Shown piece after piece: positions 1 to 64,000 of a stretch of DNA of 64,000 nt. Below the pieces are notes generated by a model. The model worked only from the letters and a program-made list of their open reading frames with translations. It had not been told where the DNA came from and did not search any database. This DNA comes from Exiguobacterium artemiae 255-15. GTDB lineage: Bacteria; Bacillota; Bacilli; Exiguobacteriales; Exiguobacteriaceae. The DNA is taken from positions 1,886,001 through 1,950,000 of the forward strand of contig NC_010556.1 in NCBI RefSeq assembly GCF_000019905.1. Direction: 5' to 3'. The position numbers and the translations under genes are program-made. Positions within the stretch are counted from its first letter, which is position 1. Each line of letters begins with the position of its first letter.

Positions 1-1168
1 CTCGCCACGTGGCCACATCCCGGGTATGATACCGCGGATTTTCTTCCTGTTTATACGTCGTTTCATGTTCTTCATCCAAAATGATGACACCGATATTCGT
101 CAACGGTGCAAAAATCGCAGAACGTGCCCCGACCACGACATCAACTTCTCCGTGGGAAATTTTCCGCCATTCATCGTATTTTTCACCTAACGACAGACCG
201 CTGTGCAGCACAGCCACCCGATCCCCGAACCGGCGTTTAAAACGTTTGACCATCATCGGCGTCAAACTGATTTCCGGTACGAGCAAAATCGCTTGGCGCC
301 CCCGCTGAAGCATTGTATGAATCGATTCCAAATAGACTTCCGTTTTCCCGCTGCCGGTCACCCCGTGGAGTAAAAACGTACTCGTCTCTTCCGATGCCGT
401 GATCGCATCGACCGCATCCTGCTGATGTGTCGTCAGGGTGGACGGAACAAAGATATCTTGGACGAGATGTTCGTACGGATTGCGATTTACATCAATTGTC
501 TCGACCGTAATGACACCTTTTTTCTCTAAACTGTTAAGGATGCTGACAGTCAAATCCAGTTCATGCATCACTTCACTCCATAACACTTCCGGACGTGCCA
601 TCAGATACTCACGGAGCAGAATCTGTTTTGTCGCTTGTTTCGATAATTCAATCGTCGAATCGAGCAGACGAATCCGCTTGTCGGTTTTGGACGTCTTCTT
701 TTCTTTGACGATCGGTTGCAGTCGGATATCCCCATTTTGGGCAGCCACTAATATCTGTTGTTGGACCTCACTCGGAAACTGGCTGATTTTCTTCTGGTTC
801 CAGTGAATCAGCCGCGGATTTTCCGCCAAAATCAGTTTATCATAACTGACTTTCAAAGCAGCGGGCAACATCGCAAGTAGTGCCGTTGCCTGATAGCAAA
901 GGGTCGTCTCGGACAGGTAACTCGATAGTTGGAGCAATTCTTCCGTGTACGTCGGTGTCTCATCGAGAACGCGTACAATCGGTTTGATGCGCGCGAGATC
1001 CGTCTCGTCCTTCACGGCTACGACGATTCCGAGCAACGCCCGCGGACCGAACGGCACTTCGACACGCATACCGGGAACAACGAGATCACGCCATAAATCC
1101 GGTACTTCATAATCAAATGGCCGGTCGACCGTCGCCGCCGCGACATCGACGATGACTTCGGCAATCAT
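1..1168 (-). CDS. priA: Primosomal protein N' (replication restart helicase PriA), partial
   Basis: PriA is the 3'-5' helicase that restarts stalled replication forks. Only the N-terminal half (about 389 codons) lies here; the rest runs off the left edge. The translation begins MIAEVIVDVAAATVDRPFDY, typical of the PriA DNA-binding domain. Walker A reads GVTGSGKTE and the Walker B box DEEH, both near the truncated end. The zinc-binding cysteines and C-terminal helicase lobe are outside the window. The ATG at 1168 overlaps the coaBC stop by 4 nt (ATGA), so the two genes are translationally coupled. The gmk-rpoZ-coaBC-priA order matches Bacillus subtilis. Confidence 0.95.
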   Translation of the reverse strand, partial: MIAEVIVDVAAATVDRPFDYEVPDLWRDLVVPGMRVEVPFGPRALLGIVVAVKDETDLARIKPIVRVLDETPTYTEELLQLSSYLSETTLCYQATALLAMLPAALKVSYDKLILAENPRLIHWNQKKISQFPSEVQQQILVAAQNGDIRLQPIVKEKKTSKTDKRIRLLDSTIELSKQATKQILLREYLMARPEVLWSEVMHELDLTVSILNSLEKKGVITVETIDVNRNPYEHLVQDIFVPSTLTTHQQDAVDAITASEETSTFLLHGVTGSGKTEVYLESIHTMLQRGRQAILLVPEISLTPMMVKRFKRRFGDRVAVLHSGLSLGEKYDEWRKISHGEVDVVVGARSAIFAPLTNIGVIILDEEHETTYKQEENPRYHTRDVATWR

Positions 1169-2355
1169 TGTAATGCCTCCGTGAACTGTTCAATCAATGC
1201 GGCTGCCAATCGGGTTTTCGATTGTTGATCATAATGAACGGCCGGATGATTATTCCCGTAAACCGTGACTTGATTCTCATCACTTGAAAAACCGATGTCT
1301 GCACGGGAGACATCATTTGCGACGATGAAATCCGCCTGTTTTCGAATCAGTTTTTGTTGCGCATGTTTTTCCAGATTTTCAGTTTCGGCTGCAAACCCTA
1401 CTAAAATCTGGTTTGTCTTCCGCTCACCAAGCGTACGTAAGATATCTGTCGTCTCTTCCAGTTCAATCCGTAACGGTCCGTCAATTTTCTTTTGTTTGCG
1501 GTCATACCGGACGGTCGGACGATAATCTGCCACCGCCGCTGCCATGATGACCAGATCCTGTTTGTCATAGTCAGCTAACATCGCTTCAAGCATCTCGTCA
1601 CCGGACTCGACAGCCTTCGTCGTTATACCGGTCGGCAAGGCTTCTCGAACCGGACCATGAACAAGCGTGACGGTTGCTCCGGCATCCCGGGCCGCTTCTG
1701 CAAGTGCAATGCCCATTTTACCGGACGAATCGTTCGTCAAATAACGAACCGGATCAATCCGTTCGACGGTCGGACCGGCACTGATCAGGACATGGCGATT
1801 CGCGAGCGGTTTCGGTTGGAACAAGCCGGATAACGTTTCGACCAACTCTTCCGGTTCAGGCAACCGTCCCTTTCCGATCCAGCCACATGCCAAGTTACCG
1901 ACTCCGGGTGCGATCAAGTGGACTCCGTCTGCCATCAGCCGTTCCATATTTCGCACCGTCGCCGGATGTTCGAGCATATTGACGTTCATCGCCGGAGCAA
2001 CAACGACCGGACACGTCGCTGCTAAAATCGTCGTCGTAATAAAATCATCGGCGATTCCGTGCGCAAGTTTCGCAATCAGATTCGCCGTCGCAGGAGCCAC
2101 GACAATCAAATCAGCTTCATCTGCTAAATCGATGTGGGCAATCTTGGATGCATCATGCTCAATGAAGACATCATCATAGACCGGTTTCCGCGTCAGCGCG
2201 GCAAACGTCGTTTTCCCGACGAATTGTTGGGCATTCTTCGTCATCGCGACTTGAACGTTCGCTCCGGCCTGAACGAGTTTCGATGCCAAAGCCGCCGCTT
2301 TGTACGAGGCGATTCCTCCTCCGACACATAATAAAATGTTACGATTCGTTAGCAT
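1165..2355 (-). CDS. coaBC: Bifunctional phosphopantothenoylcysteine decarboxylase / phosphopantothenate-cysteine ligase
   Basis: This enzyme catalyses two successive steps of coenzyme A synthesis: joining of cysteine to 4'-phosphopantothenate, then decarboxylation to 4'-phosphopantetheine. The N-terminal half is the flavin-dependent CoaC domain (NILLCVGGGIASYKAA at the start, PAMNVNMLEHPAT around residue 117). The C-terminal half is the CoaB ligase domain (SAGPTVERIDPVRYLTNDSSG). The predicted 396 aa is the normal fused length. I chose the ATG at 2355 because AAGGAGG lies just upstream; the frame is open further upstream to 2409 but that extension has no ribosome-binding site. It overlaps priA by 4 nt downstream. 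Confidence 0.96.
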   Translation of the reverse strand: MLTNRNILLCVGGGIASYKAAALASKLVQAGANVQVAMTKNAQQFVGKTTFAALTRKPVYDDVFIEHDASKIAHIDLADEADLIVVAPATANLIAKLAHGIADDFITTTILAATCPVVVAPAMNVNMLEHPATVRNMERLMADGVHLIAPGVGNLACGWIGKGRLPEPEELVETLSGLFQPKPLANRHVLISAGPTVERIDPVRYLTNDSSGKMGIALAEAARDAGATVTLVHGPVREALPTGITTKAVESGDEMLEAMLADYDKQDLVIMAAAVADYRPTVRYDRKQKKIDGPLRIELEETTDILRTLGERKTNQILVGFAAETENLEKHAQQKLIRKQADFIVANDVSRADIGFSSDENQVTVYGNNHPAVHYDQQSKTRLAAALIEQFTEALQ

Positions 2356-2411
2356 GATGAATTCCTCCTTATTGAAAAAAACAGCCACAATGAGGAGTGG
2401 CTGCTTCAAAA

Positions 2412-2615
2412 TTAGTCTTGCGGTTGGTTCGTAACCACGACTTCACCAGAAAAGAGTTCTTCGAGCGCTTTTCCGACTGGTTTGTATGATTTCGGGTTCG
2501 CTACTTTCACGCGTTTCCCGTCTTGGATTTGACGTGCACGTTTTGCTGCAACCGTCACGATTGTGTATTTCGAAGGGACCGTCTTTTGAAGCTTGTCTAC
2601 TGATGGATATAACAT
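2412..2615 (-). CDS. rpoZ: DNA-directed RNA polymerase omega subunit
   Basis: This is the small subunit that stabilises the beta' subunit of RNA polymerase. The predicted 67-aa product begins MLYPSVDKLQ and carries SKYTIVTVAAKRARQI, the signature of omega. The open frame extends to 2750, but that part overlaps gmk in another frame. The ATG at 2615 has GGAGGT upstream, placed inside the end of gmk, and follows the gmk stop by one base (TAACATG). It is probably coupled to gmk and co-transcribed with coaBC and priA. The length is normal for a Firmicutes omega. Confidence 0.95.
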   Translation of the reverse strand: MLYPSVDKLQKTVPSKYTIVTVAAKRARQIQDGKRVKVANPKSYKPVGKALEELFSGEVVVTNQPQD

Positions 2616-2616
2616 G

Positions 2617-3273
<657 letters not shown>

Positions 3274-3275
3274 TC

Positions 3276-3305
3276 ATATTAGCAGTAGAGACAGGAAGTT
3301 CGCAA
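3276..3305 (-). promoter_or_regulatory. Candidate sigma-A promoter for gmk-rpoZ-coaBC-priA
   Basis: On the minus strand TTGCGA (3305-3300) is followed after 18 bp by TAATAT (3281-3276), about 40 bp upstream of the gmk start. A second possible -10 of the extended type, TGGTATGAT, lies further upstream near 3333-3343. Neither is a perfect match, so which one is used is uncertain. Confidence 0.45.
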
Positions 3306-3402
3306 GTGGTCTTTTTCAGCTCGACTGCTTAATCATACCATAACCGGGCACTTTCTGTTACCTTTAGAAAGTGGAAACGAAATCAGGAAAGAAGGTAATA
3401 TC

Positions 3403-5097
3403 ATGGCTTTTGACGGACTAATGACAACACGTGTCGTCCAGGAACTCCAACCGCTCGTTGGGGCACGGATTAATAAAATACACCAACCGTATGCACTCGA
3501 TTTAATTTTCAGTGTCCGGGCAGAACGAAAAAACGTGATGTTGCTCGCATCGGCCAATGCGATGTACGCGCGGCTTCATCTGACATCGGAGTCGACGAGC
3601 AATCCAAGCGAACCGCCGATGTTTTGTATGATGCTCCGAAAGCATCTCGAAGGCGGCTTCATCGAATCAATCGAGCAGCTCGGACGTGACCGGGTCATCT
3701 TAATGCGTGTCCGCTCACGAAATGAACTCGGGGATGAAGAAGCGAAAAAACTGTACATCGAACTGATGGGCCGCCATTCCAACATCCTCCTGACAGATGG
3801 ACAGGATAAAATCTTGGATGCGATCAAACATCTTCCGCTCAGCCAGAATACATTCCGGACCATCATGCCGGGTCTGCAGTATCACTTGCCGCCGGAACAA
3901 GATAAAGTCGATCCTCTGACCGGTGACATCGAACAGACGTTACACCGGATTGATTGGAACGCCGGAAAGATCGACCGTCAGTTATTAGGTTTGTTCAGTG
4001 GTTTTTCACCGCAAATCACTGCTGAAATCGTGTCGCGGGCCGGTCTTTCGAACCGGACATCACTTGCAGAGGCCATTCATTCCGTTCTGGATGAACTGAC
4101 AGGTCCTTATTATTTCCAACGTCTCGCAAACGGGAAGGAACGTTTCTCCCCTGTCGCGTTGCACTACGGGGAAATCGTTGAAGAAAAGACCTTTGCGACA
4201 AGCGGAGACGTCCTCGATGCGTTTTTCCACCAGAAATCAAATCGGGATCGCGTCAAACAACAGGCGGCTGACTTGGAGCGTTTCATCAAAAGCGAATATG
4301 ATAAAAATATTCTGAAACGTACGAAACTCGAACGTGACCTGGCTGCTACCGAAAAGATGGACGAATTGAAACACAAAGGCGAATTATTAACGACCTACCT
4401 GTATCAGCTCGAACGCGGTATGAAAGAGGCGACGGTCGTCGATTATTATGACGAAGACGGGAAGGAAATTACGATTTCCCTTGATCCCCGCTTTTCACCG
4501 AACGAAAATGCCCAGCGGTACTACAAACGTTACAACAAACTGAAGACTGCTAAAATCGAAGTCGCGAAGCAGCTCGAGAAAAACCAGCTCGAAATCAATT
4601 ATTTTGAGTCGCTACTGGCACAACTCGATGTCGCTTCTCCGGAGGATATTCGAGAGATGCGGGAAGAGCTCGTCGAAGAAGGATACGTCCGGGAACGCAG
4701 CAAAAAGAAAAAGAAACCTCTTATCCCTAAACTTGAGGCCTACCAATCTTCGACCGGGATTCCATTTTTTGTCGGCAAAAACAACAAACAAAATGATTAT
4801 GCGACGTTTAAATTCGGACGCCGGTCCGAGACATGGTTGCATACAAAAGATATCCCCGGTTCACATGTCATCATCCGCAGTGACCAGCCGGATGAGACCA
4901 CATTAAAAGAAGCCGCGGTGGTCGCCGCCTATTATTCCAAGGCCCGGGAATCGAGCCAGGTGCCGGTCGATTTCACAGAACTCCGTTACGTCAAAAAACC
5001 GAGTGGTGCCAAACCGGGATTCGTCATCTATACGGATCAAACGACACTTTACGTCACTCCAGATGCCGATCTTGTCCAGTCATTGCGGACACCTTAA
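3403..5097 (+). CDS. rqcH: Rqc2 homolog RqcH (NFACT family; older name fibronectin-binding protein FbpA)
   Basis: RqcH binds obstructed 50S subunits carrying peptidyl-tRNA and recruits alanyl-tRNA to add C-terminal alanine tails that mark the nascent chain for proteolysis. The 564-aa protein has an NFACT-N domain with Asp96-Arg97 (GRDRVIL), which aligns with the D97/R98 pair essential in B. subtilis RqcH. A long coiled coil spans roughly residues 270-420 and a C-terminal NFACT-R domain starts near residue 450 (TWLHTKDIPGSHVIIR). AAAGAAGGT lies upstream of the ATG. It is divergent from gmk, as in B. subtilis, and ends at a shared terminator. The fibronectin-binding name is historical. Confidence 0.93.
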   Translation: MAFDGLMTTRVVQELQPLVGARINKIHQPYALDLIFSVRAERKNVMLLASANAMYARLHLTSESTSNPSEPPMFCMMLRKHLEGGFIESIEQLGRDRVILMRVRSRNELGDEEAKKLYIELMGRHSNILLTDGQDKILDAIKHLPLSQNTFRTIMPGLQYHLPPEQDKVDPLTGDIEQTLHRIDWNAGKIDRQLLGLFSGFSPQITAEIVSRAGLSNRTSLAEAIHSVLDELTGPYYFQRLANGKERFSPVALHYGEIVEEKTFATSGDVLDAFFHQKSNRDRVKQQAADLERFIKSEYDKNILKRTKLERDLAATEKMDELKHKGELLTTYLYQLERGMKEATVVDYYDEDGKEITISLDPRFSPNENAQRYYKRYNKLKTAKIEVAKQLEKNQLEINYFESLLAQLDVASPEDIREMREELVEEGYVRERSKKKKKPLIPKLEAYQSSTGIPFFVGKNNKQNDYATFKFGRRSETWLHTKDIPGSHVIIRSDQPDETTLKEAAVVAAYYSKARESSQVPVDFTELRYVKKPSGAKPGFVIYTDQTTLYVTPDADLVQSLRTP

Positions 5098-5100
5098 AAA

Positions 5101-5157
5101 AAACGTCGTCTTCGCTCTTTTTCAATTGAAAAAGATTCACGAGGACGACGTTTTTTT
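5101..5157. terminator. Bidirectional intrinsic terminator between rqcH and the FUSC gene
   Basis: AAACGTCGTC (5101-5110) pairs with GACGACGTTT (5144-5153), flanked by an A-run on the left and a T-run on the right, so it can work for both convergent genes. The loop itself contains a perfect 18-bp palindrome at 5117-5134. The right edge overlaps the stop codon of the minus-strand gene. Confidence 0.9.
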
Positions 5158-6067
5158 ATTTCATTTTTTCCAGCTGTTCTCGGTAATCGAGCAAATGACC
5201 GTTGATGATATCGTCCACTTCACTGACTTCCTGGTCAAAGCTGAACATCGGCTGATCCCGGTCGTGTGAAAAAATCACATCATAATGATGGCTGAGCAGA
5301 AAATCGATTTCTTGTCCGAGTATCTTCTCCTGCTCGTCTGACATCGGCAAGTCGCGATGACTGGCGATACTTTCAAGCAGTAACAGAAGTTTGTCCTCCA
5401 GATCAACCAGCTGCTTCAATTGAATGAATGCTTTACTCTGACCGCTGGCGACAAGCGGATATTTCTGATCCTCCTGCAGCATGATAATCATTTCCTCATG
5501 CTTTAAAACCTGTTTGCGGACTGTCAGTAATTTTGCATCGTCTTTGACCAGACTGCGCCAGTCCTCCATCAATTGTTTGGTCGTCTTTTTGACGAACAAC
5601 AGTAAACGGTCTTCATAGTGAGGAGGAAACACGATGTAGTTGACGGCGACTGCGGATAAGACACCGACGACCGTCAATAAGGAACGCGTCAATGCATAAT
5701 GGACATAGTCAGCGGTTGGACTTTCAAACATCAGCACGATGGCAAAAGCGGCAAACGTCGACATATCGGTCCGCCCAATCATCGAGTTGAAGACAAGCGA
5801 CACGATGACGGCCAACCCGATCGTCAACGGATTCGCTCCGAGGGTCGCGACGACCGCGAGTCCACAGACTAAACCGAGAATCGTCCCTAAAATCCGGTTG
5901 AAGACGATTTTAAACGACCGGTGAATCGTCGGTTGCATGGCGACGATTGCGGCAACCGCTCCCATACCGGAATAAATTCCGAAGACATACCAAGAAAAAC
6001 TGAGGGCAATCGCTACAGCGATTCCGGTCTTGATTGTCCGGAGACCAATCCGAAATTGGAATTTCAC
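5156..6067 (-). CDS. FUSC/ArAE-family membrane protein (putative aromatic acid exporter, DUF939-like)
   Basis: The N-terminal half (residues about 10-170) is strongly hydrophobic with five or six predicted membrane segments. It begins MKFQFRIGLRTIKTGIAVAI, the typical entry into a FUSC/aromatic acid exporter membrane domain. The C-terminal half (about 175-303) is a charged, helical cytoplasmic domain (ending DYREQLEKMK). Family members are proposed to export aromatic acids, but the substrate here cannot be read from sequence. The start overlaps the stop of the upstream beta-rich gene by 4 nt, so the two are translationally coupled and may act together. Confidence 0.8.
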   Translation of the reverse strand: MKFQFRIGLRTIKTGIAVAIALSFSWYVFGIYSGMGAVAAIVAMQPTIHRSFKIVFNRILGTILGLVCGLAVVATLGANPLTIGLAVIVSLVFNSMIGRTDMSTFAAFAIVLMFESPTADYVHYALTRSLLTVVGVLSAVAVNYIVFPPHYEDRLLLFVKKTTKQLMEDWRSLVKDDAKLLTVRKQVLKHEEMIIMLQEDQKYPLVASGQSKAFIQLKQLVDLEDKLLLLLESIASHRDLPMSDEQEKILGQEIDFLLSHHYDVIFSHDRDQPMFSFDQEVSEVDDIINGHLLDYREQLEKMK

Positions 6068-6963
6068 TCGAGCGTCACCTGCCCGACTTCACTTTCGACA
6101 GTCACTTCCGGTTTTTCTTGTTTCGATAACTCAAATAAAGCGGTATCGTCGTCTTTTCGTTTCGTATACCGGTCTGACGCTTTGATGTCACCTTCCGTCG
6201 TTACAGCAATCGTACCGGCCGCTTTTGTTGGTTTCAATCGAACCGGGCCGTCAATCGTCGAGACGGATAAGTCCAGTTTGGCACCGTATTCGGATAAGTT
6301 AACTGATTCTGCGGTTACTTCCGCATGGACGGCATTCATATTCGTTGCTTTGACGTTACCTTGAGCTGTCAGGACGATATCGTCGGCGTCCATTTTGTTT
6401 ATATCCATCGTCTCAGCTGACATCCGGATTGATTTCGCATACACGCCCATTCCTTTAATGGACCGAGCGTCGACATCGATTCGATTCATGTAGTTCGGTA
6501 ACCCGACCTGAATTGAAAAATCACCCGGCTTCTCACTCGGACGGTTCCCAAGTCGTGCGGCAAACCCATCACGTCCTGTCACCGTCAATGTATTTCCTGA
6601 CGTCCCGATCTTTAATCGTTTTTGACTTGACGCACTATCAACCAATTTCAATTGAACGTTTCCGTCCGTACTCCGGACAAAGTTGATTGTACCGTTCGGT
6701 GCGTCGATCTGAAGCGTTTTATACCGGTTTGTTGTTTTAAACGCTTCTCCCCTTGATAAGGAATCCGTCGTCAAAAATAAGGTCACCGTATATAAAATCA
6801 TCAGACTTAAGATAACCGAACCGTAGACGATGAGCGGGCGGCGAATCGGTTTACGGGCACCGATCCGGTCGAATGAAGCCGTCATTTCCCGCCGTTTGTC
6901 TTTTAGTCGCGTAAACGATGATTGTTTCCGCTTTCGTTCTGTTCTGCTTGTGTTCTCCTTCAT
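6064..6963 (-). CDS. Membrane-anchored beta-rich protein, DUF4097-like
   Basis: A short basic cytoplasmic N-terminus is followed by one membrane segment (PLIVYGSVILSLMILYTVTL, about residues 42-62). The outer domain is rich in repeated short beta strands (IQVGLPNYMNRIDVDARSIK, VKATNMNAVHAEVTAE, TTEGDIKAS), the pattern of DUF4097/adhesin-like beta-helix proteins found beside envelope-stress systems. The start is the ATG at 6963 with GGAGGT upstream; the frame opens six codons earlier without a good site. It is translationally coupled to the downstream FUSC gene. The function is unknown; a role in envelope stress or transporter control is inference from the pairing. Confidence 0.65.
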   Translation of the reverse strand: MKENTSRTERKRKQSSFTRLKDKRREMTASFDRIGARKPIRRPLIVYGSVILSLMILYTVTLFLTTDSLSRGEAFKTTNRYKTLQIDAPNGTINFVRSTDGNVQLKLVDSASSQKRLKIGTSGNTLTVTGRDGFAARLGNRPSEKPGDFSIQVGLPNYMNRIDVDARSIKGMGVYAKSIRMSAETMDINKMDADDIVLTAQGNVKATNMNAVHAEVTAESVNLSEYGAKLDLSVSTIDGPVRLKPTKAAGTIAVTTEGDIKASDRYTKRKDDDTALFELSKQEKPEVTVESEVGQVTLE

Positions 6964-6990
6964 TGGTCTACCTCCATCCAATTCTCTCCC

Positions 6991-7020
6991 ATTATTCCGA
7001 ATTTATGATTCGTCTGTCAA
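6991..7020 (-). promoter_or_regulatory. Sigma-A promoter for the beta-rich/FUSC gene pair
   Basis: A perfect -35 TTGACA (7020-7015) is followed after 18 bp by AATAAT (6996-6991) on the minus strand, about 28 bp upstream of the ATG at 6963. Confidence 0.65.
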
Positions 7021-7083
7021 CATTCCTTCTTTATCATACGAAATTGTTCACATAATACCATCGGGCGGAAGATGGAGCATGAC

Positions 7084-7132
7084 AAAAAAACGAATCATTC
7101 TTTCCAAGCTTCCGGAAGAATGATTCGTTTTT
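7084..7132 (-). terminator. Intrinsic terminator after the UPF0173 hydrolase gene
   Basis: A near-perfect stem of about 17 bp (arms at 7088-7105 and 7114-7130) is followed on the minus strand by a run of seven T (7090-7084). It lies behind a second hairpin at 7133-7167. Confidence 0.88.
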
Positions 7133-7167
7133 AACAGTGCAAACCGGTCTGACTGGTTTGCACTGTT
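7133..7167. repeat. Perfect 13-bp inverted repeat directly after a stop codon
   Basis: AACAGTGCAAACC (7133-7145) and GGTTTGCACTGTT (7155-7167) form a perfect 13-bp stem with a 9-nt loop, three bases after the UPF0173 stop codon. On the minus strand it is followed by AAAAACG rather than a U-run, so it is not itself a terminator. It sits immediately in front of the true terminator. Confidence 0.8.
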
Positions 7168-7169
7168 AA

Positions 7170-7859
7170 TTACAGTTCGATTGACTCATCGATTTTCAAG
7201 GCTTGACCGGTTTGGCCCTGCGCTTCCAAATTCGCACAGAAAGCCGCGGCATCCTGCTTGATGAGATCAAACGTGTCGTAATGGACCGGCACAACCGTTT
7301 TCGCCTGCAACATGTCTGCTGCCACCAAGGCATCATCCGGACCCATCGTATAGTTATCACCGATCGGCAGGAACGCAAGATCGATGTCGTAATGTGCACC
7401 GTAGAGCGCCATATCACCAAACAGTGCCGTATCTCCCGCATGATAGATGACTTTATCTTCAATCGTCAATAAGAAGCCGGCCGGCATTCCCATGTACGTG
7501 ATCGTCTGTTTTTTTTCATCGATGATGCTTGAAGAATGGAACGCCTGCGTCATTTTGACTTTTCCGAACGGAAACTCAAACTGTCCGCCGAGATTCATCG
7601 GATGAACATTCAATCCTTTAAAGCTCAGGTACGTCGCCAGTTCATGTGTCGCGACAATCGTCGCGCCTGTCGCTTTGGCGATGTCTTCGGCATCCAGCAT
7701 ATGATCGGCATGCGCATGCGTTAACAGGATAAAGTCTGCTTTGACGTCTTCCGGTTTTGTCATCGCCTGATCGTTGCCGCTGAAAAACGGATCAATGACG
7801 ATGTGGTGCCCGTTCGTTTCGATCGTGACAGTAGACTGCCCGTGATAAGTCAGTTTCAT
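7170..7859 (-). CDS. UPF0173 metal-dependent hydrolase (metallo-beta-lactamase fold, YtkL-like)
   Basis: The 229-aa product has the metal-binding motif HAHADH at residues 48-53, a later AGDT motif ([12 protein letters not shown]) and PVHYDTFD near the C-terminus, as expected for the UPF0173 branch of the metallo-beta-lactamase fold. Members resemble YtkL/UlaG-type hydrolases; the substrate is not known. AGGAGGT is placed just before the ATG. It lies downstream of the hxlR-type gene on the same strand with a 40-nt gap and may share its transcript. It ends at a strong terminator. Confidence 0.9.
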
Positions 7860-7899
7860 CTAAAAGGACCTCCTGAGATTAGTGGTATCAACAAAGAAT

Positions 7900-8199
7900 T
7901 TAGTTCCCTTCTCCCCAGGCGCATAAACCTTTTATCGCAGGTTGCAGCGTATAAGCGGCATCTGTCAACCGGTACTCGACATGTAAGACAGCTTCGTCGA
8001 ATTCGATCCGTTCGACCATTCCGAGCCGTTCAAGTTCTTTCAATTGATCGGTCAACACTTTCCGTGAAATACCGGGAATTGCGCGTTGCAGTTCTAAAAA
8101 ACGTTTCGGACCATCTTCTAACGTGCAATATAACTGTGGACGCCATTTTCCGCCGATGATGGCGAGCGCCCGATTGACTGGGAACTGTTCTGTCGTCAT
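7900..8199 (-). CDS. HxlR-family winged-helix transcriptional regulator
   Basis: The 99-aa protein has the compact HxlR fold: ALAIIGGKWRPQLYCTLEDG at the start, then FLELQRAIPGISRKVLTDQL as the recognition region, then a wing (EYRLTDAAYTLQP). Many HxlR proteins sense quinones, aldehydes or disulfide stress through an N-terminal cysteine. Here that position is not cysteine; Cys25 and Cys93 are the only cysteines, so the sensing mode may differ. It is divergent from a VOC/oxidoreductase pair, a common layout in which the regulator controls its neighbours. GGAGAG lies upstream of the ATG. Confidence 0.88.
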   Translation of the reverse strand: MTTEQFPVNRALAIIGGKWRPQLYCTLEDGPKRFLELQRAIPGISRKVLTDQLKELERLGMVERIEFDEAVLHVEYRLTDAAYTLQPAIKGLCAWGEGN

Positions 8200-8284
8200 T
8201 GCTTTTGTCTCTCCTTCAGGTAGTTACTTCAAAGTGCGTACTATGCAGTCGAGTGTATCGTAAGTTATCGTAATCGTAAATCAG
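8200..8284. promoter_or_regulatory. Divergent regulatory region between hxlR-type gene and VOC/MDR pair
   Basis: This 85-bp gap holds a short dyad ACTTcaAAGT at 8226-8235 and three copies of ATCGTAA (8257-8263, 8267-8273, 8273-8279). These are candidate operator elements for the adjacent HxlR protein. No clear -35/-10 pair could be assigned on either strand. Confidence 0.4.
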
Positions 8285-8785
8285 TTGGATGTTATGACGT
8301 ACCCACGTAATTTCTCACACATCGGACTGTCTGTTCCGAATCTAGAACAAGCTATCTCATTTTACTCGGAGGTGATGGGCTGGTATATCATCATGGAACC
8401 GTCGGACGTCGTCGAGGATGACTCACCGATCGGGGTCATGTGTACGGATGTCTTTGGCGCCGGCTGGGGAAAATTCCGGATTGCTCATATGGCGACCGGC
8501 GACCGGGTCGGAATCGAGTTATTTGAATTCCCGAACAATGAACAACCAGACAACAATTTCGAATTCTGGAAGACCGGCATTTTTCATTACGCCATTCAGG
8601 ATCCGGATATCGAGGGCATGGTCGAAAAAATTGTTGCCCATGGTGGTAAACAACGGATGCCGATTCGCGAATATTATCCGGGTGAAAAACCTTACCGGAT
8701 GGTCTATTGCGAAGACCCGTTCGGTAACCTGGTCGAACTGTATTCCCACTCATATGAACTGACGTATTCGGAAGGAGCGTATTAA
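8285..8785 (+). CDS. VOC-family (glyoxalase/dioxygenase-fold) protein
   Basis: The 166-aa product begins with SHIGLSVPNLEQAISFYSEV, the classic first half of a vicinal-oxygen-chelate module, and ends with MVYCEDPFGNLVELYSHSYE, its C-terminal metal-binding strand. The His in SHIGLS and the Glu in NLVELYS are likely metal ligands. The start is either ATG at 8285 or ATG at 8294; neither has a strong ribosome-binding site. The stop overlaps the ATG of the next gene by one base. Likely roles are lactoylglutathione-lyase-like or ring-cleavage chemistry; the substrate cannot be told. Confidence 0.85.
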   Translation: MDVMTYPRNFSHIGLSVPNLEQAISFYSEVMGWYIIMEPSDVVEDDSPIGVMCTDVFGAGWGKFRIAHMATGDRVGIELFEFPNNEQPDNNFEFWKTGIFHYAIQDPDIEGMVEKIVAHGGKQRMPIREYYPGEKPYRMVYCEDPFGNLVELYSHSYELTYSEGAY

Positions 8786-9759
8786 TGATGAAAGCATGGT
8801 TAAACCACACAGGTGAAGCAATTGATCAATGGACGTTCGAGGAGATCGAAACGCCGACGCCCGGTGCAGGTCAGGCGTTGATCCGCGTCAAGTCAGTTGC
8901 CTTGAACCCCGTCGATTACAAAGCAATCAAAAATCCGGCCTGGACGTATCCGCATGTGCCGGGTGTCGATTTAACCGGTATCGTCGAACAAACAGGACCG
9001 AATGTAACGGGTATCAAAGTCGGAGAACGTATCGCCGTTCATACGAATCTTCAAAAAAACGGGGCATTTGCGGAATATGCCGTCGTCGATGCCCGTGCGT
9101 TGGCGAAAATTCCGGATGCTGTCAGCTTTTCGGAGGCAGCTGCCATTCTCTGCGCCGGTATGACAGCCTATGAAGCCATCATTCAAAAGATGAACACGAC
9201 AGGTAAAGAGACCATCCTGATTCATGCCGGAGCCGGTGGTGTCGGCGGAATCGGGATTCAGCTCGCGAAACGACTCGGACTTGCCGTCGCGACGACGGCC
9301 TCGACAGAGAATCATGACTGGGTCAAGAAGCTTGGTGCTGATCTTGCCATCGACTATAAAACAGAAAATGTGACGGAAGTCATCCGCGACTGGACGAACG
9401 GTCGTGGTGCGGATCTGATTTTCAATACAGTAGGTCGAGATGAAGCGACCGCTGATCTTGGACGACTCGCTTTTTCCGGACAACTGGCTTTCATCGCCGG
9501 CGGTCCCGATCAATCGGTCGTTAAACCGTTTACGCTCTCACCATCCATCCATGAAGTCGCACTCGCTGCTGCTTATGCAATCGAAGACGACCGGGCCATC
9601 CGGAATCTCGGTCATATGGCAGATGAGCTTTTGAAACTGGTTGCTGCAAAAGAACTGGACCCGCTCGTTACGGAAGAGATTCCGGCGGCAGATCTTGTCA
9701 AAGGCTTACAGCGGCTGTCTGAACGACATGTCCGCGGAAAGCTCATCGCAACATTCTAA
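8785..9759 (+). CDS. Zinc-independent medium-chain alcohol dehydrogenase / quinone oxidoreductase family protein
   Basis: The 324-aa protein has the GroES-like N-terminal domain (VALNPVDYKAIKNPAW, PGVDLTGIVEQTGPNV) and an NAD(P)-binding Rossmann domain with HAGAGGVGGIGIQLAKR around residues 145-162. These are hallmarks of the QOR branch of the MDR superfamily, which reduces quinones or enones with NADPH. No catalytic zinc cysteines are visible. GGAAGGAG precedes two consecutive ATG codons (8785 and 8788); either may start. It is coupled to the VOC gene and divergent from the HxlR regulator, which suggests a small detoxification operon. Confidence 0.88.
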   Translation: MMKAWLNHTGEAIDQWTFEEIETPTPGAGQALIRVKSVALNPVDYKAIKNPAWTYPHVPGVDLTGIVEQTGPNVTGIKVGERIAVHTNLQKNGAFAEYAVVDARALAKIPDAVSFSEAAAILCAGMTAYEAIIQKMNTTGKETILIHAGAGGVGGIGIQLAKRLGLAVATTASTENHDWVKKLGADLAIDYKTENVTEVIRDWTNGRGADLIFNTVGRDEATADLGRLAFSGQLAFIAGGPDQSVVKPFTLSPSIHEVALAAAYAIEDDRAIRNLGHMADELLKLVAAKELDPLVTEEIPAADLVKGLQRLSERHVRGKLIATF

Positions 9760-9770
9760 AATCTGTATAC

Positions 9771-9819
9771 AAAAAGCAGAGATATTTTCCTTCATTCAAG
9801 GAGAGTATCTCTGCTTTTT
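9771..9819. terminator. Bidirectional intrinsic terminator
   Basis: A perfect 14-bp stem (9771-9784 with 9806-9819) containing AAAAAGCAGAGATA and its complement is flanked by A- and T-runs. It lies between the convergent MDR and GNAT genes. Confidence 0.9.
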
Positions 9820-9839
9820 GTTTGTATGTCGTCAGCCGG

Positions 9840-10649
9840 TCATTGGTATTTCGGACGTTTCGTGATTTGCATGGAACGTCCGGCGAGTTCAAATCCGACT
9901 GCCTGATAGATTTTGTTTGATGTTTTATTGGACCAGTCCGTGTAGAGCGATACCATCGGATACTGTTGTAACAGATGTTCGGACAGACAGGCCACGAGAT
10001 AAGACGCAATCCCTTGTTTTCGCCATTTTGGTGGGGTGAAGACATAGGAAATCGTCACACCGGAAGCAGTTGGCCGACTCGATGAAGCCATTGCCAATAA
10101 CTGTTCCCCGTCAAACAAACCAAATAATGTTTCGGCTTCAATGTGTTTACGTATCGTTTGCTCATTCTTCAAACGACTGCGTTCCGTCGCCGGCAGGGCA
10201 CCGGTCTCCTGTATGAACGACCAACCGAACGCAACAGCCTGTGGTGCAAACCGTTCCTCGATCAATCGGAATTCGTAGTCAAGCGTCACAGGAGGAATGA
10301 CCGTCGTCAATGTATAAATCCCTTGATCCATCTTAATTTGAAACGGACTGTGCGAAGCAAGCAACGGCTCGATGATCGCCTGCTCTCCGACATATCCGGG
10401 ACAGTTCAAAATCCGCGATAATTTTCGGATTCCTTCGTATGTAAAGACATCACCTGCTAAGATGGCCTGTTCTTCAATCGTTTGCAGCACAACGATCGTC
10501 CGGTCCCCTTCTTCCGCAATCGCCATTAAAATCGGCACATCTCCCCGTTCGAGTATCCCGAGCGGTAACTGATGGACATCGGGTCGTCGCTCAAGCAACG
10601 GAATCGCCACCTGTTTGAAACTCTCATAATCACGATAATGGGTCAACAT
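9840..10649 (-). CDS. GNAT-family N-acetyltransferase
   Basis: The 269-aa protein has an uncharacterised N-terminal half and a C-terminal GNAT domain (about residues 130-265). The acetyl-CoA loop appears as PPKWRKQGIASYLVACLSEH, followed by SLYTDWSNKTSNKIYQAVGF, the usual beta5-alpha4 region of FR47-like enzymes. The substrate is unknown. AAAGGAG lies upstream of the ATG, inside the loop of a perfect 8-bp inverted repeat (10650-10657 and 10672-10679). The gene starts about 36 nt after the pyrE terminator. Confidence 0.85.
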   Translation of the reverse strand: MLTHYRDYESFKQVAIPLLERRPDVHQLPLGILERGDVPILMAIAEEGDRTIVVLQTIEEQAILAGDVFTYEGIRKLSRILNCPGYVGEQAIIEPLLASHSPFQIKMDQGIYTLTTVIPPVTLDYEFRLIEERFAPQAVAFGWSFIQETGALPATERSRLKNEQTIRKHIEAETLFGLFDGEQLLAMASSSRPTASGVTISYVFTPPKWRKQGIASYLVACLSEHLLQQYPMVSLYTDWSNKTSNKIYQAVGFELAGRSMQITKRPKYQ

Positions 10650-10679
10650 CTGAAAACAGCTCCTTTTCTTTGTTTTCAG
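10650..10679 (-). repeat. Inverted repeat presenting the GNAT ribosome-binding site in its loop
   Basis: CTGAAAAC (10650-10657) and GTTTTCAG (10672-10679) form a perfect 8-bp stem; the 14-nt loop contains the AAAGGAG of the GNAT gene and the stem touches the ATG. Confidence 0.6.
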
Positions 10680-10685
10680 TGTATC

Positions 10686-10730
10686 AAAAAAAAGAACACA
10701 TGACGGACGAATCGAATCTTTTCCGCCATG
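10686..10730 (-). terminator. Intrinsic terminator of the pyr operon
   Basis: A 9-bp stem (arms 10722-10730 and 10699-10707, one G-U pair) is followed on the minus strand by eight T (10693-10686), just after the pyrE stop. Confidence 0.82.
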
Positions 10731-10748
10731 CTCGGGTGAGTTTCCTGA

Positions 10749-11389
10749 TTATGAATTCTGTTTCGTTCCGATCAGGAAAGATTCACTCCACTTCACCGGA
10801 TCAATCGACCAGGTTTGTAATCCTTCCTGCTCTTCTTTTGAAATATAGGCGGTCTCGACAGCCGTCTCCAGTAATTCCGTGAACGTCAGTAAAGCATCAG
10901 CTTCCACTCCGGCGGCCGTTAAGTTTTCCTTCAGTCGGGTCATCCCGTAAGAGAAAATCGCCTGAATCCGGATGACTGAAGCACCGGCGGCTTCGACGGC
11001 TTGCGTCGCTTCAATCGAAGACATCCCCGTCGACAACAAGTCTTCGACGACGATGACACGTTGTCCGGCCTGCAAACGCCCTTCAATCTGATTTCCTTTC
11101 CCGTGTCCCTTCGCACTTCCCCGGATGTACACCATTGGGAGACCAAGTCGTTCCGCGACGAGCGCCGCATGCGGAATACCGGCTGTCGCCGTCCCGGCGA
11201 TGACGTCGGCGTTTAACGGCCGGATTCGTTCCGCCAATTTGTCGGCAATCAAAGTCCGGACCGCCGGACTCGATAAAGTCAGCCGGTTATCACAATAAAT
11301 CGGCGAACGTAATCCGCTTGCCCATGTATAAGGAGCCGTCGGTGCCAACGTGACCGCTTCGATTTCAAGTAATGCCTGTGCGAGTTGAT

Positions 11390-11393
<4 letters not shown>
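10749..11393 (-). CDS. pyrE: Orotate phosphoribosyltransferase
   Basis: PyrE joins orotate to PRPP to give orotidine 5'-phosphate. The 214-aa product has the PRPP-binding signature VIVVEDLLSTGMSS around residues 117-130 and FTWASGLRSP-like substrate region (YTWASGLRSPIYCDNR) near residue 22. GGAAGGGG lies upstream of the ATG, which overlaps the pyrF stop (ATGA). It is the last gene of the pyr operon, as in B. subtilis, and is followed by a terminator. Confidence 0.97.
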
Positions 11394-13716
<2,323 letters not shown>

Positions 13717-13720
<4 letters not shown>

Positions 13721-16700
13721 CGAGCCACCGCCTTTTTCATGTAATCGAATGGCTGAATCGCGCTCGCTTCAAAGGACAGACTTTCAATGACCCGCAACAA
13801 CGCTTCCGCTGTATCGAGAGAAGTCAGGCAGACGACATTGTTTTCTGCTGCCGCCCGGCGGATGATGAAGCCGTCTTTCGTGACTTGTGAATCCCGGCTC
13901 ATCGTATTGATGACATATTCGACTTCTGCTTTTTCAATCCATTCGAGCATCGATCCTTGTTCCGAACCGAGTTTGCCGACGACTTGAACACGCAATCCGT
14001 GTTCTTCCAGGACGCTGGCTGTTCCGGCCGTGGCAAGCAGCGTAAACCCGAGTGCCGTAAAGCGTTTGGCGAGATCAAGCATCTCTTGTTTGTCCTGATC
14101 CGCTACTGTCAGCAGCACCCGGCCGTGTTCCGGAATCGCCATTCCGGAAGCAATCAGTCCTTTATAAAGGGCTTTTTCAAGTGTCCGGTCCGTTCCGATG
14201 ACTTCGCCGGTCGACTTCATCTCCGGTCCAAGCGACGGATCCACTTCTTTCAGCTTCGCAAAGGAGAAGACCGGTACTTTAACAGAAACCAGTTTTTCTT
14301 CCGGTAAAACACCGCTCGTCAATCCGTAAGACGCAAGTGTATCGCCTAAGATGACGTTCGTCGCGAGACGTGCCACCGGCAACCCTGTCACTTTTGAGAT
14401 GAACGGAACAGTCCGGCTTGCCCGCGGGTTGACTTCCAGCACATACAGTTCTCCGTCAGCAAAGACAAATTGGATATTGAGCAATCCTTTGATCCGGAAG
14501 GCCTTGGCAATGCGTGTCGTGTAATCGACAATCAACTCCTTGATCGCTTGCGGTACCCGTTGCGGCGGATAGACCCCGATCGAATCACCCGAGTGAATGC
14601 CAGCCCGTTCGATATGTTCCATGATGCCCGGTATGACGACATCTGTTCCGTCGCAAATCGCATCCACCTCAAGCTCCATTCCCGTCAAGTAACGGTCGAC
14701 GAGCACCGGACGTTCCGGTGAGGCGATGACGGCATGTTTCATATAATGCTCCAGTTCTTGTTCTCCGTAGACGATTTCCATCGCGCGTCCACCAAGGACA
14801 TACGACGGACGGACGAGGACGGGATAGCCAAGCTCGCTTGCCGCTGCTGTTGCCTCTGTGACTGTAACGGCTGTTTTTCCGGGAGGCTGCGGAATATCGA
14901 GCTGTGTCAGGGCTGCTTCAAACTGTTTCCGGTCTTCTGCCCGGTCGAGATCTTCAAGTGACGTTCCGAGGATCTTCACGCCCTCGGCTTCCAGTGATTC
15001 CGCGAGATTAATCGCCGTCTGACCGCCGAATTGGACGATAACACCGATTGGCTGTTCGTTTCGGATGACTTCGAGTACGTCTTCCGTCGTCAATGGTTCA
15101 AAATAGAGCCGGTCGGAAATCGAAAAATCGGTTGAAACCGTCTCCGGATTATTGTTGACGATGATGGCTTCGTATCCGGCTTCACGAATCGCTTGGATCG
15201 AATGGACGGTGGCATAGTCAAATTCCACCCCTTGTCCGATTCGGATCGGTCCGGAACCGAGGACAAGAATCGATGGCCGTGTCGTCGGAACCGCTTCATT
15301 TTCGACTTCGTATGTTCCGTAGTAATACGGTGTGTCGGAGGCAAATTCCGCAGCACACGTGTCGACCATTTTATAGACGGGATGGAGTCCGGATTCGTTG
15401 CGGATCTGCCGGATTGCCGTCTCGGTCTGTTGCGTGATCCGGGCGAGCATCTGGTCACTGAAGCCGTAACGTTTTGCATGACGGAGGCGTTCAGGTGTCA
15501 ACCCGTGCTTGACGATGTCTTGTTCGATCCGGTGGATATGATGCAGTTTTTCCAGGAACAACCGGTCGATGCTCGTCCATTCGTGCAGTTGTTCGACGGT
15601 ATGACCACGTTCGATGCCGGCATACAGGGCAAACAGGCGTTCATCTGTCGCTTTGATGATATGACGGTGCAGGTCGGCTTCATTCATCTCAGCAAAACGG
15701 TTCATGTGCAAGTCCGCTTGTCCGATTTCAAGCGAACGAACCGCTTTCAGCAAAGCTTCCTCCATCGTCCGGCCCATGGCCATGACTTCACCTGTCGCTT
15801 TCATCTGGGTACCGAGCGTCCGGTCGGCCGATTCAAATTTATCAAACGGCCAGCGGGGAATTTTGGCGACGACATAGTCGAGTGCCGGTTCGAACGAGGC
15901 AAAACTCGTTTCCGTAATTGGATTTTTTAATTCGGATAAGGCATACCCGACGGCGATCTTGGCAGCCAGTTTGGCAATCGGATACCCCGTCGCTTTTGAA
16001 GCCAGTGCTGACGAACGTGAGACACGCGGATTGACTTCAATGACATAATACGTGAAGCTGACCGGATCGAGGGCGAACTGGATGTTACATCCACCTTCGA
16101 TTCCGAGGACACGGATGATATCAAGCGATACATTCCGCATCATCTGATAATCACGGTCGGATAATGTTTGGGTCGGGGCAAAGACGATTGAATCCCCCGT
16201 GTGGACACCAACCGGATCAAAGTTTTCCATCGCACAGACGATGATTGCCTGGTTCGTCGCGTCCCGCATGACTTCGAACTCGACTTCTTTCATGCCGGCA
16301 ATCGATTTTTCCAATAAGACTTGGGTCGCCGGACTGGCTTTCAGTCCACCTTCGACAATCCGGATGAACTCATCCATCGTTTCGGCGATACCACCGCCGG
16401 TTCCACCGAGTGTATAGGCTGGTCGAATGATGATCGGCAGACCGATCTTCGCACAGAACTGCTCAGCTTCTTCGACCGTATGCACGATTTCACTTTCCGG
16501 TACACCGTGACCGAGTTTAAACATCAATTTTCTGAACAAATCACGATCTTCCGCTTCCTCGATTGCCGTCAGTTTCGTCCCGAGCAGTTCGACGCCGTAT
16601 TCGGCGAGCACACCGAGTCGATCCAGTTCAACGGCGAGATTCAGTCCCGTTTGTCCGCCGAGTGTCGCAAGTAACGCATCTGGACGTTCTTTCCGAATGA

Positions 16701-16929
16701 TGCGGGCAACAAACTCTGCTTGCAACGGTTCGATGTAGACCCGATCCGCTACAGTCGGATCCGTCATGATGGTGGCGGGATTCGAGTTGACGAGAACGAC
16801 TTCGTACCCTTCCTCTTTCAAGGCTTGGCAGGCTTGTGTTCCGGCATAATCAAATTCTGCTGCTTGTCCGATGACGATTGGACCGGATCCGATAACGAGA
16901 ATCTTTTGAATATCTTGACGTTTAGGCAT
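13717..16929 (-). CDS. carB: Carbamoyl-phosphate synthase large subunit (pyrimidine-specific)
   Basis: The large subunit makes carbamoyl phosphate from bicarbonate, ammonia released by CarA and two ATP. The 1070-aa protein has two homologous ATP-grasp halves: [20 protein letters not shown] at the N-terminus and [20 protein letters not shown] near residue 560. It ends with an MGS-like allosteric domain (about 930-1070; [12 protein letters not shown]). The start overlaps carA by 8 nt (ATGCCTAA). In B. subtilis the gene is called pyrAB. The length is full, and no frameshift is seen. Confidence 0.97.
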
Positions 16930-18010
16930 GAGAGACCTCCTGTTGGTTCGTGATTTCTGTTAAAAACTGATCGAATAAATCGTTGGCATCCATCGGTCCG
17001 GGAGAAGCTTCTGGATGATATTGGACCGAAAAGACGGGATGTGTCGTATGGCGGATTCCTTCGACGGTTCCATCATTGATCGCCCGGTGCGTCAGCTTGA
17101 GATTCAATCCGGCAAGCGACTGGTCCTCCACGGCATACCCATGATTTTGTGAGGTGATGCTGACTTGTCCCGTCCGAAGATCTTCGACCGGATGATTCGC
17201 TCCCCGGTGACCGAACGGCAGCTTAAATGTGTCTGCGCCATGTGCTAAGGCAATCAGTTGATGACCGAGACAGATGCCGAAGATGACAACTTGTCCCGTC
17301 AGTTCCTGAATCAAGGGAATGGCGGTCGGAACATCTTTTGGATTCCCGGGACCGTTTGATAACATGACACCGTCCGGCATGTAACGCAAGACGTCTTTTG
17401 CCGTCACGTCGTGCGGGACGACGACGACTTCACAGCCGCGTCGGACGAGCTCGCGGATAATGCCCAGTTTCGCGCCGAAATCGACCAGGACGATTCTCGG
17501 ACCGGCACCCGGAATGACATAGGCCCGTTCCGTCGAAGCCCGTTTGACCTGATCGGTCGCAAGCGCCATTTGCTTGAGCCGCTCCAGTTGCTCGGTCAAA
17601 TCGTACGTACCGTCAACGAGCAGTCCCCGCATAACACCCTTTGACCGCAGATGCCGCGTCAATTGCCGCGTATCGATGCCGGTTAAGCCGGGAATGTTGA
17701 ATTCTTCCAAAGCCGTCGCAAGAGATGTCTGCGAGCGGAAGTTCGATGGCGTATGACAGACTTCCCGGACAATCAGTGCTTTCGCAAGCGGTCGGGTCGT
17801 TTCATAGTCGTCGCGGTTCATTCCATAGTTGCCGATCAACGGATTCGTTAACACAATCATTTGATCGCAGTAAGACGGATCGGATAACATCTCCTGGTAT
17901 CCGGTCATCCCGGTCTGGAAGACCACCTCTCCCATCGTCACCTCGCTTGAACCAAACGCTTCTCCTTCAAATACCATTCCATCCTCTAAAATCAACGTCC
18001 GTTTAGACAT
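16922..18010 (-). CDS. carA: Carbamoyl-phosphate synthase small subunit (glutaminase)
   Basis: CarA hydrolyses glutamine and channels ammonia to CarB. From the ATG at 18010 ([11 protein letters not shown]) it is 362 aa. The class I glutaminase triad is visible: Cys247 in FGICLGHQ, His332 and Glu334 in [10 protein letters not shown]. The open frame extends upstream to 18043, but family alignment and the 8-nt overlap with pyrC (ATGTCTAA) favour 18010. In B. subtilis the gene is called pyrAA. It is coupled on both sides. Confidence 0.96.
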
Positions 18011-19274
18011 GTGCTTTTTCCCCCTTGAATACGATTTCTCCACCGACGAGTGTCAGGACCGGATAACCGGTTAGTGATGCTCCGGCAAACGGAGTATTTT
18101 TTCCTTTTGAGAGGAACTGGTCCGGTTGTACCGCGCGGACCGTCTCGAGATCAAGCAGGACAAGATCGGCGGGCGCCCCGACTTCAATCCGTCCGAACGG
18201 CAAGTCAAACAAATCGGCCGGATTACGCGACATCCAGTCGAATAACTGATTCAGCGTAAAGATGCCGGGTTCGACCAGTTTCGTATAGAGCAGCGGAAAG
18301 GCCGTTTCAAATCCGGTAATCCCGAACGGTGCTCGTTCGATGCCGATTGCTTTTTCCTCCGCGGCATGCGGCGCATGGTCCGTCGCGATGCAATCAATCG
18401 TTCCGTCCTGCAGTCCTGCAAGCAACGCTTGGCGATCCGCTTCGCTCCGAAGCGGTGGATTCATCTTGAAGTTCGGATCGCGTCCGATGATATCGTCTTC
18501 CGTCAACACTAAATGGTGCGGCGTAACTTCTGCCGTCACCCGAATTCCCGCCCGTTTTGCATCCCGGATGACCCGGACGGATTCCTTTGTCGAGACGTGG
18601 CAGACATGATAATGACAGCCGGTCGCTTCCGCAATCAAGACATCCCGGGCGATATGAATGCTTTCTGCCAGTGACGGAATCCCTTGCAATCCTTCCCGTG
18701 CACTGTATGCCCCTTCATGGACACAGCCTGCTTTCAGCGAATCATCTTCACAATGGGCGATGATACTTTTATGGACGGCGGCGGCGCGTGTCATCGCTTC
18801 CCGCATAACGGCGGCACTTTGGACGCCGACTCCATCGTCCGTGAAGGCAAAGGCATCAGTCAGTTGTTCAAATGCGACGAGTTCCTGCCCTAGCTGATTT
18901 TTTGAAATCGCCGCATAAGGGAAAACACGGACAGATGCCGTTTCTTCAATCTTTTTAAAGAGCGCATCCAGCGTCTCGCGGTCGTCCGGAACCGGTCGCG
19001 TGTTCGGCATCGGACAAATCGTTGTAAATCCGCCGGCTGCCGCTGCTGCTGTTCCGGTCGCAATCGTCTCTTTATGTTCGCCGCCCGGTTCGCGTAAATG
19101 AACATGAACATCCACAAATCCCGGTGCCACCGTGTATCCCGTGGCATCAATTACCTGATCCGTCTCAAGTGGTGTCGCATCAAGATCCGTAAAAATACCG
19201 TCTTCCATGCGAATACTCGACTTTTGCAGTTGCCCGTTTTTATACCATGTTGCATGATCAATTCGAATCGCCAT
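18003..19274 (-). CDS. pyrC: Dihydroorotase
   Basis: PyrC cyclises carbamoyl aspartate to dihydroorotate. The 423-aa product is an amidohydrolase-fold enzyme with the first metal motif [15 protein letters not shown] near residue 55, [10 protein letters not shown] and NPPLRSE in the middle and the catalytic Asp in IATDHAPH near residue 300. This is the longer, class I type usual in Firmicutes. It follows pyrB with one intervening base and overlaps carA by 8 nt. Confidence 0.97.
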
Positions 19275-19275
19275 T

Positions 19276-20193
19276 TTATCTCGTCTCCTTTATCGTTGCT
19301 GTCTCAAATGCCCGTTCCAAAATCGCCATTCGGGCAAACACACCGTTCGTCATCTGATCAAAGATGCGTGATTGCGGATGCTCCACCAATTCGTCGGCAA
19401 TCTCAACACCACGGTTGACCGGTGCCGGATGTAACACAATCGCTTCCGGCTGAATCCGCTTCATCCGTTGTTCCGTCAATCCGTACCGTTCGTGATACTC
19501 TTCCGCTGCAAACGGACGGCCATCCGTATGCCGCTCGTGCTGGACACGGAGCAGCATGATGATGTCACTCGTCGCCACCGCCTCGTCCATCTCCCGATAG
19601 GTGATGCCCATCGTCTCGTCAAACCATTCCCTCGGTCCGGAACCGATGACGGTCGCTCCCAAGCGTTGCAAGACGTGTGCGTTTGACCGGGCGACCCGGC
19701 TGTGCCGGAGATCACCGCAGATGACGATCGTTTTTCCGCTGACATGACCGTATTCCGCATACATCGTCATCAAATCGAGCAGTGATTGTGATGGATGTTG
19801 CCCGCTACCGTCTCCGGCATTGATGATCGGAATTGACAACTGTTGTTGCAACGGTTCATAATAACCGGTCTCTCCGTGCCGGACGACGAGGGCATCCACG
19901 CCGATTGCTTGTAACGTTTTGCACGTATCCAGCAACGTTTCCCCTTTTTGAACGGATGAAGTTGCCGTTTCGAACGGCAGCACATGCAGTCCGAGGTGAT
20001 GTTCCGCCATGTCAAACGAACATTTAGTCCGTGTCGAATGTTCAAAAAATAAGTTGGCGACGGTTTTCGTCGGAAGTGGTCGGACAGATGCGCCTTGTTT
20101 CAGCTGCAGTGCCCGCTCAATCAACTGTTCGATGTCTTCTGTCGCTAATGCGTCAAGACTCGTAAAATGGGCGATTCGTTGTCGTGTCTGCAT
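19276..20193 (-). CDS. pyrB: Aspartate carbamoyltransferase catalytic subunit
   Basis: PyrB joins carbamoyl phosphate to aspartate, the committed step of UMP synthesis. From the ATG at 20193 ([10 protein letters not shown]), preceded by AAAGGAGAG, it is 305 aa. The carbamoyl-phosphate loop reads [16 protein letters not shown] near residue 45 and the [11 protein letters not shown] motif is near residue 130. No regulatory subunit pyrI is present, as in other Bacillales. An upstream PyrR-controlled attenuator (20214-20313) separates it from pyrP. Confidence 0.97.
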
Positions 20194-20213
20194 GTTTTTC
20201 TCTCCTTTGGGTC

Positions 20214-20313
20214 GCAAAAAAAGCGCACCTTCTGATGTGAAGGTGCGCTGAAGAAGACAGATGTCGCCACCTGTTTCTGAAGGGCCTCCACTTTATCGTT
20301 CTCTCTGGAACGT
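20214..20313 (-). promoter_or_regulatory. PyrR-binding attenuator between pyrP and pyrB
   Basis: The minus strand carries a PyrR binding loop CGTTCCAGAGAGAACG (20312-20297), close to the family consensus ARUCCNGNGAGGYU. It is followed by a strong terminator: AGCGCACCTT and its complement (20249-20222) with a run of T (20221-20216). UMP-bound PyrR should stabilise the hairpin and favour termination before pyrB. This position matches the third attenuator of B. subtilis. Confidence 0.9.
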
Positions 20314-20314
20314 C

Positions 20315-21631
20315 TTAAAAGTCGTTAGCTGCTCGTTTCGGTTGTGGTGTTTCTTGTTCGTGTGCTGCGACTTCGATACTCGTTTTTGGCAAGATCAAAT
20401 TCAGAAGGACCCCTAAGATCGTGGCAAGTGCCATGCCTTCGAGCGAGAAGTTGCCGATTTTGAGGGCAGCTCCACCAATCCCGATGACCAGAATGACCGC
20501 TGTGATGGTCAGGTTCCGTTTATCGGCAAGATCGACCTTACTTTCGACCAGTGTCCGCAGACCGTTCGAAGCGATGACCCCGAACAACAGGATACTGATG
20601 CCGCCCATGACAGGTGTCGGTATCGTCTTGATGAACCCTTCGACATAGCCGAGGAAGCCAAAGCTGATGGCGAGAACCGCTGCGCCTCCGAGGACAAAGA
20701 CACTGTAGACGCGGGTGATGGCCATGACGCCGTTGTTTTCACCGTACGTCGTGACCGGCGGACCGCCGAGGATCGAAGCAATCGTCTTCGCCAATCCATC
20801 TCCGAGAACCGTCCGGTGCATCCCCGGATCAAGAAGCGTCTCGCGCCCGATAATCCGTGATGTCACTTTTTGTTCTCCGATATGCTCTGTTAATGTGACC
20901 AGTGTGACCGGAACGATGAGCGCAAGTGCCGCCCAGTTTAGTGTCGGCGAGTAGTCAAGGAATGGCACCGTAAAGTTCGGCACCTGGAAGAAGCTCGCTT
21001 GTTTCAGTGACGTGAAGTCGACGATCCCGGCAGCGACGGCAACCAGATACCCGGTCAGGATACCGAACAGAATCGGGACGGTACTCCACATTCCTTTGAA
21101 GTACGTCATCGCGAGCAAGGTGACAGCGAGTGTCGTCAAGGCGACGAGCAGGAAGGTACCGTTGTACTTGCCGTCCGCTCCGTTCATCGCCATGTTGACG
21201 GCTGTTGGAGCAAGCGATAATCCGATGACCATGATGACGGGACCGATCACGATCGGAGGCAACAGTTTCATTAACCAGCCAACACCTGTATACGTGATGA
21301 CGAGGGAAACGATGCCGTAGACGAGTCCTGCAACCATTCCGCCGACAAGCGCATCTTCGACACCCCAGCGTTCACTGACGGCAATGATCGGGACGATATA
21401 AGCGAAACTTGAACCTAAGTACGTCGGGACTTTAAAGCGGGTGACGGCGAGGAAGATCAACGTGCCGACTCCGCTTGCGACGAGGGCGACGGATGTGTTT
21501 AATCCCGTTAATAACGGAACAAGGACCGTCGCGCCAAACATCGCGAAGACATGTTGGAGGCTGAGCATCAGCCACTGAAGAGGATGTTTTGGTCGTTCTT
21601 GTACATCGAGAACTGGTCTGTGTGTTTGCAT
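20315..21631 (-). CDS. pyrP: Uracil permease (nucleobase:cation symporter-2 family)
   Basis: PyrP imports uracil across the cytoplasmic membrane. The 438-aa protein has about twelve to fourteen hydrophobic segments (for example LQHVFAMFGATVLVPLLTGL at residues 26-45). It carries the NCS2 signature region GDGLAKTIASILGGPPVTTY near residue 270 and NNGVMAITRV. It lies in the pyr operon between pyrR and pyrB. Its ribosome-binding site GGGAG is directly next to a PyrR RNA hairpin (21650-21665). Confidence 0.95.
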   Translation of the reverse strand: MQTHRPVLDVQERPKHPLQWLMLSLQHVFAMFGATVLVPLLTGLNTSVALVASGVGTLIFLAVTRFKVPTYLGSSFAYIVPIIAVSERWGVEDALVGGMVAGLVYGIVSLVITYTGVGWLMKLLPPIVIGPVIMVIGLSLAPTAVNMAMNGADGKYNGTFLLVALTTLAVTLLAMTYFKGMWSTVPILFGILTGYLVAVAAGIVDFTSLKQASFFQVPNFTVPFLDYSPTLNWAALALIVPVTLVTLTEHIGEQKVTSRIIGRETLLDPGMHRTVLGDGLAKTIASILGGPPVTTYGENNGVMAITRVYSVFVLGGAAVLAISFGFLGYVEGFIKTIPTPVMGGISILLFGVIASNGLRTLVESKVDLADKRNLTITAVILVIGIGGAALKIGNFSLEGMALATILGVLLNLILPKTSIEVAAHEQETPQPKRAANDF

Positions 21632-21640
21632 GAGGATAAC

Positions 21641-21668
21641 TCCCTTTCTGGTCTCTCTGGACCACGTT
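21641..21668 (-). promoter_or_regulatory. PyrR-binding hairpin abutting the pyrP ribosome-binding site
   Basis: In the 51-nt pyrR-pyrP gap the minus strand holds GGTCCAGAGAGACC (21664-21651), extended to a TGGTC/GACCA stem with loop CAGAGA. It is followed at once by AAAGGGAG (21648-21641), which is the pyrP Shine-Dalgarno, 8 nt before the ATG. No terminator stem with a U-run fits in the gap. Confidence 0.8.
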
Positions 21669-21682
21669 AAAGGTATTTGTGT

Positions 21683-22426
<744 letters not shown>

Positions 22427-22432
22427 GGTGAT

Positions 22433-22461
22433 ACTCTACCGTTTTATTAGAAAAACGTCAA
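22433..22461 (-). promoter_or_regulatory. Sigma-A promoter of the pyr operon
   Basis: TTGACG (22461-22456) and TAGAGT (22438-22433) are separated by 17 bp on the minus strand. The -35 overlaps the stop codon of the upstream pseudouridine synthase gene. Transcription should start near 22426. Confidence 0.75.
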
Positions 22462-23381
22462 GACTCTAATTCAAGTTTTTTCAACTGGCTGATCTCAAAC
22501 GTCATCTCTTCCGGCAACGGTGCTTCGAAATGCAACATCTCGCCGGTTCGCGGATGCTTGAATCCAAGAACCGCAGCATGAAGCGCTTGACCGTTCATTT
22601 TCATCGTTTTCCGTGGACCGTATTTCGGATCTCCAGCAAGCGGGAAACCGATGTAACGCATGTGGACACGAATTTGGTGCGTCCGTCCTGTCTCGAGCTT
22701 ACATTCGACGACCGTAAAGCCTTCATACCGCTCGAGAACACGGAAATGTGTCACAGCTGCTTTCGAGTTTTTATCTGTCACCGTCATCCGTTGACGGTCA
22801 TTTTTGTCACGGCCGACCGGTGCTTCAATCGTCCCGAGTTCATGTGGAATCTCGCCGTGGACCAGTGCGATATAAAGACGCTCTGTCGTTTTGTCTTTCA
22901 ATTGTTGCGCCAACGATTCATGAGCCAAGTCATTTTTAGCAACCATCAAGAGACCCGATGTGTCTTTATCGATCCGATGGACAATCCCCGGACGTTTGAC
23001 GCCGTTGATGCCGGATAAATCCTGGCAATGATGAAGCAAGGCATTGACGAGTGTCCCTGATACGTGACCGGCTGCCGGATGCACGACCATCCCTTTTGGT
23101 TTATTGATGACGATGACATCACTGTCTTCATAGACGACATCCAGCGGGATATCTTCCGGTAAGACTTCAAGCTCGACCGCTTCCGGGATTCGAACAAGAA
23201 TTTCTTCCGTTCCGGACATCTTGTAGTTCGGTTTCACGATCCGTCCGTCCACTTCGACGTGACCCGCTTTTAACCAGTCCTGGACCTGTGACCGGGACCA
23301 GTCTTGTTGTTCGGCTAACCATTTATCAATTCGACCGGTAGCACCATTGGCTTTAACAGCCCATTCATTTTGTTCATTCAT
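22458..23381 (-). CDS. RluA/RluD-family rRNA pseudouridine synthase (YlyB-like)
   Basis: The 307-aa protein has an N-terminal S4 RNA-binding domain (about 15-75; RIDKWLAEQQDWSRSQVQDW) and a pseudouridine synthase domain with the catalytic motif PGIVHRIDKDTSGLLMVAK near residue 137. This is the RluA/C/D family, which converts specific uridines in 23S rRNA or tRNA to pseudouridine. The exact target is not certain. Its ATG directly follows the lspA stop, as for ylyB in B. subtilis. Confidence 0.93.
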   Translation of the reverse strand: MNEQNEWAVKANGATGRIDKWLAEQQDWSRSQVQDWLKAGHVEVDGRIVKPNYKMSGTEEILVRIPEAVELEVLPEDIPLDVVYEDSDVIVINKPKGMVVHPAAGHVSGTLVNALLHHCQDLSGINGVKRPGIVHRIDKDTSGLLMVAKNDLAHESLAQQLKDKTTERLYIALVHGEIPHELGTIEAPVGRDKNDRQRMTVTDKNSKAAVTHFRVLERYEGFTVVECKLETGRTHQIRVHMRYIGFPLAGDPKYGPRKTMKMNGQALHAAVLGFKHPRTGEMLHFEAPLPEEMTFEISQLKKLELES

Positions 23382-23855
23382 TTAATCAATCGTTCCCTTC
23401 TTAGTCAAACGCTCTTCAAACATGACGCTGATCAGCATCAAAATAACACCAAACGTCAAACTGACGTCTGCGACATTAAAAATCGGGAAATTATACCCGA
23501 ACGGATAAAAATGAAAAAAGTCGACGACTTCTCCACGGGCCATCCGGTCGATGAAATTTCCGACCGCACCGCCGAGTAACAAGGCGACACTCCAAGCAAA
23601 TACTTTGTTTTTTGTGCCTTCTTTGTAAAGAAAATAAATCAGCCCGATGACGACGACCAGCGTAATGACGAAGAAAAAACCGAACTTCCCTTCAAGCATT
23701 CCCCAGGCGGCACCACGATTCCGGTATGAATTTAAATAAAAGAAATTGGGAATGATCTCAATCGCTTGACCAATCGTCATCTGTTGGACGACGATCCATT
23801 TCGTCAATTGATCCACTCCGACGAGTACAGCAGCAATCGCTAAGTAAAGCCACAT
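23382..23855 (-). CDS. lspA: Lipoprotein signal peptidase (signal peptidase II)
   Basis: LspA cleaves the signal peptide of prolipoproteins just before the lipid-modified cysteine. From the ATG at 23855 (MWLYLAIAAVLVGVDQLTKW), with GGAGG upstream, it is 157 aa. Four membrane segments are visible. The catalytic aspartates are in GNFIDRMARGEVVDFFHF, and NRGAAWGML is the conserved second motif. One substrate in this window is likely CtaC, which has a lipobox. It sits between ileS and the rluD-type gene. Confidence 0.96.
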   Translation of the reverse strand: MWLYLAIAAVLVGVDQLTKWIVVQQMTIGQAIEIIPNFFYLNSYRNRGAAWGMLEGKFGFFFVITLVVVIGLIYFLYKEGTKNKVFAWSVALLLGGAVGNFIDRMARGEVVDFFHFYPFGYNFPIFNVADVSLTFGVILMLISVMFEERLTKKGTID

Positions 23856-23877
23856 TCTTTTTTCCTCCACATCCAAA

Positions 23878-23925
23878 AATAATGAGGGACCGCTACGAAG
23901 TCGCCGTAGCTGCCCCTCCCTGATT
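23878..23925 (-). terminator. Possible weak terminator between ileS and lspA
   Basis: An imperfect hairpin with GCTACG/CGTAGC at its top and AGGGA/TCCCT below is followed on the minus strand by TTATTTTT, just before the lspA ribosome-binding site. The stem has several mismatches, so partial termination is all I would propose. Confidence 0.45.
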
Positions 23926-23927
23926 CA

Positions 23928-26663
23928 TTATAAAGAATTGACGACTTCAGTACAACGTGGGCAAAGTGTCGGATGAGCCGGATCTTGTCCAAGTTCAGTC
24001 GAATATGTCCAGCAGCGTTCACATTTTTCGCCGTCTGCTTTCAGAACAGTGATGCCTGTCGTTCCGTACGATTTCTCGGCCGAAGCGACAAACTCGATTT
24101 GCGAAACTTGCAATAGTTGTTCGAGGTGATCGATTGTCGCAAGCAACGCTTTCGTTTCGTCATTCGGTGCAAGCAGGAGTTTCGCTTCGAGCGTTTTCCC
24201 GACAAGTTTCTCGGCACGTGCTTCTTCGAGTGCTTTTAGGACATCATCGCGGAAGACGAGGAAACTGTTCCATTTCGCGATCAATGCAAGACCTTCTTCC
24301 GTCATTTCCGGTGCTTCCGGAAGATCCGTCAAGAAAATACTCGCCGTCTCGACGCCGGGAACGAATTCCCACGCTTCGTCGGCTGTATGCGGTAAGACCG
24401 GTGCCATCAGTTGTAACAATGTGACGACGGTATCATACATGACTGTTTGAACGGCACGACGCGCCGGTGCATCTTCTTTTTCGATGTACAAGATATCTTT
24501 CGTGTAATCGAGATAGAACGAAGACAAGTCCAGGACACAGAAGTTATGCAACAGTTGATAGACCGCCATGAAGTCGTACGCATCGTACGCTGCCTTTACT
24601 TTACCTACAAGTTGATCGAGTTTCGTCCGCATGAAGCGATCCGATTCCGGCAAGTCTTTAAATGCCACACGGTGCGTCGTGTGATCGAACTGGTCGAGGT
24701 TTCCGAGCAGGAAGCGAACCGTATTCCGGATTTTCCGGTAAGATTCCGATACTTGTTTGAAGTTGTCCATTGAAGCACGGACATCTGATTGATAATCGAC
24801 GGAAGCCACCCAAAGACGAAGAATTTCCGCTCCGAACTGTTGCATGATTTGGATTGGTGCAATCGTGTTTCCGATTGATTTCGACATCTTCCGCCCTTGA
24901 CCGTCAAGGACGAATCCGTGACTGACGACCGCTTTATAAGGTGCTTTCCCTGTCGTTGCGACGGATGTCGAAAGAGACGAGTTGAACCATCCGCGATATT
25001 GGTCAGACCCTTCCAGGTACAAGTCAGCCGGACGCTCGAGTTCCGGACGTGTCGCGAGGACACCGGCATGGGATGAGCCGGAATCGAACCAGACGTCCAT
25101 GATATCCGTCTCTTTTTTGAAGATGCCGTTCGGGCTTGCCGGATGCGTAAAGCCTTCCGGTAACAGATCAACGGCTTCGCGCTCATACCAGACATTTGAT
25201 CCGTGAGCGGCAAACAGATTGGCGATGTGGTCGATTGTTTCCGGTGTGACGATTTCCGTACCGTCTTCAGCATAGAAGATCGGCAATGGGACACCCCACG
25301 CGCGTTGACGGGAAATGACCCAGTCTCCGCGGTCTTTGAACATGTTGTGAAGACGTGTTTCGCCCCACTCCGGTACCCACTGAACTTCTTTGATTTCATC
25401 GAGGATCTCCGCCCGGAAATCTTTGATCGAAGCAAACCACTGTGGTGTCGCCCGGAAGATAACCGGTTTTTTCGTCCGCCAGTCGTGCGGATACGAGTGT
25501 TTGATGAACGACAGTTTTAACAATGCACCGGCTTCTTCTAGTGCCACACCGATTTCTTTGTTGGCATCTTCATAGAATAATCCTTCAAAACCAGGTGCTT
25601 CTGCCGTCATGACCCCTTTGTCGTCGACCGGACAAAGGACATCAAGACCGTACGCTTGACCGATTCGGAAGTCATCTTCCCCGTGTCCAGGCGCAGTATG
25701 AACGACACCCGTCGCTTCTGCCGTGACATGATCGCCGAGCATGACAAGTGATTCGCGGTCATAGAGCGGATGTTTCGCTTTGATGTATTCAAAGTCGGCT
25801 CCGTCGAAGACACGACCAATCGTCGCACCTTCCCAGCCGAGGGCTTCGATGACTTCCGGTACGAGTGTTTCGGCGACGATATAGCCTTTTCCTTCGTGCT
25901 CAATCCGAGCATACGTCAACTCACCGCTGACAGAGATCCCGAGGTTCGCCGGAATCGTCCAAGGTGTTGTCGTCCAGATGACGAAATGATCCGTCGGCTC
26001 CAGGATGTTTTTTCCGTCCATGACTTGGAACGCCACATAGATTGCAGCCGAACGTTTATCCTGATATTCGATTTCTGCTTCTGCGAGAGCAGACTCCGAA
26101 GACGGCGACCAGTAGACCGGCTTTTTCCCTTTATAGATGTATCCTTTATTCGCCATATCACCGAACAGACGGATTTGTGCCGCTTCGAATTCCGGTTGTA
26201 ACGTGATGTATGGATTGTCGTAGTCACCGAGAACACCAAGACGCTTGAATTGTTCCCGTTGGTGATCGACTTGCTCTAATGCATATTTGGCACACAGCTC
26301 ACGGAATTCTGCGACCGACATCGACTTCCGGTCGACACCCGCTTTTTGAAGCGCTGTTTCGATCGGAAGTCCGTGCGTATCCCAACCCGGTACATACGGA
26401 GAACGGAACCCGTTCATCGACTTGTAACGGACGACGATGTCTTTTAAGACTTTGTTTAATCCGTGTCCCATGTGGATGTCTCCGTTAGCGTAAGGAGGAC
26501 CATCATGAAGAATGAATGTCGGCTTGCCGGCATTTTTCTCCTGGACGGCTTCATACAGATTCATCTCGTTCCAACGTGCCTGCATATCCGGCTCACGCTT
26601 CGGCAGGTTTCCCCGCATTAGAAATTCCGTTTTCATCATCAATAACGTATCTTTGTATTCCAT
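23928..26663 (-). CDS. ileS: Isoleucyl-tRNA synthetase
   Basis: IleS charges tRNA-Ile. From the ATG at 26663 ([10 protein letters not shown]) the product is 911 aa, typical of the bacterial type. The class I signature is [15 protein letters not shown] near residue 60 and the second motif is [10 protein letters not shown] near residue 590. The editing domain lies between them. The C-terminus has zinc-binding cysteines (KCERCWTYS and CPRC). GAGGG lies upstream of the start. A T-box leader (26697-26960) and a promoter inside divIVA control it. Confidence 0.97.
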
Positions 26664-26696
26664 CTGGCATTCCCTCACTTATCTGAATTTTGCGTA

Positions 26697-26960
26697 CAAA
26701 AAAAGCCAAACACATCCCCTGATAGGGACGAGTTGGCTTGAACTCGCGGTACCACCCTACTAGCAACCCTGAAAAACGGATTACCACTTAAGAGCCTGAT
26801 AACGGAGGCGAAACGGTGGAACTTACTGAACAGGTTCAGTTCCACACTCAAAGGGGATACCTTTTATCCTTGACTGATCGGGCTCACACCGGTCCCCGAT
26901 TCGCTGACAGTATTTAGATAAAAGACGTGTCCTTCTCAATGATTTAACTTATACGACATC
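26697..26960 (-). ncRNA. T-box riboswitch (isoleucine-specific) in front of ileS
   Basis: The minus-strand leader contains the T-box core AGGGTGGTACCGCG (26758-26745). It is followed by a terminator hairpin (26738-26704) and a run of T (26704-26698). Upstream, GGTGTGAGCCCG precedes the triplet ATC (26879-26877), at the place of the stem I specifier, which fits isoleucine. Uncharged tRNA-Ile should pair with specifier and T-box and stabilise the antiterminator, raising ileS expression. The 5' end is inferred from the promoter at 26967-26995. Confidence 0.93.
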
Positions 26961-27470
26961 GTCGTCATTATACGCAACTGCCGGAATCTCGTCAAGCACA
27001 CCCCGGGTCGAACTATCAAATGCATCCCAGTCGTGGCTCGTCAACAATTCCATCTGTGCGTCGATCAATACTTTGAATCGATTACGGTACAATTCGATTT
27101 TTTTACGCATCTGTTCGACTTCAAAATCAGTCCGCTGCGCTCGGCGCTGTGCCGCATCCTGCAGTTGTTCGGCTTCCCGTTCTGCTTGTTTGACGATAAG
27201 GCTGGCTTCTTTCGTCGCATTCGCTTTGACTTCTTCTGCCGCTTCTTGTGCCACGATGATGGATTTGTTTAGGGTTTCCTCCATCGAGCTGAAGTAATCG
27301 ACACGAGACTGCATGTTTTGAATGACTTCTTGCTGTTGACGGTTTTCCCGGAGCAACAATTCAAAATCTTTGATGACTTGATCAAGAAATTCATTGACCT
27401 CATCTTCGTCATAGCCGCGAAACTTACGTGTAAATTCCTTATTGTGAATATCAAGTGGCGTCAATGGCAT
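26949..27470 (-). CDS. divIVA: Cell-division / polar-targeting coiled-coil protein DivIVA
   Basis: DivIVA marks negatively curved membranes at poles and septa and recruits division-site and wall-growth factors. The 173-aa protein has the conserved N-terminal lipid-binding domain (MPLTPLDIHNKEFTRKFRGY, then DEDEVNEFLDQVIKDFELL). A long coiled coil covers about residues 35-150. Its 3' end contains a near-consensus promoter for ileS. It lies downstream of ylmH, as in other Firmicutes. Confidence 0.96.
   Translation of the reverse strand: MPLTPLDIHNKEFTRKFRGYDEDEVNEFLDQVIKDFELLLRENRQQQEVIQNMQSRVDYFSSMEETLNKSIIVAQEAAEEVKANATKEASLIVKQAEREAEQLQDAAQRRAQRTDFEVEQMRKKIELYRNRFKVLIDAQMELLTSHDWDAFDSSTRGVLDEIPAVAYNDDDVV
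26967..26995 (-). promoter_or_regulatory. Sigma-A promoter for ileS inside the divIVA coding sequence
   Basis: TTGACG (26995-26990) and TATAAT (26972-26967) are separated by exactly 17 bp on the minus strand, in the last 50 bp of divIVA. Transcription should start near 26960, right before the T-box leader. Confidence 0.8.
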
Positions 27471-27496
27471 GATGAAATCCTCCCTCAGCTTGTTGG

Positions 27497-28270
27497 TTAT
27501 CCTTTTAGCAGACCGTATTGCAGTTTGATCCGGTCCCGTTTCGTTGAACCGAGTACGGCAATTAACTTGACACGTCCCGTTCCGCGAAGTGACAGTAAAT
27601 CGCCTTCCTCTAACAAAAAGCTCGGATCTTCAACGATTTTATAATTGACTTTACTTTCACCCTGCTTAATCAGGCTTTGCGCTTTTTGTCTTGAAAATCC
27701 AAGGATTTCACTGACGACCGTATCAAAACGGAGCGAACTGACAAATCCCAGTTCTTCCTGCCATTCTTGATCCTTGATTTTCAACTGTTCTTCTGAATCC
27801 ACGAGTGACAACCGGATCTTGGTTTTCCCCGCACGATCGACGTTCGCTTCAATATAAGAAGCCACTTCTTTCGCGACGGCGAACTGGACGAGTTGATCTT
27901 GGATGACGACGTCACCGAATTTCCCTCGTTTTAATCCGACGTTTAGTAATGTCCCTGTCACCTGGCGATGCGAGAGCTCGACGAATTTTGTGGGATAATG
28001 GATACGATAAATGGCGATATCAAAATCGTTGGCATCAAGCTCGTAATAATCAGGGGCAATGAGGGCACGCTGTCGTTCCGCACCTTCAAAACCGCCCTCA
28101 AAAAAGAGGGCACATTTTGTTCCGACAAGTTCTCGGGTAATCTGTTGTTCACGCGGATCCAGAAAGTCTGTCACTTTAAATGTGTAGGTCGCTTCGACAT
28201 GGTCGATCCAGTTTAGGACAAGATCGACGAACTCCCGCTCATGTCCGCGATAATGATCATAAACGCTCAT
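27497..28270 (-). CDS. ylmH: YlmH, S4-domain RNA-binding protein (RqcP2-type)
   Basis: The 257-aa protein has an N-terminal domain of the YlmH family (HYRGHEREFVDLVLNWIDHV) and a C-terminal S4 RNA-binding domain (about 180-245; SEILGFSRQKAQSLIKQGES). In B. subtilis YlmH has been linked to ribosome-associated quality control, acting on the 50S like RqcP. This window also encodes RqcH at 3403. The ATG overlaps the ylmG stop (TAATG). It is part of the conserved ylm cluster after ftsZ. Confidence 0.92.
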   Translation of the reverse strand: MSVYDHYRGHEREFVDLVLNWIDHVEATYTFKVTDFLDPREQQITRELVGTKCALFFEGGFEGAERQRALIAPDYYELDANDFDIAIYRIHYPTKFVELSHRQVTGTLLNVGLKRGKFGDVVIQDQLVQFAVAKEVASYIEANVDRAGKTKIRLSLVDSEEQLKIKDQEWQEELGFVSSLRFDTVVSEILGFSRQKAQSLIKQGESKVNYKIVEDPSFLLEEGDLLSLRGTGRVKLIAVLGSTKRDRIKLQYGLLKG

Positions 28271-28542
28271 TAGAAGAAGATCGCTCGAATGCCTGCCTGT
28301 GCCAAATTAAGCACTAAAAAGGCAACGATAGGTGAAATGTCAAGCATACCTCCGATGGGCGGGATAATCCGTCGGAACGGTGCGAGGAAAGGTTCGACTA
28401 ACATGGCCAGGACTTGACCGAATCGTGATTCACGTGCATTTGGGAACCACGATAATAAAATATAGGCAATCATGACGTAGCTGTAATATTGAAGTAACGT
28501 GCTGAGTGTACGACCGATTGCGTACATGACTTGCGAATCCAT
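28270..28542 (-). CDS. ylmG: YggT-family membrane protein YlmG
   Basis: The protein is 90 aa with two hydrophobic segments (MIAYILLSWFP near residue 22; ISPIVAFLVLNLAQAGI near residue 70) and the YggT-family loop PFLAPFRRIIPPIGGMLDIS. The family is conserved next to sepF and has a likely but undefined role in division-site membrane organisation. The start is the ATG at 28542, with GGGGTGG upstream; a GTG three codons earlier (28551) overlaps sepF and is less likely. Confidence 0.9.
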   Translation of the reverse strand: MDSQVMYAIGRTLSTLLQYYSYVMIAYILLSWFPNARESRFGQVLAMLVEPFLAPFRRIIPPIGGMLDISPIVAFLVLNLAQAGIRAIFF

Positions 28543-28544
28543 GC

Positions 28545-29039
28545 TTACCACCCCTTATGGTTGATATCATCTTCACCGAGCAGATTTGAGATACTTCCGG
28601 CCAGCTCGACGTTGTTCGGTACACAGAGGAGTGTATTTTGACTGATAGTCGTAATCGTTCCATCAAGAGCAAACACGACACCTGACAGGAAATTAATCAT
28701 TTGGCGTGATTGATCTTTAGACATCCGTTGCATGTTCACGATGACAGCACGATTTTGACGAAGATGTTCGCCGATTTCCTGTGCTTCGTTAAACACACGT
28801 GGCTCACTGAGAATGACTTGTGATTTCGCCTTTTTTGTATGAATGGGTACGATGTTCGATTGTCTCACAGGGTCCTCCTTTTGAGTAACAGTAGGGGTAG
28901 AATCCTCATAATACTCGTCATATTCTTGCTGTGATGCACCTCTACCTTTATTTATTGTAGCATCATTTTCATATTCGAGTTCATCTAAATCGTCTGTATT
29001 ACCGAGAAATAGATTTTGCATTTTTGTTTTGAATCCCAT
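28545..29039 (-). CDS. sepF: Cell division protein SepF
   Basis: SepF binds the membrane and the FtsZ C-terminal peptide, forming rings that align FtsZ filaments. The 164-aa protein has an N-terminal membrane-binding helix (MGFKTKMQNLFLG), an acidic linker and a C-terminal globular domain with NRAVIVNMQRMSKDQSRQMI and DFLSGVVFALDG-like (NFLSGVVFALDGTITTIS). It lies in the ftsZ-downstream cluster and is followed by ylmG two bases later. Confidence 0.95.
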   Translation of the reverse strand: MGFKTKMQNLFLGNTDDLDELEYENDATINKGRGASQQEYDEYYEDSTPTVTQKEDPVRQSNIVPIHTKKAKSQVILSEPRVFNEAQEIGEHLRQNRAVIVNMQRMSKDQSRQMINFLSGVVFALDGTITTISQNTLLCVPNNVELAGSISNLLGEDDINHKGW

Positions 29040-29069
29040 ATCAATTCTCCTTTCGTATATCTAGGCAAT

Positions 29070-29741
29070 TTATGACTGGACTAACGTCGTACCGATTCGG
29101 ACATATGTCGCGCCTTCTTCAATGGCAATCTGATAGTCCGATGACATCCCCATCGACAATTCCGTGCACGGTGCATGCGGGAGTTGACGGGTTGCCACTT
29201 CGTCTCGCAAGACACGAAGTGAACGAAAAACCGAACGGAGTACTTGTTCGTCTTCTGTCAACGGAGCCATCGTCATCAGTCCGATTACACGGACCATCGG
29301 ATATTGTCCTACCTCATGCAAAAATGAGTGGACATCTTCCGGATCAATCCCCTGCTTGGATTCTTCACCAGAAACGTTGACTTGCACAAAACAATCGACT
29401 GGCTGCTTGGCACGTTTATTGATTTCTTCCGCAAGATGCAAGCGGTCCAAGGAATGTAACACGTCAATCCGATCAATGACTTGCCGGACTTTACGGGTCT
29501 GCAGTGTTCCGATAAAATGCCACTCACAGGCCTCACGTCCTAAGACCGTTTGTTTGTCGGTCAATCCTTCCGGACGATTCTCACCCAGTGCCGTTATACC
29601 TGCCGCCAGCAACTCCGCCGCCACTTCACTTGAAACTGATTTCGTCACGCCGATCAATTGTACCTGCTTTTTTTGATCGGTCTTTTCATACGCCTGTTTC
29701 ATGTTTTGTCGGACTTGTTGTACATTTTCAGAAATTGACAT
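29070..29741 (-). CDS. ylmE: YggS-family pyridoxal phosphate-binding protein
   Basis: The 223-aa protein is a one-domain alanine-racemase-fold PLP carrier. LIGVTKSVSSEVAAELLAAG contains the lysine expected to bind PLP (near residue 34), and the C-terminus has MGMSSDYQIAIEEGATYVRI. The family (PLPBP/YggS) keeps vitamin B6 and amino-acid pools balanced. It overlaps pgeF by 14 nt. Confidence 0.93.
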   Translation of the reverse strand: MSISENVQQVRQNMKQAYEKTDQKKQVQLIGVTKSVSSEVAAELLAAGITALGENRPEGLTDKQTVLGREACEWHFIGTLQTRKVRQVIDRIDVLHSLDRLHLAEEINKRAKQPVDCFVQVNVSGEESKQGIDPEDVHSFLHEVGQYPMVRVIGLMTMAPLTEDEQVLRSVFRSLRVLRDEVATRQLPHAPCTELSMGMSSDYQIAIEEGATYVRIGTTLVQS

Positions 29742-30504
29742 CGAGAGACTCCTTTACAATCAAACTGGCAAACCGTCCACCATGATCCCCATGACGATAG
29801 GAGAAGTAGTCTTCCGCCTGGCAGTTCGTACAGATTCCTGTATCCAGCACATCACCGACACCACTGCGTTCGGCTAACATGGCATTGGTTTTTTGAAGTG
29901 ATAACATAGCTTTTCCGTCTTCTTTTTTAGTATAAGGAGACTCTTCCAAGTTCAGTTGGTCAACCGCCTCAAGAACAGGACCATCGACTTCATAACAACA
30001 TTCCCGGATCGAGGGTCCGATCACCATCTGAATCGAAGAACGTTCGGCACCGGCTTGTTCCATCTTTGTCAATGTGGCTTCGACGATGTTGGCAACCGTT
30101 CCGCGCCAGCCGGCGTGAACGTTTGCAATGATACCTGTCCGCGGATCACAGAAAAGGAGCGGCACACAGTCTGCAAACAGCATCATCAATAAGACGTTTG
30201 AATCCGTTGTCACCAGTCCATCTGTACCCTTGATTGCCGTTTCATAATCTGAGGCTCCACGACCGGACTCGAGGGTCGTTACTTGCTCGACATGATTGCC
30301 GTGCACCTGTTCAGCCCATACTGAGTTTTCCAGGGCTAAATCCAGTTGCCGCACGATGACTTCACGATTTTTAATGACACCTTCCGGATCATCTTTTACA
30401 TGCAGTCCTAAGTTGCCTTGACCGTGAGGTGCTGAAAACTTTGTCGTAAACGCTGCACGGACCGTTCCTGTCGGGGTATCCCATTTTATCCATTGACCAA
30501 ACAT
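29728..30504 (-). CDS. pgeF: Multi-copper polyphenol oxidoreductase-fold purine nucleosidase/laccase-domain protein (PgeF)
   Basis: The 258-aa protein has the PgeF/YfiH hallmark GIIANVHAGWRGTVANIVEA near residue 125, with His and Cys ligands also in ADCVPLLFCDPR and GPSIRECCYEVDG. In E. coli the family cleans up a UDP-MurNAc mispairing error (UDP-MurNAc-L-Ser) or acts on adenosine. It is ylmD in B. subtilis. The ATG lies only 18 nt after the ftsZ terminator. Confidence 0.9.
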   Translation of the reverse strand: MFGQWIKWDTPTGTVRAAFTTKFSAPHGQGNLGLHVKDDPEGVIKNREVIVRQLDLALENSVWAEQVHGNHVEQVTTLESGRGASDYETAIKGTDGLVTTDSNVLLMMLFADCVPLLFCDPRTGIIANVHAGWRGTVANIVEATLTKMEQAGAERSSIQMVIGPSIRECCYEVDGPVLEAVDQLNLEESPYTKKEDGKAMLSLQKTNAMLAERSGVGDVLDTGICTNCQAEDYFSYRHGDHGGRFASLIVKESLDVNF

Positions 30505-30522
30505 CTCATCCCATCCTTTTTT

Positions 30523-30555
30523 AAAAAAAGAGGTGTCGCTTACGCGACACCTCTT
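30523..30555 (-). terminator. Intrinsic terminator after ftsZ, abutting pgeF
   Basis: A perfect 12-bp stem AAGAGGTGTCGC/GCGACACCTCTT (30555-30528) with loop GTAA is followed by seven T (30529-30523) on the minus strand. The next gene's ATG is at 30504. Confidence 0.88.
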
Positions 30556-30586
30556 GATCTAGCAGTCGTGTCTCGGGAATATCGAA

Positions 30587-31747
30587 TTAACGATTATTCC
30601 GGCGAAGGAAAGAAGGAATATCCATCGTCTCTTCGACATCTGACCCTTTTGCTGATTCTTGGTTCGAGCTAATAGGTGTCTCTTCGACTTGCGGTTTAGG
30701 TTCTTCAGCTACTGGTGATGGTGTCGACGCCTGCTTTTTCTTGAGCAGGTTTTTCATCATTTCTTGTGCTGACGGGATTTCAAAATCGAGTGGCTCGTTT
30801 TCGAATTCCGTTGCGATGACCGTAACAATGATTTCGTCTTCCAAGTTGTCATTGATGACTGATCCGAAGATTAAGTTGACTTCTTCGTCCGCAGCGCTTT
30901 GAACGATTTGAGCAGCTTCCGTTACTTCGTAAAGGCTTAAGTTCGCACTACCGGTGATATTCATCAAGACGCCTTTTGCACCTTCGATCGATGTTTCAAG
31001 CAATGGACTCGAAATCGCTTTTTTCGCGGCTTCTGTCGCACGGTGTTCACCCGTTGCAACACCGACACCCATCAATGCTGAACCTTTTTCCGTCATGATC
31101 GTTTTAACATCCGCGAAGTCCAAGTTAATGAGACCCGGAACGGCGATTAAGTCCGTAATCCCTTGAACACCTTGACGAAGCACGTTATCGGCTTCTTTAA
31201 AGGCTTCAAGCATCGGCGTGTTACGATCGACGATTTCAAGCAATTTATCATTCGGAATGACGATGAGTGTATCGACTTTTTCTTTAAAGTTCTGCACGCC
31301 TGAAACAGCATGTTGCATCCGTTTGCGGCCTTCGAACATGAAAGGTTTTGTGACGACACCTACTGTCAACGCACCGATTTCTTTAGAAATTTCAGCGATG
31401 ACCGGTGCTGCACCTGTTCCGGTACCGCCACCCATTCCTGCTGTTACGAAAACCATATCGGCACCAGATAGAATTTCTGTCAACTGTTCGCGGCTTTCTT
31501 CGGCAGCTTTCTTACCGATTTCCGGATTTGCTCCGGCACCAAGACCACGTGTCAGTTTTGCTCCCAGTTGAAGTTTTACATCCGCCTGTGACATGTTTAG
31601 AGCTTGTGCATCCGTATTGACAGCGATGAATTCTACGCCTTGGACACCATGTTCAATCATTCGGTTGACAGCGTTTGAACCACCGCCACCTACTCCGATG
31701 ACTTTGATTTTAGCTACTTGGTCCATCATTTCATCAAAATGCAACAT
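30587..31747 (-). CDS. ftsZ: Cell division protein FtsZ
   Basis: FtsZ is the tubulin-like GTPase that forms the Z-ring. The 386-aa protein has [16 protein letters not shown] near residue 17, the tubulin signature [10 protein letters not shown] near residue 105 and [11 protein letters not shown], the T7 catalytic loop. A variable linker (about 320-370) precedes the conserved C-terminal peptide [11 protein letters not shown], which binds FtsA and SepF. The ribosome-binding site is GGGGG within a GGGGCCCC palindrome, 8 nt before the ATG. It follows ftsA. Confidence 0.98.
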
Positions 31748-31785
31748 AAAAGGGGCCCCCTATTTTTTTACTGATAATTTTTTAT

Positions 31786-33090
31786 TTAGCCGAAAAATTT
31801 CTCAAAGAAACTGCTGAATGACTTCCGCTCTTTTGGAGGCTGTTCCTTCTGTGGTCGCTCTTCGCGTACTGAAGGTTGGGAAGGATGTGCAAGTAACTCT
31901 TCTTGCTCACGTCCTTGTGCGGCTATTCCCTTTTCGTCCGCCCGGTCAAACCCTGACTTCGAAACGGCACTGCGTGACAGCACGTAGCGTAACATTCCGG
32001 CAGCGACAGCATACTTCGGATGACGAATCCCTAAGCTGGATGGTTGATACACGTTCACGCTTTGTTTAAAGATCCGCTTACCGAGTTGGTCAATTCCTGG
32101 TAAGGAAGAACTGCCGCCACAAAGAATGATGCCGCTGTTCATTTGTGCATATCCGGCTTGTGTCATTCGTTTCTGGATCATTTCAAAAATCTCTTCCAGA
32201 CGGGCTTCCAGTACAAAACCGATCTCCGTCTGTGGTTCGAAACGGTGTTCTCCGTTAATCGTCACGTAGGAAACTTTCTCTTCCGGGTCTCCGAGTGCTT
32301 CCAGTGCGACACCATATTCTTCTTTGGCGAGTTTTGCATCTTGGTATTTACAATTCATTTTATACGTCAAATCGCGTGTCAGATGATCTCCGCCATACGA
32401 AAGTGTCGTTGAGTACACTAAATCATTTTTTTCGTAAATTGAAAGAGTGGTCGTTTCATGTCCGATATCAACGATTCCGACACCGAGTTCCAATTCATCA
32501 ATCGAAGCTGCAATTCGTGAGACGGCCAAACTTTCCAGCACATACCCCGCAAGTTCCAACCCAGCTCGTTCGATGGAACGTTTGATGCTATGTAGAATCG
32601 TCTTCGCTCCGATAATCAGCTTCCCTGTCACTTCTAGACGATAACCGATCATGCCACGTGGATCTGTGATCTCCGTCTGCTGATCGACAGTAAACGTTTT
32701 AGGTAAAACATCGACAACGCTCAATTCGTTTGGAATCCGCATCACCATGGCAGAATGAAGGACATCCTTCACATCATCATCCGTGATTTCATTATCTTCC
32801 CCTTTGATTGATGTCATCCCTTGGCAATCCTTGACTTGGATGTGCTCACCGGAAATTGCTACATATACTTCACCAATCGGTTCACCGAGTGTGCGCTCCA
32901 CTTCTGCAACCGCTTGTTTAATGGCATTTACTGTTTGATCGATGTCGACGATGACACCTCGCTTGACGCCTGCAGATGGTGCAGACCCTTCCGCTAAGAC
33001 ATTTAGTGTTCCACCTAGAAGTTCACCGACGATGAGTTTCACTTCCGATGTCCCAATATCTAGTGCGGCAATCGTACCTTTCGTTTCCAT
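31786..33090 (-). CDS. ftsA: Cell division protein FtsA
   Basis: FtsA is the actin-like protein that anchors FtsZ to the membrane. The 434-aa protein has the ATP-binding DIGTSEVKLIVGEL near residue 11, GVGIVDIGHETTTLSIY near residue 205 and GIILCGGSSSLPGIDQLG near residue 325. The C-terminal amphipathic helix ends SFSSFFEKFFG, the membrane target sequence. It is preceded by a 229-nt gap and followed by ftsZ. Confidence 0.97.
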   Translation of the reverse strand: METKGTIAALDIGTSEVKLIVGELLGGTLNVLAEGSAPSAGVKRGVIVDIDQTVNAIKQAVAEVERTLGEPIGEVYVAISGEHIQVKDCQGMTSIKGEDNEITDDDVKDVLHSAMVMRIPNELSVVDVLPKTFTVDQQTEITDPRGMIGYRLEVTGKLIIGAKTILHSIKRSIERAGLELAGYVLESLAVSRIAASIDELELGVGIVDIGHETTTLSIYEKNDLVYSTTLSYGGDHLTRDLTYKMNCKYQDAKLAKEEYGVALEALGDPEEKVSYVTINGEHRFEPQTEIGFVLEARLEEIFEMIQKRMTQAGYAQMNSGIILCGGSSSLPGIDQLGKRIFKQSVNVYQPSSLGIRHPKYAVAAGMLRYVLSRSAVSKSGFDRADEKGIAAQGREQEELLAHPSQPSVREERPQKEQPPKERKSFSSFFEKFFG

Positions 33091-33319
33091 GGGAGTGACA
33101 CCTCCACTTTCATAATACTAATCCTGTCGTTCCTGTTTATATTTACAGGAATCGAGACAATCTTCTTCTCGTTTAAGTCTACACTATAAAAAACCTCACG
33201 AAAAGAAGTTATTGTCTAACTTACCCATCTAATAGATTACGATTTGATGACGATGTGTCCGCTTTCCTACTAATGAAAACAAACGTTTGTCAAACCCGTC
33301 TAATACAGGGTGTTATTTA
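33091..33319 (-). promoter_or_regulatory. Upstream region of ftsA-ftsZ
   Basis: In this 229-bp region I see no gene. It holds a perfect 12-bp palindrome ACAAACGTTTGT (33279-33290) overlapping a minus-strand TTGACA (33293-33288) that has no good -10. It also has a 7-bp stem-loop TTCCTGT/ACAGGAA (33130-33151) and a possible -10 TATAGT near 33185. A promoter for ftsAZ is likely here but I cannot fix it. Confidence 0.4.
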
Positions 33320-34099
33320 CTATTTTTTACCTTTATATGGTTTGAAATAGATACCCCCATCAATGGTAATCGTTCCTGTTTTACCTTTTGGCAATGCAGA
33401 AATCACTTTGACATATTCATTCAACGAGTTAGAAAAAGCCGATGTACTCAATAAGACGGTATTTCCGTCCGTCATGAATAACTTTAATCCGCCTTTGTCG
33501 GTCTGGTCATTGGCTACGATTTCCGAAATCCGGCTCCGGACTTTCGGCTCGATTTTAACGAGTTCCTTTGTCAGACGTTCCAAGGACTGATCCGTAAATC
33601 CGGTTAGAATCGGTGCATCAAACAATTCTTCCTTCGACTTTCCGGGAATAATCGTTCCGTCCGCTAAGACGATCCGGGCGCCCGGTTTGTCTTTGGCATA
33701 CGCGATTTCTTTTTCTTCGACGACATCCACTTCATAATGGTGTAAAAACGTTTTTTTCATCGTCGCTTCGCGAATACCCGGAACATCTTCAATCCGTTCC
33801 AACACGGCTTCTTCCGACACATTGAAAGCATGTGTCTCCTTCACCTTAATACGTGATGCTTGAATGATGTCTTCCTTCTTGACGTTCACGGTGCCAGTGA
33901 CATCAAATGTCGCGACACGCGAGAAACTCGATTGAAGATAGAAGACGACACCAATCAATAGACCGATCAGGATGAGGACATAGATTAAACGCCGGTTCGC
34001 CTTTTTCCGACGCTGCTCACGGACATATGGAATTTTATCTTCTAAGCTGCGGACAGTCGCATCCATCTTCGGCTGTCTGGCCGGTTGTTGTTCCTTCAC
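33320..34099 (-). CDS. divIB: Cell division protein DivIB (FtsQ)
   Basis: DivIB is the bitopic divisome protein that works with FtsL and DivIC. It has a basic cytoplasmic N-terminus, one membrane segment ([18 protein letters not shown], about residues 38-55) and an extracellular POTRA domain ([20 protein letters not shown]). The start is most likely GTG at 34099 (259 aa), because GGGAGAGG lies 5 nt upstream; the ATG at 34117 has no site. It sits between murG and ftsA. Confidence 0.92.
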
Positions 34100-34160
34100 G
34101 TAAGCCTCTCCCTCCATTATGTTTAATTTCAGTACCTTATCGGTCTATTCCTGCAATGCT

Positions 34161-35255
34161 TTAGTTTTTTCGCTGAATCAACCGTAATAATTCATCGACC
34201 AGATCACTTGCCGCATTTGGCATACCAAGCGCAAGTGACGCTTTTGACATGTCCGCTTGATCGGCAATTGCTTTCGTACAAGCGTCGAACAATCGGTCTC
34301 CCGTCAACTCGGATTCCCGAATCAACAGACTGGCTCCTGTCTCGACGAGTGACGAAGCATTCACTTCTTGATGATTTTCCGTCACGTACGGGCTTGGAAT
34401 CAAGATACTCGGCAAACCGAGCGTCGTCAATTCAGCTAACGTACTTGCACCGGAACGCGAGATGACCAGTTGACTCGCTTTTAAAATTAACGGCAGATCA
34501 TAAATGAACGGACGCAATTGAATCCGGTCGGGTAATGTGCCGAGCTGAGCCTGAATGTCTTCGTAGTGCACCTGTCCCGTGACGAACAATAACGACCAGT
34601 CAGTTTCTGTCAGCTTGGGAATCATGTCGACGACTGCTTTATTGATGGCTGGTGCCCCCCGGCTGCCGCCGTAAACGACAATCAGAGGACGATCTTGTTC
34701 AAAACCGTATTTTCGTTTTTCTTCGACTGGATCAATCTGCAGCATCGCAACTTCCGAAGCACGGGGATTCCCGATTAAAATCGTCTTCCCTTTATTTTTG
34801 CCGAAATGATGACCAGATCCCTTAAAGGACAAGGCCACTCGGTCAACATAACGCGCCAGGAACTTATTCGTGATTCCCGGTAAACTGTTTTGTTCATGGA
34901 CGAGTGTTTTATATCCCATCTTCGCTGCTGTGTATAAAACCGGACCGCAGACGAAACCACCCGTTCCGACCACGATATCCGGTTGGAAGTCGCGCAAAAG
35001 CTTCCGGACGCGGACAACACTTTTTAAAAAGCGGAAACCGGTCTTGACGTTTTCAAACGATAAGGAACGGCGGATCCCCGAAATTTCAATCGATTCGAAA
35101 GGAATACCCGCTCGACGGACGATATCTGCTTCGAGTCCATTCTCTGTTCCGATGTACAACACTTCGCATGGCGTCCGACGTTCAATTTCTCGAATCATCG
35201 CCAACGCCGGATAGATATGTCCACCGGTGCCTCCACCTGAAACTACGATTCTCAT
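34161..35255 (-). CDS. murG: UDP-N-acetylglucosamine-MurNAc-pentapeptide-pyrophosphoryl-undecaprenol GlcNAc transferase
   Basis: MurG adds GlcNAc to lipid I to make lipid II at the inner face of the membrane. From the ATG at 35255 (MRIVVSGGGTGGHIYPALAM) it is 364 aa. The GGGTGGH loop, a second loop VYGGSRGAPAIN near residue 190 and ISRSGASTLAEL near residue 262 are all present. The start overlaps murD by 4 nt. The frame opens earlier to 35333, but that part overlaps murD. Confidence 0.97.
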   Translation of the reverse strand: MRIVVSGGGTGGHIYPALAMIREIERRTPCEVLYIGTENGLEADIVRRAGIPFESIEISGIRRSLSFENVKTGFRFLKSVVRVRKLLRDFQPDIVVGTGGFVCGPVLYTAAKMGYKTLVHEQNSLPGITNKFLARYVDRVALSFKGSGHHFGKNKGKTILIGNPRASEVAMLQIDPVEEKRKYGFEQDRPLIVVYGGSRGAPAINKAVVDMIPKLTETDWSLLFVTGQVHYEDIQAQLGTLPDRIQLRPFIYDLPLILKASQLVISRSGASTLAELTTLGLPSILIPSPYVTENHQEVNASSLVETGASLLIRESELTGDRLFDACTKAIADQADMSKASLALGMPNAASDLVDELLRLIQRKN

Positions 35256-36601
35256 TTCATCATTCCTCCTACTTTTTGGACAGAACGGATGAAATGTTCG
35301 CCGCGTTCTTCGTACGTTTTGTATTGGTCCCAACTGGCCGATGCCGGAGACAGCAAAATGATATCCCCGGGTTTCGAGACATCAAATGCCGTGGCAACGG
35401 CTTCTTCCATCTCACGTGTCACCGTCGAAGCAATCTGTTGCTCGGTCGCTAAATCGGCGAAGCGTTGACCGGTCTCCCCGAGTCCGATGACATGTTTGAC
35501 ATGGGTCATCGCACTTTTCAACGGTGTTAAATCTGCACCGCGTTCGAGTCCACCGCAAATCCAAATGATAGGCGATTGAAAACCGGACAGTGCTGCTTCC
35601 GTCGCAACATTGTTCGTGGCTTTTGAATCATTGTAGACCTTTCGTCCGGCAAACTCACCGATGTATTCTGTCCGGTGTGCTACTCCGCCAAACGTCCGCA
35701 AGACGTCTTGAATCGCTGTCAGGGAAATCCCGAACGGTTCAATCAATGTCAAGGCAGCCAGGACGTTTTCGAGGTTATGACCACCGCCGAGCGCCAGCTC
35801 ACGGACCGGGAGAATTTCTGTCTGACCGACAAAAATCATATCGTTTTCGATGTGTGCATACGCATCTTGGCGACGTGAGAACGTCAACCGTTCGGCTGCT
35901 GCTGTTTCGCTTAGGCGCATGACTTCCTCGTCATCCGCATTGACGACCAGTCGTCCGGCTTCATCCATGTTTGAAAAGATTCGTGCTTTGGCTGCCGCAT
36001 AAGATGTAACATCCCCATGGTAATCAAGATGAGCCGGCGACAGGTTCAGGAACGCCGCACTGACTGGACAGAAGGATTCGATGCCCATCAATTGAAAACT
36101 GGACAACTCAATGACGATGACATCGCCTGCTTCTGCCTGCTGGGCAACCTCAACTGCCGGGAAACCGATATTCCCCGCCAGATGAACACGTTTTGATCCC
36201 CGTTTTAATAGTTCATGAACGAGCGTCGTCGTCGTTGTCTTGCCGTTTGATCCTGTAATCGCCACCCAGTCCGCTTTTGTTGAACGATAAGCCAATTCCA
36301 CTTCCGTCCAAACCGGGATGCCAAGCTCCAGTGCTTTCTGTAACAATGGAATCTGATAAGGGATCCCTGGGTTTTTTACGATTAAGTCTGTTCCATCCAA
36401 CAAGGATAACGGATGACTTCCGAAGAGGGTTTCGACCTTCAAGGATTCAAGCGTTTGGACGTCATTTTCCGAAGGCGTCCCACCATCGTTCACCGTCACG
36501 ACAGCGCCTGCCTTCACAAGATAGGTCGCTGCCGCAATTCCGCTTTTCGCAGTCCCAAGGACCAATACTTTTTTCTTCTCCAGCTCAGAACTCTTCATCA
36601 T
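35252..36601 (-). CDS. murD: UDP-N-acetylmuramoylalanine-D-glutamate ligase
   Basis: MurD adds D-glutamate to UDP-MurNAc-L-Ala in the cytoplasm. The ATP loop ITGSNGKTTTTTLVHELL lies near residue 115. The UDP-binding N-terminus reads VLVLGTAKSGIAAATYL and the C-terminal domain includes YNDSKATNN. The start is uncertain between ATG codons at 36601 and 36598; the ribosome-binding site (AAAGTGAG) is weak. It overlaps murG by 4 nt and follows mraY. Confidence 0.96.
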   Translation of the reverse strand: MMKSSELEKKKVLVLGTAKSGIAAATYLVKAGAVVTVNDGGTPSENDVQTLESLKVETLFGSHPLSLLDGTDLIVKNPGIPYQIPLLQKALELGIPVWTEVELAYRSTKADWVAITGSNGKTTTTTLVHELLKRGSKRVHLAGNIGFPAVEVAQQAEAGDVIVIELSSFQLMGIESFCPVSAAFLNLSPAHLDYHGDVTSYAAAKARIFSNMDEAGRLVVNADDEEVMRLSETAAAERLTFSRRQDAYAHIENDMIFVGQTEILPVRELALGGGHNLENVLAALTLIEPFGISLTAIQDVLRTFGGVAHRTEYIGEFAGRKVYNDSKATNNVATEAALSGFQSPIIWICGGLERGADLTPLKSAMTHVKHVIGLGETGQRFADLATEQQIASTVTREMEEAVATAFDVSKPGDIILLSPASASWDQYKTYEERGEHFIRSVQKVGGMMK

Positions 36602-36634
36602 TAAATCGCTCACTTTCTTGACCACGAATTTCAA

Positions 36635-37597
36635 TTACACGAACAGATAGGCAATTAACGCCACGATTAAGCTAATCGAAGCAAATGTTCCGACGATACG
36701 CCACTCACTCCACCCGACCATTTCGAAATGGTGGTGAATCGGACTCATTTTAAAGATCCGTTTCCCTGTCGTCTTGAAGGAAATAACCTGCAGGATGACC
36801 GATAATGTCTCGACAACGAATACAATGCCGATCAGTACTAACAGTAATTCCAGTTTCAATAAGATCGATAAACCGGCAAGCGCCGCTCCTAAAGCCAGTG
36901 ATCCCGTATCGCCCATGAAGATTTTAGCTGGATAGACATTAAACACAAGGAATCCGATCAACGCACCGACAGCTGAAAAGGCAAACAAGGCAACCCCCGG
37001 CTCATCCGCGATAAACCAACCGTAAAGACCAAAGAACAGGAATGTCGGAATCGCCGTAAAGGATACGAGTCCGTCCAGTCCGTCCGTCAGATTGACCGCA
37101 TTCGAGAATCCGACGAGCCAGAATAACGCGACGAGCGGATACAGAATACCGAAGTCAATCGACCATGTCGTAAAAGGAATCGCCAGGTACGTAGCTTGAC
37201 TCGAAAATCCGCCGCTCAACCAGACAAACAAAAGACCGACGACAATTTGTCCGATTAATTTTTGTTTTGAGTTTAAACCAAGATTACGTTTTTTAACGAC
37301 TTTGATATAGTCATCGATAAAACCGATCGCTCCGTAAGCAAGCGTCAAGAACAATAACGACAGATGGCTCCGGTCCAGATCTCCCATCACTAAGAGCACA
37401 AGCAGGCTGCCGATCATCGCCAGCAATATGACGATTCCACCCATTGTCGGCGTCCCGGATTTCACTTGGTGCCAATCCGGACCTTCTTCGCGAATCTCTT
37501 GACCGAATTTAAGACTGTGTAAAAAAGGAATCGCTTTTGGCATCACGAGGACGACAACCAAAAACGCAATAATTAAACTGATGAATAATGTGATCAT
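36635..37597 (-). CDS. mraY: Phospho-N-acetylmuramoyl-pentapeptide transferase
   Basis: MraY transfers phospho-MurNAc-pentapeptide to undecaprenyl phosphate, forming lipid I in the membrane. From the ATG at 37597 (MITLFISLIIAFLVVV) it is 320 aa with about ten membrane segments. The catalytic NLTDGLDGL motif lies near residue 168 and the GFIDDYIK motif near 93. MSPIHHHFE appears near the end. The GTG three codons earlier (37606) is less likely. Confidence 0.97.
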   Translation of the reverse strand: MITLFISLIIAFLVVVLVMPKAIPFLHSLKFGQEIREEGPDWHQVKSGTPTMGGIVILLAMIGSLLVLLVMGDLDRSHLSLLFLTLAYGAIGFIDDYIKVVKKRNLGLNSKQKLIGQIVVGLLFVWLSGGFSSQATYLAIPFTTWSIDFGILYPLVALFWLVGFSNAVNLTDGLDGLVSFTAIPTFLFFGLYGWFIADEPGVALFAFSAVGALIGFLVFNVYPAKIFMGDTGSLALGAALAGLSILLKLELLLVLIGIVFVVETLSVILQVISFKTTGKRIFKMSPIHHHFEMVGWSEWRIVGTFASISLIVALIAYLFV

Positions 37598-37619
37598 TGC
37601 AAACACCTACTTTTAAGGA

Positions 37620-38939
37620 TTAAGTTTCATTTAGAAATGTAAAAATTTGTTCCAGTGCCAGTCCACGCGACGCTTTCAGCAAAATAACGGTTTGCTGGCC
37701 GAGCAAAGGTTGGAGCAGACGTGCTGCCTCTTCGACCGTGTCCGCAAATTGGACTTGGACGGTCGGATCTGCAATTCCATCCGCAATATAACGCCCTTTC
37801 CCCCCTACAAGGATAGCATGGGATACAGGAAGTGCAATCTTCTTCCCGACAGAGGCATGCAACAGACGTTCCTGTTGACCCAGTTCATACATATCCCCGA
37901 GGACAACGACCTTATTCGTAAATCCGTCGAGCGTTGCAATCGTTTCAATCGCCGCATTCATCGATGTCGGACTGGCATTATAGGCATCGTTGATGATTGC
38001 CGTTTGCCCGTACATTAAACGTTCCATCCGCATCGGTGTCAATTGTACGTCATTCAATCCTGCCTGGATGACGTCATCGGTAAGTCCCAGTGCTTTTGCT
38101 GTCGCAATCGCGTATGCTGCATTCCGGACTTGATGTTTACCGAGGACCGGTATGCTGAACGTCGTCCCGTCAAATTTAAACGTCGTTCCGATGAACGTCG
38201 CTTCCGCCTGTTCGATGACGTACGTATTGGTCGCATGATATCCGATCCGTTCAGCCGGCACTTCTCCTAACAACGGCTCGTCGCCATCTACGAAGAGATG
38301 ACCGTTCGGTTTTAATCCTGAGCGAATCTCCAGTTTGGCCTGGGCGATTCCAGTTCGTCCGCCGACTTGCTCGGCATGGGACTCCCCAATGTTCGTCACG
38401 AGTGCAATATCCGGTTCGGCAAGATTCGATAACAGCTCGATATCTCCAAACCCGTTCATTCCCATTTCAAGAACAGCGACTTCCGTCTCGATCGGCATCA
38501 TCAAAATCGTCAATGGCATTCCGATATCTGAATTGAAGTTCCCTGCCGTTTTATGTGTCCGGAACGACTGTTTCAAAACACTCTCAATCATATCTTTTGT
38601 TGAGGTCTTGCCGTTTGATCCTGTAATCGCGATAACTTTCGGGGCCACTTGTTGTAAGTACCGTTTGGCGATGATTTGTAACGCTTGTAACGGATCTTCG
38701 ACTTCAAGCACCGTGATGTCCATCTCCGGAAGCGGAATACCTTTTTTCCACAACGTGGCGATGGCCCCTTGAGCAACTGCTCCCTCGATGAACGTATGTC
38801 CGTCGACACGTGCTCCCTGGATCGGGATATACAATCCTTCTGTCAGAATACTTCTTGAATCTGTCGCAAAATTTCTTAAAGCCCGTGTATCGGTTTCTTC
38901 TAGGCCCAGCCACTGGGCAATCTGTGCAATTGTCACCAT
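37620..38939 (-). CDS. murF: UDP-N-acetylmuramoyl-tripeptide-D-alanyl-D-alanine ligase
   Basis: MurF adds D-Ala-D-Ala to complete the pentapeptide precursor. From the ATG at 38939 (MVTIAQIAQWLGLEETD), with GGAGG 8 nt upstream, it is 439 aa. The ATP loop is ITGSNGKTSTKDM near residue 107. The absence of the DNPR motif expected of MurE and the order MurF-like INDAYNASPTSM support MurF. It fills the place where Bacillus has spoVD and murE. Confidence 0.94.
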   Translation of the reverse strand: MVTIAQIAQWLGLEETDTRALRNFATDSRSILTEGLYIPIQGARVDGHTFIEGAVAQGAIATLWKKGIPLPEMDITVLEVEDPLQALQIIAKRYLQQVAPKVIAITGSNGKTSTKDMIESVLKQSFRTHKTAGNFNSDIGMPLTILMMPIETEVAVLEMGMNGFGDIELLSNLAEPDIALVTNIGESHAEQVGGRTGIAQAKLEIRSGLKPNGHLFVDGDEPLLGEVPAERIGYHATNTYVIEQAEATFIGTTFKFDGTTFSIPVLGKHQVRNAAYAIATAKALGLTDDVIQAGLNDVQLTPMRMERLMYGQTAIINDAYNASPTSMNAAIETIATLDGFTNKVVVLGDMYELGQQERLLHASVGKKIALPVSHAILVGGKGRYIADGIADPTVQVQFADTVEEAARLLQPLLGQQTVILLKASRGLALEQIFTFLNET

Positions 38940-38964
38940 CACTATTTCCTCCACTCGATTACAG

Positions 38965-39014
38965 AAAACGAGGACGAACAGAAGTCAACGAATGACTCCG
39001 GTCCGTCCTCGTTT
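38965..39014 (-). terminator. Possible partial terminator between pbpB and murF
   Basis: A perfect 11-bp stem AAACGAGGACG/CGTCCTCGTTT (39014-39004 with 38976-38966) encloses a 27-nt loop and ends in only four T. It lies 25 nt before the murF ATG and may lower rather than stop transcription. Confidence 0.55.
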
Positions 39015-39043
39015 CACTGCAGAAATCAGGAGACCGCTGTTTC

Positions 39044-41182
39044 TTACTCTTTTGGTTCAGCGAGTTCCACCGTCAGCTTTCCATTTTCTTTCACTAGTGT
39101 ACCAGTTCGCGCCGATTGTTTGGTTACAAAACCTTTACCAATCACGTCTAACTTTAAATCATAGAGACTGACAAGCTTTTTGACATCCCGTTGTGACCAC
39201 CCGGTGATATCAGGCATCTTAAACGTCCGTCCTGTTTTGAAGAGGACACGTTCCCCGCTGACGAATTCCTGTCCGCGGGTCGGAATTTGGGAGACGACTT
39301 CGACCCCGTCACCTAACACGACCGGTACGGCACCTTGCTCTTTCGCCATCTCTTCCGCCTGATTCATACTTTTCCCGATGTAGCTCGGAATGATTTTCGC
39401 TTTGACATCCACCGACTCTTTTTGAGTCGCCGGTTTAATGCTTCGATACTGTAATGCTGTATTCATAACACTTTTGAAGACAGGACTCATGATGCTTGGA
39501 CCGGAAACCGACGATTCATTTTTCGACGGCCGGTCGACCGCGATATACATGATCAATTCCGGATCATCCTTTGGCGCCATTCCGATAAAGGAGTGGATGA
39601 ACTGCCCTTGGATGTATTTCCCGTTCTCGGAAATCTGGGCCGTCCCTGTTTTCCCGATGACACGGTAATCTTTCAGCTTGTACATCTGTCCGGTTCCGAT
39701 TTTACTGTTGACGACACCGTCCAGTGCTTCCCGGGTCGCTTTTGCCGCTTCCGCGGAAATCGGTTTTCCGACTACTTCTGTCTTGGCTTTATACGGCGCT
39801 TTGTCCGTATGGTCCGCTTTTTGGATAATATGCGGTTTGACCATTTCACCGTCTCCGGCAATCGCTGTCGCCCCTTGGAGAATTTGCATCGGCGTTACCG
39901 CCGTCGATTGTCCCCACGATGTAATCAGCGTATTCAGCGGTTTTGACAGATCAGATTGACTGTTTACTTCACCCGAGATATCTATACCCGTTTTTTGATC
40001 GAAATGAAACTTCTTGAAATAGTCTTTATAGCGCTCGATTCCAAGCTTTTCAGCCGTCAGAATCGAGAACATGACATTTGAGGAGTGATAAACCCCTTCA
40101 ATCATCGGAATCGTTCCCCAGCCGACATCATTGTAGTCTTTAATGACGGTCCCCTTGTAATTGTAACTTCCTGATTTATAAGGTTCGTTCGGACGGAAGA
40201 CCCCTGCATCGATGGCAGCAGCCAACGTGAAAATCTTCATCGTCGATCCGGGTTCAAATCGAGACGAGACGGCAAAGTTCGTAAAATCCGTCATATCACG
40301 TAAATTCGGGTTAAATGACGGACGATCCGTCATTGCCAAAATTTCACCTGTTTTGGCGTCCATGACGATTCCGGTCGCATTTTTCGGTTTGTATTCGTTG
40401 TACATCTTCTGCATCTGCTTCTCAAGCGCCTGCTGAATCCGGTGATCAATCGTCAGATACAGATTGGATCCGTCTTTCGGCTCATTTGAGATTTTTGACG
40501 TACCTTGAACCAACTCTCCGCCACTGCGATCTTTTTCAAAGACACGGGAGCCAAACGATTCACGTAAGGCCTCATCGTATTGTTTTTCGATGCCCATCTG
40601 TCCTTTTAAGACAACCCGCCCGTTATCTTCTGTAATTTTTTGGACGAATCCTAGCGTATCCGACAGGAAAATCCCGTTCGGATAATAGCGTTTCGGTTCC
40701 TCGATTAATCGAATTCCGGGCAACTTCAACCGATCGATCTGTTCTTTCTGATCAACCGTCAAGTCATTCCCTTTTTTACCGAATTCGATTTGAGACCGAT
40801 CTTTATTTTCAATCAGATACGTTTCCAGCTCTTTCACCGACATGCCTAAAATCGGCGCCAGTCCGGTCGCTGTTTTCTTGAAATCGACCACTGTCTCGTC
40901 CGGATCCTTCACTCCGCCCAACCGGTAGATTGCCACTAAGTGATAGGACGGGATGTTGATCGCAATCGGTGAACCGAGCCGGTCAAAGATTTCTCCACGT
41001 TCTGCCGATAATGTCGATTGCGACTCCCAACGTTTTTTTTCCGCGTAGACCAACATGTCTTCTCCGTGGAATTTTTTTGTCGTCGATAAGTATAAAAAGC
41101 GTGAAATGAACACCAAAAAGAGAGCAGCAAATATCAACATGACAAAGGCTACTCTCCGTCGGGATTTAGATAATGGATTCAT
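39044..41182 (-). CDS. pbpB: Division-specific penicillin-binding protein 2B (class B transpeptidase with PASTA domains)
   Basis: This is the septal transpeptidase (FtsI type). The 712-aa protein has one N-terminal membrane segment (about 10-30), a dimerisation domain and a transpeptidase domain with catalytic Ser313 (GSTMK), the SSN triad (HSSN at 366-369) and KTG at 511-513 (VIGKTGTAQ). Two C-terminal PASTA domains follow, at about 597-650 and 655-712. It is downstream of ftsL with a 4-nt overlap. Only one such PBP gene is present here; Bacillus has spoVD as well. Confidence 0.95.
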   Translation of the reverse strand: MNPLSKSRRRVAFVMLIFAALFLVFISRFLYLSTTKKFHGEDMLVYAEKKRWESQSTLSAERGEIFDRLGSPIAINIPSYHLVAIYRLGGVKDPDETVVDFKKTATGLAPILGMSVKELETYLIENKDRSQIEFGKKGNDLTVDQKEQIDRLKLPGIRLIEEPKRYYPNGIFLSDTLGFVQKITEDNGRVVLKGQMGIEKQYDEALRESFGSRVFEKDRSGGELVQGTSKISNEPKDGSNLYLTIDHRIQQALEKQMQKMYNEYKPKNATGIVMDAKTGEILAMTDRPSFNPNLRDMTDFTNFAVSSRFEPGSTMKIFTLAAAIDAGVFRPNEPYKSGSYNYKGTVIKDYNDVGWGTIPMIEGVYHSSNVMFSILTAEKLGIERYKDYFKKFHFDQKTGIDISGEVNSQSDLSKPLNTLITSWGQSTAVTPMQILQGATAIAGDGEMVKPHIIQKADHTDKAPYKAKTEVVGKPISAEAAKATREALDGVVNSKIGTGQMYKLKDYRVIGKTGTAQISENGKYIQGQFIHSFIGMAPKDDPELIMYIAVDRPSKNESSVSGPSIMSPVFKSVMNTALQYRSIKPATQKESVDVKAKIIPSYIGKSMNQAEEMAKEQGAVPVVLGDGVEVVSQIPTRGQEFVSGERVLFKTGRTFKMPDITGWSQRDVKKLVSLYDLKLDVIGKGFVTKQSARTGTLVKENGKLTVELAEPKE

Positions 41183-41565
41183 TTAGGAATCACCTTAATG
41201 TTCCCTTTTCGCATATCAAGACCTTGTTCTTTCGCAATCTTGTAAATGCGTTCTGGAGAGCTTAAGTTGGTCACTTCAAGTTGAAGACGTTCATTCTCTT
41301 TTTTCATCTCTTGCGTCACTTGGTTTTCTTTCGCGAGATCGCGACTGACATTGTAAGCTTCGTTATGAGCACCAATCGTCACACTGCCAAAGAGGACAAT
41401 TCCGCCAATCATCGCACTGTACAAAAACTTTTCAAATGGATACAAACGATATTTTGGACGAACCGCAACACGACGTGCGATATCTTCCGTCTTACGTGGT
41501 TCTTGGATAGGTTGCTGCCGAACAGGTTCCATGGATTGCATCGGTTTACGAAGTGGTTCTGCCAT
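41179..41565 (-). CDS. ftsL: Cell division protein FtsL
   Basis: FtsL is a small bitopic divisome protein that acts with DivIB and DivIC to activate septal synthesis. The 128-aa protein has a long basic cytoplasmic N-terminus, a membrane segment (FLYSAMIGGIVLFGSVTIGA, about residues 48-67) and an extracellular leucine-zipper coiled coil (NQVTQEMKKENERLQLEVTN). It lies between rsmH and pbpB, the standard place. Confidence 0.93.
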   Translation of the reverse strand: MAEPLRKPMQSMEPVRQQPIQEPRKTEDIARRVAVRPKYRLYPFEKFLYSAMIGGIVLFGSVTIGAHNEAYNVSRDLAKENQVTQEMKKENERLQLEVTNLSSPERIYKIAKEQGLDMRKGNIKVIPK

Positions 41566-41578
41566 TTGAATGCTCCTC

Positions 41579-42517
41579 TCAACTTTCCTTCATTTTTTCA
41601 ACAATTCGTAATTTGGCGGAGCGTGACCGGCGATTATCATCGAGTTCATCGTCTCCTGCTGTAATCGGTTTTCTTGTCACCAGACGCAGTTCTGGTTCAA
41701 ATTCTTTTGGGATCATCGGCAATCCTTGCGGAAGCTCAGGTAAAGATGACTTTTCTTTGAATGCTTGCTTACACATCCGGTCTTCGAGCGAATGGAAAGT
41801 GATGACACATAGGCGTCCACCGACGGCGAGTAAATCAATCGCCTGATACACGGCTCGATCAAAAACATTCAGTTCGTCATTGACGGCAATCCGGATCGCT
41901 TGGAACGTCCGCTTGGCCGGATGCCCTCCTTTACGGCGGGCTGGTGCCGGAATCGCATCTTTGATTAACTCGACCAGTTCAAATGTCGTTTCAATCGGTG
42001 CAATCTCACGTGCCTTCTCAATCTTGCGGGCAATCTGTTTGGAGAACTTTTCTTCCCCATATGTAAACAAAATCCGAACAAGATCGTTATATGGCCACTC
42101 ATTGACGACTTCATACGCAGACAGCGGTGACGTTTGGTCCATTCGCATATCCAGTCGGGCGTCAAAGTTGTAGCTGAATCCACGTTCGCCTTCGTCTAGT
42201 TGTGGAGAAGATACGCCGAGATCAAATAAAATCCCGTCCACTTTTGTTACGGATCGTGCTTCTAATTCCTCTTTTAAATGTACGAAATTACTTTTTATTA
42301 AAGTAAAGCGACCTTCATACGCCGCGAGACGTTCTGCTGCATGTGCCAGTGCGACATCGTCCTGATCAAACGCGTACAGATGTCCTGTCGTCAACTGCTT
42401 GACGATTTCTTCACTGTGTCCTGCTCCACCCAACGTACAATCGACATAAATCCCGTCAGGTTTGATATTCAGCCCTTTAATGGACTCCCATTTTAATACT
42501 GTTTCATGCTCAAACAT
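41579..42517 (-). CDS. rsmH: 16S rRNA (cytosine-1402-N4)-methyltransferase
   Basis: RsmH methylates N4 of C1402 in the 16S rRNA decoding centre using SAM. From the ATG at 42517 ([16 protein letters not shown]), with AGGTGAGG upstream, it is 312 aa. The SAM-binding motif is [16 protein letters not shown] near residue 25 and the conserved [20 protein letters not shown] lies near residue 103. It is the first gene of the cluster here; mraZ, the usual first gene, is missing. Confidence 0.96.
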
Positions 42518-42651
42518 GTGCTGCCTCACCTTTCACTGTCCAAACTGGACGTTACTCTTTTTCAATGTATCATATTCTTTCTTGAAAACGTTACGAAAAT
42601 GAGACAGTTTCCTTGATTTTTTGAACTTTTGTGTATCTTTCGTTAAAAAAA
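42518..42651 (-). promoter_or_regulatory. Upstream region of rsmH (no mraZ)
   Basis: This 134-bp gap contains no open reading frame that could be mraZ. A possible -10 TATGAT (about 42570) has no clear -35 on the minus strand. A promoter for the division cluster is expected here because a strong terminator lies just upstream. Confidence 0.35.
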
Positions 42652-42679
42652 CAAAAAAACCTGCTTATTTCGCAGGTTT
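42652..42679 (-). terminator. Intrinsic terminator after bshC
   Basis: AAACCTGC/GCAGGTTT (42679-42672 with 42664-42657) forms an 8-bp stem followed by seven T on the minus strand. The upper arm overlaps the bshC stop codon. Confidence 0.88.
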
Positions 42680-44237
42680 AGAGCATAATTTTCAATTGTT
42701 CCGCCTCGGTTTGTTCATAGTGCATCCGTAAGGTCTGAACTAAATTCAAACCGTATCGGTTCAGCCAAGGCAATATCGAATGAATCCGTTCCTGCGGTGC
42801 ATGATCGGGTGCCAACTGATACTGCAAGGCGCGGTCCGAACGATTCGCCTGTTCATGGAGACGCCGCTTTTGATCGACGATCGTCTCTACGGCAAGTTGA
42901 AGCTGTTTGTTCAGTTTCGTTGCGACAGCCGTCGTACGCAACTCCTGTTGTTCGATCCGCGTGACTTCCTCGACCAGGACTGTTCCTAAGAGGGTTGCGT
43001 CATGCAAATGCCGTTTTATTGCCGCCGCGTCAAATGGTGTGAGCGGCACGCCTGTATGAAGCACCTGTTCGAGACTCAGACCATGACGCCGAAGTCCTTT
43101 CTCGTCCCGCGCCTGTAACATGACGGCTCCCATCCGTGGAATCAGCACCGGCATCGTCCAATCGAAGTGATGGAACAACGGCCGTAATCTTGTCCAGTAT
43201 GCAATTTCTCCCGGTCCTCCGATGTAAGCAAGTGTCGGGAATAAGTAATCCTGCATCAACGGTCGTGTGACGACACTGTTTGAAAAACGTTCCGGACTCG
43301 CATACAGTAATGCCAACAGCTCAAGCTCCGTATAGGTCTTCCCTTGTTTCGTCACAAAATCTTGTCCCGGATACAATAAATCACGTCCGATGTCCTCCAC
43401 AAACAGATGGGCCGCTTCTTCGTTTAAAAAGGTATCCGGCAACTCGGTTGTTTCTTGGATGCCTTTCGATAACGCTTGCCGGATTTCAGCATTGTCCTGA
43501 ATCAATCGTTCGAAAAACGGAATTTCAAGCTGGCGGACTGCTTCCGTATCTGCATCAAAGAAGATGATATCGTGATCGACAAGTTCTCCCATGAACGAAG
43601 CAAAAAACTCTCCGTATGTCGTACTCGATTCGATTAACCGGTCCGACAGTGCCAGTAACTCTTTTGTATACGGTGTTTCCCGTTCGGTACATAGTGCCTG
43701 ACGAACGATATCCTTGACGGCCGTCTGGTCAAATGCCAGCCGACTGACAGAACGCGAAATCGAATCCGGTGCCTGGATTGCCAGTTTGCGTGTCCGGAAA
43801 TCATGTGTCGGTACAATCAGATGATTGATTTCATCAAAATCATGGTCTTCGGTTGCGAGCCAAAAAATCGGGAGAACCGGACGATTCAGCAGTTCTTCCG
43901 TTTGGCGGGCAACCTTTAGACAGGTCAGCAATTTATAAACGGCATACATCGGCCCGCCAAAGATTCCCGTTTGCTGACCGGTGATCACGACTTGCGCCTC
44001 ACCTGTCCGCAACAGTTCGAGGCGTTCCTTCAGGCTGTCGTTCAGCCGGGGGTTTTGCCGCATCAATTCATCGACAAGCGCATTCAGATGCGGATACTGC
44101 CTTTCTTGCAACAGGCCGCTTCTTGCCTGCATTCCTTCTGTTCCAATATGATCAACGTATTTCGAAAATTCTTGACGGGAAGCTTTCTGCATCAATGAAT
44201 CTTCATCATACAAGGCGTCAAATGATTGTACCTTCAA
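42678..44237 (-). CDS. bshC: Putative cysteine ligase BshC (bacillithiol biosynthesis)
   Basis: BshC adds cysteine to glucosaminyl-malate to give bacillithiol, the main low-molecular-weight thiol of Bacillales. From the likely TTG start at 44237 (GAAGGG lies 7 nt upstream) it is 519 aa, near the family length. Typical stretches are VITGQQTGIFGGPMYAVYK near residue 85 and AYIGGPGEIAYWTRLRPLF near residue 335. A long helical region near 420-470 is also present. The longer frame to 44297 has no better site. It follows the DUF3397 gene. Confidence 0.93.
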   Translation of the reverse strand: MKVQSFDALYDEDSLMQKASRQEFSKYVDHIGTEGMQARSGLLQERQYPHLNALVDELMRQNPRLNDSLKERLELLRTGEAQVVITGQQTGIFGGPMYAVYKLLTCLKVARQTEELLNRPVLPIFWLATEDHDFDEINHLIVPTHDFRTRKLAIQAPDSISRSVSRLAFDQTAVKDIVRQALCTERETPYTKELLALSDRLIESSTTYGEFFASFMGELVDHDIIFFDADTEAVRQLEIPFFERLIQDNAEIRQALSKGIQETTELPDTFLNEEAAHLFVEDIGRDLLYPGQDFVTKQGKTYTELELLALLYASPERFSNSVVTRPLMQDYLFPTLAYIGGPGEIAYWTRLRPLFHHFDWTMPVLIPRMGAVMLQARDEKGLRRHGLSLEQVLHTGVPLTPFDAAAIKRHLHDATLLGTVLVEEVTRIEQQELRTTAVATKLNKQLQLAVETIVDQKRRLHEQANRSDRALQYQLAPDHAPQERIHSILPWLNRYGLNLVQTLRMHYEQTEAEQLKIML

Positions 44238-44262
44238 ACAAAATCCCTTCTTTCTGACAAAA

Positions 44263-44619
44263 TCAATGAATGAACAGTTGTTGAATTCCGATTCCAAACA
44301 GCGTCAACTGAACCGGAAGAGCAATCAAGATCGTAATCCGCCAACTGTGTCGAATCATCTGTATATAATCCACATCCACCTTTTTGATCCGTTGCCATAA
44401 GGCATTGACTGCAAAAATCAAGAGGACGGCGATTAACAGCCACCCTAAATAATTTTGACCGGTCAGGGCAATCAAGGCGACGTGAATTCCATACAATACG
44501 ATGAATGTACCTAAATCAAGCGCCAACCGGACTGCTTTTCCGTGTTGGCGAAAGACCATCAAAAAAATAAGGTATAAGCTAACTAAGCTGAAGATTGGAA
44601 AAATAATAAACCACGTCAC
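44263..44619 (-). CDS. DUF3397-family small membrane protein
   Basis: The 118-aa protein has four predicted membrane segments: the N-terminus FIIFPIFSLVSLYLIFLMV, then about 33-53, 60-78 and 94-114. It ends GIGIQQLFIH. The family is found beside bshC and panE in many Bacillales and has no known function. Its start overlaps the panE stop by 4 nt, so it is coupled to panE. Confidence 0.8.
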   Translation of the reverse strand: MTWFIIFPIFSLVSLYLIFLMVFRQHGKAVRLALDLGTFIVLYGIHVALIALTGQNYLGWLLIAVLLIFAVNALWQRIKKVDVDYIQMIRHSWRITILIALPVQLTLFGIGIQQLFIH

Positions 44620-45437
44620 ATCGAATCCCCTCTTTTTTCCTGAGATTTAATCTGATTAAAATAAAAAGTCAGTAAGGGTGTCGGATTCACCGCGTGTTCC
44701 AGGACAAAACCGACAATCGGCTCAATTTCCGTTTGTCTTCCCTGCTCTATATCTTGAAGCATCGACGAACGATTCAGCGCGGTTCGTCTGATGACCTGTT
44801 CGATTTCTTCATAGCTGATCGGATGCTCCGGAAAGACGTTCCGCAACTCTTCAAAAATACCGTGTGCCTTTTCAGCGTAAGGTGCTTCCAGTAATTGACC
44901 GTTCGTAATCCGGTAATAGGCAGTTAATGGATTGATGACGGCGTTCATGAATAATTTCGTTAACATGACCTGCGCGATGTCCGGAACATACTCAAACTGC
45001 AACGGTGTCGCTTCAAACATCGCGACGGGTACCCGCCCGTAGCGGATCCGTCCCATTCCGGTATGTCGGACCGCGTATTGTCCCGTTCTCATGGCACCAT
45101 GCTCGACGATCCCGAACAACGCCTGCGGTACTTGCTCCGCTTCTTTCACATGCCCCATCCCGTTCTGTAAGAACATGACCGGCATCTTTCCGTTCGTCAG
45201 ATAAGGCATCACACTTTTTATATCATACGACTTTGTCGTCACGAACACCAAGTCTTGTGACTCGAATTGTTCAAGCGGCCGCACCTCTACAGGTCGGCTG
45301 ACTTGGTTATCCCGGATAATCTTGATTTCATGCCCTGTCGTTTGTCTCGTATAGAGTGTCACACTGTGCTGTTCTGCAAGGTAGGATGCGATTAATAATC
45401 CAATCGATCCAGCACCGATGATTCCTACTTGACTCAT
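44616..45437 (-). CDS. panE: 2-dehydropantoate 2-reductase (ketopantoate reductase family)
   Basis: The family reduces ketopantoate to pantoate with NADPH in pantothenate and CoA synthesis. The 273-aa protein begins VGIIGAGSIGLLIASYLAEQ, the NADPH loop, and has MLTKLFMNAVINPLTAYYRI, the family helix with the catalytic Lys, near residue 165. AAGGAG lies upstream of the ATG. The gene is ylbQ-like by context. Other CoA genes here are coaBC and coaD. Confidence 0.88.
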   Translation of the reverse strand: MSQVGIIGAGSIGLLIASYLAEQHSVTLYTRQTTGHEIKIIRDNQVSRPVEVRPLEQFESQDLVFVTTKSYDIKSVMPYLTNGKMPVMFLQNGMGHVKEAEQVPQALFGIVEHGAMRTGQYAVRHTGMGRIRYGRVPVAMFEATPLQFEYVPDIAQVMLTKLFMNAVINPLTAYYRITNGQLLEAPYAEKAHGIFEELRNVFPEHPISYEEIEQVIRRTALNRSSMLQDIEQGRQTEIEPIVGFVLEHAVNPTPLLTFYFNQIKSQEKRGDSM

Positions 45438-45460
45438 CTGTCCACGCTCCTTCTTTCATC

Positions 45461-45508
45461 AAAAAAAGCGACCTGTCAAACCGATTGCTCGATTCTAGGG
45501 TCGCTTTT
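45461..45508 (-). terminator. Intrinsic terminator after rpmF
   Basis: AAAAGCGACC/GGTCGCTTTT (45508-45499 with 45473-45464) forms a 10-bp stem with a long loop and a run of seven T (45467-45461). The panE ATG is 23 nt beyond it. Confidence 0.85.
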
Positions 45509-45524
45509 ATACCGATCATTCAGC

Positions 45525-45698
45525 TTACTTGCTGACGATTTCTTTACCTTTGTACGAGCCACATGCTTTACAAACGCGGTGTGAAAGTTTCATTTCACCA
45601 CAGTTTGGGCACTCGACCATACCTGGTACACGGAGTTTGAAATGAGTACGGCGAAGACGTTTGCGTGTTTTCGACGTTCTGCGGAATGGTACTGCCAT
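45525..45698 (-). CDS. rpmF: 50S ribosomal protein L32
   Basis: This 57-aa protein begins [20 protein letters not shown], the signature of L32. Four cysteines (30, 33, 43, 46; CPNC and CKAC) form a zinc ribbon, so this is the zinc-containing C+ form. GGAGGT lies upstream of the ATG at 45698. It follows yceD with a 47-nt gap, the usual order. Confidence 0.97.
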
Positions 45699-45745
45699 CG
45701 TTGTCCACCTCCTTGAAAAAATACACTCGTCTTTTTATGAAAAGA

Positions 45746-46270
45746 TTAGGAATCCTGATCTTTTTTAAAGAACTGAGCGAGACCCGCAAGTCGCGGATCA
45801 ATTTTTGGTTCAGCTTCTTCTGGCGCTTCTTCAGAGAGAACCGTCCAGCCTTCCCCTTGAACCAACTGATTTTCTTCATCATCCCCATGCACTTGCACTG
45901 GCACATGAAGTAAAATCAATTCTTGCACGAGTGGTTGAAGATCAACCGTATTCCCGTTCGGTAAGTTGATGTCATCCGAATCACTCGGAACAGCATCAAC
46001 CTCGAGCAGGAACGACTCGATGGATTCAATCTCGAACGGGTACGCGACGTCACTCAGCGTCCGGGCATCCGGAAGCGTCATTTCGCCTGTAATCCGGAGA
46101 TTGAATATTAATTGATTCGATGTAAACGATGCATTTGCACGAACGTGCACAGGTTGCACCGCCCGGATATCCGGATGGAGGGCGATGAGCTCAGGAAGCT
46201 CAATCGTCTCGTTAACCTGAAGTTGACCCAGATTGCGCAATTTATTCAATTGCATCAGGGACCATTTCAT
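45746..46270 (-). CDS. DUF177 (YceD-family) protein
   Basis: The family is found directly upstream of rpmF across bacteria and is linked to 23S rRNA metabolism. From the ATG at 46270 (MKWSLMQLNKLRN), with GAGGTGA upstream, it is 174 aa. The hallmark regions are AVQPVHVRANASFTSNQLIF and ITGEMTLPDARTLSDVAYPF, and it ends acidic (EEAEPKIDPRLAGLAQFFK). It corresponds to ylbN in B. subtilis. Confidence 0.9.
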   Translation of the reverse strand: MKWSLMQLNKLRNLGQLQVNETIELPELIALHPDIRAVQPVHVRANASFTSNQLIFNLRITGEMTLPDARTLSDVAYPFEIESIESFLLEVDAVPSDSDDINLPNGNTVDLQPLVQELILLHVPVQVHGDDEENQLVQGEGWTVLSEEAPEEAEPKIDPRLAGLAQFFKKDQDS

Positions 46271-46298
46271 CCGAATCACCTCAATTGCAACAATATGA

Positions 46299-46327
46299 AT
46301 TATAGAGAGGACATCTTGTTTTGTCAA
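46299..46327 (-). promoter_or_regulatory. Consensus sigma-A promoter for yceD-rpmF
   Basis: TTGACA (46327-46322) and TATAAT (46304-46299) are both perfect and separated by 17 bp on the minus strand. The transcript should start near 46292, only about 22 nt before the ATG at 46270. A full consensus promoter fits the high demand for ribosomal protein L32. Confidence 0.9.
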
Positions 46328-46425
46328 TGTTTTTTCTTTACACTGAAATCGCTAGAGAACGAACACTTTTGGACGTCTTCATCCATATTACCGCACTTAA
46401 TTCGGTTTGCAAAGGAGAAAGTTTC

Positions 46426-47549
46426 ATGAGAATGACTGCAATTATTTCTGAGTACAATCCGTTTCACAACGGACACCTTTATCAAGCAAAAATCGCACGT
46501 CAAGAAACAGGCGCTGATTTGATTGTCGCCATCATGAGCGGAACGTTCACACAGCGCGGTGAACCGGCTTTTACAGACAAATGGACCCGGGCGCAGGCGG
46601 CAGTCGCGAGTGGCGAAATCGATCTCGTCCTCGAACTTCCGTTTTATTTCGCCGTCCAACGGGCCGACCGGTTCGCCCTCGGGGGAGTCACGATTGCCGA
46701 GACGATTGGTGCGGAAAGTTTATCGTTCGGGAGTGAATGCGGTCAATTGGAGCCGTTCATCGAGGCTGCTGCCGAAAATCAGGAAGCGACTCCGCGTTAT
46801 CAAGAACTGATGCAGGAAGGGTTAGCCCGTGGATTATCGTCTGCAACAGCCGCCAGTCATGCATTCCGGGAGATGACGACGACACTGGACTTGACGACAC
46901 CAAATAATACACTCGGATATTATTACGCCCGGGCTGCCTCGACGATCACCTTGCACACGACAAAACGCATTGGGAGCGGCTACCATGATCTTTCCACCGG
47001 TGACATCATGAGTGCCACGGCAATCCGTGCTTATCACGCAACGCATCACTCATTGATCGGTTTACCGGAACTGACCGCTGAGACGCTGCGGAATGCGGTC
47101 TTTGCTTCATTTGAGCCCTACTATCCTTTTATCCGCCACCGCCTTCTGACAACCCCTCTCGATGATTTAATGCAATTTAACGGGATCGATTCCTCTTTGG
47201 CCCCGCGCCTGATTGAAGGAGCACGTAAAAACGAGACGTTCGATAACTTCATGACGGCTGTTAAAACACGTCGTTACACCCGGACCAGCCTGCAGCGTGT
47301 CCTGATCTACCTGTTGACGTCATCTAAATCAAGCGAGTTCGAAAATATCGCATTCGACCGGATCGACTACGTCCGTCCATTGGCCTTCAATGACAACGGG
47401 CGTCTCGCCTTACGCGAAATCAAACAGCGTATTCCGGTCATTTCGACATTCGAGAAACATCCCTGGCTCATCAAAGAAAGCCACGTCACAGCAGCATACG
47501 CTGTGCCCTTGGCTCGTTATGACAGGCTTGAAGAACATCGCCGCTTCGC

Positions 47550-47577
<28 letters not shown>
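46426..47577 (+). CDS. tmcAL: tRNA(Met) cytidine acetate ligase
   Basis: TmcAL makes N4-acetylcytidine at the wobble position of elongator tRNA-Met using acetate and ATP. From the ATG at 46426 (MRMTAIISEYNPFHNGHLYQ), with AAAGGAG upstream, it is 383 aa. The FHNGH motif is the nucleotidyltransferase signature. IMSGTFTQRGEPAFTDKW follows near residue 43. The open frame reaches back to 46321 but that part lacks similarity. It is ylbM in B. subtilis. Its 3' end overlaps the convergent ylbL gene by 28 nt. Confidence 0.93.
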
Positions 47578-49605
<2,028 letters not shown>

Positions 49606-49621
49606 GCCTTCTCATCCTTTC

Positions 49622-49654
49622 AAAAAAGAGCGACGAGGATGACCTCATCGCTCT
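49622..49654 (-). terminator. Intrinsic terminator between ylbG and rsmD
   Basis: AGAGCGATGAGG/CCTCGTCGCTCT (49654-49643 with 49638-49627), one mismatch, has a TCAT loop and a run of six T (49627-49622) on the minus strand. The rsmD ATG is 16 nt further. Confidence 0.85.
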
Positions 49655-49659
49655 ACCTG

Positions 49660-49917
49660 TTAGACTTCTTCTTGTATCTTACCTTTTTTATTCGCATACG
49701 TTTCGCTGATGAACGGCCGTTCTGATCGAATGACGCTCTCGACAAACGGCAGTTCCGTAATCCGTTCAACTATCTGTTCATGCCGTTCCAAATCAACGTA
49801 TAAGAAAACGTACCGTTCCCGTTTTGAAGTGAAATAGACATTTCCGAACCGACGCAATTGACGTGAGGCCTTCAACGCATTGACATAGACGATAAGTCCG
49901 ATTCGATCCTTGATCAC
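49660..49917 (-). CDS. ylbG: DUF2129-family protein YlbG
   Basis: The 85-aa protein starts at a GTG (49917) with GGGAGG 8 nt upstream. It contains RIGLIVYVNALKASRQLRRF and LERHEQIVERITELPFVESV, matching the DUF2129/YlbG family, which is small and of unknown function. The same frame is open upstream to 50274 but that part overlaps ylbF in another frame and is not coding. It follows ylbF by 25 nt. Confidence 0.85.
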   Translation of the reverse strand: MIKDRIGLIVYVNALKASRQLRRFGNVYFTSKRERYVFLYVDLERHEQIVERITELPFVESVIRSERPFISETYANKKGKIQEEV

Positions 49918-49942
49918 ACACCGTTCCTCCCTTGTGTCGTTC

Positions 49943-50383
49943 TTAACCGCTACAGCTGCAGCTTCCGCCAGTCGAACACCCGCCTGCGCATCCCTGATCG
50001 AAAAATGGATTTCCGGTCGGTACTTTGATTTGAGGAGAGACTTGTCCGGCCAGGACGAGACTGACTTGTCCGAGGAGCGTTTCCAATTGCTTCTCCGCCT
50101 TCTTAAACTGTGCGACTTCTTCCTGTAAATCAAGCGCACGTTTAATTTCATGCACTTTTTTTGTGATGGTTTGATAGTCCGGATGATACCGGCCAAATCG
50201 TTGCACCAATTCGTATTCTTCCTTAATGCGGTTAAAATCACGAATGACGTCCTGTGCTTGTCTTGAGTTTGCACGTGCCTGTTTTGCTAATCTATATGCT
50301 TGACCTGTTTCGCTTTGCGAGAGAGAGTATGCAAGGTCTTCCGCTGCGTTGATGAGGTCGATTGTTTTATCTGAATAAATCAC
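49943..50383 (-). CDS. ylbF: YlbF/RicF, regulatory protein of the RicAFT (Y) complex
   Basis: RicF joins RicA and RicT in a complex that steers RNase Y processing of mRNAs. From the GTG at 50383 (AAGGAGGAG 7 nt upstream) it is 146 aa and mostly helical (SETGQAYRLAKQARANSRQA). The C-terminus is CAGGCSTGGSCSCSG, four closely set cysteines that may ligate an iron-sulfur cluster, as proposed for the Y complex. It is followed by ylbG. The start at 50413 has no comparable site. Confidence 0.88.
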   Translation of the reverse strand: MIYSDKTIDLINAAEDLAYSLSQSETGQAYRLAKQARANSRQAQDVIRDFNRIKEEYELVQRFGRYHPDYQTITKKVHEIKRALDLQEEVAQFKKAEKQLETLLGQVSLVLAGQVSPQIKVPTGNPFFDQGCAGGCSTGGSCSCSG

Positions 50384-50408
50384 AACGAATCTCCTCCTTA
50401 ACTTAACC

Positions 50409-50417
50409 ATCATATCA
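50409..50417 (-). promoter_or_regulatory. Candidate extended -10 for ylbF-ylbG
   Basis: TGATATGAT (50417-50409, minus strand) is an extended -10 (TGn plus TATGAT). No good -35 is visible. Confidence 0.4.
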
Positions 50418-50452
50418 TAACATTTATCTCGCTCCTAGCACGCTGAATTGTG

Positions 50453-50458
50453 TATAAT
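50453..50458 (+). promoter_or_regulatory. Candidate -10 for the ATP-grasp gene
   Basis: A perfect TATAAT (50453-50458) lies about 27 bp before the likely ATG at 50485. No clear -35 is seen. Confidence 0.45.
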
Positions 50459-50475
50459 TTGTTCAGAAGGAAGGA

Positions 50476-51252
50476 ATGAATTGTATGCAATTTTTATCAT
50501 TTAACATGTTCCGGACGATTGGTATCAAAACCGAGCATGCGAAGTCGGATTATCATTTTGATTCATTAAATAAAATCGCCCAGGCAGATGTTATCTTGTT
50601 TCCGGAATATTGGCAGATCCATTCTATTATCTACGGAATGAAAAAACCGATTTTCCCGTCAGCGGCAACATTCCATTTAGGGCACGATAAAATCGAAATG
50701 ACACGGATTTTCAAAACCGTTATTCCCGACAATATTCCCCGGACAGAAATTTACGGAAAAAACGAATTCACGATTTCCCGTGTGCTCGATCAGTTCAGTT
50801 TTCCGTTCGTCGCCAAGACCGTCCGCAGTTCCATGGGTCAAGGCGTCCATCTGATCAAAAATGACGCAGACTGGGATAAATACGTGGCGCAACATGATAC
50901 GTTTTATGTACAGGAATATATTCCGAATGAAAAGGATTTACGTGTCGTCGTCGTCGGCGATCAGGTTCTCGCTGCTTATTGGCGGGTCGGAGGTACCGAG
51001 TTTTTGAATAACGTCGCTCAAGGGGGTGTCCTTGATTTCGAGAACATTCCACAGGAGGCACTTGATTTTGTGCTGACTCTCGCCAAGCAACTCGATATCG
51101 ATCATGCCGGATTTGATCTCATTTTCCGAGACGGTCATATTTATGTGCTTGAATTTAACGTTTTCTTCGGCGGAGAAGGATTAAATCACCTCGGCATCCA
51201 TGCACCGGATACGATTCTTGAATACGTTGAGCGAAAATACGGAAGTTCATGA
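50476..51252 (+). CDS. ATP-grasp (RimK-like) ligase of unknown substrate
   Basis: The 258-aa protein has an ATP-grasp fold. FPFVAKTVRSSMGQGVHLIK near residue 110 is the ATP-binding beta strand and loop, FYVQEYIPNEKDLRVVVVGD near 145 the middle, and IYVLEFNVFFGGEGLN near the C-terminus the metal-binding segment. RimK relatives add amino acids to carboxylates, but neither the partner nor the substrate is known. It starts at ATG 50476 or, more likely, 50485 (GAAGGAAGG upstream). It is divergent from ylbF and lies before a YugN-like gene. Confidence 0.75.
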   Translation: MNCMQFLSFNMFRTIGIKTEHAKSDYHFDSLNKIAQADVILFPEYWQIHSIIYGMKKPIFPSAATFHLGHDKIEMTRIFKTVIPDNIPRTEIYGKNEFTISRVLDQFSFPFVAKTVRSSMGQGVHLIKNDADWDKYVAQHDTFYVQEYIPNEKDLRVVVVGDQVLAAYWRVGGTEFLNNVAQGGVLDFENIPQEALDFVLTLAKQLDIDHAGFDLIFRDGHIYVLEFNVFFGGEGLNHLGIHAPDTILEYVERKYGSS

Positions 51253-51303
51253 ATTCTTCAAATTGACTTCACAACTTTTTCTTTATCGGTAGTTTCATTA
51301 TGG

Positions 51304-51335
51304 TATGATAGCTTGGAAAGACTAGTGTACACTAG
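51304..51335 (+). promoter_or_regulatory. Promoter with a palindromic operator in front of the YugN-like gene
   Basis: An extended -10 TGGTATGAT (-10 hexamer 51304-51309) is followed, at about +6 to +20, by a perfect 14-bp palindrome CTAGTGTACACTAG (51322-51335). This looks like a repressor operator; the regulator is unknown. Confidence 0.55.
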
Positions 51336-51362
51336 CAAACTGGGGTATAGGGGGATTCACAC

Positions 51363-51713
51363 ATGAAGTTTGAACAGTTCGGAATCGAAAATAAGGAAAT
51401 GAAGTTCGGGTTACTCGAAACGATTATGGCGCATCACCGTTTCGTCCGCGAAGGACAATGGGATTATGAGCGTGCCATGTATGACATGAAATACGAAAAA
51501 CAATCGACGGGCGAGGTATTTTACCTCCGTATTCCGGTCTATGCCATCCAAGGTGAGATCGAAGACCGTCAAGCAGTCGTTCGGATGTTGACACCGTTAC
51601 TCGGAAAACATTACTATCCGCACGGCGTCGAATACGATGAGGAGTTCCCTCCTGAGATCGTCAAAGACTGCGAGCGCCGCTTAACTGCATTGCTTGAAAC
51701 ACTCGAAAAATAA
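51363..51713 (+). CDS. YugN-like family protein
   Basis: The 116-aa soluble protein resembles YugN-like proteins: WDYERAMYDMKYEKQSTGEV followed by FYLRIPVYAIQGEIED, and LTPLLGKHYYPHGVEYDEEF. The family is small and has no known function. GGGGGA lies upstream of the ATG. A promoter with a palindrome precedes it and a terminator follows, so it is probably transcribed alone. Confidence 0.7.
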   Translation: MKFEQFGIENKEMKFGLLETIMAHHRFVREGQWDYERAMYDMKYEKQSTGEVFYLRIPVYAIQGEIEDRQAVVRMLTPLLGKHYYPHGVEYDEEFPPEIVKDCERRLTALLETLEK

Positions 51714-51723
51714 GCACTCAACG

Positions 51724-51758
51724 AATCAAAATTCACCTTTCGTGGATTTTGATTTTTT
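51724..51758 (+). terminator. Intrinsic terminator after the YugN-like gene
   Basis: AATCAAAAT...CAC pairs with GTG...ATTTTGATT (51724-51736 with 51742-51754, one mismatch), followed by a T-run. Confidence 0.88.
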
Positions 51759-51777
51759 TATTGCGTAACAATTATCT

Positions 51778-51820
51778 AAAAAGGAGGCACCTCCTCACGA
51801 ATCGAGAAAGTGCCTCCTTT
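51778..51820 (-). terminator. Intrinsic terminator after the 89-aa gene
   Basis: AAAGGAGGCAC/GTGCCTCCTTT (51820-51810 with 51790-51780) forms an 11-bp stem with a 19-nt loop and a run of T (51782-51778) on the minus strand. Confidence 0.85.
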
Positions 51821-51859
51821 ACTTTTTACGGATATCCCACTGAAATCGAGGAGTCCCGG

Positions 51860-52129
51860 TTACTTGGCTACCAACTGAAGATAGTCCAACACATCTTCCC
51901 CTAATTGGATGTTTACTTGTTCACGCAAATAGTGATACAAGTCCGGAAGCCGTGTGGCGTCGACCTGGACTTTCAAGCTGAACGAAACCGAATCTCCGGA
52001 TAACCGTTTGATCCGGGCTACCGTCGCACCGAAATCAAGGACTGTACAGAGTAAAAGTTCTTCAATCGCTTGAACCGAGACCGTTACTGCGCCCGTTACT
52101 TGATACTGCTGTTCCATCACGGAATTCAC
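51860..52129 (-). CDS. Small protein of unknown function, coupled to the SCO gene
   Basis: I do not recognise this 89-aa protein with confidence. The layout VTVSVQAIEELLLCTVLDFG, then VSFSLKVQVDATRLPDLYHY and LREQVNIQLGEDVLDYLQLV resembles a compact Asp23/Gls24 domain; this is a weak inference. No membrane segment or metal motif is visible. It starts at GTG 52129 (overlapping the SCO stop), GTG 52120 or ATG 52117; AAGGAG lies at the SCO end. It is the last gene of the cytochrome oxidase assembly operon, before a terminator. Confidence 0.6.
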   Translation of the reverse strand: MNSVMEQQYQVTGAVTVSVQAIEELLLCTVLDFGATVARIKRLSGDSVSFSLKVQVDATRLPDLYHYLREQVNIQLGEDVLDYLQLVAK

Positions 52130-52731
52130 TCCTTCGCAAGTTGTTTGACCGATGTCATTACTTCCTCTAAGTCGACCGGTTCGTCTGTCGTTTTTGCCAT
52201 TGAAGAGATTGCCCGGACTTTATTATCCCGGTCGAGTATGAACATCTGCGTACCGTGTGTGACTAAGCCGCTTTCTGCTTTTGAATAATAGAAATTCAAT
52301 TGGCGTGTCAGACGATCAATGACGACATCATCTCCCGTCAACACTTTCCAGCCTTTTGCATTTGCTTCAAAGTTCGAAGCATACTTTTTCAATACTTTTT
52401 GTGTATCTACTTTCGGATCGACCGTGACCGCGACCAGTTCGACATCTGTTCCGTACAACTCTTCCGCACGTAACTGCTTTTCGAGTTTACGGTAATCGTT
52501 TAACGTCAACGGACAGATATCCGGACAGTTCGAGTAGAAAAACGTCAGTACTTTGACTTTTCCATCTTCCGAACTAAACTGTTTCCCATCGACTGCATTC
52601 GTCAATTCAAATGGTGTCGGCTCCGCGATGACGGGTAATTTTTCTTTCATGAAGAAGTAATAATACCCGCCTGTTGCAGCTACTAAAATCAACACGACTG
52701 CGGCGACAGTCAAATAACTGTTTTTCTTCAA
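52126..52731 (-). CDS. SCO1/SenC-family copper chaperone (YpmQ-like)
   Basis: SCO proteins deliver copper to the CuA site of cytochrome oxidase subunit II. The 201-aa protein has an N-terminal signal anchor (LTVAAVVLILVAATGGYYYF) and a thioredoxin fold with NCPDICPL (Cys69 and Cys73) and His159 (LVTHGTQMF), the copper ligands. It is next to the DUF420 and ctaG genes and works with CtaC encoded nearby. Confidence 0.93.
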   Translation of the reverse strand: MKKNSYLTVAAVVLILVAATGGYYYFFMKEKLPVIAEPTPFELTNAVDGKQFSSEDGKVKVLTFFYSNCPDICPLTLNDYRKLEKQLRAEELYGTDVELVAVTVDPKVDTQKVLKKYASNFEANAKGWKVLTGDDVVIDRLTRQLNFYYSKAESGLVTHGTQMFILDRDNKVRAISSMAKTTDEPVDLEEVMTSVKQLAKE

Positions 52732-52743
52732 ATCAAGACCTCC

Positions 52744-53205
52744 TTAATGGTTCCAGACGGCCCGGAACACATTTGTTGTCTCTCCCGGCTCGTAGACCAC
52801 GTATAACAGACAGTAGACGATCACACCTGTAATCGCCGTTAAAAACCAAATGACCGATGCTTTCGGACCGATTTTACGGTGTTTTGCAAAGTTTTTCTTA
52901 TAGGCAAAGAACAGAGCCATCAGTCCAAGGACACCACCTGATGTCGCGAGCAAAATGTGGAAAATCAAAAATCCTGTGTAGTACGGTTTGACCGTATCCG
53001 GTCCTCCAAACGCCGTGTTACCGAGCAGAATCGTCCGTAACGCGTACATGATGAAGAATAGTAAGGCTAATGCAGCAGCAATCGTCATCACGAATTGGTG
53101 TGCTTTCATATTTCGGCGTGTCTGCGCAATCAAAAACCAACCGATTGCGACAAAAATCGCACTGATGACAATCAACGAGACACAAATCAACGGCAAATAA
53201 CTCAT
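52744..53205 (-). CDS. DUF420-family membrane protein (YozB-like)
   Basis: The 153-aa protein has four predicted membrane segments (about 5-27, 38-60, 75-100 and 116-140), with conserved His in FLIFHILLATSGGVLGLMAL. DUF420 proteins are found with cytochrome oxidase genes and are thought to help oxidase biogenesis. It lies between ctaG and SCO on one transcript. Confidence 0.88.
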   Translation of the reverse strand: MSYLPLICVSLIVISAIFVAIGWFLIAQTRRNMKAHQFVMTIAAALALLFFIMYALRTILLGNTAFGGPDTVKPYYTGFLIFHILLATSGGVLGLMALFFAYKKNFAKHRKIGPKASVIWFLTAITGVIVYCLLYVVYEPGETTNVFRAVWNH

Positions 53206-53223
53206 GTTCCAACTTCCCCCAAT

Positions 53224-54138
53224 TTAATCCGCTTTTGGCGAGAAGGACATACCTTCATCGACAGCAGTACTTTTAGAACGTCTGACCCAAGTAAAGAATG
53301 TCAGACCAAAGAACAGCCCATACACTAACTCTTGACCAAGTTTCATGAGAACCCCACCAAAACGCTGGTCTTCGAGCAAATCTTTTGTTGTTCCGAACAG
53401 CCGTTCCATGTTGAGTCCACTCAAATCATTATTCGGCATACAGTATGCTAATACTTTTGCGAATGTTGCCGGATCCTGATAGGCGTCGTACTGGAAACTT
53501 TGACTAAAGATCATGAACGCACACGCCGGCGTCAACAAAACACCATTGGCGACGATATAAACCATTTTCTTCAAATCCGACAAGCTGTCTTCTTCATTGA
53601 CCGGTGCGATAATCGGATACCACATCGTCATACTGAGGAAAATCAATGTCCCGTGGAAAATCCGGTGCACCGTATAGTTCGTCAGGACGTAATCAAAGAT
53701 GAAGGGCATGTGATAAAACGTAAACAGTGAATTAAACAAAATCAGTGCAATCAACGGCAAAATGAAAAATCGTAATGTCCGTCCAAGATACGGTACCTCA
53801 AACAACCGTTTGAACACCCACCCTGGAATCGCAATCATCAAGAGCGGCGGTGCCACCATGTACACGAAGACCATCTGCAACATATGAGCAGAGAACGTGA
53901 TATGGGCCAAGACATCAAGCGGGCTGCCAAAACCGATGTAATAGACAAACAAAGCCGCAAGCATCGAAAACTTTTGTCCTAATGTCGTCTCCGCTTCATC
54001 AGGTCGACGGATTTTTTCCGTCAATACAGCGTATAAAACATATATACCAATTAAAAGTAATGCATAGTATGGACTCCATAAAACGGTCCAGTCGAATTGT
54101 GATAAGGATCCCCTTAAATTGCCTAACATGTTTTTCAC
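53224..54138 (-). CDS. ctaG: Cytochrome c oxidase assembly factor CtaG
   Basis: CtaG (caa3-type CtaG of Bacillus) is needed for copper insertion into the oxidase. The 304-aa protein has seven to eight membrane segments and conserved His residues in LAHITFSAHMLQMVFVYMVA and RIFHGTLIFLSMTMWYPII. It is preceded by the ctaF terminator and probably has its own promoter (possible -10 TACAAT at 54189-54184). Confidence 0.92.
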   Translation of the reverse strand: MKNMLGNLRGSLSQFDWTVLWSPYYALLLIGIYVLYAVLTEKIRRPDEAETTLGQKFSMLAALFVYYIGFGSPLDVLAHITFSAHMLQMVFVYMVAPPLLMIAIPGWVFKRLFEVPYLGRTLRFFILPLIALILFNSLFTFYHMPFIFDYVLTNYTVHRIFHGTLIFLSMTMWYPIIAPVNEEDSLSDLKKMVYIVANGVLLTPACAFMIFSQSFQYDAYQDPATFAKVLAYCMPNNDLSGLNMERLFGTTKDLLEDQRFGGVLMKLGQELVYGLFFGLTFFTWVRRSKSTAVDEGMSFSPKAD

Positions 54139-54212
54139 CCCGTTCCTTTTTCCTACAGATTAAGATTACCGTTCCCCTATTTCATTGTAAAGGTTTCTCA
54201 TAAAACGATTCC

Positions 54213-54252
54213 AAAATAAAAGACCATCCTGCTAAACGTTAGCAGAATGGTC
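54213..54252 (-). terminator. Intrinsic terminator after ctaF
   Basis: GACCATTCTGCTAA/TTAGCAGGATGGTC pairs (54252-54222, one mismatch) and is followed by TTTTATTTT on the minus strand. It separates ctaBCDEF from ctaG and the genes after it. Confidence 0.88.
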
Positions 54253-54260
54253 ACAATTGA

Positions 54261-54590
54261 TTACCAGATCAAAAGACGGAGTGTCGCGACGATCGTCAAG
54301 GCGACGAAGATGCCGAGTGCCATCATGACTTTGACCCAAGTGTTGCCTTTATTGTTCATATGCATGAACATATAAAGCTGCAAGTAGACTTGAACGATTG
54401 CCATGATGATCAGGAATCCACCCGCTGCCCAGTGTGGCATGAGTTCTGCCATGACCGCACCAAAAGCAATCAGTGTGAGAAAGATCATCAAAGCGAAACT
54501 CGTGAGTTGCAACTGCATCTCGCGGCTGCGATCTGCTTTCAACTCGAGTTCAACTTGATTACGTGTTAATTGCGGTTCGTGTTTTTCCAT
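54261..54590 (-). CDS. ctaF: Cytochrome c oxidase subunit IV
   Basis: The 109-aa protein has three membrane segments (LTSFALMIFLTLIAFGAVMA, AAGGFLIIMAIVQVYLQLYM, VMMALGIFVALTIVATLRLL), matching CtaF of the caa3 oxidase. It follows ctaE with one base between and ends at a terminator. Confidence 0.93.
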   Translation of the reverse strand: MEKHEPQLTRNQVELELKADRSREMQLQLTSFALMIFLTLIAFGAVMAELMPHWAAGGFLIIMAIVQVYLQLYMFMHMNNKGNTWVKVMMALGIFVALTIVATLRLLIW

Positions 54591-54591
54591 C

Positions 54592-55221
54592 TTATTTCAC
54601 CATCCCCATGAGGTAGACGACTGAGAAGATAAAGACCCAGACGACGTCAATGAAGTGCCAGTAAAGACTTGAAACATAATACTTCGGTGCGTTGACGACC
54701 GTGATGCCGCGATTCCAGTTCCGAATCAACAATGTCGAGATCCAGAGGAGACCGAACAAGACGTGTGCTCCGTGGAAACCAACGAGTGTGTAGAAGGCTG
54801 ATCCAAAAGCACTTGACGTAAACGTGTGACCGATGTGGTAATAATGATTGAACTCATAAATCTCACCGCTGAGGAACCCTAAACCGAGTGCAAGCGTGAT
54901 GATCAACCACATTTTCATTTTCTTGACATCATTACGTTTCATCGCCATCATCGCAAGAACACTTGTCAGTGAGCTTGTGAGAAGGAGCATCGTCATGATG
55001 AAGACAAGACCCATTTCAAAAATATCGTAACTGCGTAATCCTTCTTTTGCACCAGAGTTGTGCAAACCGATGTACGTCCCGAAGAGAGAAGCGAACAATG
55101 TCGTCTCTCCTCCAAGGAAGAACCAGAAGGCTACATATTTATTCTTACCCTCAAGTGTTGCTTTTTCAACATGATCCGGAATACCCGTGATCGGGTTGTT
55201 TGGTACTGAATGATGTCCCAT
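54592..55221 (-). CDS. ctaE: Cytochrome c oxidase subunit III
   Basis: From the ATG at 55221 (MGHHSVPNNP), with GGAGGC upstream, it is 209 aa with five membrane segments. The family stretches YVAFWFFLGGETTLFASLFG and FHGAHVLFGLLWISTLLIRN are present. The frame is open to 55302 but that part overlaps ctaD. It is part of ctaBCDEF. Confidence 0.96.
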   Translation of the reverse strand: MGHHSVPNNPITGIPDHVEKATLEGKNKYVAFWFFLGGETTLFASLFGTYIGLHNSGAKEGLRSYDIFEMGLVFIMTMLLLTSSLTSVLAMMAMKRNDVKKMKMWLIITLALGLGFLSGEIYEFNHYYHIGHTFTSSAFGSAFYTLVGFHGAHVLFGLLWISTLLIRNWNRGITVVNAPKYYVSSLYWHFIDVVWVFIFSVVYLMGMVK

Positions 55222-55222
55222 C

Positions 55223-57106
55223 TTACTTCGCCTCCTTTTCAGCTTCAAGGCGTAGATCTTTTTCGATTTCCGCTTTCGGGATGTAGTATCCTTCATCGTC
55301 AATCCAAGAACGGAGGAACATTGCGAAGAGTGTCATCGCAAGACCGATCAAGGCGATGATCAGACCTACTGTACCGTAGTCAAGGCGAAGAATGAATCCG
55401 AGACCGGCAAGGAATAAACCGACTGACATGACGAATGGCAGGATCGAGTTGTTCGGCATGTGGATATCGCCGACTTCTTCCGAAACCGAAACCGTTTTGT
55501 TTCCAGCCATTTTTTCGAGCCAGTATGTGTCAAGACCTTTAACAAGTGGAATCTGTGCAAAGTTGTACTCTGGAGTTGGAACAGGAAGCGTCCACTCGAG
55601 GGTACGACCGTCGCCCCAGACGTCACGTTTAACGTATTCTTTTGACATCAATGCTGCAACGATGGATACGACAAGAACGATTGTCGAGACACCCATGAAG
55701 GCTGCTCCGATTGATGACAGTAAGTTCATTGTTTCCCAGCCTTGGTTTGGCAAGTACGTGAAGACACGACGTGGCATACCAGTCAGACCGAGAATGTGTT
55801 GCGGGAAGAACGTCAAGTGGAAGCCGATGAAGAACAACCAGAATTGAATTTTACCCCAGAACTCGTTGAGCTGTTTCCCGAACATGAGTGGGAACCAGTA
55901 GTACAGACCTGCGAAGAGGCCGAAGACAACCCCACCAACGATAACGTAGTGGAAGTGGGCAACTACGAAGTAGCTGTCATGATACTGATAATCGGCAGGA
56001 GCAACAGAAAGCATAACCCCTGTCATACCACCAACAAGGAATGATGGGATGAAGGCAACCGAATAGAGCATCGCAACTGGGAACGTCAATTTACCGCCCC
56101 ATAGCGTAAAGAGCCAGTTGAAGATTTTGACCCCGGTCGGAACGGCGATCGCCATTGTCGCAACCGCGAAGATTGCATTCGCAACTGGACCAAGTCCGAC
56201 TGTGAACATATGGTGAACCCAAACCATGAATCCTAAGAAACCGATTAACATTGTCGCAAAGACCATCGTCGTGTAACCGAAGAGACGTTTACGGGCAAAT
56301 GTAGGAATGATTTCAGAGAAGATACCGAAGGCCGGTAAGATCAAGATGTATACTTCCGGGTGACCGAAAATCCAGAAAAGGTGTTCCCAGATGACGATGT
56401 TACCACCGGCTGCCGGATCGAAGAAATGTGCCCCGAACAGACGCTCAAACGTCAAGAGGAACAATCCGACCGTAAGTGGCGGGAATGCGAAAACGATCAA
56501 TGCTGATGCAACGAATGCTGTCCATGTGAACAATGGCATCCGCATCAGTTTCATACCTGGTGCACGCATGTTCAAAATCGTAACGAGGAAGTTAATCCCC
56601 CCCATGAGTGTACCGAAACCAGAAATCTGTAATCCGAGTGAGTAGAAATCAACACCGAGAGATTCCGGAACAGTTGAAAGCGGAGCATATGCTGTCCACC
56701 CTGCGTTCGGAGCTGCGCCGAAGAACCATGACAGGTTCAACAAAACTCCCCCGAAGAAGAACAACCAAAAACCAAGTGCGTTTAAAAACGGAAACGCAAC
56801 GTCACGTGCTCCGATTTGAAGCGGAACAGCAGCGTTCATATAGCCGATCAACATCGGCATGGCTGCCAGGAAGATCATGGTCGTACCGTGCATCGTGATC
56901 AACTGGTTAAATAATTCACCGCTGACGAAATCGTTCATCGGTTTAATCAATTGAAAACGAATCATTAAGGCTTCTACGCCACCAACCAGAAGGAAAAACA
57001 ATCCAGAGATGATATAGAGAACCCCGATTTTTTTATGGTCGACTGTCGTTAGCCAGTCCATGATGCCGGTTTTTTTCTTCGGCATACCCATAGTATGTGT
57101 CCCCAC
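55223..57106 (-). CDS. ctaD: Cytochrome c oxidase subunit I (caa3 type)
   Basis: Subunit I holds heme a, heme a3 and CuB and reduces oxygen. The 627-aa protein has fourteen membrane segments. The heme/CuB histidines are in FWIFGHPEVYILILP (active-site His-Pro-Glu-Val-Tyr), WVHHMFTVG and SYFVVAHFHYVIVGG. MHGTTMIFLAAMP carries the first heme a ligand. It starts at GTG 57106 with GGGGGA upstream. The extra C-terminal membrane helices fuse part of subunit III-like sequence, as usual in caa3 enzymes. Confidence 0.97.
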   Translation of the reverse strand: MGTHTMGMPKKKTGIMDWLTTVDHKKIGVLYIISGLFFLLVGGVEALMIRFQLIKPMNDFVSGELFNQLITMHGTTMIFLAAMPMLIGYMNAAVPLQIGARDVAFPFLNALGFWLFFFGGVLLNLSWFFGAAPNAGWTAYAPLSTVPESLGVDFYSLGLQISGFGTLMGGINFLVTILNMRAPGMKLMRMPLFTWTAFVASALIVFAFPPLTVGLFLLTFERLFGAHFFDPAAGGNIVIWEHLFWIFGHPEVYILILPAFGIFSEIIPTFARKRLFGYTTMVFATMLIGFLGFMVWVHHMFTVGLGPVANAIFAVATMAIAVPTGVKIFNWLFTLWGGKLTFPVAMLYSVAFIPSFLVGGMTGVMLSVAPADYQYHDSYFVVAHFHYVIVGGVVFGLFAGLYYWFPLMFGKQLNEFWGKIQFWLFFIGFHLTFFPQHILGLTGMPRRVFTYLPNQGWETMNLLSSIGAAFMGVSTIVLVVSIVAALMSKEYVKRDVWGDGRTLEWTLPVPTPEYNFAQIPLVKGLDTYWLEKMAGNKTVSVSEEVGDIHMPNNSILPFVMSVGLFLAGLGFILRLDYGTVGLIIALIGLAMTLFAMFLRSWIDDEGYYIPKAEIEKDLRLEAEKEAK

Positions 57107-57125
57107 TATGATTCCCCCTTAAATA

Positions 57126-58163
57126 TTATTGGAGCTTTTTGTCCAATAGGTAGTCTGCAAGTTCGCTTAACTCTTCATCGCTAATCTTATCTTCAGAGAA
57201 ACCAGGCATTTTTGTTCCTTGTTTTTCTTTTTGCGGGTTGCGAATCCATTTTTCGAGATTTTCTTTGTCATGGTCGAGGTATCCAGCGATACGCTGACGA
57301 TCACCAAAGTTTGTTAAGCTTGGCGCGACTTTCCCGCCACCGTGACAGCTGAGGCAGTTTTGTGCGTAAACTTGCTCGCCAGTCGTCCAGTTCTTTTTGT
57401 TTTTTGCATCCAATTGTTTTGTTTCTGCTTCTTTAGCTGATTTCATGTCTTTAAGCCATGCATCGTAATCATCTTGCTCAAGCGCGATGACCTTGAAGTC
57501 CATCAATGCATGTGAAGGTCCACATAACTCGGCACATTTACCGTAGTATGTTCCGGCTTCTTGTGCTTGTAACCACATCTCGTTATCGAGACCCGGGTTT
57601 GTATCTGTCTTACCAGAAAGAGCCGGTACCCAGAATGAGTGGATGACGTCTTTTGAAGTTAAGTTGACAGCGACACGTTTTCCGACTGGAATAACGAGTT
57701 CTTGTCCTGTTGAAACACCTTTGTCTGGATATTCGAACTCCCACCAGTACAAGTTGGCTGTAACGTTGATGACTTCATTTTTCTTCGCTTCTTTCGCATC
57801 TGCTAATTCAACCGTCGTTTTGATGGTTGGTACGGCAAGAACGACTAACAAGAGAATCGGAATGACTGTCCAAATGATTTCAAGTGTATGATTTCCTTCC
57901 ACTTGTTTCGGAACAGTGTTGTCTCCAGCTTTACGACGGAATTTCATAAGTACGTAAATATAGATGACTGCTACAATCGCAAGGACAAACAACATGACCC
58001 ATAAGCTGAGCTTAATGATTTCAAGTTGCATTTGTGCGCCTTCCCCGCGAGGCTGTAGTGCGGACAATTCCGGGATTCCACAACCTGATAACAATAATGC
58101 CATCAAACCGATCGGAAGAAGCCGGAAGAGCATTTTTCCTGATTTTTTCACAACCATCCCCAC
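57126..58163 (-). CDS. ctaC: Cytochrome c oxidase subunit II with fused cytochrome c domain
   Basis: Subunit II receives electrons and passes them through CuA to subunit I. The 345-aa protein has a lipoprotein signal peptide with the lipobox LLSGC, two membrane segments (about 48-72 and 95-115) and a CuA domain with CAELCGPSHALM. A cytochrome c domain with CLSCH and a late Met follows, so the enzyme is caa3. Three possible starts (GTG 58163, ATG 58157, GTG 58151) differ by a few residues; the last has the best-placed GGGG. LspA would cut its signal. Confidence 0.96.
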   Translation of the reverse strand: MGMVVKKSGKMLFRLLPIGLMALLLSGCGIPELSALQPRGEGAQMQLEIIKLSLWVMLFVLAIVAVIYIYVLMKFRRKAGDNTVPKQVEGNHTLEIIWTVIPILLLVVLAVPTIKTTVELADAKEAKKNEVINVTANLYWWEFEYPDKGVSTGQELVIPVGKRVAVNLTSKDVIHSFWVPALSGKTDTNPGLDNEMWLQAQEAGTYYGKCAELCGPSHALMDFKVIALEQDDYDAWLKDMKSAKEAETKQLDAKNKKNWTTGEQVYAQNCLSCHGGGKVAPSLTNFGDRQRIAGYLDHDKENLEKWIRNPQKEKQGTKMPGFSEDKISDEELSELADYLLDKKLQ

Positions 58164-58222
58164 TTTCTTTTCCCCAATTTTTTTCTTTCTTCAATGGTGT
58201 CCGTGAAGTATGTCAAATCGTT

Positions 58223-59155
58223 TTAGAGAGAAACGAGTACGACCGTCACGATCCAAGCCGTGAAATAAAAGAGCGAGAAGAAAAACATCTTCGAAGCCCA
58301 CTTAATCTCAGCTTGTTCTTCCTTGATTTTGAGACCTTTCAGTCCCATGTAGAGCCAGTATCCGCCGAGCACAGCCATGACCAGCATATAAATGATGCCG
58401 TAGTGCGCAAGGAGAAGTGATGATGGGAGTAAAACTGCAATCCACCATACAATTTGTCGTTTCGTGATCGCAAAACCATTGACGACAGGTAACATTGGAA
58501 TACCGGCAGCGCGGTACTCTTCCGTCCGTCTCATGGCGAGCGCAAGGAAGTGAGGCGGTTGCCATACGAACATGATGAGAAACAAAATCCATGCATCGAT
58601 ATGAAGTGTCGGAGTGACTGCCGCAAATCCAATGATCGGTGGCACTGCTCCTGAAATACCACCTACGACTGTATTGATCGTATGTGTCCGCTTTAACCAC
58701 ATCGTATAGATGACGACGTAGACAAACGAACCAATCAATCCGAAAACTGCCGCGACATGGTTAACGATCAGCAACAGGACGGTACCGGTAGCCAGTATGC
58801 CAAGTCCTAATGCCAATATCCGTTGCCCATCCATCTTACCGGTTACACTCGGTCTTCCCATCGTCCGCTCCATCTTGTAATCAATGTCACGGTCGATATA
58901 GTTATTGAGGTAACAACTACCGGCAATGACCAGTCCACTTCCGAGAAGCGTCCACAATAATGTCAACTTCGTCTGCCACAAGTACAGTAGAACATCATCC
59001 GTTAAGTATGATGCTGCCACGACATAACCTGCGAAGACGGTGATGAGATTCGCACGAACGATTCCCATCTTTGCTAGGGTGACATAGTCCTTGAACGTCG
59101 GCTGATCCGATTGCTCGATCATGATGTCCAGGGTCTCCCCGTTTACTTTCGCCAT
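58223..59155 (-). CDS. ctaB: Protoheme IX farnesyltransferase (heme O synthase)
   Basis: CtaB converts heme B to heme O, the first step toward heme A. From the ATG at 59155 (MAKVNGETLDIMIEQSDQ), with AAGGAGG upstream, it is 310 aa. The prenyltransferase motif is NYIDRDIDYKMERTMGRPSV near residue 80, and nine membrane segments follow. It is the first gene of ctaBCDEF and is divergent from ctaA. Confidence 0.96.
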   Translation of the reverse strand: MAKVNGETLDIMIEQSDQPTFKDYVTLAKMGIVRANLITVFAGYVVAASYLTDDVLLYLWQTKLTLLWTLLGSGLVIAGSCYLNNYIDRDIDYKMERTMGRPSVTGKMDGQRILALGLGILATGTVLLLIVNHVAAVFGLIGSFVYVVIYTMWLKRTHTINTVVGGISGAVPPIIGFAAVTPTLHIDAWILFLIMFVWQPPHFLALAMRRTEEYRAAGIPMLPVVNGFAITKRQIVWWIAVLLPSSLLLAHYGIIYMLVMAVLGGYWLYMGLKGLKIKEEQAEIKWASKMFFFSLFYFTAWIVTVVLVSL

Positions 59156-59480
59156 GTTGTTTCCTCCTTCTAACCGTCCGCGTTCTTTCTGTACGTAGGA
59201 TTCACGTATTTTCTTCACAGAAATAACACAGACACGCCACGAAACGTCCTTTTCTCTATAAAAGATACCACATATTCAAGGTCATGACGTATGAAAATAC
59301 TTTCGACATAATGAACAAAATGTGAATTCTATGTGATTAACCTCACAGTTCACCATATTTACCTAATATTAGAATAGCGTTCTTCTAAAAGATTGCAAGC
59401 GTTTCGATATTTTTTATGCGATACTATTGCTAGGTATTTCAAGTATCATGTATTTTCTCTAGAAAGGTGGTGGCTGCGTT
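59156..59480. promoter_or_regulatory. Divergent control region between ctaB and ctaA
   Basis: This 325-bp gap has no gene. It contains TGTGATTAACCTCACA (59332-59347), a perfect CRP/FNR-family site of the form TGTGA-N6-TCACA, with a weaker TGTGAA (59321-59326) and TTCACC (59349-59354) around it. A cre-like element TTGCAAGCGTTTCGAT (59393-59408) matches the CcpA consensus except at two positions. I cannot assign -35/-10 elements with confidence on either strand. Confidence 0.6.
59332..59347. promoter_or_regulatory. CRP/FNR-family binding site
   Basis: TGTGA, a 6-bp spacer and TCACA form a perfect symmetric site. Bacillus Fnr and E. coli CRP recognise this pattern. It is placed between the two heme A synthesis genes. 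Confidence 0.6.
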
Positions 59481-60374
59481 TTGAATCGAAAACTTTCGAT
59501 TTTTTCAGCATTTGTCACATTCACGATGATGATCGTTCTTCTCATGGGGGGGACCGTCACGAAAACAGATTCCGGAAACGGATGCGGGACCGATTGGCCG
59601 CTCTGTCACGGAGAATTGATTCCAACTAATCCAAGTGTCGAAACGATGATTGAGTATAGTCACCGCGCAGTAACAGGAGTCGTCGGTTTATTGATCATCG
59701 CCTTGTGTCTTTGGACACTTGTCGCTTTCAAAGATCGCCTGGATATCAAGATTTTCGCTTTCCTGGCCTTCATTTTCATGTTGATTCAATCCATCGTCGG
59801 TGCAGGTGCCGTCGTTTGGCAACAGTCGGATCTCGTCATGGCACTCCATTTTGGAATCTCATTGATTTCTTTTGCTTCCTTACTTATCTTGACGATCTTG
59901 ATTATGGAGCGTTCCGGTCAAGAATTCAGGGAATCGGTCCCAGCGTTCTTGCGTAAACTGTTGTACGGCTTACTGATCTATACGTTAATCGTCGTTTACA
60001 CCGGAGCGTTCGTCCGCCATGTCGGTGCGACGTATGCCTGCGTCGGCTGGCCGGTCTGTTCGCAACCGACGATGACGTTCGAAGCGTGGGTGCAAATGAT
60101 TCACCGGATTTTGGCCGGTCTGTTGTTCTTCTATACGCTGTTCGTCCACTACACGGCGATTCGCCTGAAACACCGGACCTCGCGTACCGGTATGTTGTTC
60201 GCAACCTTCTTTATCTCTTGTCAGGTTGCAACCGGTGCCTGGATCGTTCTTGGTGGACATGCCACGTACGTTCCGTTATTACACGCATTCCTGATCACTT
60301 GTTATTTCGGAGTCATCTCTTACCTCGCTTACCATGCATTCCGGACGCGAAAAAAGGATTCTAGACTGCGCTGA
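59481..60374 (+). CDS. ctaA: Heme A synthase
   Basis: CtaA oxidises heme O to heme A. The 297-aa protein has eight membrane segments and the conserved His residues in GTDWPLCHGELIP, IEYSHRAVTGVVGLL, MALHFGISLISFASLLILT and WVQMIHRILAGLLFFYTLF. Paired cysteines (GNGCGTDWPLC and YACVGWPVC) match the Bacillus type. It starts at TTG 59481 with AAAGGTGG upstream. It is divergent from ctaBCDEF. Confidence 0.95.
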   Translation: MNRKLSIFSAFVTFTMMIVLLMGGTVTKTDSGNGCGTDWPLCHGELIPTNPSVETMIEYSHRAVTGVVGLLIIALCLWTLVAFKDRLDIKIFAFLAFIFMLIQSIVGAGAVVWQQSDLVMALHFGISLISFASLLILTILIMERSGQEFRESVPAFLRKLLYGLLIYTLIVVYTGAFVRHVGATYACVGWPVCSQPTMTFEAWVQMIHRILAGLLFFYTLFVHYTAIRLKHRTSRTGMLFATFFISCQVATGAWIVLGGHATYVPLLHAFLITCYFGVISYLAYHAFRTRKKDSRLR

Positions 60375-60389
60375 TTAAACCTTCAACTA

Positions 60390-60432
60390 AAAAGGGAAGC
60401 GGATTTTTCAACTATCCGCCTCCCTTTTTTTA
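60390..60432. terminator. Bidirectional intrinsic terminator between ctaA and the photolyase gene
   Basis: AAAAAGGGA...GCGGAT pairs with ATCCGC...TCCCTTTTT (one internal mismatch). A- and T-runs lie on the two sides. Confidence 0.9.
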
Positions 60433-60438
60433 TACGCT

Positions 60439-61794
60439 TTATTTAAAACGGGCAATCGCTCGTTTCCGGGCCATATCGTGCTCGACAATCGGCATCGGAT
60501 AATCGTAGTCTTTTCGTTGTTGTTCCGTCGGTTCATGAATCGATGTTTTCGGCAAATCCTTCAGTTCCGGCAAATAGGTACGGATGAACGTTCCATCCTT
60601 ATCGAATTTCTTCGACTGGGTCGTCGGATTGAAGACACGGAAATACGGCACAGCGTCCGTACCGACGGATGCCGCCCACTGCCACCCGCCGATATTCGAC
60701 GCTGCTTCATAGTCCACCAGTTTCTGTTGGAAGTAGCGTTCTCCTTTTTGCCAGTCGACTAATAAATCCTTCGTCAAAAAAGATGCGACAATCATTCGCA
60801 GGCGGTTATGCATCCATCCAGTCGTATTGAGCTGACGCATCGCTGCATCGACGATCGGGTACCCGGTTTTCCCTTCTGCCCAGGCTTTGAATCCCTTCTC
60901 ATCCGTTTCCCACTCAATCTTCGTATACTGTTCATTAACCGGCAGTCGTTTGGATTCCGGATAATGCATGAGAATCGTGTAGTAAAATTCCCGCCAGATC
61001 AATTCCGTCAGATAGGTCTGTTTTCCTTTTGAATCCTGTTCCTGCTGGACCGCATCAAAAATCGTCCGAATTCCGATTTCACCAGTCCGAAGATATCGGG
61101 ACATCAGGCTTGTTCCGTCGACGGCCGGCAGATCCCGTTGCTCCTCATAAGCAGATAAATTATTTTTAAGGAATGATCGTAAACGTTTTCGAGCCGTTTC
61201 TTCCCCGACCGCGAAGTCGGTGTCTGATGCCGCCCGCTTAAAATAATCCAGCATAAAGGCATTGTTCTGCCGCCGTTTGTGATAACGTTCCTTTAAAAGA
61301 TTCAGCTTGACCGGATACGGTTTATCGACATCTTTCTTCAAAAAAGCATTTTTATACGGTGTAAATACCTTGTAATAGGATCCGTCATTTTTTTTGACGG
61401 CATGCGGATGAAGCAGATGGCGGTCAAGCAACCGCTCCGTCTTTTTATCGCCCCGTTTTTTCATGATGCCGTCGTCACGGCTCTTGAACGGTTCGACGTA
61501 CTCGGCGTTAAACAACAGAACATCCGCCATTTCCGTTGCTTCGAGAAAATCCTTTTCCTGTCCTTCAATGAAACGGATCGGCATATCATGGGTCTTGCAG
61601 TTTTTTGCGAAATGTTCGAGTGCCTGGAAAAAATACTGTTGCCTCGCGTCATACTCTCCGATGTAGTCCGGGTTCACCCAGAAAACGAACTCGACATTTG
61701 CCTGTTCGTCCTTTTCGAGATACTCGACCGCTCGTGCCAGCATATGATTGTCCTCGAGCCGAAAATCACTTCGAATCCAACAGATGATATTCAT
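60439..61794 (-). CDS. phrB: Deoxyribodipyrimidine photolyase (cryptochrome/photolyase family)
   Basis: The enzyme repairs cyclobutane pyrimidine dimers with blue light, FAD and an antenna cofactor. From the ATG at 61794 (MNIICWIRSDFRLEDNHMLA), with GGAGG 7 nt upstream, it is 451 aa. FAD-binding regions include RTGEIGIRTIFDAVQ, LTELIWREFYYTILMHYP and the GYPIVDAAMRQLNTTGWMHN motif near residue 330. ASNIGGWQWAASVGTDAVPY follows. It stands behind pycA and its terminator, on the same strand. A cryptochrome is less likely but cannot be ruled out by eye. Confidence 0.93.
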   Translation of the reverse strand: MNIICWIRSDFRLEDNHMLARAVEYLEKDEQANVEFVFWVNPDYIGEYDARQQYFFQALEHFAKNCKTHDMPIRFIEGQEKDFLEATEMADVLLFNAEYVEPFKSRDDGIMKKRGDKKTERLLDRHLLHPHAVKKNDGSYYKVFTPYKNAFLKKDVDKPYPVKLNLLKERYHKRRQNNAFMLDYFKRAASDTDFAVGEETARKRLRSFLKNNLSAYEEQRDLPAVDGTSLMSRYLRTGEIGIRTIFDAVQQEQDSKGKQTYLTELIWREFYYTILMHYPESKRLPVNEQYTKIEWETDEKGFKAWAEGKTGYPIVDAAMRQLNTTGWMHNRLRMIVASFLTKDLLVDWQKGERYFQQKLVDYEAASNIGGWQWAASVGTDAVPYFRVFNPTTQSKKFDKDGTFIRTYLPELKDLPKTSIHEPTEQQRKDYDYPMPIVEHDMARKRAIARFK

Positions 61795-61824
61795 ATTCAT
61801 TCCTCCATCAACTGACGATGAACG

Positions 61825-61860
61825 AAAAACAGGCAATCCGCCATGCGTTTTGCCTGTTTT
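61825..61860 (-). terminator. Intrinsic terminator after pycA
   Basis: AAAACAGGCAA/TTGCCTGTTTT (61860-61850 with 61836-61826) forms an 11-bp stem with a T-run (61829-61825) on the minus strand. The photolyase ATG is 30 nt further. Confidence 0.88.
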
Positions 61861-61897
61861 CGTCACCCTGTATTTATCCTAAGTTACATATTATGCA

Positions 61898-64000
61898 TTA
61901 CACGAATTCAATCAATAAATCTTGGCTCGCGATGGCTTCGCCTTCTTTGACATGAACCGATTTAACCTCACCGTCTTCTGGTGCTTGAATCGTCGTCTCC
62001 ATTTTCATTGCTTCCGTCACAAGCAGCTGCTCTCCCTTACGAATCCGGGTACCGGGTTCGACCAGGACTTTCAAGACGCTGCCGGGCATCGAAGCACCAA
62101 TCTGTTTCGGGTTCGAACGATCGGCCTTCGGACGGCTCGACGAACTTTCTTTGATGCTGATATCTTTTACTTCGACTTCACGCGGGACGCCGTTCATCTC
62201 GTAGTAGATGACACGGACACCGTGATCGTCCGGTTGACCGATTTGGATCAACTTCAGGTACAGTGTTTTTCCACGCTCGATTTCGACTTCGATGGTTTCC
62301 CCGAGACGCATACCGTGGAAGAACGTACTCGTATCGAGAACGGAGATATCCCCGTAACGTGCGACATACGAACTGTAATCAAGGAATACCTTCGGATACA
62401 GGGCATATGCCAGAGCATCGAATTCTGTTACCGGACGTTCTAGTTTCTCGAACAACTCATGTTTGATGGCATCAAAATTGAGTGGCTCCATCATTTTCCC
62501 TGGACGTTCCGTCAACGGCTCAACGCCTTTCAGGATTGCCGCTTGGACTTGTTTCGGGAAGCCGTCCGGTGGCGTACCCAGCTCGCCCTTCATCAATTCA
62601 ACGACAGAATCCGGGAAGTCAAGATTGCTGGCACGTTCCAGAACATCTTCTTCCGTCAGATGGTGTTGGACCATGAATAAGGCCATATCACCGACGACTT
62701 TCGAAGATGGTGTCACTTTGACGATGTCGCCGAACAACATGTTGACGCGGGCATACATCGTTTTAACTTCCGACCAGCGATCCGCGAGTCCAACGGCTTT
62801 CGCTTGTTGTTGAAGATTCGAATACTGACCGCCCGGCATTTCATGATCATAGACCGTCGGGTTCGGTGCTAACATATCAAGCTCAAACGCTTGATAGAGG
62901 TGGCGCACATCCTGCCAGTAATCCGATACCTGCTCAAATTTTTGTGCCGACACGAGCGGTTGACGCTTGTGACCACTGAGGGCATGAATCAGACTTCCTC
63001 CGGCAGGCTGACTTGTCAGTCCCGCCATACTTGAAGCAGCGACGTCAACGATATCGACACCGGCATCAACAGCTCGCGCGTACGTATAAATACCGTTTCC
63101 GCTTGCGTCATGCGTATGCAGATGGATCGGCAAATCAACAGCATCTTTTAACGCCGAGACTAATGCGTAGGCAGCTTCCGGTTTCAGCAGACCTGCCATA
63201 TCTTTGATGGCAATGATATGGGCACCGCTCGCTTCGAGTTGTTTCGCCAGTTTAACGTAATACGGAAGATGATATTTCGGACGGTTCGCATCAAACAAGT
63301 CGCCTGTATAACAAACTGCTGCCTCTGCGATTTTACCCGTCTGCAAGACGGCATCGATGGCCAGCTGAATGGATTCAGGATTGTTTAAGCTGTCGAAAAT
63401 CCGGAACACATCAACACCCGCTTGCGCGGCTTCCTTGACGAATGCATGAATGACATTGTCCGGATAGTTTTTATAGCCGACTGCATTGGCTCCGCGTAAC
63501 AACATCTGAATCAACACATTCGGCATCTTTTCACGCAACTGCATCAAACGAACCCACGGATCTTCTGACAGGAAACGGTATGCCACGTCAAACGTTGCAC
63601 CGCCCCAGGCCTCTACTGAGAACAGTTCCGGCAACAGTTTGGCTTCCGCCTCGGCAATTGCCACTAAATCTTTTGTCCGCATCCGTGTCGCAAGCAACGA
63701 CTGATGCGCATCACGGAAAGTCGTATCTGTCAATTGAACCCGTTCTTGTGCTTTCAGCCAGTTGATGACACCAAGCGGGCCTTCCGTATCAAGAATCGCT
63801 TTCGCACCTGCTTGATAGTCAGCCGGAAGATCTTTCGGAATCCGGACGTCGCGGGCAAGCGGTTTTTCAATCTTGCCGATTCCCGGGAAACCGTTGACGG
63901 ATACTTCTCCGATATATGTCAGCAACTTCGTACCACGGTCTTGTCGTTTCGGGAAGATGAACAATTCTTTTGTGTCGTCGATAAACGATGTATTGTAATC
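61898..64000 (-). CDS. pycA: Pyruvate carboxylase, C-terminal part (partial)
   Basis: PycA carboxylates pyruvate to oxaloacetate. Only the C-terminal two thirds lie here; the biotin carboxylase domain is beyond the right edge and the frame is open to base 64000. The carboxyltransferase domain reads LTDTTFRDAHQSLLATRMRT and includes AIKDMAGLLKPEAA. Then comes a PYC tetramerisation region. The biotinyl domain has VTEAMKMETTIQAPEDG with the biotinylated lysine in AMKM. The gene order pycA next to cta genes matches B. subtilis. Confidence 0.96.
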   Translation of the reverse strand, partial: DYNTSFIDDTKELFIFPKRQDRGTKLLTYIGEVSVNGFPGIGKIEKPLARDVRIPKDLPADYQAGAKAILDTEGPLGVINWLKAQERVQLTDTTFRDAHQSLLATRMRTKDLVAIAEAEAKLLPELFSVEAWGGATFDVAYRFLSEDPWVRLMQLREKMPNVLIQMLLRGANAVGYKNYPDNVIHAFVKEAAQAGVDVFRIFDSLNNPESIQLAIDAVLQTGKIAEAAVCYTGDLFDANRPKYHLPYYVKLAKQLEASGAHIIAIKDMAGLLKPEAAYALVSALKDAVDLPIHLHTHDASGNGIYTYARAVDAGVDIVDVAASSMAGLTSQPAGGSLIHALSGHKRQPLVSAQKFEQVSDYWQDVRHLYQAFELDMLAPNPTVYDHEMPGGQYSNLQQQAKAVGLADRWSEVKTMYARVNMLFGDIVKVTPSSKVVGDMALFMVQHHLTEEDVLERASNLDFPDSVVELMKGELGTPPDGFPKQVQAAILKGVEPLTERPGKMMEPLNFDAIKHELFEKLERPVTEFDALAYALYPKVFLDYSSYVARYGDISVLDTSTFFHGMRLGETIEVEIERGKTLYLKLIQIGQPDDHGVRVIYYEMNGVPREVEVKDISIKESSSSRPKADRSNPKQIGASMPGSVLKVLVEPGTRIRKGEQLLVTEAMKMETTIQAPEDGEVKSVHVKEGEAIASQDLLIEFV

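Follow-up and report, generated by a model that had tools for sequence, protein, structure and literature searches.

Closely spaced intrinsic terminators between co-directional genes of Exiguobacterium artemiae as probable read-through steps inside operons

The window analysed here is a stretch of 64,000 nucleotides from Exiguobacterium artemiae 255-15 (contig NC_010556.1, positions 1,886,001 to 1,950,000). Its features are collected in Table 1. The original prediction described six junctions between co-directional genes at which a strong hairpin and a U-run are followed at once by the ribosome-binding site of the next gene. The junctions were re-read in the sequence, and all six hairpins and all six distances from the U-run to the ATG were exact (ftsZ/pgeF 18 nt, ylbG/rsmD 16 nt, rpmF/panE 23 nt, pbpB/murF 25 nt, pycA/phrB 30 nt, and pyrE/GNAT 36 nt). 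The folding energies of the window hairpins were between –15 and –32 kcal/mol, with z values of –3.0 to –7.3 against dinucleotide shuffles. Six had been given as a minimum, and the window indeed holds also rpoZ/coaBC, ileS/lspA, and the terminators before pyrR and pyrB. Gene names in the window were checked by NCBIfam and Pfam family searches. The searches confirmed rsmD and murF, found photolyase domains in phrB and a PanE match in panE, and gave a phosphoribosyltransferase match at the pyrE position and a GNAT-domain match in the gene after it. The ylbG match scores below the cut-off of its model, and pbpB is a class B PBP by family matches of which none is above a curated cut-off. For pycA, which extends beyond the window, the name is that of the original prediction.

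Table 1. Terminator hairpins and selected genes in the window (positions counted from its first letter)
Feature	Position	Strand	Remarks
Terminator hairpin ftsZ/pgeF	30528..30555	–	U-run 30527-30523, then SD, ATG at 30504
ftsZ, upstream gene	30587..31747	–	TIGR00065
pgeF, downstream gene	29728..30504	–	TIGR00726
Terminator hairpin ylbG/rsmD	49627..49654	–	stop codon 5 nt before, ATG 21 nt after
Terminator hairpin rpmF/panE	45465..45507	–	panE ATG 27 nt on
rpmF (ribosomal protein L32)	45525..45698	–	translated ORF, 57 aa
Strong hairpin pbpB/murF, weak U-tract, doubtful terminator	38969..39011	–	folding
Terminator hairpin pycA/phrB	61829..61857	–	phrB ATG at 61794
Terminator after pyrE, end of pyr operon	10698..10731	–	48 nt before ATG of GNAT-domain gene
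Tight terminator rpoZ/coaBC	2379..2406	–	5 nt past stop, 23 nt to ATG
Tight terminator ileS/lspA	23884..23918	–	9 nt past stop, 28 nt to ATG
Predicted PyrR attenuator terminator before pyrR	22237..22264	–	Rfam RF00515 at 22229-22361, 51.7 bits
Predicted PyrR attenuator terminator pyrP/pyrB	20222..20249	–	RF00515 at 20215-20326, 45.7 bits
T-box leader terminator of ileS	26703..26739	–	Rfam RF00230 at 26721-26948, 104.7 bits

As examples of the pattern, two of the six junctions are poor, pyrE/GNAT for the distance of its hairpin from the ATG (48 nt) and pbpB/murF for its U-tract. The latter reads TTTGCTG or TTTTGCTG in most relatives, and the stem is conserved. Across the genus, the pbpB/murF stem with its GGAGTCATTCGTTGACTT apex (38939-39044, minus strand) hardly varies, unlike the U-tract. 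As a terminator, the element is doubtful and is not callable with confidence. The stem may be an RNA element of another kind. At the same place, murF lies directly 3' of pbpB with no murE between them (37620-41182, minus strand), an order that differs from the dcw cluster of E. coli.

The search was extended from the window to the genome. A first sample was composed of the window and 40 evenly spaced 20-kb stretches, together 864 kb of the 3.04-Mb genome, and 20 further stretches brought it to 1.26 Mb (1.264 Mb) with 798 co-directional gene pairs. Genes and terminators were located with a purpose-written gene caller and terminator scanner. The gene starts are those of this caller, which in the window missed one small gene (rpmF) and misplaced one start (phrB). 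Stable hairpins with U-tracts are present between co-directional genes. In the 864-kb sample, 189 sense terminators were found in such positions, against 2–6 in dinucleotide-shuffled gaps, and 26 were located 20–30 nt before the start codon, against 0–1 in the shuffled gaps. Therefore, the tight-terminator pattern is not a product of chance. A whole-genome scan for the same spacing had been proposed, and the pattern recurs across the 1.26-Mb sample. Start-codon distances, measured from the end of the hairpin, peaked at 20–30 nt, passed through a trough at 45–70 nt, and peaked again at about 80–100 nt. When the terminators that closely follow the upstream stop codon were counted in the 1.26-Mb sample, successive 5-nt bins between 20 and 60 nt contained 15, 7, 5, 3, 9, 3, 3, and 3, and the count rose to about 10 at 80–90 nt. 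Within 20–70 nt, 22 of 55 terminators fell at 20–30 nt where one fifth was expected (p = 5e-4), the bin having been picked after the histogram. The terminators fall into two classes: in the first, the spacing is the smallest that a U-run and an SD permit, and the second leaves room for a promoter. A tight junction was defined by a hairpin 15–40 nt from the ATG and at most 40 nt from the stop codon. These limits were chosen once the histogram had been seen, yet ahead of the codon test described below. The tight class has 28 junctions in the 1.26-Mb sample, and about 65 are estimated for the genome by scaling from 27 in 1.264 Mb. The tight hairpins equal the spaced ones in stability and their U-tracts are about equally good. 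When a weaker U-tract or hairpin was looked for as a mark of leakiness, no difference was seen between tight and spaced terminators. Therefore, the tight class carries no such sequence sign of leakiness.

Codon usage was taken as the proxy for expression, as CAI with the ribosomal protein cluster of Exiguobacterium as the reference set. In the window, CAI falls from 0.64 to 0.50 at ftsZ/pgeF, from 0.71 to 0.38 at rpmF/panE, from 0.68 to 0.45 at rpoZ/coaBC, from 0.60 to 0.46 at ileS/lspA, and from 0.53 (partial gene) to 0.44 at pycA/phrB. The step from pyrE to the GNAT-domain gene is small (0.42 to 0.40), and there is none at pbpB/murF (0.46 to 0.46). The terminator of ylbG/rsmD is perfect, yet its CAI is flat (0.40 to 0.40). 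Over the tight class, CAI was 0.545 for the upstream and 0.447 for the downstream genes, with a drop in 26 of 28 pairs (p = 6.6e-7). In the 20–30 nt slice, which was examined only following the codon test, the drop was found in 23 of 23 pairs. The operon pairs free of a terminator (n = 369) had a CAI difference of 0.002 and a drop in 50%. Spaced terminators also had a drop, of 0.036, so part of the codon step is common to terminators in general. Across gaps longer than 80 nt with no terminator, CAI rises by 0.054, as is expected where a promoter is present. After matching on upstream CAI, the downstream genes of tight junctions were 0.061 under the operon controls (p = 2e-8) and 0.049 under the genes behind spaced terminators (p = 3e-7). 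Because the gap persists after matching, regression to the mean is not the cause of the step. Within the tight class, the trend of the CAI step with hairpin energy was opposite to that of a simple dose model and not significant (rho 0.36, p = 0.06), and no correlation of step size with U-score was found in the expected direction. The original prediction had proposed that such junctions set expression ratios, by which the upstream gene should exceed the downstream one. CAI agrees with this, and the result is repeated in a sister genus, where five of six tight pairs drop (200-kb sample, scored with the Exiguobacterium codon table). Judged by this proxy, the upstream gene is predicted to be expressed above the downstream gene for the class. 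The tight pairs include solute-binding protein/permease, pyruvate kinase/DUF441, SdhB-type iron-sulfur protein/thioesterase, ClpX/Lon, MetG-type synthetase/TatD, YabA/methyltransferase, and class II synthetase with a GAD domain/DNA glycosylase. By function, it is plausible that such pairs are abundant-to-scarce neighbours.

The tight junctions are probably intrinsic terminators inside operons, acting as read-through steps that set gene-to-gene ratios. This reading is built on the hairpins, the two-peaked spacing, the absent promoter signal, the codon-usage step and the conservation, all of them features of the DNA sequence. From them we infer termination in the cell, read-through as the source of the downstream mRNA and the size of the step. 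The polymerase would leave a highly expressed upstream gene and, within a few nucleotides of its stop codon, run into a strong hairpin with a U-run. Most polymerases would halt there, and the fraction reading through would make the only mRNA of the downstream gene, whose SD starts right after the U-run. The junction would act as a fixed step-down, and the ratio of the two neighbours would be set without a second promoter. Since the upstream codon usage is nearly always the stronger, the signal is probably a leaky stop. In E. coli, the ribosome represses terminators that lie this near to a stop codon (PMC4824070), yet such terminators are common in B. subtilis and Listeria. Transcription-translation coupling is infrequent or absent in B. 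subtilis (PMC12207403), which Exiguobacterium presumably resembles in coupling.

The FtsZ protein is 94–100% identical to that of 18 other Exiguobacterium genomes, and the closest hit with a name belongs to Exiguobacterium indicum, which places the host in Exiguobacterium. The ftsZ/pgeF hairpin is kept in 18 of 18 aligned genomes of the genus and the ylbG/rsmD hairpin in 19. Per-column identity in the stem and loop of these two was 0.93–0.94 and dropped to 0.74 and 0.62, respectively, outside them, and a single pair cell was broken over both alignments. At ileS/lspA and rpmF/panE, two stem pairs each are altered on both sides among 18–19 genomes. The downstream distance at ftsZ/pgeF holds at 22–29 nt across the genus. 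The pgeF junction of one genome (G016) was considered as a natural deletion of the terminator and was rejected, as the terminator is intact with an insertion element behind it. This is an IS30-type element (HTH_38 and rve domains, L078:10988-12035), inserted immediately after the U-run of the terminator. It has an AAAA run at each edge, the ftsZ-pgeF gap is 1143 nt, and the hairpin is undamaged. In E. artemiae, the ftsZ 3' UTR before the terminator (30556-30586, minus strand) contains a conserved GACACGACTGCTA, in which GACAC might base-pair with the GTGTC in the stem of the terminator. An antiterminator of this kind was considered and set aside, since five pairs are too few.

A conserved hairpin and a codon step are equally predicted if the hairpin is a protective 3' end or exonuclease barrier, left by cleavage of a read-through transcript, so that the upstream mRNA outlives the downstream mRNA. 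The sequence alone does not separate read-through from processing at the hairpin. Such processing also agrees with pbpB/murF, where the stem stays very strong while the U-tract decays. However, nearly all other tight junctions have a good U-tract, scored like those of spaced terminators, and a protective stem needs none. Selective RNA processing and stabilisation operons are reported from Clostridium (PMC8219983, PMC4423207). These operons resemble the tight class in the stem-loop behind a highly expressed gene and in the unequal abundance within one operon, but they work by cleavage and a U-tract is no defining part there. We consider processing a rather unlikely account of the class.

It had also been claimed that no promoter fits in the gaps, so that the downstream genes would need read-through, processing at the hairpin or an overlapping promoter. 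Consensus-based sigma-A promoter scores were computed over 125 nt 5' of the downstream gene. The median best scores were 3.6 for tight, 2.8 for operon-internal, 5.1 for spaced, and 5.1 for divergent genes. With the –10 restricted to positions overlapping the terminator or the gap, the medians were 1.1 for tight, 1.0 for operon-internal, and 2.7 for spaced. The claim is supported, as the tight scores equal those of operon-internal genes and are far under those of the spaced class, overlapping promoters included. By these consensus-based scores alone, the downstream gene of a tight junction appears to be without its own promoter. The terminator could otherwise end the transcription unit fully, the next gene being driven by a promoter that overlaps with the hairpin and is weak or not of the sigma-A type. 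A promoter-like site at ileS/lspA (score 7.8, –10 at –77, upstream of the hairpin end) points in this direction, and weak sites overlap with the terminator at a few other junctions. Transcription that starts farther upstream, however, must itself get past the hairpin, and a hidden promoter would force neither the 20–30 nt spacing nor a consistently weaker downstream gene. With overlapping sites scoring the same as in operon-internal genes, full insulation is quite improbable.

The read-through reading was followed outside the genus. The ftsZ/pgeF hairpin of a sister genus (G031) shares no sequence relationship with that of Exiguobacterium, and the layout is the same: stop, hairpin, U-run, SD, and an ATG 21 nt on. 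The gene behind ftsZ was taken there as pgeF from its position, length and start sequence. A terminator lies behind ftsZ in most of 80 named Bacilli loci, and no pgeF match was found beside it in these loci outside Exiguobacterium. Tight junctions made up 30 of 639 co-directional pairs in two Exiguobacteriaceae samples, as opposed to 4 of 323 pairs from three other Bacilli, an enrichment of about fourfold over the other Bacilli sampled (Fisher p = 0.005). With a 35-nt limit, E. coli K-12 had 2 tight junctions in 150, one of them secA/mutT. Each of the comparison samples is small, at 200–285 kb. A wider proposal would make the compact cassette of stop codon, terminator, SD, and start codon a widespread intra-operon step-down in Exiguobacteriaceae, with about 65 sites per genome, a selected spacing and hairpins that turn over. 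We regard it as possible but tentative. The ftsZ terminator of the Bacilli loci may also be an old operon end which pgeF came against. Deletion bias would then have drawn operon-end terminators towards the genes that follow them, the spacing would have no function, and intergenic distances are indeed short throughout the genome. Compaction, however, predicts neither the 45–70 nt trough nor the consistent codon step, and downstream genes, some of them probably essential (murF, coaBC), would go untranscribed. As the sole explanation, it is very unlikely.

The terminators before pyrR and pyrB are predicted to be PyrR attenuators from their positions and from RF00515 matches that are both under the gathering score of 54. 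When the window was searched against Rfam at gathering scores, the T-box before ileS was the sole match. The predicted PyrR and the T-box terminators lie 20–40 nt before the start codon as in the tight class, and they would have this spacing because each is a regulated attenuator with a long leader. It is hardly credible that the tight class as a whole responds to a ligand or protein in this way: the sensor leader of such systems is about 60–260 nt, the main class has its stop codon about 0–30 nt before the hairpin and so no room for one, and the search at gathering scores gave the T-box alone.

Using Rend-seq on B. subtilis and E. coli, Lalanne et al. (2018) reportedly found internal, stoichiometry-setting terminators. 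In clostridial ABC importers, ratio-setting internal terminators lie behind the solute-binding protein gene (PMC9045158). In the archaeon M. maripaludis, 38% of the operons have internal termination sites, and upstream genes are expressed above the downstream ones (PMC10450193). The tight junctions are similar to such systems in having a termination site between co-directional genes and an upstream gene that is predicted to be expressed above the downstream one, and one tight Exiguobacterium pair is, like the clostridial case, solute-binding protein/permease. The Exiguobacterium gap is often just 50–80 nt with the hairpin against the SD, whereas the clostridial gaps exceed 90 bp in three named clusters, and a lower U content is reported for the clostridial internal terminators (PMC9045158) while the difference is not significant in Exiguobacterium. 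No paper describing the compact form as a class was found in the open-licence literature, and a literature search gave no transcript-end maps of Exiguobacterium among the papers that it listed. Internal ratio-setting terminators are already known, and what is unusual here is the compactness and the enrichment in one family. The new element is a genome-scale signature read from DNA, namely two-peaked spacing, absent promoter, codon step and one-family enrichment. If the read-through is real, intra-operon ratios would be partly readable from a genome sequence, and hairpin spacing would tell leaky steps from unit ends. One genome would then offer about 65 matched natural terminators for the study of termination efficiency without confusion by promoters, and programs that predict operons would be warned against splitting them wherever a terminator occurs.

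Two further hairpins were observed near start codons. A 9-bp hairpin (CTGAAAAC...GTTTTCAG, 10650-10679, minus strand, –8.5 kcal/mol) adjoins the start codon of the GNAT-domain gene behind pyrE and carries the SD of that gene in its loop, and a translational control element is possible there. In another stretch (L019:7044-7122, minus strand), a hairpin and U-run precede the ATG of a lysine/ornithine monooxygenase-type gene by 8 nt, with no SD between. This gene lies behind a trypsin-like protease gene, and its start codon may be misplaced.

Follow-up and report, generated by a model that had tools for sequence, protein, structure and literature searches.

The best understood relatives of the system described here are the Fnr proteins of B. 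subtilis and B. cereus, which bind TGTGA-N6-TCACA, and the FNR, FixK and Anr proteins of proteobacteria, which raise the high-affinity cbb3 oxidases. The cbb3 oxidases need no heme A, the synthesis of which requires O2. The ctaA gene of B. subtilis is controlled by ResD and is also under catabolite control, and we know of no Fnr-type site there. A CRP/FNR activator of class II has its site centred near -41.5, in place of the -35 hexamer. The Bacillus Fnr targets described in the part of PMC8139620 used here belong to nitrate respiration, with narGHJI and narK-fnr.

The palindrome between ctaB and ctaA

In Exiguobacterium, as in B. subtilis, ctaA and ctaB are a divergent pair and resDE-like genes are encoded. 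The features of the locus that we need are as follows.

58223..59155, - strand: ctaB, heme O synthase, with its ATG at 59155 (TIGR01473, above cut-off)
59322..59326, + strand: TGTGA direct repeat, 11 bp upstream of the proposed site
59332..59347, + strand: proposed Fnr site TGTGATTAACCTCACA, centre at 59339.5
59481..60374, + strand: ctaA, heme A synthase, with a TTG start (PF02628)

The initial annotation placed a perfect TGTGA-N6-TCACA between ctaA and ctaB, and we confirm it at 59332-59347, together with the identity of both genes. Within the window, by which we mean the whole 64-kb stretch of DNA analysed, nothing else matches with one mismatch or none, and since the mean expected there is 2.9 the number of matches is unremarkable. 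The whole genome (3.04 Mb) has eight perfect sites against two for a backwards control pattern, but with up to one mismatch allowed the figures are 72 and 64. Weak matches as a class are thus near chance, and a motif match alone means little.

What raises the cta site above chance is its conservation. The ten arm bases are invariant at all 43 ctaA loci of the Exiguobacteriaceae, which cover two genera. The six bases between the arms do drift, and only one of those six columns is invariant among 33 distinct intergenic sequences. In the rest of the ctaB/ctaA gap 38% of columns are invariant. The 43 loci overlap in part, as one species can enter through two collections, and they represent 20 distinct sequences over the 110 bp of the promoter and the 33 distinct intergenic sequences. 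For the initial annotation a lack of conservation in relatives would have refuted the reading, and throughout this family the site is present. Outside the Exiguobacteriaceae the palindrome, with 0-1 mismatch, was found at none of the 27 ctaA loci scored (21 of 24 in one set and six from another), and there is therefore no characterised precedent at ctaA.

With regard to the flanking half-sites that had been thought to widen the symmetry, the TGTGA on the left is indeed there, on the + strand, and is kept in 14/20 distinct sequences, but as a direct repeat; it may be an accessory half-site or a ResD-type element. The TTCACC on the right (59349-59354) is kept in just 6/20. The wider symmetry itself does not stand, because the two half-sites are not symmetric about the centre of the palindrome, their own centre being at 59338.

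Promoter geometry at ctaA and at the ba3 operon

Four further elements of the gap bear on where transcription may begin.

59214..59230, - strand: ctaB leader element, TTCACAGAAATAACACA in + strand letters (also given as TTCACAGAAAWAACACA), strongly conserved in both genera
59262..59267, - strand: candidate ctaB -10, TGG-TATCTT, with AAAGATACCA conserved in both genera
59370..59375, + strand: proposed ctaA -10, TAGAAT, with a predicted start near 59382, relative to which the centre of the site is at about -42.5
59391..59405, + strand: conserved element GATTGCAAGCGTTTC (also given as GATTGCAAGCNTTTC), lying shortly after the predicted start of ctaA in both genera

The distance from the site to the -10 is 22 nt in 7/7 distinct sequences of one genus (g1) and 21 nt in 13/13 of the second (g10). 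It is thus constant within each genus, and the intervening sequence is mostly different between them. The -10 hexamer is TAGAAT in 19 of the 20 distinct sequences and TAGGAT in the other. With the transcription start as predicted, the site would be centred at -42.5 in the 22-nt genus and at -41.5 in the second, and a spacing of 21-22 nt is therefore that of a class II activator: the palindrome is present and its predicted centre is near -41.5 in 20/20 distinct sequences. A consensus promoter scan of this region gave no ordinary -35/-10 pair, its sole match being at chance level.

In the case of ctaB, a class II site on the opposite strand was considered and can be ruled out, as there is none in this genome. 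With the candidate -10 the palindrome would be centred near -84 relative to the start of ctaB, and a role for it at ctaB is an inference. The element at 59391-59405 is presumably cre-like at best, a resemblance judged by eye; in some species it is altered to GATTGCAACCCTTTC.

The same geometry occurs at a second promoter. The fnr gene is immediately followed by an operon encoding a ba3-type oxidase, of which subunit I has the Thermus ba3 oxidase (1xme/1ehk) as its best match (E ~1e-116) and subunit II carries PF00116. The site recurs, with at most one mismatch, before the ba3 operon in all 30 loci read, 22 nt from a -10. The spacing was scored by script in 27 of them, all at 22 nt (two were printed as 21 + TTAAAAT, which is 22 + TAAAAT), and by eye in the other three. 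The ba3 site of this genome has one mismatch, as do 24 of the 27 scored loci. At two of the 30 loci the site has moved to about 690 nt from fnr. In two species (L246 and L247) fnr and the ba3 promoter are separated by about 0.6 kb of additional DNA.

Candidate regulators

The initial annotation had called for a search for a CRP/FNR gene, and the genome does encode a Bacillus-type Fnr. It has two regulators with a cNMP-binding domain, one being this Fnr, with a C-x2-C-x4-C tail and a RETVNR recognition helix, and the other a YeiL-like protein. An Fnr ortholog is present in 38/38 Exiguobacteriaceae genomes, and tail and helix are both kept in the 30/30 orthologs read. In the part of PMC3520743 used here C-x2-C-x4-C provides the cluster ligands of B. 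subtilis and B. cereus Fnr. An Asp that does not vary lies in K-L/V-R-D-L and may correspond to the fourth ligand, Asp141, of B. subtilis. By residue count, however, it is 93 positions ahead of the last Cys where Asp141 is 94, and this offset is a point against the Fnr reading. A second Fnr-like protein, 34-35% identical and aligning through the Cys tail, is found in 7/19 genomes of the second genus (G031-G035, G039 and G041).

We think it probable, on the basis of sequence, that the palindrome is an Fnr site and that Fnr, active at low O2, is a class II activator of ctaA together with the ba3 operon. At low oxygen the C-terminal Fe-S cluster would be intact, and the Fnr dimer would bind the palindrome at about -42 and recruit RNA polymerase to the TAGAAT promoter, so that ctaA is transcribed. 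Fnr would also work the adjoining ba3 operon through its identically built promoter, and under micro-oxic conditions the ba3-type oxidase and heme A, presumably its requirement, would rise together because both promoters are built alike for Fnr. The one layout at ctaA and the ba3 operon thus suggests joint induction of oxidase and cofactor when oxygen is low. As heme A synthesis needs O2, activation of ctaA by an anaerobic regulator would be sensible only in the micro-oxic range.

The CRP/FNR-type reading of the initial annotation is thus the best one, with the site conserved and fnr encoded, but the suggested link to carbon supply is unsupported. A cAMP-CRP can be set aside, since the only cNMP-domain regulators encoded are the Cys-tail Fnr and the YeiL-like protein, and the latter has a different helix, without RE..R.

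The alternative that has to be taken most seriously is that the palindrome is an operator for Rex, the NADH/NAD+-responsive repressor, with ctaA, and perhaps ctaB, blocked until NADH rises. Rex is encoded in 13/13 Exiguobacterium genomes, the copy in this genome scoring above the NCBIfam cut-offs, and in the part of PMC2883068 used here the Rex consensus, TTGTGAAW4TTCACAA, contains TGTGA-N6-TCACA; overlap of ArcR and Rex on the shared core motif is recorded there also. Sites of the same core motif occur in this genome at adhE (two), ldh (two), cydA, nox and rex (L022, L134, L148/L251, L026 and L161), adhE having been named by eye from sequence, and these are probable Rex sites. However, the search rule of that source allows at most 3 mismatches and the cta site has five. 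It matches the Rex 18-mer at 13/18 positions, against 16 for cydA and 15 for adhE-2, ldh-1 and nox, but the site of rex itself does no better, at 13, and the limit of three may accordingly be set too low for this genome. With cta at 13/18 and the Rex-type sites at 13-16, sequence alone does not settle between Fnr and Rex. The outer T/A positions of the Rex consensus are kept at cta in neither genus, and if the protein were a repressor, the constant 21-22 nt to the -10 in two promoters would have no explanation. No Rex-type site (adhE, ldh, cydA, nox or rex) has a -10 at that distance, and the geometry therefore favours Fnr. We regard control by Rex as unlikely. It is less probable still that both regulators use the one site, Fnr activating as O2 falls and Rex competing while NAD+ is high: the core motif is common to the two and both proteins are encoded, but there is no positive evidence for such dual use and the match to Rex is weak.

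In B. subtilis fashion, ResD could be the main control with the palindrome a minor element. A full resABCDE-like gene row is encoded (resB by PF05140, the rest from ORFs by eye), and the TGTGA direct repeat is a possible element for it, but the repeat is less conserved than the palindrome, and ResD would leave the invariant palindrome and its -10 spacing unexplained. We consider this very improbable. The reading that we prefer remains activation by Fnr.

The layout in other Bacilli and its meaning

The pattern TGTGA-N6-TCACA-N21/22-TANAAT is present in 101 of 250 Bacilli genomes and its backwards control in one; the 250 take in 22 Exiguobacteriaceae, 21 of them with the pattern. Thirty matches from outside the family were opened and the downstream proteins scanned at 20 of the 30. 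The 20 include hcp-type proteins (3), nirB-type reductases (2), moeA, flavohemoglobin (hmp), a Crp-family regulator, ba3 subunit II, cytochrome c, chemotaxis proteins and others, and four of the 20 have no Pfam match. The genes concerned fit an Fnr regulon in part: those of hcp, nirB, moeA, hmp and Crp-family type are such as Fnr would be expected to control, and those for chemotaxis and DGC proteins are neutral.

In the genome under study four of the 64 sites examined with 0-1 mismatch have, on one strand or the other, a loosely matching -10 at a distance of 21-22 nt: cta, ba3, one that is intragenic and one that is intergenic and, on the side of its -10, has no listed ORF in the nearest 450 bp. 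The 64 are sites of distinct context out of the 72 in the genome, two others having been dropped as identical contexts. A family-wide search gave many one-mismatch matches at other genes, and these count against the Fnr reading.

In a different family of Bacilli, one locus (L285, 1279-1294) has a class II site flanked on one side by a gene judged by eye from its sequence to be CtaB-like and on the other by a ba3 operon with an SCO1-like gene. A similar circuit may have evolved independently there.

The Exiguobacterium protein resembles the Fnr of B. subtilis and B. cereus in its C-x2-C-x4-C tail, its CRP-fold domains, its proposed TGTGA-N6-TCACA site and its proposed low-O2 logic. It differs from Bacillus Fnr in that its clear class II promoters, as predicted, are those of ctaA and the ba3 oxidase, and in that fnr stands beside an oxidase operon. 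The proposed induction of a micro-oxic terminal oxidase by a CRP/FNR protein that responds to O2 has its parallel in proteobacterial FNR, FixK and Anr, although there the oxidase is of cbb3 type, whereas Exiguobacterium has ba3 plus a heme A gene. With Gram-positive Rex operators, as they appear in the part of PMC2883068 used here, the cta site shares the core palindrome that the classic Rex genes of this genome also carry, but Rex represses, and at cta the outer bases and the geometry are different.

The regulator is known in kind and the target is new, an Fnr-type ctaA promoter with a twin at ba3 being the best reading of the sequences. A search of open-access literature by titles and the beginnings of abstracts, which did not cover subscription journals, gave no report of Fnr wiring of ctaA or ba3. 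It is possible, and we put it forward tentatively, that Fnr in the Exiguobacteriaceae has been rewired from nitrate respiration to a small micro-oxic regulon comprising the ba3 oxidase and the O2-dependent step in synthesis of its cofactor, heme A. Fnr and Rex sites, which have one motif in common, might in practice be told apart by looking for a -10 hexamer 21-22 nt downstream, which would indicate Fnr. If the proposal is correct, this is a Gram-positive Fnr that pairs an oxidase with its cofactor and so governs the breathing of scarce oxygen, not life in its absence.
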